This document shows positions 1 through 21,515 of a DNA stretch of 21,515 nt, piece by piece; within the stretch, counting starts at the first letter, position 1; each line of letters starts with the position of its first letter. Location: the NCBI GenBank assembly GCA_001460835.1, contig CYKH01000495.1, positions 14,061 through 35,575 of the forward strand, read 5' to 3'. A program made the translations under genes and the position numbers. The stretch is from Bodo saltans (taxonomy: Eukaryota; Euglenozoa; Kinetoplastea; Eubodonida; Bodonidae). Below the pieces are notes generated by a model, which made no database searches, was not told the origin of the DNA, and saw only the letters and a program-made list of their open reading frames with translations.

Positions 1-1191
1 CACTACGACGCCGTGGGAGACTGCTCTTCGTTGAACGTCGAGCACATCGCGTTTTTCTCTGTTGCCGTCGACATTTTCGGACAGAGCTGGCTGGTCGTCC
101 CCTCTAGCTTCATCGGTCAGAACATTCCTTCGAGTTCGTCATCCCACGCGTACTTTGTGATGTGCGCAACTGCAGCGCCAATTTCTGCGTTGTCACCACT
201 GTTCCAGAAAGTAGCGGTCTCCTTAGATATCTCAGCAAGTGCATCCTCCATCGCGCATGACTACAACATGCTTTTGATTGAGTTTTCAAGCAGCAACAAC
301 AGCACTAACGTTGTCGACTCCGTACTCGCAAAGTATGCTGCTACCTTAGTGACTAGCGCCGCACCCAATTCCGGCTACACCATAGCAAATGCATCCAATG
401 TGCTGACCACAATATTAGCAGCATCCAGCGGAACAGTGCAAATTGCTGTGTACATCCCTCCCACAACTATCACAGGAACCTCCGTCAGCAACGCAGATGA
501 CCTTACAAGCAGGGTGTACAGTGCCTTGACTAGTGGCGACTGCACCACTCTAGCCTCAACCAATGGATCGTTGTCCATCAAGACAACATCCCTTCGACAA
601 GTGTTTAATGCATCAATGATTGTCCAACCGGCTATGGCTTGTGGCAGTGCAGCTGGCGTCGTAAAGAGTGGAACGACCACATACATTATTTTTATGCTCG
701 TGGTGCTGGTCTTGATCGCCGTTCTGGCCGCTATGTCAATGAGGAATGAAGTGCCTATTCGCTCCGCTAATCCAGGACAAAATCAAGAAACGTCGATGAA
801 GCCTCGGACTGCTCATGGGGACAGCGTCCTTGTATCGCCTTCTCCAAGGAAACCTGACTTTGAGGACGATGGTCTGCAACATGGTAGCGAGTCGATTCCA
901 CAGCCGGACCTCACCGCTAGTCCCGTGAAGTCTAAGCCCGACTTGTTTAGTCCTGACCGTCTTGGCCTTGGGACCCGCCCCGCGCGCATTGACACTCCTG
1001 CCTCACCCCGTCCAGTTGTTGTTGTTGCTACACAAGTTGAAGCTACGTTGCCGCCATCGATCACAGCGCGTGCCCCTGCCGTAATCGACTTCCCGGTAGT
1101 GGCCTCAAAAAGTACTGTTGTTAGCGTTGACGACCGCGATCCGTTACACGACGACGACAGTGATGATGAATACACGCACGCGGACTTTTGA
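1..1191 (+). CDS. Type I membrane protein, C-terminal part (5' end outside window)
   Basis: The frame is open from base 1, so the gene starts before the window. The first possible in-frame start inside is a GTG, which a eukaryotic gene would not use. The visible 396 residues comprise a Ser/Thr/Ala-rich outer domain of about 227 residues with several N-glycosylation sequons (in the SNNST, NAS and NGS contexts). A single hydrophobic segment follows at about 682-744, then Arg, then a cytosolic tail of about 150 residues rich in Ser/Pro/Asp. The tail has several SP or SPR sites and ends in a very acidic stretch (DDDSDDEY). This order suggests a surface or endosomal protein with a regulatory tail. 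I recognise no enzyme or receptor family. Expression and any signal peptide cannot be judged because the N-terminus is missing. Confidence 0.8.
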   Translation, partial: HYDAVGDCSSLNVEHIAFFSVAVDIFGQSWLVVPSSFIGQNIPSSSSSHAYFVMCATAAPISALSPLFQKVAVSLDISASASSIAHDYNMLLIEFSSSNNSTNVVDSVLAKYAATLVTSAAPNSGYTIANASNVLTTILAASSGTVQIAVYIPPTTITGTSVSNADDLTSRVYSALTSGDCTTLASTNGSLSIKTTSLRQVFNASMIVQPAMACGSAAGVVKSGTTTYIIFMLVVLVLIAVLAAMSMRNEVPIRSANPGQNQETSMKPRTAHGDSVLVSPSPRKPDFEDDGLQHGSESIPQPDLTASPVKSKPDLFSPDRLGLGTRPARIDTPASPRPVVVVATQVEATLPPSITARAPAVIDFPVVASKSTVVSVDDRDPLHDDDSDDEYTHADF

Positions 1192-1553
1192 AAAAAGAGG
1201 AACTTGACAGCAGAAATAGAGCAAAAAAGGGGAGAACTGGCGGGGAAACTGGGGAAAAAACCCAGATTTATGTTTGCGAAGCAACAACACATTGATTCAC
1301 TCCAGCACATAAATCGCAACACCACCCGCTCGCATTTGCAAATGCATACAAAAGAAAGGTACTTTTAGGATGCTTGTGTGGATTAGGACGGCAACATTGC
1401 CAAGATCCGTGAGGATCCCTGTTAACACGCCTTCAGCTAATTCGTGGTTTCAGCAAACTCAACAATGAGACGAATCTTCTTTGGTATTTTTCAATCACTC
1501 AGTTGCCTTTTGTTTGCCTGTAAAACAAAAGAAAAAATAAAGGCTTTTCCGAG
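1192..1553 (+). other. Intergenic region upstream of the 205-aa gene
   Basis: I see no gene here. The proximal part is A-rich, as expected of a 3' UTR. A pyrimidine-rich stretch at about 1476-1521 followed by AG dinucleotides (for example in aaaag near 1530) is the best spliced-leader acceptor candidate for the gene starting at 1554. No RNA gene was recognised. Confidence 0.4.
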
Positions 1554-2171
1554 ATGCCATACCGTACGTACGCATGGATGGGCTCTGATGGCAGCGAAAT
1601 TGGTACTGTCGCAACCGAATTGTTCCGTGAACAGAAGAAGCAGCCTCATCCACTTTCGTCCCGCCAAGATAGACGACGCGTCATTGACTCTGCGAAGCGT
1701 CTGATGGAGGAATTGCAAATAGAGCGTGATGAGCAGTATAGAAGCCTACTGCAATCATCGCGTGCCCTCAGCGTAAGCCCTCGTGCAGCGAGTGCAGCGA
1801 CGGCTGCGCCTATGACGATGACCGCAACCCATTCCGAGGACCCCACCCCGCCGAAAGTATCCCGCTTCGCCGAACCAAACCCGCTAGCGTCCACTGCATC
1901 AAGTCATGAATATCAAGTCGAAGAGGAGGACGCTTCCACCGCGGTTACCACGAAGTATGACCTAGAATCGCGGGATGAGGGCTCACAGCAGCAACGTGAA
2001 GAAGCGTCGCATCCGGATGTGGAGCTCTCATCGAATCACCCAACGGACGATGCTTACAGCCCAGAGTTCCAAGTGTGCACTGCCGACGACGTGTCTGAGT
2101 CTAACATTGCAGATTCATCCGCAAGGCGAGCTGCGAGCGTGATTCATTTCGACAGTGACGATGAACATTAG
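1554..2171 (+). CDS. Hypothetical protein, 205 aa, disordered with short helical N-terminal part
   Basis: This is an intact ORF with ATG at 1554 and TAG at 2169-2171. I do not recognise the family. Residues 1-35 are the most protein-like (an aromatic/Gly start MPYRTYAWMG, then a polar helix). Residues 36-70 are Arg/Glu-rich and probably helical (RRRVIDSAKRL and onward). The rest is low-complexity Ser/Ala/Pro/Glu and probably disordered. The C-terminus is acidic and ends DSDDEH, resembling a CK2-type site. There is no signal peptide or membrane segment. It is accepted as a gene because it sits in the expected gap on the coding strand, its ATG lies shortly after a pyrimidine tract, and its codons look like those of its neighbours. 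Its role is unknown. Confidence 0.65.
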   Translation: MPYRTYAWMGSDGSEIGTVATELFREQKKQPHPLSSRQDRRRVIDSAKRLMEELQIERDEQYRSLLQSSRALSVSPRAASAATAAPMTMTATHSEDPTPPKVSRFAEPNPLASTASSHEYQVEEEDASTAVTTKYDLESRDEGSQQQREEASHPDVELSSNHPTDDAYSPEFQVCTADDVSESNIADSSARRAASVIHFDSDDEH

Positions 2172-2334
2172 AGAAACAGCCCTCTCTTTCTCTCCCTAGA
2201 AAACCACACCCGCAACGCGATACAAATACATGCTTAGAGATCGTTGTGTGTTGCACCTGTTACGACTTGATCTGTACGATTACATCTAGATTTGTCCCGT
2301 TACATATGCATTTCAACCTTTGTGTTTTCGATGA

Positions 2335-2380
2335 TTCCCCCCTTCGCATTTTTTTGATTTGAATCGAAGTATTTATTCAG
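2335..2380 (+). promoter_or_regulatory. Candidate trans-splice acceptor of the PA2G4 gene
   Basis: A C/T-rich tract at about 2335-2360 is followed by AG at 2368-2369 and again at 2379-2380. The second AG is only 5 nt before the ATG at 2386. This is the normal layout of a kinetoplastid spliced-leader addition site. Which AG is used cannot be told from sequence. Confidence 0.55.
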
Positions 2381-2385
2381 CAGAC

Positions 2386-3543
2386 ATGTCCAAGAACATG
2401 AAGGCCGCCCAGGGTACCGGTGAGGAGGAATGGGAAGACGTCGAGGAAGGCGAGGAGGAGGAAGAGGAGGACACGACGATCAACAACTCTGACGTCGTCA
2501 TGAAGTACAAGAAGGCTGCCACTTGGGCCAACGAGGCCCTCCAGGTTGTCCTGAAGGCCACCAAGGCCGGCGCTAAGGTTGTTGACCTTTGCAAGCTCGG
2601 TGATGAGACTGTTGCCGACAAGGTCCAGTCCATGTTCCGTGGTGTTGAGAAGGGTCTTGCCTTCCCCACCTCTGTCTCTGTGAACAGCTGCGTTTGCCAC
2701 AATAGCCCCGTCCCCGGAGAGGAGACCACCCCTCAAGTCCTCGTCAACGGCGATGTTGTCCGCATTGACCTTGCCGTGCACATTGACGGTTACTCCGCAC
2801 AGGTTGCCCACACTATTCAGATCACCGAGAGCGGTGAGCTCGCCGCAGACAGCAAGGAGGCCAACGTGATCAACGCCGCATACGCCGCGATCAACGTGGC
2901 AATCCGCAAGATGCGCCCCGGTGTTGAGACATACGAGGTCACTGAGATTATCGAGAAGGCTGCCGCTCACTTCAACGTGACTCCCGTCGATGGCGTTCTG
3001 TCCCACGTTGTGAAGCGATACATCGTCGATGGCTTCCGCTGCATTCCCAGCAAGAAGACCCCCGAGCAATTGGTCCACGAGTACCCAATTGAGTCCGCCC
3101 AGGTGTGGGCCCTCGATATTGCCTTCACCACCGGTAAGGGCAAGCTGAAGGAGCGCGATGCCCGCCCCTCGATCTTCAAGGTCACCCTTGACAACACCTA
3201 CACTGCCAAGATGGAGTCTGCTCGCGAGCTCGCTCGTGAAGTCGACACGAGGTTCCAGACCTTCCCCTTCGGTGTTCGCAACTTGGAGACCAAGAAGGCC
3301 CGCCTGGGTCTGAGCGAGATGGTGAAGCACGGTATGGTGTCTCCCTACCCCGTCCTCTTCGAGAAGGACGGCGAGGTCGTTGCCCAGTTCAAGGTTACGC
3401 TCCTTATCACCCCCAAAAAGATCGAGCGTATCACTGGTCTTCCCATGCAGAAGGGCCCCGCCCCTGCTCCCTTCACTGACGAGGTTCTCCTGGCTGCCTC
3501 CAAGCTGCCCCTCTCCCTCGAGGAGAAGAAGACGAAGAAGTAA
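2386..3543 (+). CDS. Proliferation-associated 2G4 / EBP1-like protein (M24 pseudo-aminopeptidase)
   Basis: The protein has 385 aa, with ATG at 2386 chosen as the first ATG after the acceptor AGs. It matches PA2G4/EBP1 along the whole M24 'pita-bread' fold, for example GLAFPTSVSVNSCVCHNSP (residues 90-108), VRIDLAVHIDG (125-135), VDGVLSHVVK (201-210) and VVAQFKVTLL (331-340). Of the five metal ligands of true methionine aminopeptidases, the first Asp (128) and the His (207) remain. The second Asp is Gln139, the first Glu is Asp244 and the last Glu is Lys336, so it should not be a peptidase. This loss is typical of the family, whose known members bind ribosomes and structured RNA and act in growth control. 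Odd points are a strongly acidic N-terminus (residues 13-29) and a basic Lys-rich end (KKTKK). Third codon positions are nearly all C or G, suggesting high expression. Confidence 0.93.
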   Translation: MSKNMKAAQGTGEEEWEDVEEGEEEEEEDTTINNSDVVMKYKKAATWANEALQVVLKATKAGAKVVDLCKLGDETVADKVQSMFRGVEKGLAFPTSVSVNSCVCHNSPVPGEETTPQVLVNGDVVRIDLAVHIDGYSAQVAHTIQITESGELAADSKEANVINAAYAAINVAIRKMRPGVETYEVTEIIEKAAAHFNVTPVDGVLSHVVKRYIVDGFRCIPSKKTPEQLVHEYPIESAQVWALDIAFTTGKGKLKERDARPSIFKVTLDNTYTAKMESARELAREVDTRFQTFPFGVRNLETKKARLGLSEMVKHGMVSPYPVLFEKDGEVVAQFKVTLLITPKKIERITGLPMQKGPAPAPFTDEVLLAASKLPLSLEEKKTKK

Positions 3544-3641
3544 AGTCGTGAAGAAAAAAACAAACAACGCCGTTAAAAAAAAAAACAACAACTACAAATA
3601 AGACAATGTGAGGAAATGCATATGCCCTGACCTTCGCTGTT

Positions 3642-3682
3642 TTCATGCAACGATCGCATGAATGTCAACGAAGGACCGTTGA
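3642..3682 (+). other. Two adjacent short stem-loops in the PA2G4 3' flank
   Basis: Stem 1 is ttcatgc (3642-3648) with gcatgaa (3656-3662), loop 7 nt. Stem 2 is tcaacg (3665-3670) with cgttga (3677-3682), loop 6 nt. They lie 2 nt apart. Each is short enough to occur by chance; their adjacency is the only notable point. No function can be assigned. Confidence 0.35.
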
Positions 3683-3770
3683 ATTCCGCAATAACCCCTC
3701 AGAGAGAATCAACAAAGTCGTAGCTGAGTTTGGCTCCGCCTTAGTTTGTTTTCAGTGATCATACCAAGAT

Positions 3771-3799
3771 TCTTTCTGCTTTTTTTTTCCTCTTCTAAG
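3771..3799 (+). promoter_or_regulatory. Candidate trans-splice acceptor of the MAPKKK-like kinase gene
   Basis: A pyrimidine-rich run (ttctttctg, then nine T, then cctcttct) at 3771-3796 is followed by AG at 3798-3799. No ATG lies between this AG and the chosen ATG at 3850, which supports that start. Confidence 0.65.
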
Positions 3800-3849
3800 G
3801 ATTCAGATTAGGTTAGACAACGGGCATCGTGATATTTTTCTAGTTCGTG

Positions 3850-4692
3850 ATGGCTACCTCCACGGCGGATTATCATCGAGTTGTGCTCGGCAAGAAACTT
3901 GGGTCAGGTAGCTTCGGCACCGTCTACGTTGGTCTGCTCCCCAATGGCCGTTTTGTTGCCGTCAAAATGCTAGAATTGGAAGAGCCCTCAACATCATCTT
4001 CCACCAACGTTGAAGTTGACATTCACCGACGCTTGACCCATCCCAATATCATCCGATATTTGCACAGCTACGAAGACATGGAGCGCAAGAGTTTGCTTGT
4101 CTTTTTGGAATTCGTGACGGGTGGTTCTGTGACAAGTCTCATGCAGACTCTTCCTGGAGGTAAGCTCCCCATTAACGTTGCCCGTCAGTACTCAAGGCAC
4201 ATGTTTGAGGGTTTGGAGTATCTGCACCGAAATCAAGTGGCCCACAGAGATATTAAGGGTGACAATCTGCTTATCTCGATGGACGCTGGCCTTGCGAAGC
4301 TAGCGGATTTCGACCAAGCCAAGAGCCTTGGTGCATGCAGCTGCAAATTACCTACTGCGAAGACACTCGCTGGCACCCCGTACTTCATCGCTCCTGAAGT
4401 CATTACGAATGACACTGGCTACGATCCGTTCAAGGCAGATGTGTGGTCTGCTGGCTGCACTGTTGCCGAGATGATCACTGGCCGCTTGCCATGGACAGCA
4501 AGTTCAAACGTCATGCAGATCATGAACAAAATTGCAATGTCCAACGGATGGCCCGACGCCATTCCCCGCGATGCTCATTCGCTTGGTTGCGAGGAAGCGG
4601 TTGGATTTCTGGACTTGTGCTTCCGACGCGATGCCAACGTTCGTCCGTCGGCGTCAGAGCTACTTTTGCATCCGTTCCTTGCGCATTTCTAA
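3850..4692 (+). CDS. MAPKKK-like (STE11 group) protein kinase with DFD in place of DFG
   Basis: The 280-aa product is almost only a kinase domain. Visible motifs are the Gly loop GSGSFG (18-23), ATP-anchoring Lys39 in VAVK, the helix-C region NVEVDIHRRLTHPNI, catalytic HRDIKGDN (132-139), GTPYFIAPEV (175-184), DVWSAGC (197-203) and the late Arg265. The HRDIKGDN and GTP-x-(W/F)-(M/I)-APEV pattern is typical of MEKK/STE11 kinases, which phosphorylate MAPK kinases. The metal-binding DFG is DFD (residues 153-155). The key Asp153 is kept, so activity is plausible, but the Gly that allows activation-loop flipping is lost. There is no extension for regulation on either side, so control probably comes from partners. 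ATG 3850 follows a strong acceptor tract. Confidence 0.9.
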   Translation: MATSTADYHRVVLGKKLGSGSFGTVYVGLLPNGRFVAVKMLELEEPSTSSSTNVEVDIHRRLTHPNIIRYLHSYEDMERKSLLVFLEFVTGGSVTSLMQTLPGGKLPINVARQYSRHMFEGLEYLHRNQVAHRDIKGDNLLISMDAGLAKLADFDQAKSLGACSCKLPTAKTLAGTPYFIAPEVITNDTGYDPFKADVWSAGCTVAEMITGRLPWTASSNVMQIMNKIAMSNGWPDAIPRDAHSLGCEEAVGFLDLCFRRDANVRPSASELLLHPFLAHF

Positions 4693-5178
4693 ATGGCAAA
4701 ACGTTTGATGATATTTTTGAGTGAACTTTTCTGCGGATTTGCGGAAAAAGTCCGATTTTATACACACCCACACAACAGACAAGCCAACAGACAACAAAGA
4801 GTACTTCTTCCTTTGTTTTACGTGGAGTTTGAAAGAAATGAGAAGAAACACCAAATGGAGAGATTAGCGTAGTCAGTAATAGGGCAACGAAAGCGACAAA
4901 AAGAGAGTGAGTATGTGTGCTCAGCACCATCAACAGTTTCTACAATTTTAACGGGCCAAAAGCGAATGTTGAACAGTGTGTCGAAGAGAAACAAATGAGC
5001 TGCTGCGTGTGTCCCGATCAACCTACATTCGTTCATTGATCAACAATAATCACAACCTGAAGCAAACTCTGAAAACGTATTTTGCATTACCTATTGAAAA
5101 TGAGATAGAATCGAAAAGAAAAAAGAAATTGAAAATCACAAAGGAAACGCTGGTGTTCTGATTCTTTTCGGTGGGAAA
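4693..5178 (+). other. 486-nt intergenic region, no gene seen
   Basis: This stretch is A-rich on the + strand. The ORFs on the reverse strand have no recognisable protein features and look like chance. Pyrimidine tracts are weak; the last is at about 5153-5169 (gttctgattcttttcgg) directly before the ATG at 5179, with no AG in between, so the acceptor for the next gene is unclear and may lie further upstream. Confidence 0.35.
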
Positions 5179-7330
5179 ATGGTAAGTATTGGGACGCAGT
5201 ATATCATTCACGATGACGTAGTTGGAAAGGGCGCCTGGAGTGTGGTCAAGAGATGCTCAGTCATTCCTCCCTACGTGCCCAAGGCAGTTGAACAGTCCTC
5301 CGTTCTGCTTCGAGGAAGCCGCCAATACGTTGTCAAGATTATCGAGAAGGACTATCTCATCTCACTCACTAGTGGTGATGTTGAGCGCGCCTGACGTAGT
5401 TGGAAAGGGCGCCTGGAGTGTGGTCAAGAGATGCTCAGTCATTCCTCCCTACGTGCCCAAGGCAGTTGAACAGTCCTCCGTTCTGCTTCGAGGAAGCCGA
5501 TGTCAATACGTTGTCAAAATTATCGAGAAGGACTATCTCATCTCACTCACTAGTGGTGATGTTGAGCGCGCCATGGCAGAGGTAAAGCGAGAAATTGAAG
5601 TCTTGAAACATATTCCACCTCAGAAACACGTTGTGAACTTTATCGAGGAATTTGAAACAGACCATCAATTCTTGCTCATCTTCGAAGATGTTCAGTGCGG
5701 CGATCTTTGCGAATTAATCTTGAAGTCGCCTGGCGCGAAGTTGGAAGAGGAGCGCGCTAAGAAGTACACGTATCAGTTGATTCAGGCCGTGCTGCACTGC
5801 CACGTGAATGATGTCATTCATCGAGATATCAAGCCGGAGAACCTCTTGGTCAATGAGAGTGACGATCTCAAGTTGACTGATTTTGGCCTCGCTAAGTGGG
5901 CCAAAGGAGGAGGGGCTGCCGCCTCATCACCACCATCATCATCATCATCCGCACCGTCGGTGGGTGCTACTAGATGGCTCGTGGCATTCCCTGGGGCTGA
6001 GAAGCTAGAAGGCCGACGCATCGTGTGCTCTGACGTCATCGGAACTCCTCGGTACGGCGCCCCAGAAATGTTTTACGCCAAGTTTTCTCAGACACAGTAC
6101 GACGGGTACAAGGCGGATACATGGAGCGTTGGAATCGTCGCGTTTATTCTGCTATCAGGCGCATTTCCTTTTTTCTCAGGACCTGGCGCCACTGAGCAGG
6201 AGACATTTAAAAGCATTCTAGAGACTCCCTTGTCGGTGCCAAAAGAAGTGTCTTCTGAAGCTGCGGATTTCTTGAAGCGCATTTTGCACAAGGATCCCCA
6301 AAAGCGTTTGTCATTAGCTGATGCACTGGACCACCCTTGGATGGAGAAGGTCGCCATAAAGCCTATTTACACCTCTGAGACAATCGACAAGCACCGCTTG
6401 CAAGGCACAACCAACGTTGCAACAATTCTCTCTGACTGCGCTGCAGAAATTGATCAACTGCACCTCACCATCGCTAAGCTCCGCCGGGAAGTTCTGACTC
6501 ACAGGCTGAAAAGTGCAGATGCAGCAAATGCTGCTGCTGGAGCCAAGAAAATTGGTGTTGTGGGTGGGAAGGAGAGCCTTGCGTCATCGCTGCGACGTGC
6601 AGAAACACCAACAGGATCTCGAGCACGCACCGGTGCTTCACCAGCCCCGACATCTGCTCGACTTGGAGTCTCTCCCATGCGCCCCGGAAGTGCGACTGCG
6701 CGAAGTGCTGTTGGGACAGTTCGGACATCCAGCCCCTCTGTCATCCCTGACCGGACGGTTTCCCGAGGAGGTTCTACAACTCAACAGCAGCCTGCAGCAG
6801 TTGTTCGTCCGGCTTCGGCCACAGGTGGTGCTGGTGTTCGCACCGCTAGTCCCCTTTCGAGAAGCTCTCCCTCGACACAGCGCCGTGGTACCCCTCTCAG
6901 GCCAACTGGCGTCAATGGAGTCAGCCCTGCTACAGCAGCTCCTCCTGTTGCTGGTGGGAAGCCACGCACTGCTACACCAGGCGCAACATCACGAGTCAGC
7001 TCATCCAATGGAATTCGGCCTAGCTCCGCTGGCCCCGCTACGGCTGCTGGGACCGCCGGCGCATCGTCGTCCTCGAGCGCTTTCGGCGTGGGCGATGCTG
7101 TCATCTACAAGAGCTGCAGAGCTGTCGTGCAGTTTAGCGGTCCCACCACATTTGGTGCAGGCACTTGGGTGGGTTTAGAAATGCTTGAAGGCAATGAAGG
7201 TTCCAACGATGGATCCTCAGTATTCGACAAGCGAAGATACTTTACCTGCCCTAAAGGGAAAGGTGTTTTCGTACGAGCGTCGCAGATTAAGCGAGCTGAC
7301 GGTGAGAATGGTGCGGCTGGTGATTTGTAA
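5179..7330 (+). CDS. CAMK-like Ser/Thr kinase fused to a C-terminal CAP-Gly domain; frame broken by a tandem duplication
   Basis: The reading starts at ATG 5179 and stops at TGA 5392-5394 because a 178-nt segment is repeated. The frame is again open from the second copy to TAA 7330. The phase fits exactly if only one copy exists, giving about 657 aa. Domains in order: kinase (Gly loop GKGAWSVV; ATP Lys in YVVKIIEK at 5516; HRDIKPENLL at 5819-5848; DFG at 5879; GTPRYGAPE at 6041-6067; TWSVGIVAFILLSG), with a 40-50-residue Ser/Gly-rich insert in the activation loop. A short probable coiled coil (about 6440-6510), a Ser/Pro/Ala/Arg-rich linker and a CAP-Gly domain (7081-7300) follow. The CAP-Gly signature GKNDG is GSNDG here (7199-7213). 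CAP-Gly domains bind tubulin or EB-type tails, so a microtubule-linked kinase is inferred. Confidence 0.85.
5214..5572 (+). repeat. Back-to-back direct duplication (178 + 181 nt) inside the kinase gene
   Basis: Copy 1 is 5214-5391 and copy 2 is 5392-5572, with no spacer. They differ by a 3-nt indel with a neighbouring substitution (gccgccaat versus gccgatgtcaat) and one G/A change. The 178-nt offset is not a multiple of 3, so copy 1 runs into a TGA. Both copies encode the Gly loop and the ATP lysine. Small allelic-type differences and the lack of a spacer suggest two unmerged overlapping contig ends, but a real duplication is not excluded. Confidence 0.95.
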
Positions 7331-7672
7331 GGGGGGATTTTGTGGGAGAGAAAATGAGTGACTGCAGAGAACACGGGGAATGAGAGAAAGTACACCGCCA
7401 CTTGTAGAAAACGTGAAAAAAAGAGTAAGGAAGAGACAGCGCCTCACACGAAATTACTAGATAGACAGGAAGGGCGTCTCGAGAAACCTACTGGCGAACG
7501 ATTTTTCTCTGCGTGGCCTTTCTCGTGCTGCAAGAAGTGAGGGTGAGGGCGAGACAATTTCGGTGAGATTCACAAACCATTAATCTCGAAACGTCATGGA
7601 GGCAATGCGCTTGCAATTACTGTTTGCTGACAAAATCGATTTTTTCTTTCCAAAGAAGAAATAGCGCAACAA
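7331..7672 (+). other. 342-nt intergenic region before the Derlin gene
   Basis: I see no gene. The purine-rich first part is the likely kinase 3' UTR. A short T/C tract at about 7638-7651 followed by AG at 7654-7655 is the probable trans-splice acceptor for the ATG at 7673. Confidence 0.4.
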
Positions 7673-8419
7673 ATGGCACAAAGCTTCGAGTCTTGGTGGG
7701 AAAAATTGGGTCCCATTACAAAAATCATTCTAGTGTTGTCTGTGTGCATCACTATCGTAGGCTCCAGTGGGGTGGTCTCGCCCTACAAGCTGATTGTGGA
7801 TTTCAACTTGACAGTGTTCTCTTTTCAAATTTGGCGTATCGTCACTGCCGCATTTTACCTAGGAAATTTCAGCTTTCCGTGGTTGATGGCACTGGCAATG
7901 TTGGTGACGTATGTCAAACTCCATGAGGAGTCTGAGTTCCAAGGCCGCCGAGCGGATTTCGTGTGGATGCTTACGCTTCTTATCACGTTCCTGACTGTGG
8001 TTGCGTGGATCTTCTCCCTTCCACTTGTGTCGTTTGCACTTACGATGTCGTTGTGCTGGATCTTCTGCAAGCGCAACCCAACTGCAAAACTATCGATCTA
8101 CTTCTTTGAGTTCAGCGCAAACATTTTTCCTTGGGCACTCTTGGCGTTCCACGTTGTGCTCGGCCAAAGTGTGATGGATGATGTTGCTGGAATCGTAGCT
8201 GGCCATGGATTTCTGTTCCTTCACGATATGCTACCCAAGACACACGGCATGAAGCTTGTGGAAACCCCACAGTTCATCAAAACGTGGATCCCGCATCAGC
8301 GCCTGTTTGGTTCTGTGCACAGCGGTGTTCATGCGGTAGCCCCTGCTGGTCGACAACCATTGAACGAGCAGCCTGCACATCGCAACTGGGGTCAAGGACG
8401 CGTCCTCGGTACCCGCTGA
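7673..8419 (+). CDS. Derlin (ER-associated degradation, rhomboid pseudoprotease)
   Basis: The intact protein has 248 aa, the usual Derlin length. Family marks are the WR motif (FQIWRIVTAAFYLG, residues 51-64), the loop helix HEESEFQGRRADFVWML (84-100), RNPTAKLSIYFFEFSANIFPW (134-154) and GIVAGHGFLFLHDMLP (173-188). Rhomboid-like membrane helices cover about residues 15-35, 50-80, 96-135, 148-165 and 168-185. The C-terminal tail ends HRNWGQGRVLG, fitting the SHP-type motif that binds the p97/VCP ATPase in other Derlins. The expected role is retrotranslocation of misfolded proteins from the ER membrane to p97 and the proteasome. As in all Derlins, there is no catalytic Ser-His dyad of active rhomboids. 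The ATG at 7673 is the natural start just after the acceptor. Confidence 0.94.
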   Translation: MAQSFESWWEKLGPITKIILVLSVCITIVGSSGVVSPYKLIVDFNLTVFSFQIWRIVTAAFYLGNFSFPWLMALAMLVTYVKLHEESEFQGRRADFVWMLTLLITFLTVVAWIFSLPLVSFALTMSLCWIFCKRNPTAKLSIYFFEFSANIFPWALLAFHVVLGQSVMDDVAGIVAGHGFLFLHDMLPKTHGMKLVETPQFIKTWIPHQRLFGSVHSGVHAVAPAGRQPLNEQPAHRNWGQGRVLGTR

Positions 8420-8516
8420 CAAAGTATTTGCCAACACCCTTCAGATATATGTGCGCACATTATTGCATTTTTTATCGCAAGAAGAAAAAAATAAAATCGT
8501 CCCCGTACTCAATGCA

Positions 8517-8589
8517 ACTGTTTCCCATGCATTTTCTCGTTTCCCTCTCGTTTGCCCTTTTTGGCGAACAGCTCTCTTGGCCTCATCAG
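8517..8589 (+). promoter_or_regulatory. Candidate trans-splice acceptor of the Pls-like synthetase gene
   Basis: A pyrimidine-rich stretch covers about 8517-8563, with AG at 8570-8571 and, after more pyrimidines, 8588-8589. No ATG occurs between 8589 and the chosen start at 8709. Confidence 0.5.
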
Positions 8590-8708
8590 GAAAAAAAAAG
8601 AGATTATCGCAGCTACAACGCTTTTGCACAAGCAGTGAAGAGTCAATCCTCTACCTGTGGCATCAGTCAATCAAGAAAACAACAACGAAAGTTTTGTCAA
8701 AGCAATAA

Positions 8709-9600
8709 ATGTCATCCGCAGATGAGCTTTGGCAGCAAACCACTGCGTTTGCATTTCACCCCGACCGAGAGGTTCGCAAAACCGCTCGATCCGTTGCTCC
8801 TCGTCGTGCAATGCTCCCAACGATCAAATTGAATCGCCGAGCTCCAAACGACGTCATCATCGGTAACTCCATCGCCGTTCACAACCTCCTCAACGACGCT
8901 GATGATGAGGAAGCAGAGCAGCGCAAGATTGACATCAGTGGCATCCAGTTTGTTGTTCCAGCATGGCTTGAGGCAACCGAAGATCGCGTGTTCGAATTTT
9001 GTGCGACGGTCATCTTCGCCATGTACCACAAATCAGGCGGCGCTGACGCCGTCTTAATCCTAGACGGAGTGCCCCCTGTGGCAGTTCTCAACCCATGCTC
9101 CCTTGCGCCACTTCAAGATGAAAAGTTCGCTGACATTGTCTCTGACATTTCGCTTCGCCGAAACGCGTCCGCAGACAGCAACGGTCGTAAGACTGCAGCG
9201 AACGAGATCAAGAGTAGCGCAGCAGTCGGTAGCGCGGTAGTGGTGCTACAACGAACCCTTGATCGTGTCGGTATGGAAGCGTTTGCTCAAGCCTTTGATA
9301 TTGTGTACGCTATCGACTACGCTGGATCCAAAACACGTGCATGCTGCCTTGACATATACTTCAACGCAGAGAAGTACCGTGATGGTTCCGCCACGTACTG
9401 GCTGCAGATGATCCAGGCGATTCTCTGCACTGACGCCCTCAACACCAAGACTTTAAATGAGATTGATGTCCTCGACGACGATATGAAGCACCATCTGCTG
9501 TCAGAGCTGCAACCTGCTCAGTTTGATGAAGACCTTTACAACATTACCGCCACCCAACTGTTCCAAGCATCCCGTGAGGAACACACTGACAAAGACAGTA
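8709..9600 (+). other. N-terminal condensation-like region of the synthetase, catalytic HHxxxDG absent
   Basis: About 300 residues precede the adenylation domain. The second half resembles the end of an NRPS condensation domain: a strand-like CLDIYFNAEKYRD, then a helix TYWLQMIQAIL, then an acidic linker and DMKHHLLSEL just before the adenylation start. I cannot find the HHxxxDG active-site motif anywhere, so it would be inactive for peptide-bond formation. The match is weak and from memory of the fold; an unrelated lineage-specific domain is possible. Confidence 0.45.
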
Positions 9601-12600
9601 TTTGTATCCTCGAGCCGAAGAATAACAAGCAGTACACATTCGATGAAGTGGAAACGTTGTCAGACAAGATTGCTGTGAGCATCCCGTGAGGAACATACTG
9701 ACAAAGACAGTATTTGTATCCTCGAGCCCAAGAATAACAAGCAGTACACATTCGATGAAGTGGAAACGTTGTCAGACAAGATTGCTGTGTATCTTCAGCA
9801 AACCGTTTGTCCTGACCAGCTGGACCGATTTGGTATTGATGCTGCATGCGCGTTGCACATGCCGCGTTGCGCAGAGTGGTATTCACGCTGGATTCGATGC
9901 GTGGGACGCTCGACTACAACGGCCCTGTTGTCGCAATTGACAGCATCATGGAGGAGATCGCTGCCATCGACTTGGAGAAAAGATCCTACAAGCCCCTTGC
10001 CACACCAAACTCGCCCATGTACTACATTTACACGAGTGGTTCCACTGGAAAACCGAAGGGCGTCCTTGTCGAGCATCGCAACTTGGTGAATTTTGTGATC
10101 TGCGAGAGGAAGCTGTTTAAGCTAGAGAACCGCCACCGTGTGATTCAAGGGTTCAGCACGAGTTTTGATGCGTCCTTGGAGGAGATTTGGCTCGCGTTTG
10201 CCTCCGGCAGCACGCTCATTTGTGTGTCCAAGGCGGTGATGCAAGATGCTGAGCAGCTCCAAGAGCTCATCACCGAGACTCAGGCGACAGTACTGTCGAC
10301 TGTGCCTACACTTCTTGCCACGATGGAAGCCTCGAAGCTCCAACAGCTTGAGCTTGTGATTGTTGGTGGCGAGGCGTGCAACAAGGAAGTGCTTGACGCG
10401 TATGCCACCGGTGGCCGTCGTATGTTCGTCAATTCGTATGGACCTACAGAGGCGACAGTCGCGTGCTGCGCTGCGTTTTGCCGCGCTGGTGACCCAGTCA
10501 CTATTGGTCGAGCGCAGCCTGGCTACGTCGGATATATTGTGAACGAGAGCATGCAACTCACCCCACCCGGTGTCCCTGGAGAGCTCTGCATTGGCGGCCC
10601 TTCAGTGACACGCGGCTATGTTGGCCGACCAGAGTTGACCAAAGAAAAGTTCATCCACTGCCCGTTCCATCCGACGTACCAGCGGATGTACCGCACTGGT
10701 GATCTTTGCCGCTGGAACCTGGANNNNNNNNNNNNNNNNNNNNNNNNNNNNNNNNNNNNNNNNNNNNNNNNNNNNNNNNNNNNNNNNNNNNNNNNNNNNN
10801 NNNNNNNNNNNNNNNNNNNNNNNNNNNNNNNNNNNNNNNNNNNNNNNNNNNNNNNNNNNNNNNNNNNNNNNNNNNNNNNNNNNNNNNNNNNNNNNNNNNN
10901 NNNNNNNNNNNNNNNNNNNNNNNNNNNNNNNNNNNNNNNNNNNNNNNNNNNNNNNNNNNNNNNNNNNNNNNNNNNNNNNNNNNNNNNNNNNNNNNNNNNN
11001 NNNNNNNNNNNNNNNNNNNNNNNCCGTCGTCGTGCTTCGCAACGACGCTGGTGGCATGCCGTTTTTGTGTGCTTACCTAATTTGTGAGCCCCAGCTAGAG
11101 GCCAACTTTGCGGAGGCTGCGTTACGCAACCACCTCAAATCGACCCTTCCATCGTACATGATTCCTACTCGGTACGTTGCCATCAAGACCATTCCTCGAT
11201 CCCCAGCTGGAAAGCTCGACCGCAACGGCTTCCCTCCCCCTCCTCCTCCCAAGGAAGACGAGCGTGCAGGAGACGAGTCATCCGCTAAGCAGCCGCCATC
11301 GACGGAGACGGAGAAACTATTCCATGAGATTTGGTGCAAGCACTTGCCTGGGCAAACTATCGGCATCCAAGATAACTTCTTCGAAATCGGTGGTCATTCT
11401 CTCTTGGCCGGAAAAGTGTCCAGCGATATCCGTAAGCGTGGATTCGAAGGATTCAGCATCCGCTACCTTTACAGCCATCCCACCATTGAGACCCTGTCTC
11501 AGGCGATGGACTCTATGAAGGCTCTTCGCAAGAGCGAGCCCGCATGCACCACACTTCCATTCCGTCAGGCACCTTCGATCACACGTCGCATCGCCTTCTC
11601 CATCATTCACCTGCTCACCATGCACGCGGTGTTCAGTCTCCTCTCGATGTACATTGTGTTCTTCCTATGGGCTTACAGCCTGGCAAATGAGAAAATTCTC
11701 AATTTGTCGTTCATCCCTGAACTTCTTGTCGACGGTATGGCATTAACCATTGCGCTGATCGTTTGCACGTACGGGTACATTTTTGTGCTTGTGCCCATTA
11801 TCAAGTGGACCATCATTGGTCGCTTCCAGGAGGGCATCTACAGCATTTGGTCATGGTACTTCATTCGCTGGTGGGTGGTGCGCGCCATGGCGATGCCGGT
11901 GCCGTTGTACGGCTTCAGTGGAACTGGCTGGGCGAACCTGTTCTTGCGCCTCATGGGTTGCAAGCTTGGCCGCGGTGTCACGTTTTTCCCTGGGCAGCTG
12001 TTTGACTACGACCTCATTGAGATCGGAGAGGACACCTCCGTTGGGCACGAGTCAACACTGTCCGCCTCAGAAGTGGTGGACTCACTGCTGATTCTTCGCC
12101 GAATCAAGATTGGAGCAGCATCTTCTATTGGCGCCCGCTGCTGTGTGAAGGGTGGTGCTGTCATGGGATCGGAGTGCCGCCTTGAGCATCTTTCGCTGCT
12201 TGGCGAAAATGTGATTATGGGTGACGGCGAAGAGTGGGCAGGAAGCCCCGCTCAAAACGTTGGCCGCACCAAGCCCCTAGAAGCACTCGTCCCTGAGCAC
12301 ATGGACGGCCTATTCGAACAGGCACGCCAAGAAACTCGCCGACGTGAGGATGACTACAACAACTCCGCCAAGAAGTTCTCCATCAATGACGCTGATGCTC
12401 TTCCAAACGAACAAGTCTCTCTGTTGACTCGTGCGCACGTCTCCGTTCCTATCCCTGGCGCTCAAAAGCCCAAGGCCATTCGCATGTCTGCGTTCGCCGA
12501 GATCATGATGATGCTCTTCCAATTCTTGTTCTTTAATGTGATCACCATTGTAAGTGCAACGCCAATCAGTGGCGCGTTGATTGTCTTATGGACGCACGTG

Positions 12601-14106
12601 GTGACGCTTGAGGGATGGAAGGAGTTCCTCTTTTTCTATCTAAAGTGCATCGGTGGTGCGCCAGTTGCTGTTGCTGCGATCATGTTCTACACCCACCTTC
12701 TCCTCGTCATACTGCGCTGGATCGTGCTGCCATGGAAGGTGGTGCCTGGCAACTACCCAGTCACCAGCGCCATGTTCCACCGGAAAGTGCTCTTTGATTT
12801 GGTGATGCGTATTTCTCTCACCATCGCCCACCCCCTCTACGCCTCCATCTACGTTCAGTACCTTCTGAAGGCTCTGGGAGCTGATGTGGGACACCGCGTG
12901 GAGTGCTCGAATTTGTTTGGGTTCACTCCTGGGCTTGTGAAGTTTGGCAATGAAAGCTTTGTGGCTGACTTTGTCTGCGTCAACCCACCTGAGATGTTCC
13001 GCGGCGTGATGACTCTCGGATGTGTCGAGATTGGTGACCGTGCGTTTGTAGGCAATGGCGCTGTTCTCTCCGCTGGCCGCACACTCCGTCCCCGCTCACT
13101 GCTCGGCCTTTTGTCTCACACCAAAGTTGACCTTGAGGAGGGCTCCACGTACATCGGCTCACCTGCTTTCAGCATTCCTCGCCAAGCTCAGAACAAAAAT
13201 GTTTCTGCAAGTGACGGCACGTACCAGGCTGGGTGGGGGCTGATTATTGCTCGATCCATCTGGGAGTTCTTCCGTTCGGTGACTCCCATTGCGTGCTTTT
13301 ACATCTCTCTCCTCGGAGGTTTTGTTCTCGTGACTGCGATTGCTGGAGACATTTTCAGCACCATCGAATTCTTGAAGTTCGTCTCAGTCTTTGTGTGGAT
13401 CGCCTCCTTCAGCTGCTTTATCATGATTATCATCATCAAATGGGTTGTGGTAGGCCGCGAACATCCCTCGCAATACCCATTATGGTCCAGCGGCGTGTGG
13501 AGGGCAGAGTTCGTGGTGGATTGCACAACAGTGATTGGCATGACGACCTTCCTTGGGTTATTCCGTGGAACCCCTCTGATGCCTTGGTTCTTCCGTGCTC
13601 TCGGAGCTAAGATCGGCAGCTGGTGCTACATCGACACTGTATTCTTGACAGAGCCTGATATGGTCACCATCGGAGATCACTGCTGCATCGGTGAACGTGT
13701 GACCATCCAAACACACTTGTTTGAAGATCGCGTGATGAAGATTGAACCTCTTACCATTGGGGATCGCGTCAGTATTGGTGCGCTGTCGATTGTACTGTAC
13801 AACACCACCATTGAGCGTGGATGCACCATTGGCCCTCTCAGCTTGGTCATGAAGGGGGAGTCTTACCCAGCAGGAACTCATTGGGAGGGTGTCCCTGCTC
13901 AACGAAGAGCTGTTCCGGGTGTGATGGCGGTGGCCCCGATGTCCACGAAGGTTGCTCGAGCACCTCGGTCACAACAACCTCAGTCGGTCCGCTGCTCAGC
14001 GAAGCCTAGCAGCGTCAAGCCCCAAGCTAACGCTGATGTGTCGCCGATCAAGGAGTGGCTACTAGACGACGGTCTTGCGACTGAACCTGAAGATGTTTAT
14101 TACTGA
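8709..14106 (+). CDS. NRPS-like poly-amino-acid synthetase, epsilon-poly-L-lysine synthetase (Pls) type; sequence broken in three places
   Basis: The gene runs from ATG 8709 to TGA 14104-14106, about 1,750 codons. Order: an N-terminal condensation-like region (8709-9600), an adenylation domain (about 9620-11240), a carrier domain (11300-11520), then three units of paired membrane helices plus a left-handed beta-helix domain (11580-13920), and a polar tail. This matches Pls, which polymerises lysine from a carrier-bound aminoacyl thioester at the membrane without a normal condensation or thioesterase domain. The frame is interrupted by a 112-nt duplication (9566-9789), a shift with apparent loss of adenylation core A2 near 9885-9915, and a 300-N gap (10724-11023). 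The rest is intact, so assembly error is likelier than decay. No close counterpart in trypanosomatids comes to mind; horizontal acquisition is possible. The product is predicted, not proven. Confidence 0.85.
9566..9789 (+). repeat. Back-to-back direct duplication (112 + 112 nt) inside the synthetase gene
   Basis: Copy 1 is 9566-9677 and copy 2 is 9678-9789, with two substitutions (acacac/acatac and gagccg/gagccc) and no spacer. 112 is not a multiple of 3, so the frame from ATG 8709 ends at TGA 9687-9689 inside copy 2. With one copy, the frame continues through the start of the adenylation domain. Confidence 0.95.
9620..11240 (+). other. Adenylation domain of the synthetase with lysine-like specificity residues
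   Basis: Core motifs seen are A3 YTSGSTGKPKG (10029-10061), A4 FSTSFDASLEEIW (10152-10190), A5 NSYGPTEATVA (10431-10463), A6 GELCIGGPSVTRGYVGR, A7 YRTGDLCRW and A10 AGKLDRN with the catalytic Lys at 11212-11214. A2 is missing at the lesion near 9890, and A8 with the start of A9 falls in the N gap. Aligned by eye to GrsA, the ten pocket residues read DAETIGSVAK. The pocket Glu at GrsA position 239 fits a basic side chain. Confidence 0.85.
10724..11023. other. Assembly gap of exactly 300 N
   Basis: Unknown bases lie within the adenylation domain. Sequence on both sides belongs to the same domain: it enters after YRTGDLCRWNL and resumes at VVVLRND. From the usual spacing of these motifs only about 45-50 residues are missing, so the real gap is probably near 140-150 nt and the 300 is a placeholder. 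The frame on both sides requires a true length equal to 2 modulo 3. Confidence 0.97.
11300..11520 (+). other. Carrier (thiolation) domain of the synthetase
   Basis: The motif DNFFEIGGHSLLAG is the phosphopantetheine attachment site; the modified Ser codon is 11398-11400. The following SIRYLYSHPTIETLSQAM is the usual helix-3/helix-4 region of a PCP. A phosphopantetheinyl transferase encoded elsewhere would be needed. Confidence 0.92.
11580..13920 (+). other. Pls-type terminal module: three (2 TM + left-handed beta-helix) repeats
   Basis: Six long hydrophobic segments lie at about 11587-11682, 11725-11816, 12493-12591, 12634-12735, 13255-13356 and 13369-13455. After each pair comes a hexapeptide-repeat domain (about 11947-12270, 12865-13180, 13585-13910) with repeating V-x-I-G turns such as IEIGEDTSVG, VEIGDRAFVG and VTIGDHCCIG, and a GSPA or GVPA end. 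Before domains 1 and 3 there is the typical GRF..G.Y..WSWYFIRWWVVR or GREHPSQYPLWS...WR linker. This is the arrangement of the terminal region of Pls and related NRPS-like proteins, where the tandem domains form the amide bonds. Confidence 0.88.
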
Positions 14107-14319
14107 TCCCGAGACAGTGTAGGTATGCAGACCAGAACTGTCAGAGAAAGAGAAGAATAACATTTTCTTAGTTTCTCTCTTTTTTTCGTTCGTTTTTCTT
14201 TTAAAAACCTTGTCCTCCCCTCAGCAGGTTCAAGTTGCAGACACACAAACACCGCATCCCCTCCTCTCAGATGGAAACTCCCTCAAAAGAAACACAAAAA
14301 ACAAGTGACGCTAAGTTGA

Positions 14320-14357
14320 CTCCTCGCAGCCGAACGACTTTGATTCGGCTCGAGGAG
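14320..14357 (+). other. Strong stem-loop, 14 bp with one bulge, 9-nt loop
   Basis: The left arm is ctcctcg (14320-14326), bulged C 14327, then agccgaa (14328-14334). The loop is cgactttga (14335-14343). The right arm, ttcggctcgaggag (14344-14357), pairs completely. This length is very unlikely by chance. The triplet AGA overlaps the 3' base of the stem, which is where kinetoplastid single-hairpin H/ACA-type RNAs carry their box, but no pseudouridylation pocket is visible. A role in 3'-end processing or mRNA stability is equally possible. Confidence 0.6.
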
Positions 14358-14400
14358 AATGTTTTGGTTAAGCGGGTGCCATCCATTATTCATTTACGAA

Positions 14401-14428
14401 GGAAGGCGTGATCATCACGCCCTCTTCC
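14401..14428 (+). other. Second stem-loop 43 nt further on
   Basis: ggcgtga (14405-14411) pairs with tcacgcc (14415-14421) around a 3-nt loop. The outer ggaa (14401-14404) can pair with ttcc (14425-14428) across a 3-nt bulge. Together with the 14-bp stem upstream it makes a two-hairpin stretch in an otherwise unstructured A/T-rich region. Confidence 0.45.
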
Positions 14429-14633
14429 CTTTCCTCGTGTTGCCGTGGAACTACTTTCGCTTTTCGCTTTTCGTTTTTTTGTTTATGTTTGATGCGAGTG
14501 GAACTTCAATGAAATGAGAAAACGAAGTGAATCGAATTTCAATTCAACGCGAACAGAAAATACACAGAAGTCAAAATCAAAAAACCTTTTGGAAAGCCTA
14601 GGTGGGACGAAGAACCCTCTGAAGGCCACGCCA

Positions 14634-15033
14634 ATCACTGGAACTAACACACCCACAAGCCACACACAAAACACGGTGATCTGAGGTGGAAGGGAAACGT
14701 TGCGCTCGGTCACTGACGATGGTTTCACTCATTTGTCCCCCCGTTTTTTCCCCACAATCAACAAGAGAGTGAAATCACAATTGCAGTTCTTAGATCATGC
14801 CTCTTGACGAAGCGGAGACCCTCTCCCGCCACATTCAGCAAAAAAAAAAAATTCACAGGAACTAACAAGCCTCACACAAAAAAGGTGGAAGGGAAACGTT
14901 GCGCTCGGTCACTGACGATGGCTTCTCATTTGTCCCCCCGGTTTTTTACAATCAACAAAAGAGTGAAATCACAATTGCAGCTCTTAGATCATGCCTCTTG
15001 ACGAAGCGGAGACCCTCTCCCGCCACATTCAGC
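14634..15033 (+). repeat. Diverged direct duplication of the SNARE gene 5' end (5' UTR plus first 15 codons)
   Basis: Copy A (about 14634-14834) and copy B (about 14851-15033) share the 5' flank, pyrimidine tract, ATG and first 15 codons. They differ by several indels and substitutions in the non-coding part but are identical over those codons. Copy A then ends in a run of A, codes only MPLDEAETLSRHIQQ plus 7 residues and stops. Copy B continues into the full gene. Both copies carry an acceptor-like tract (14736-14753 and 14930-14947) and the same ttgcag. Confidence 0.9.
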
Positions 15034-15731
15034 AGTACAAGAAAGCAGTCGGTGACTTTCAAGCGGCTGTCCAACAGCTGGGGACTGACAAAGATGCAGC
15101 GGCACGTGAGAGGCTGCGTAAACTGCGAACTGCGATACAAACATGCTCTTCCAAGATCGAAGAAACTCGATCTGGCTCATCGGACGAAACTGTCGAGAGC
15201 TTGCTGCAGACATACCAACAGCTTAAGAGGGATTACGACACAGCAAATATGAACGCAAAGAAGAAGGAGCGTGCTGTAGCACCTGGAGGCGACGCCAATG
15301 ATGCAGGTGGGAATAGCAATCGACAATTTAACTCTGGTGGTGGTGGCAATGCAGGAGGGAACGGCTCCCGCGGAGATCAGCAACAAGTTCGCGTTCAAGA
15401 AATCAAGCAAATTGACACATCAGAACTTGCGACAAAAGAGGCGCTTGAGAATGACAAGTTGCGTGGCGCAATTGAAATTGAGAATGAAATGAGAGACTTG
15501 AAATCAACGTACCAGGAGTTCCATGATTTGGTGGACCACCAACAGCAGGGCATCGATCGTGCCTCCAACAATATCTCAGAAGCTCGTGTGCATGTTGAGA
15601 AAGGTGTGGTGGAGCTACAAGAGGCCAACCGGCACCAAAAGGCATCTCGTAAAAAGATGTGCATCATTATCGTAGTGCTTGTCGCCATCGCAGTAGTGGT
15701 AGGAATTGGCGCGTATCTCGGGACTCAGTGA
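14991..15731 (+). CDS. Qa-SNARE, syntaxin 7/13 or Pep12-like
   Basis: The 246-aa protein is a tail-anchored membrane-fusion factor. Residues 1-90 form helices in the place of the Habc bundle. A Gly/Asn-rich linker (about 98-128) and a SNARE motif (about 160-218) follow. Aligned to syntaxin 1, the zero-layer residue is Gln184 in LVDHQQQGIDR, which makes it a Q-SNARE, and IEIENEMRDLKSTYQEFHDLV is typical of the Qa class. A basic SRKKM stretch leads into one membrane helix (223-243) and a 3-residue tail. The juxtamembrane motif and short N-domain favour an endosomal or prevacuolar syntaxin, which is an inference. The ATG at 14991 is the second of two identical ATG contexts created by the upstream duplication. 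Confidence 0.9.
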   Translation: MPLDEAETLSRHIQQYKKAVGDFQAAVQQLGTDKDAAARERLRKLRTAIQTCSSKIEETRSGSSDETVESLLQTYQQLKRDYDTANMNAKKKERAVAPGGDANDAGGNSNRQFNSGGGGNAGGNGSRGDQQQVRVQEIKQIDTSELATKEALENDKLRGAIEIENEMRDLKSTYQEFHDLVDHQQQGIDRASNNISEARVHVEKGVVELQEANRHQKASRKKMCIIIVVLVAIAVVVGIGAYLGTQ

Positions 15732-16057
15732 TAGAGAAGAAGAGCGAATATTTTATTGCTTGGGGGAGTAGGACTCCATCTCCCTCAACCCAACGCAAGC
15801 GCGGTTTTTATTATTCTTCGTAAACCATGACACGACGCGTTGCGCGCCAATTTCTATGTTGCTCCTGTGGAACACTGATATTTCTCGATCGTTGTGACTT
15901 CAACATTCTCCCCACGTTTGCTTCTGCCTGTATTCCTTCGTGTATGCCGTTTGTTGTTGCAACGACGCAGGCGCGCTGGCAATATTCACTCCCTCCGTTT
16001 TTGTCTCACCCAGCTTCGTATCGTTCGTTCACAAAGAACAAAAGCTCAAAAAAGGAA
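15732..16057 (+). other. 326-nt intergenic region before clathrin light chain
   Basis: No independent gene. The frame of the next gene is open back to an ATG at 15827, but the acceptor at 16012-16013 lies downstream of that ATG, so this part is probably 3' UTR and intergenic sequence, not coding. Confidence 0.5.
15983..16013 (+). promoter_or_regulatory. Trans-splice acceptor that decides the clathrin light chain start
   Basis: A tract attcactccctccgttttt with gtctcaccc runs directly into CAG with AG at 16012-16013. The first ATG after it is 16058, which begins MDDDFF, the expected clathrin light chain N-terminus. This argues against the earlier in-frame ATG at 15827. Confidence 0.7.
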
Positions 16058-16717
16058 ATGGATGATGATTTCTTCGCAAGCTCAGGGCCCACTTCTGAAG
16101 CCCGCACTGCAACGAATGTCTTTGATGAAGTTTTGGTAGCTGCGCAGCCACCACCAAAGGCGTCGTCTCAACCCAACTCCCAGCCCAATTCCCAGCCGTC
16201 ATCTCCACCGCGCCCGGCAGATGCTGACGCGCCTGAGAGCCCCTCCAAAGAGGTTGTTGCTGTTGCAGCTGCCCCTGTTGCCGCTCCAGTTGCGTCGCCA
16301 GTTGCGCCATCTCAATCGCCCATTGCTCCCACCAACAACACGGCGCAGTACCAAGGAAAAGTCCAAGAACTTCAGCGTGCGATTAATGAGCGCATCGCTG
16401 CGGCTGACAAGGCAACCCTTGAAAAGGAAGACCGCCAAAAGAAGGCGGCTCAAGCCTACGTCGCTGACGAAAAGGCGAAGCGCGAGAAGAAGTTGAAGAT
16501 TGTGCACGAAGACCACCGCAAAGAGCAAGCTGACTACGAGCAGAAGACTGCTGATCTGAAGAAGCCCGGAGCTGCCTGGTCTAGCCTTGGTGTTGTGGTG
16601 GATCTCAAGAAGCCCAACCAATTCTCTAAAAAGACGGATCGAATGAAGCAAGTGCTGCTCAATTTAGACACTGCGGCCCACCCCCAGGCAGCACCTGCAG
16701 CAGTAGCAGCAAAGTAG
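16058..16717 (+). CDS. Clathrin light chain
   Basis: The 219-aa protein begins MDDDFFASSG, as many clathrin light chains do. Residues 28-98 are a Pro/Ala/Ser/Gln-rich disordered stretch with a small SQPN repeat. A long charged helix (about 99-168), the heavy-chain-binding region, follows. The C-terminus PGAAWSSLGVVVDLKKPN with TDRMKQVLLNL matches the conserved end of the family (Gly-x-x-Trp, then Asp-Arg-Met-x-x-Val-Leu). It would bind the hub of clathrin heavy chain and regulate coat assembly at the flagellar pocket or Golgi. The start is set at 16058, although the frame is open upstream for 77 more codons, because a good acceptor AG lies between the two ATGs and the upstream residues look non-conserved. 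Confidence 0.88.
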   Translation: MDDDFFASSGPTSEARTATNVFDEVLVAAQPPPKASSQPNSQPNSQPSSPPRPADADAPESPSKEVVAVAAAPVAAPVASPVAPSQSPIAPTNNTAQYQGKVQELQRAINERIAAADKATLEKEDRQKKAAQAYVADEKAKREKKLKIVHEDHRKEQADYEQKTADLKKPGAAWSSLGVVVDLKKPNQFSKKTDRMKQVLLNLDTAAHPQAAPAAVAAK

Positions 16718-16982
16718 GGAATGTGGGCAAGAGTGGGATTACCCTCAAGGTGGTGCTGTTGTGATATGACGTTCGTTGCTGGCCATTGACATCGTGCTTG
16801 CTGTTTTTGCTACAATGACTGAAATTGTTGAATTTTGAGGAACGGGAACTGAAAAAAGAAATATGGTGTGCTGCACGTGTCGAAAACAAAACAGGAATGA
16901 GCCTTGATATTTTGCTTGAACTTAGAATACTTGGAACTCTTCATTTGCGTTTTTGTCTGAATTCAAGAAAGAGACCAGAATA

Positions 16983-17912
16983 ATGCGTGGCGGTCGCGGT
17001 GGTGGTCGTGGATTCGGTGGCGGTGGTGGCCGTGGCTTCGGTGGGGGTGGCCGTGGAGGTGCCCGAGGTGGCGGTCGCGGTGGCGGTCGTGGCGGTGCCC
17101 GCGGTGGTCGTGGAGGTCGCGGTGGTGCTGCTGCAGGTGGTGCCAAGACCACGAATGTCCAGCTGCACGCTCGTTTCCCCGGTGTCTACATCATTAAGGG
17201 CAAGGCCGACGCTATTGCCACCAAGAACTTCGTCCCCGGAGTTTCTGTCTACGGCGAGAAGCGCGTCAGCGGTACTGTTGTCGGTGAGACTGAGTCCAAG
17301 GAGTTCCGCACCTGGAACCCCTACCGCTCAAAGCTCGCCGCCGCCATCTACGGTGGTGTAGAGAAGATCTACATGCAGCCCGGTAGCGCCGTCCTGTACC
17401 TTGGCGCTGCCAGCGGTACCACCGTTAGCCACGTCTCTGACTTGGTTGGCCCCGAGGGTGTTGTATACGCGGTCGAGTTCTCTCACCGTAGCGGTCGCGA
17501 TCTTGAGGAGATGACCAAGCCGGTCGAGTTCTCTCACCGTAGCGGTCGCGATCTTGAGGAGATGACCAAGCGCCGCGCCAACATTGTCCCCATCATCGAG
17601 GATGCTCGCCACCCCTGGAAGTACCGCATGCTCATCCCCCGCCTGGTGGACTGCATCTTCATGGATGTTGCCCAGCCCGATCAGGCCCGTATTATGGCCC
17701 TCAACGCACTGCACTTCCTCAAGGAGGGCGGTGGCTTCGTGATCTCCGTGAAGGCAAACTGCATTGACTCAACTGCTGACGCCGCGACCGTCTTCGCTGC
17801 TGAGGTGGCCAAGATGAAGCAAATGGGCCTCAAGCCCAAGGAGCAGGTCACGCTGGAGCCATTCGAGAGAGACCACGCTGTAGTTGCGGGTATCTTCAAG
17901 GCTGAGAAGTAA
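16983..17912 (+). CDS. Fibrillarin (NOP1), rRNA 2'-O-methyltransferase, with a 17-aa internal duplication
   Basis: The 309-aa product is the catalytic subunit of box C/D snoRNPs in the nucleolus. Residues 1-54 are a Gly/Arg-rich GAR domain. The methyltransferase domain follows: [13 protein letters not shown]-type region, SAM motif [20 protein letters not shown] (137-156), [34 protein letters not shown] and SVKANCID. The catalytic tetrad of the family is present as Lys117, Asp228, Lys257 and His298. A 51-nt exact repeat (17470-17571) duplicates [16 protein letters not shown] plus one residue inside the SAM-binding fold, where known fibrillarins align without a gap. This would probably disturb folding, so it is suspect. 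Codons are strongly C/G-ending, as in PA2G4, consistent with high expression. Confidence 0.95.
17470..17571 (+). repeat. Exact 51-nt tandem duplication inside fibrillarin
   Basis: Copies at 17470-17520 and 17521-17571 are identical and directly adjacent. The length is a multiple of 3, so the frame survives with 17 extra residues. Removing one copy gives a protein that aligns to other fibrillarins without a gap here. Confidence 0.97.
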
Positions 17913-18324
17913 GCGAAGAGATTCTGTGTCTTAGGGAGAGTTGTGGAGATACGAGTACGAGAGAAGTGTTCAATGACGATGAGTGAGAGAAACTGTTTAC
18001 AAACGCTTAAGAAGTAACAACGAAAAACAAAAAAACAAGCAAAAAACACAAAACGCAAAATAAAGGATTGTGTGATGCGTGTGTGTTGTGGTGTCCCATG
18101 TGAGACATGAGCGACGGCACACGACACGTATGCGCACAAAACAAAGGGATAACTGGAGTGCAACAAAACCGGCACACGACACGTATGCGTATAACTGGAG
18201 TGCAACAAAACCAAAAAAAACCTGCGGTGTCTAGGAAATTAAAATGTGCAGTACTTGCGATTCTCTCCCTCCATTTTTATACGTTGTTTGCCATTACTAA
18301 CATAACAGAAGGAACATCGCGCCT
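17913..18324 (+). other. 412-nt region after fibrillarin
   Basis: No gene. It is A-rich at 18015-18065 and contains the imperfect repeat at 18116-18212. A pyrimidine-rich tract at about 18258-18290 followed by AG at 18307-18308 is the likely acceptor for the ATG at 18325. Confidence 0.45.
18116..18212 (+). repeat. Imperfect tandem repeat, 55 + 42 nt, in the fibrillarin 3' flank
   Basis: Copy 1 is 18116-18170 and copy 2 is 18171-18212. Both begin ggcacacgacacgtatgcg and end ataactggagtgcaacaaaacc; copy 1 holds 13 net extra bases in the middle (cacaaaacaaaggg in place of t). No spacer separates them. Confidence 0.93.
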
Positions 18325-19635
18325 ATGAAGGTTCCTCGTGTGGCCCAGATTCGCCAGTTGCAGGCTGCGAATCGCCAGAAGCACATGGAAGAGAATGCGA
18401 ATCGAGCAGGTGCGGACGATCGCAACTCAATGTTTGCGAAACACCACCAGAACCAACGGCATGCCTACGGCCAAGCTCCCCGTTTTTCGATGACCAACCG
18501 CCCAACGCGAGATCGAAATGCTGGCGTGATCACCTCCCGGGAGTGGGAAGAGGCAGTCTCCAAATACGACGACTCCGGCAAAGGCTTCCGCCGTTTCTTT
18601 TACGGCTTCGTTGTGTTTGCTCTGGTGCTGCTTGCATTCGCAAAGTATGATGTTGAGGTGAACCTCGAAGTACCTCAGATTGAAAGCGGACGTGGGTTTG
18701 GTGAAGTCGTAGCAGATGATGTCGATGATATCGGTGAATCCTCTGGCAATAATGATGCCGGCGAAGGAAGCAGGCCAATCAATGGGGCCTCACGCCTTTC
18801 AGAGCGTGAAATGCGCGAGTTGGACGAGATGTACAACCTGCTCGGTGTCAAGGGACGCCTCAAGCAGAAGAGAGCATCACCACCTGCTGCCAAGCCTGCG
18901 GATGCTGAAAAAGCGGCAACACCTGAAGGTGACAGCACAGCAACGCCAACTGCACGCGCTGACCCGGATAAAGAGCGTCGTCGCGAGAACTATCGCGTTC
19001 GCCAAGAGCTCAAGCAAGCGTACGAAAGTCACCAAGACGGCCTGGGACAACTCGTCCATTGCGGTCGAGCATGCGAATCGAAGAACCAGCAAGTCGAGCT
19101 TGCGTACACAACGCTTGCCTCACAGATTGACCGTGAGCTTTACGGTGTTCTCCTTGACAGCAAAAATACAAAAGAGAAGCGAGGCGCGAGCCAGGCTGAG
19201 CTGAGAGAGTTTTACGAGGCGAAAAAGGCAGAGATTGTAGCAGGTGATGAGAACGAAGAGGACCGTAACATGGCCCTTGAGGAACTTCGTGATGCCTATG
19301 AAATTCTCGCCAACCCGGAGGCCAAGGCATACTACCACTTGTACGGTCGAAAGCCTCCTGCAATCATGAAGCACGCGTCAGCTCGCCACGGTGGGTGGGG
19401 TCAGGAGGTACAATTGGGCTCATTTAAGTACCGCCTGATCTTCTCGTGGTTGGACTACTTTGATTCCTCATGGGGTGAGATTGTTGTGCTCGGTGCGATT
19501 GCGGTGTTTATCCTCATGCGTCTCCCTCAGGCTCTCCAGCAAACCCAGCGCCTCGTTGAGGAGCTCGAGTGGGAGGATCGTATCAGTGCTCAAGAGGCAG
19601 AAGCTGCGAAGGCAGAGGGTGCAGCGAGCGAGTAG
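18325..19635 (+). CDS. Membrane protein with J-like domain lacking HPD
   Basis: The intact protein has 436 aa. There is no signal peptide. Residues 1-88 are polar and basic. A membrane segment at 90-107 (RFFYGFVVFALVLLAFAKY) precedes an acidic, disordered region (118-215), and a second membrane segment lies at 385-401. Between them, residues 271-341 resemble a J domain: ELYGVLL at the start, a helix AELREFYEAKKAEI, and a clear helix III/IV end LEELRDAYEILANPEAKAYYHLYG. The HPD tripeptide that activates Hsp70 should fall at about 302-310, where the sequence reads AEIVAGDEN, so it is a degenerate or J-like domain. An ER or other internal-membrane adaptor that binds but does not stimulate Hsp70, or that regulates a true J protein, is a reasonable inference. 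The C-terminus is a charged helix. Confidence 0.72.
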   Translation: MKVPRVAQIRQLQAANRQKHMEENANRAGADDRNSMFAKHHQNQRHAYGQAPRFSMTNRPTRDRNAGVITSREWEEAVSKYDDSGKGFRRFFYGFVVFALVLLAFAKYDVEVNLEVPQIESGRGFGEVVADDVDDIGESSGNNDAGEGSRPINGASRLSEREMRELDEMYNLLGVKGRLKQKRASPPAAKPADAEKAATPEGDSTATPTARADPDKERRRENYRVRQELKQAYESHQDGLGQLVHCGRACESKNQQVELAYTTLASQIDRELYGVLLDSKNTKEKRGASQAELREFYEAKKAEIVAGDENEEDRNMALEELRDAYEILANPEAKAYYHLYGRKPPAIMKHASARHGGWGQEVQLGSFKYRLIFSWLDYFDSSWGEIVVLGAIAVFILMRLPQALQQTQRLVEELEWEDRISAQEAEAAKAEGAASE

Positions 19636-19982
19636 GTATGAGACTTCGTGTGCTTCACGCGGAAAATTAGTTTCAGCAGATTTGATGTTGTTATCGTCGC
19701 GTTGACCGGCATGTTGCTGGGAGTGTTGTGCCACTTTTCACACACTTGCGTAATCTGGTGGGCGACCAATGGATGTTGTGCTTTATCCCTGTTCAAATTT
19801 TATTGTGGGCTCCTGTGAACTGTGAACAAACGAAAGGAAGTTCGTGACAAACGAATGGAATCGACACTCATGCTTTTATTGCATCATGCCCACTTTTATC
19901 TTCTCCCTCATTTTTGTTCGTCTTAGTTCACCTCTTAACAGTTTTTTTTTGAATCGCAGGCAACTGCTAACGCATTATTGTT
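19636..19982 (+). other. 347-nt intergenic region before trehalase
   Basis: No gene or RNA recognised. It ends in a strong acceptor: pyrimidine-rich from about 19902, a run of nine T at 19942-19950, and AG at 19958-19959. No ATG lies between this AG and 19983. Confidence 0.5.
19942..19959 (+). promoter_or_regulatory. Trans-splice acceptor of the trehalase gene
   Basis: Nine consecutive T followed by gaatcgcAG; the AG at 19958-19959 is 23 nt before the ATG at 19983. It is among the clearest acceptors in the window and fixes the trehalase start. Confidence 0.7.
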
Positions 19983-21515
19983 ATGGCCGAGGAAGCAACC
20001 GACTACTCTCCGTCCAAGACTCTTTTGGCGGAGGTGTCCTCCAACGAGCGCTTTGCACATCGAAGGTTTGCTGTCCTGGGAGTGGCGTTCTGCACTGTGT
20101 GCTTAGCCGCCATGGCGACTCTCATGATTCTTTATCACAACTTAGACGATGGTAACGGGAGTCCTTCGACGAGTTTGCTTCGCTCGTGCACACATCCTAT
20201 TTACTGCACTGGTGAGTTCCTGCAAGCGGTTCAATTGGCGCAGCCTGCATTATTCCCAGACTCCAAAACGTTCGTGGATATGCCGTGTCGCTCTCCACCG
20301 CAAGCCATTCTTGACGCGTTCCAGGCTCAGAAAAATTCCGCAGGTTTTAACATCAGTGCGTTTGTGCAACAGCATTTTGATGCTGCCGGCTCGGAAGTGA
20401 TGACAGTTACCCCTCCAGACTTCGTTCCCAACCCCCAACGCCTCTCGAAGCTACAAAACGTGGAACTCCGCACATTTGCATACAATGTGCACGCTGTTTG
20501 GAAGAACCTCACGAGACAGTTTAACACAAGTTACTCTTGTGGTGAGCCGTGCATGAGCTCCATGCCTGTGCCCAATCCATTCGTGGCCCCTGGAGGCCGT
20601 TTCCGTGAGTTCTACTATTGGGACACGTACTGGATCATCAAAGGGCTTCTTGTGTCGAACCTCACAGTGACAGCGCGCCACACCCTAGACAACCTGTTGT
20701 GGGCCGTCAAGGAGTACGGGTTCGTGCCAAACGGTGCACGTATTTACTACCAGGACCGATCCCAGCCGCCCCTCCTCACACTGATGGTGCGTGACTATGT
20801 GACGGCAACTGGCGACTTGTCGATTCTTACAGATGCCATCGACTTGCTGCACCAGGAGCATCAGTTTTGGATGTTGACGCCTCACCGAGTTCGTACGAGC
20901 GATACGACAATCACCGCCAACCCAACCATTACCTCGGATGATGTGTTGAATCGCTATTACGCCGTCACTGCGGATCCTCGGCCAGAGTCGTACCGTGAAG
21001 ACACAGCGACCCTTCAAAGTAGCAACGGCAGATCCCCGTTGGATATGTACAGCAGCTTAGCGACAGGGGCAGAGACGGGCTGGGACTACTCCACCCGCTG
21101 GTTTGCGAACAACAGCGAAGACATCACTGCGGTCAATGCGCAAAATGTTGTTCCGATTGATCTGAATGCGATCTTGTTACAAGTTGAGAGCACAATGAAA
21201 AATTGGACCTGCGCAGGTGGTCTTGCCCCAAACCCGTCGCTGTGCACTGAGTACGGTAACTGGGTGAGCTCAAGAACAAAAAGTGTCGTCAAGGTGTTCC
21301 CTGCTAGCCCTGTCATGGGTGACTTCTTGCTCGATGTTCAGTTAAAGAACACTAAGTGGTTCGGTGCTGTGAGTGCCCTTCTCGCCTCCCCTGAGTATGC
21401 CAATGCCGTGAATCTTGCAGATTTGCAAGGGGCCGTGAATACGCTCGTCACCAACATCTATCCAGGCGGCGTACCCGCGTCGCTCACCACGTCCGGCCAG
21501 CAGTGGGACTTCCCC
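19983..21515 (+). CDS. Trehalase, GH37, membrane-anchored (3' end outside window)
   Basis: The frame is open from ATG 19983 to the window end: 511 residues without a stop. Residues 29-51 are one hydrophobic segment after a polar, basic 28-residue N-terminus, so it is probably a signal anchor (type II) with the enzyme outside the cytosol. GH37 signatures follow in order: PGGRFREFYYWDTY (203-216), the GFVPNGARIYYQDRSQPP region, PRPESYREDT, AETGWDYSTRW with the likely catalytic acid Asp368 (codon 21084-21086), VPIDLNA, and QQWDFP at the very end, the start of the second signature. The catalytic base Glu lies beyond the window. It would split trehalose into two glucose at the cell surface, food vacuole or other lumen. 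I do not recall trehalase from parasitic trypanosomatids; a phagotroph eating bacteria could use it. Confidence 0.95.
   Translation, partial: MAEEATDYSPSKTLLAEVSSNERFAHRRFAVLGVAFCTVCLAAMATLMILYHNLDDGNGSPSTSLLRSCTHPIYCTGEFLQAVQLAQPALFPDSKTFVDMPCRSPPQAILDAFQAQKNSAGFNISAFVQQHFDAAGSEVMTVTPPDFVPNPQRLSKLQNVELRTFAYNVHAVWKNLTRQFNTSYSCGEPCMSSMPVPNPFVAPGGRFREFYYWDTYWIIKGLLVSNLTVTARHTLDNLLWAVKEYGFVPNGARIYYQDRSQPPLLTLMVRDYVTATGDLSILTDAIDLLHQEHQFWMLTPHRVRTSDTTITANPTITSDDVLNRYYAVTADPRPESYREDTATLQSSNGRSPLDMYSSLATGAETGWDYSTRWFANNSEDITAVNAQNVVPIDLNAILLQVESTMKNWTCAGGLAPNPSLCTEYGNWVSSRTKSVVKVFPASPVMGDFLLDVQLKNTKWFGAVSALLASPEYANAVNLADLQGAVNTLVTNIYPGGVPASLTTSGQQWDFP

What the first reader, a model, noticed from the sequence alone, without database searches (positions are those of the whole stretch)
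8709..14106. Epsilon-polylysine-synthetase-like megasynthase in a kinetoplastid-type genome
Adenylation, carrier and three membrane/left-handed-beta-helix units are seen in the order known for Pls of Streptomyces, a family of single-module enzymes that make amino-acid homopolymers. It lies between Derlin and a SNARE in a trans-spliced gene array with its own acceptor tract, so it is not a bacterial contaminant contig. If expressed it would give a protist a membrane-bound poly-amino-acid (isopeptide) product, perhaps antibacterial or surface-coating. I know of no described example in kinetoplastids.
Basis: partly seen in the sequence, partly recalled or inferred. Interest (0 to 1): 0.87.

Follow-up and report, generated by a model that had tools for sequence, protein, structure and literature searches.

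The report
Polylysine-synthetase-like gene in a kinetoplastid
A single-celled relative of trypanosomes carries a gene for a membrane enzyme of the bacterial and fungal polylysine-synthetase family, with a lysine-type active pocket, so it may make an antimicrobial-type lysine polymer; the enzyme family is known, and what is new is the organism group it sits in.

Summary
The locus encodes a partial amino-acid adenylation domain, a carrier domain with its GGHS serine, and a terminal domain with three transmembrane pairs and hexapeptide repeats. The terminal part scores 472 bits on TIGR02353 (Pls/PosA family), above the curated cut-off of 423. The pocket code D-A-E-S-I-G-S-V-A has the alanine typical of lysine-activating members and matches Pls (7wew) at 7 of 9 positions. 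Of 83 alignable near-invariant bacterial positions, 73 are kept. The genome is a kinetoplastid's. Codon usage is host-like, the gene is single-copy, and the relatives fetched are 24-40% identical over the terminal domain. This argues against contamination or recent transfer.

Caveats: the assembled frame has three faults: a 112-base near-tandem duplication, a frame switch near 9870 with about 34 adenylation residues lost, and a 300-base N run. Duplications elsewhere in the window suggest assembly joins for the first; they do not explain the second, so decay is not excluded. The N-terminal ~280 residues match nothing searched. Expression and product are untested. The family is already reported in fungi and a few other eukaryotes.

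The parts
8497..8562 (+). pyrimidine-rich tract upstream of the gene, followed by AG; candidate trans-splice acceptor
   Evidence: score 28.5; random positions 90th/95th percentile 25/30
8709..9545 (+). N-terminal extension of about 280 residues, of unknown nature
   Evidence: open frame; no Pfam/NCBIfam/PDB match; no profile match to condensation domains
9546..9686 (+). start of the adenylation domain in the first frame, ending inside the second repeat copy
   Evidence: weak but collinear match, 5.2 bits, to positions 24-63 of a 76-row family profile
9566..9789 (+). 112-base near-tandem duplication (two copies); moves the frame by one
   Evidence: 98% identity, spacing 112
9870..10721 (+). 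adenylation domain, central part, with pocket residues D-A-E-S-I-G-S-V-A; a frame switch and a loss of about 34 residues lie at its left edge
   Evidence: PF00501 176 bits, TIGR01733 255.7 bits from profile position 73; code by alignment
10724..11023 (+). run of N; about 42 residues of the adenylation domain are expected here
11026..11244 (+). adenylation domain C-terminal part with the PAGKLDR lysine (codon 11212-11214)
11344..11505 (+). carrier (PCP) domain; GGHS serine codon at 11398-11400
   Evidence: PF00550 27.3 bits, cut-off 20.8; serine in 75 of 76 bacterial rows and kept
11587..11817 (+). first transmembrane pair
   Evidence: hydropathy
11818..12273 (+). first soluble unit (C1)
   Evidence: TIGR02353 positions 18-217 cover 11653-12273
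12487..12735 (+). second transmembrane pair
   Evidence: hydropathy
12736..13190 (+). second soluble unit (C2)
   Evidence: TIGR02353 positions 230-695 cover 12499-13899
13276..13458 (+). third transmembrane pair
   Evidence: hydropathy
13459..13912 (+). third soluble unit (C3), hexapeptide repeats, QTHLFEDR motif at 13708-13731
   Evidence: PF00132 56.4 bits; each motif position in 75 or 76 of 76 bacterial rows and kept
13913..14106 (+). C-terminal tail beyond the bacterial end, and stop codon
   Evidence: alignment
7673..8419 (+). flanking Derlin gene
   Evidence: PF04511 132 bits
14991..15731 (+). flanking SNARE/syntaxin gene
   Evidence: PF05739 54 bits

Best explanation
The locus is a host gene of a kinetoplastid for a Pls/PosA-family (cationic homo-poly-amino-acid) synthetase. 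Shown by sequence: an adenylation domain with a lysine-type pocket, a carrier domain with its attachment serine, and the family-specific terminal domain with three membrane pairs and hexapeptide repeats. Inferred mechanism: the adenylation domain activates L-lysine with ATP. The host phosphopantetheinyl transferase arms the carrier serine, and lysine is loaded as a thioester. The membrane-embedded terminal domain then joins lysines through side-chain amino groups into a short isopeptide homopolymer, releasing it into or across a membrane. The breaks in the assembled frame are most likely assembly faults. The gene probably came from bacteria long ago, but its donor cannot be resolved. Its cell role is a guess: antibacterial defence, or a polycation for an internal compartment.
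For: TIGR02353 472.1 bits over the cut-off 423.1. PF00501, PF00550 and PF00132 over their cut-offs. Pocket code DAESIGSVA against DAESIGTVV in Pls 7wew and DAESIGTVI in 25 of 79 bacterial loci. D and E are essential in PosA, and alanine at position 2 goes with lysine (PMC10522769 sections 9 and 14). In the adenylation tree the window lies outside the 28-row clade (99/97) that holds the methionine-type (ornithine-like) rows. 73 of 83 alignable positions that are at least 95% conserved in 76 bacterial rows are kept, including the carrier serine and QTHLFEDR. Three TM pairs. Codon usage of the three pieces correlates with the other window genes at 0.73-0.86; the best of 84 bacterial homologues reaches 0.57, median 0.33. 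Single copy in the genome. One phosphopantetheinyl-transferase match in the genome.
Against: The frame is broken as assembled in three places, and one of them (about 34 residues lost with a frame switch near 9870) is not explained by the repeat. Ten near-invariant positions are changed, several of them not conservatively. Two of nine pocket positions differ from Pls (T to S, V to A). The window is a long isolated branch (3.19 changes per column, terminal tree), so specificity and chemistry may have shifted. The N-terminal extension is unexplained. No expression or product data.
Confidence: 0.64

Rival explanations
1. It is a decaying or dead copy: the duplication, the lost stretch and the frame breaks are real mutations.
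For: Stop at 9689; 112-base duplication with mismatches between its copies (98% identity); about 34 residues lost with a second frame switch near 9870, which unmerged contig ends alone do not explain.
Against: The 1021-codon frame after the N run is open and 73 of 83 near-invariant positions are kept. Near-duplications of the same kind occur at three other places in the same 21.5 kb: 5214-5572, 14684-15044, and an exact 51-base one at 17470-17571 in the coding core of fibrillarin (the glycine-rich repeat at 16987-17144 is left out of this count). This points to the assembly.
Confidence: 0.18
2. It is a family member that activates another basic amino acid (ornithine, beta-lysine, arginine-like) or makes a short oligomer rather than a polylysine.
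For: Code differs from Pls at two positions; a family member with an altered code activated arginine (PMC10522769 section 11); long branch.
Against: Alanine at the size-determining position and S-I at positions 4-5 match lysine types; PosA has M and H-N there, and the epsilon-poly-beta-lysine type has a glycine.
Confidence: 0.25
3. It is bacterial DNA wrongly joined into a eukaryotic scaffold.
For: Suspected joins lie inside the gene (9566-9789, about 9870, the N run) and between the gene and the SNARE (14684-15044), so no piece is tied to a neighbour without one except the N-terminal piece to Derlin; the family is mainly bacterial.
Against: Host-like codon usage in all three pieces. If the repeats are unmerged contig ends, both sides share the same sequence, which itself shows that they are neighbours (inference).
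Confidence: 0.04

Closest known systems
[quoted passage not shown] Streptomyces origin recalled)
   Same: A-PCP-terminal order; pocket code equal at 7 of 9 scored positions; 41% identity over 238 residues of the adenylation domain
   Different: window has a ~280-residue N-terminal extension, an extra linker after the first soluble unit and a C-terminal tail; S and A in place of T and V in the pocket; terminal domain 28% identical to that of the Embleya plasmid homologue L016, whose adenylation domain is the nearest to 7wew in the set
Epls of the fungus Epichloe festucae (PMC7179176, passages seen)
   Same: eukaryotic gene of the same architecture, linked by overexpression to epsilon-polylysine
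   Different: Epls is 51% identical to Streptomyces albulus Pls according to that paper; its sequence was not compared here
PosA, delta-poly-L-ornithine synthetase of Acinetobacter (PMC10522769)
   Same: same family and domain order; the D and E pocket residues, essential in PosA, are kept
   Different: code DMEHNGTVSK, methionine in place of alanine; its sequence was not aligned here

Membership tests
Pls/PosA (CHPA) synthetases | terminal domain matching TIGR02353 above its curated cut-off | tested here: met
   472.1 vs 423.1 bits; 473.9 in the genome search
Pls/PosA (CHPA) synthetases | adenylation domain with conserved D and E in the pocket | tested here: met
   PF00501 176 bits; D and E at code positions 1 and 3. 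TIGR01733 is below its whole-domain cut-off (255.7 vs 317.4); the domain is incomplete as assembled
Pls/PosA (CHPA) synthetases | carrier domain with phosphopantetheine serine | tested here: met
   PF00550 27.3 vs 20.8; GGHS kept
Pls/PosA (CHPA) synthetases | six TM helices in three pairs alternating with three soluble units | tested here: met
   hydropathy only
Pls/PosA (CHPA) synthetases | three left-handed beta-helices packed in one domain | tested here: inconclusive
   hexapeptide Pfam hits, two stretches pass; structure prediction switched off
Pls/PosA (CHPA) synthetases | no classical condensation or thioesterase domain | tested here: met
   none listed for the three pieces in Pfam; PF00668 found once in the genome, elsewhere
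Pls/PosA (CHPA) synthetases | continuous open reading frame | tested here: inconclusive
   broken at 9689, near 9870 and by N 10724-11023; assembly faults likely, not proven
epsilon-polylysine synthetase (lysine-specific member) | lysine-type pocket code | tested here: met
   A at position 2, S-I-G as in 7wew; 7 of 9 identical
epsilon-polylysine synthetase (lysine-specific member) | lysine activation and isopeptide polymer made | not testable with these tools
   needs biochemistry
classical C-A-T NRPS module (N-terminal extension as condensation remnant) | match to the condensation domain profile | tested here: not met
   no Pfam hit; hhalign probability 0.7% against four condensation domains, where the genome's other NRPS-like protein scored 95.9%

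The most novel reading that the evidence does not exclude
A kinetoplastid makes epsilon-poly-L-lysine, or a near relative, without ribosomes. It would use an anciently acquired, host-adapted synthetase with a new N-terminal module, for killing ingested or competing bacteria or as a polycation counter-ion in a compartment such as acidocalcisomes. The roles are guesses, resting on no call.
Probability: 0.38. Interest if true: 0.72.

Novelty: new member of a known kind. Interest (0 to 1): 0.52.

Why it matters
Among eukaryotes, enzymatic homopolymers of basic amino acids have, in what I read, been tied to a gene only in fungi. A candidate in a kinetoplastid gives a directly testable claim that this lineage makes a cationic isopeptide polymer. 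It also adds a distant sequence for tracing how the family entered eukaryotes.

Tried and rejected
N-terminal extension as a condensation-domain remnant: its end looked like one to me by eye, but Pfam, NCBIfam, PDB sequences and a profile comparison with four condensation domains gave no support. The shuffled control printed nothing usable and is not counted.

Donor lineage: the terminal tree (76 bacterial rows plus the window, quick method, with long-branch warnings) and the adenylation tree (67 of 81 rows; 12 near-duplicate and 2 partial rows left out) leave the window on a long, unplaced branch.

Spliced leader: a pattern written from recall of trypanosomatid leaders found 0 places with up to 2 mismatches. 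This does not show that the leader is absent.

Viral contigs: 44 pattern matches, none a relative.

Published kinetoplastid or euglenozoan example: none seen in the listings of searches (20 of 254 shown; 0 papers; 15 of 2,599 shown; 15 of 349 shown; 2; 1; 6). These listings are capped and cover only open-licence PMC papers. Supplementary Table 2 of PMC10522769, which lists its homologues, was not read.

Full report
What was checked. The window lies in G000:C247 (29.3 Mb in 934 contigs). The genome is a kinetoplastid's: it holds a trypanothione reductase at 854 bits (curated cut-off 738, exceeded by 0 of 14 controls) and nine paraflagellar-rod matches (0 of 14 controls). The species was not identified. 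A spliced-leader pattern that I wrote from recall found nothing.

Anatomy. Three readable pieces were searched apart. Piece 1 (8709-9686) has no match in NCBIfam, Pfam or PDB sequences; its last 44 residues or so align weakly but in the right place to the start of the adenylation domain in a profile of 76 family rows (5.2 bits). Piece 2 (9846-10721) is an adenylation domain (PF00501 176 bits; TIGR01733 255.7 bits from profile position 73, below its whole-domain cut-off of 317.4, as expected for a partial domain). Piece 3 (11041-14103) is the end of the adenylation domain, a carrier domain (PF00550 27.3, cut-off 20.8) and the terminal domain: TIGR02353, Pls/PosA family, 472.1 bits against 423.1, with hexapeptide repeats (PF00132 56.4). 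Hydropathy gives three pairs of membrane segments between three soluble units. This is the architecture given for the family in PMC10522769 (passages, and sections 9, 10, 11 and 14 read).

State of the frame. The assembled frame is not continuous. A 112-base stretch occurs twice in tandem (9566-9677, 9678-9789; 98% identical), moves the frame by one and leaves a stop at 9687-9689. After the second copy the shifted frame still follows the adenylation profile to position 87 (9.7 bits), and the next piece takes it up at 122 in another frame, so about 34 residues are lost near 9870. 10724-11023 is N, where about 42 residues are expected from homologue L019. Near-duplications are also present at 5214-5572, at 14684-15044 and, exact and 51 bases long, at 17470-17571 inside the coding core of fibrillarin. 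Four such places in 21.5 kb, one in a protein as conserved as fibrillarin, make unmerged assembly ends the likelier cause of the repeat. They do not explain the loss near 9870, so real decay is not excluded. The place at 14684-15044 lies between the gene and the SNARE, so contiguity on that side is also through a suspected join.

Constraint. In an alignment with 76 bacterial relatives, 88 columns are at least 95% conserved. In five the window has no letters (they belong to the motif that falls in the N run). Of the other 83 the window keeps 73, including the carrier serine and the whole QTHLFEDR stretch of the third unit. The ten departures are S to A, L to F, L to I, Q to H, G to S, W to V, G to N, W to Y, P to A and N to G: some conservative, some not.

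Substrate. By alignment the pocket reads D-A-E-S-I-G-S-V-A, and the later lysine is present. Among 81 rows (the window, Pls 7wew and 79 bacterial loci, two of them partial), 25 read DAESIGTVI and 7, including 7wew, DAESIGTVV; 36 have methionine at position 2, as PosA does. PMC10522769 ties alanine at that position to lysine and finds D and E essential in PosA. In the adenylation tree the window lies outside the 28-row clade that holds the methionine-type rows, supported 99/97, but its exact place is unresolved.

Origin. The fetched bacterial relatives are 24-40% identical over the terminal domain (27-33% where more than 700 columns align; the 40% of L070 covers 423 columns) and 35-51% over the adenylation part, apart from a partial row. 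The window is a long isolated branch in the terminal tree. Codon usage of the three pieces correlates with the other window genes at 0.74, 0.73 and 0.86; the ten other window genes score 0.50-0.77 against each other, and among 84 bacterial homologues the best reaches 0.57. The gene is single-copy. Contamination is therefore unlikely. An old transfer from bacteria is the natural reading, but no donor is resolved and no other eukaryotic sequence could be compared.

Function. The genome has a phosphopantetheinyl-transferase match (PF01648, 47.9 bits), which the carrier domain needs. The best-supported reading is a lysine-activating, membrane-bound homopolymer synthetase. The polymerisation step, the membrane in which it sits, export and the biological role are inferred or unknown.

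What is known. Family members are reported in bacteria, archaea and fungi, and in some Metazoa, Alveolata and Amoebozoa (PMC10522769). A fungal member is linked to epsilon-polylysine (PMC7179176, passages). My paper searches (capped listings) showed no kinetoplastid case. The finding is therefore a new member of a known family in what appears to be a new lineage, with an unexplained N-terminal extension.

Noticed in passing
L117:512-6622 (G000:C661): A 2036-residue open frame with an amino-acid-type adenylation domain (TIGR01733 186.6 bits, below its cut-off of 317.4), a condensation domain (PF00668 56 bits) with an HHxxxDG motif, a hydrophobic stretch between them and a sub-threshold methyltransferase match: a second NRPS-like enzyme in this kinetoplastid.
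   Followed up: partly
window 5214-5572, 14684-15044, 17470-17571: Near-tandem duplications at the start of a kinase gene, before and over the start of the SNARE gene, and in fibrillarin; probably unmerged contig ends.
   Followed up: partly
L118:2-4189 and L119:3-3023 (G000:C701): Two nearby large proteins with AMP-binding domains and long N-terminal parts; for the second, the closest NCBIfam models are fatty-acid-CoA ligases.
   Followed up: partly
L091: A contig titled Klebsiella pneumoniae MAG carries a Pls/PosA-type gene closest to an unclassified proteobacterial MAG and Verrucomicrobia; the bin name may be wrong.
   Followed up: no
L014:6607-7164 and L017:6568-7224: Both annotated bacterial synthetase genes are directly followed by a 4'-phosphopantetheinyl transferase gene; the window gene is followed by a SNARE gene instead.
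   Followed up: no
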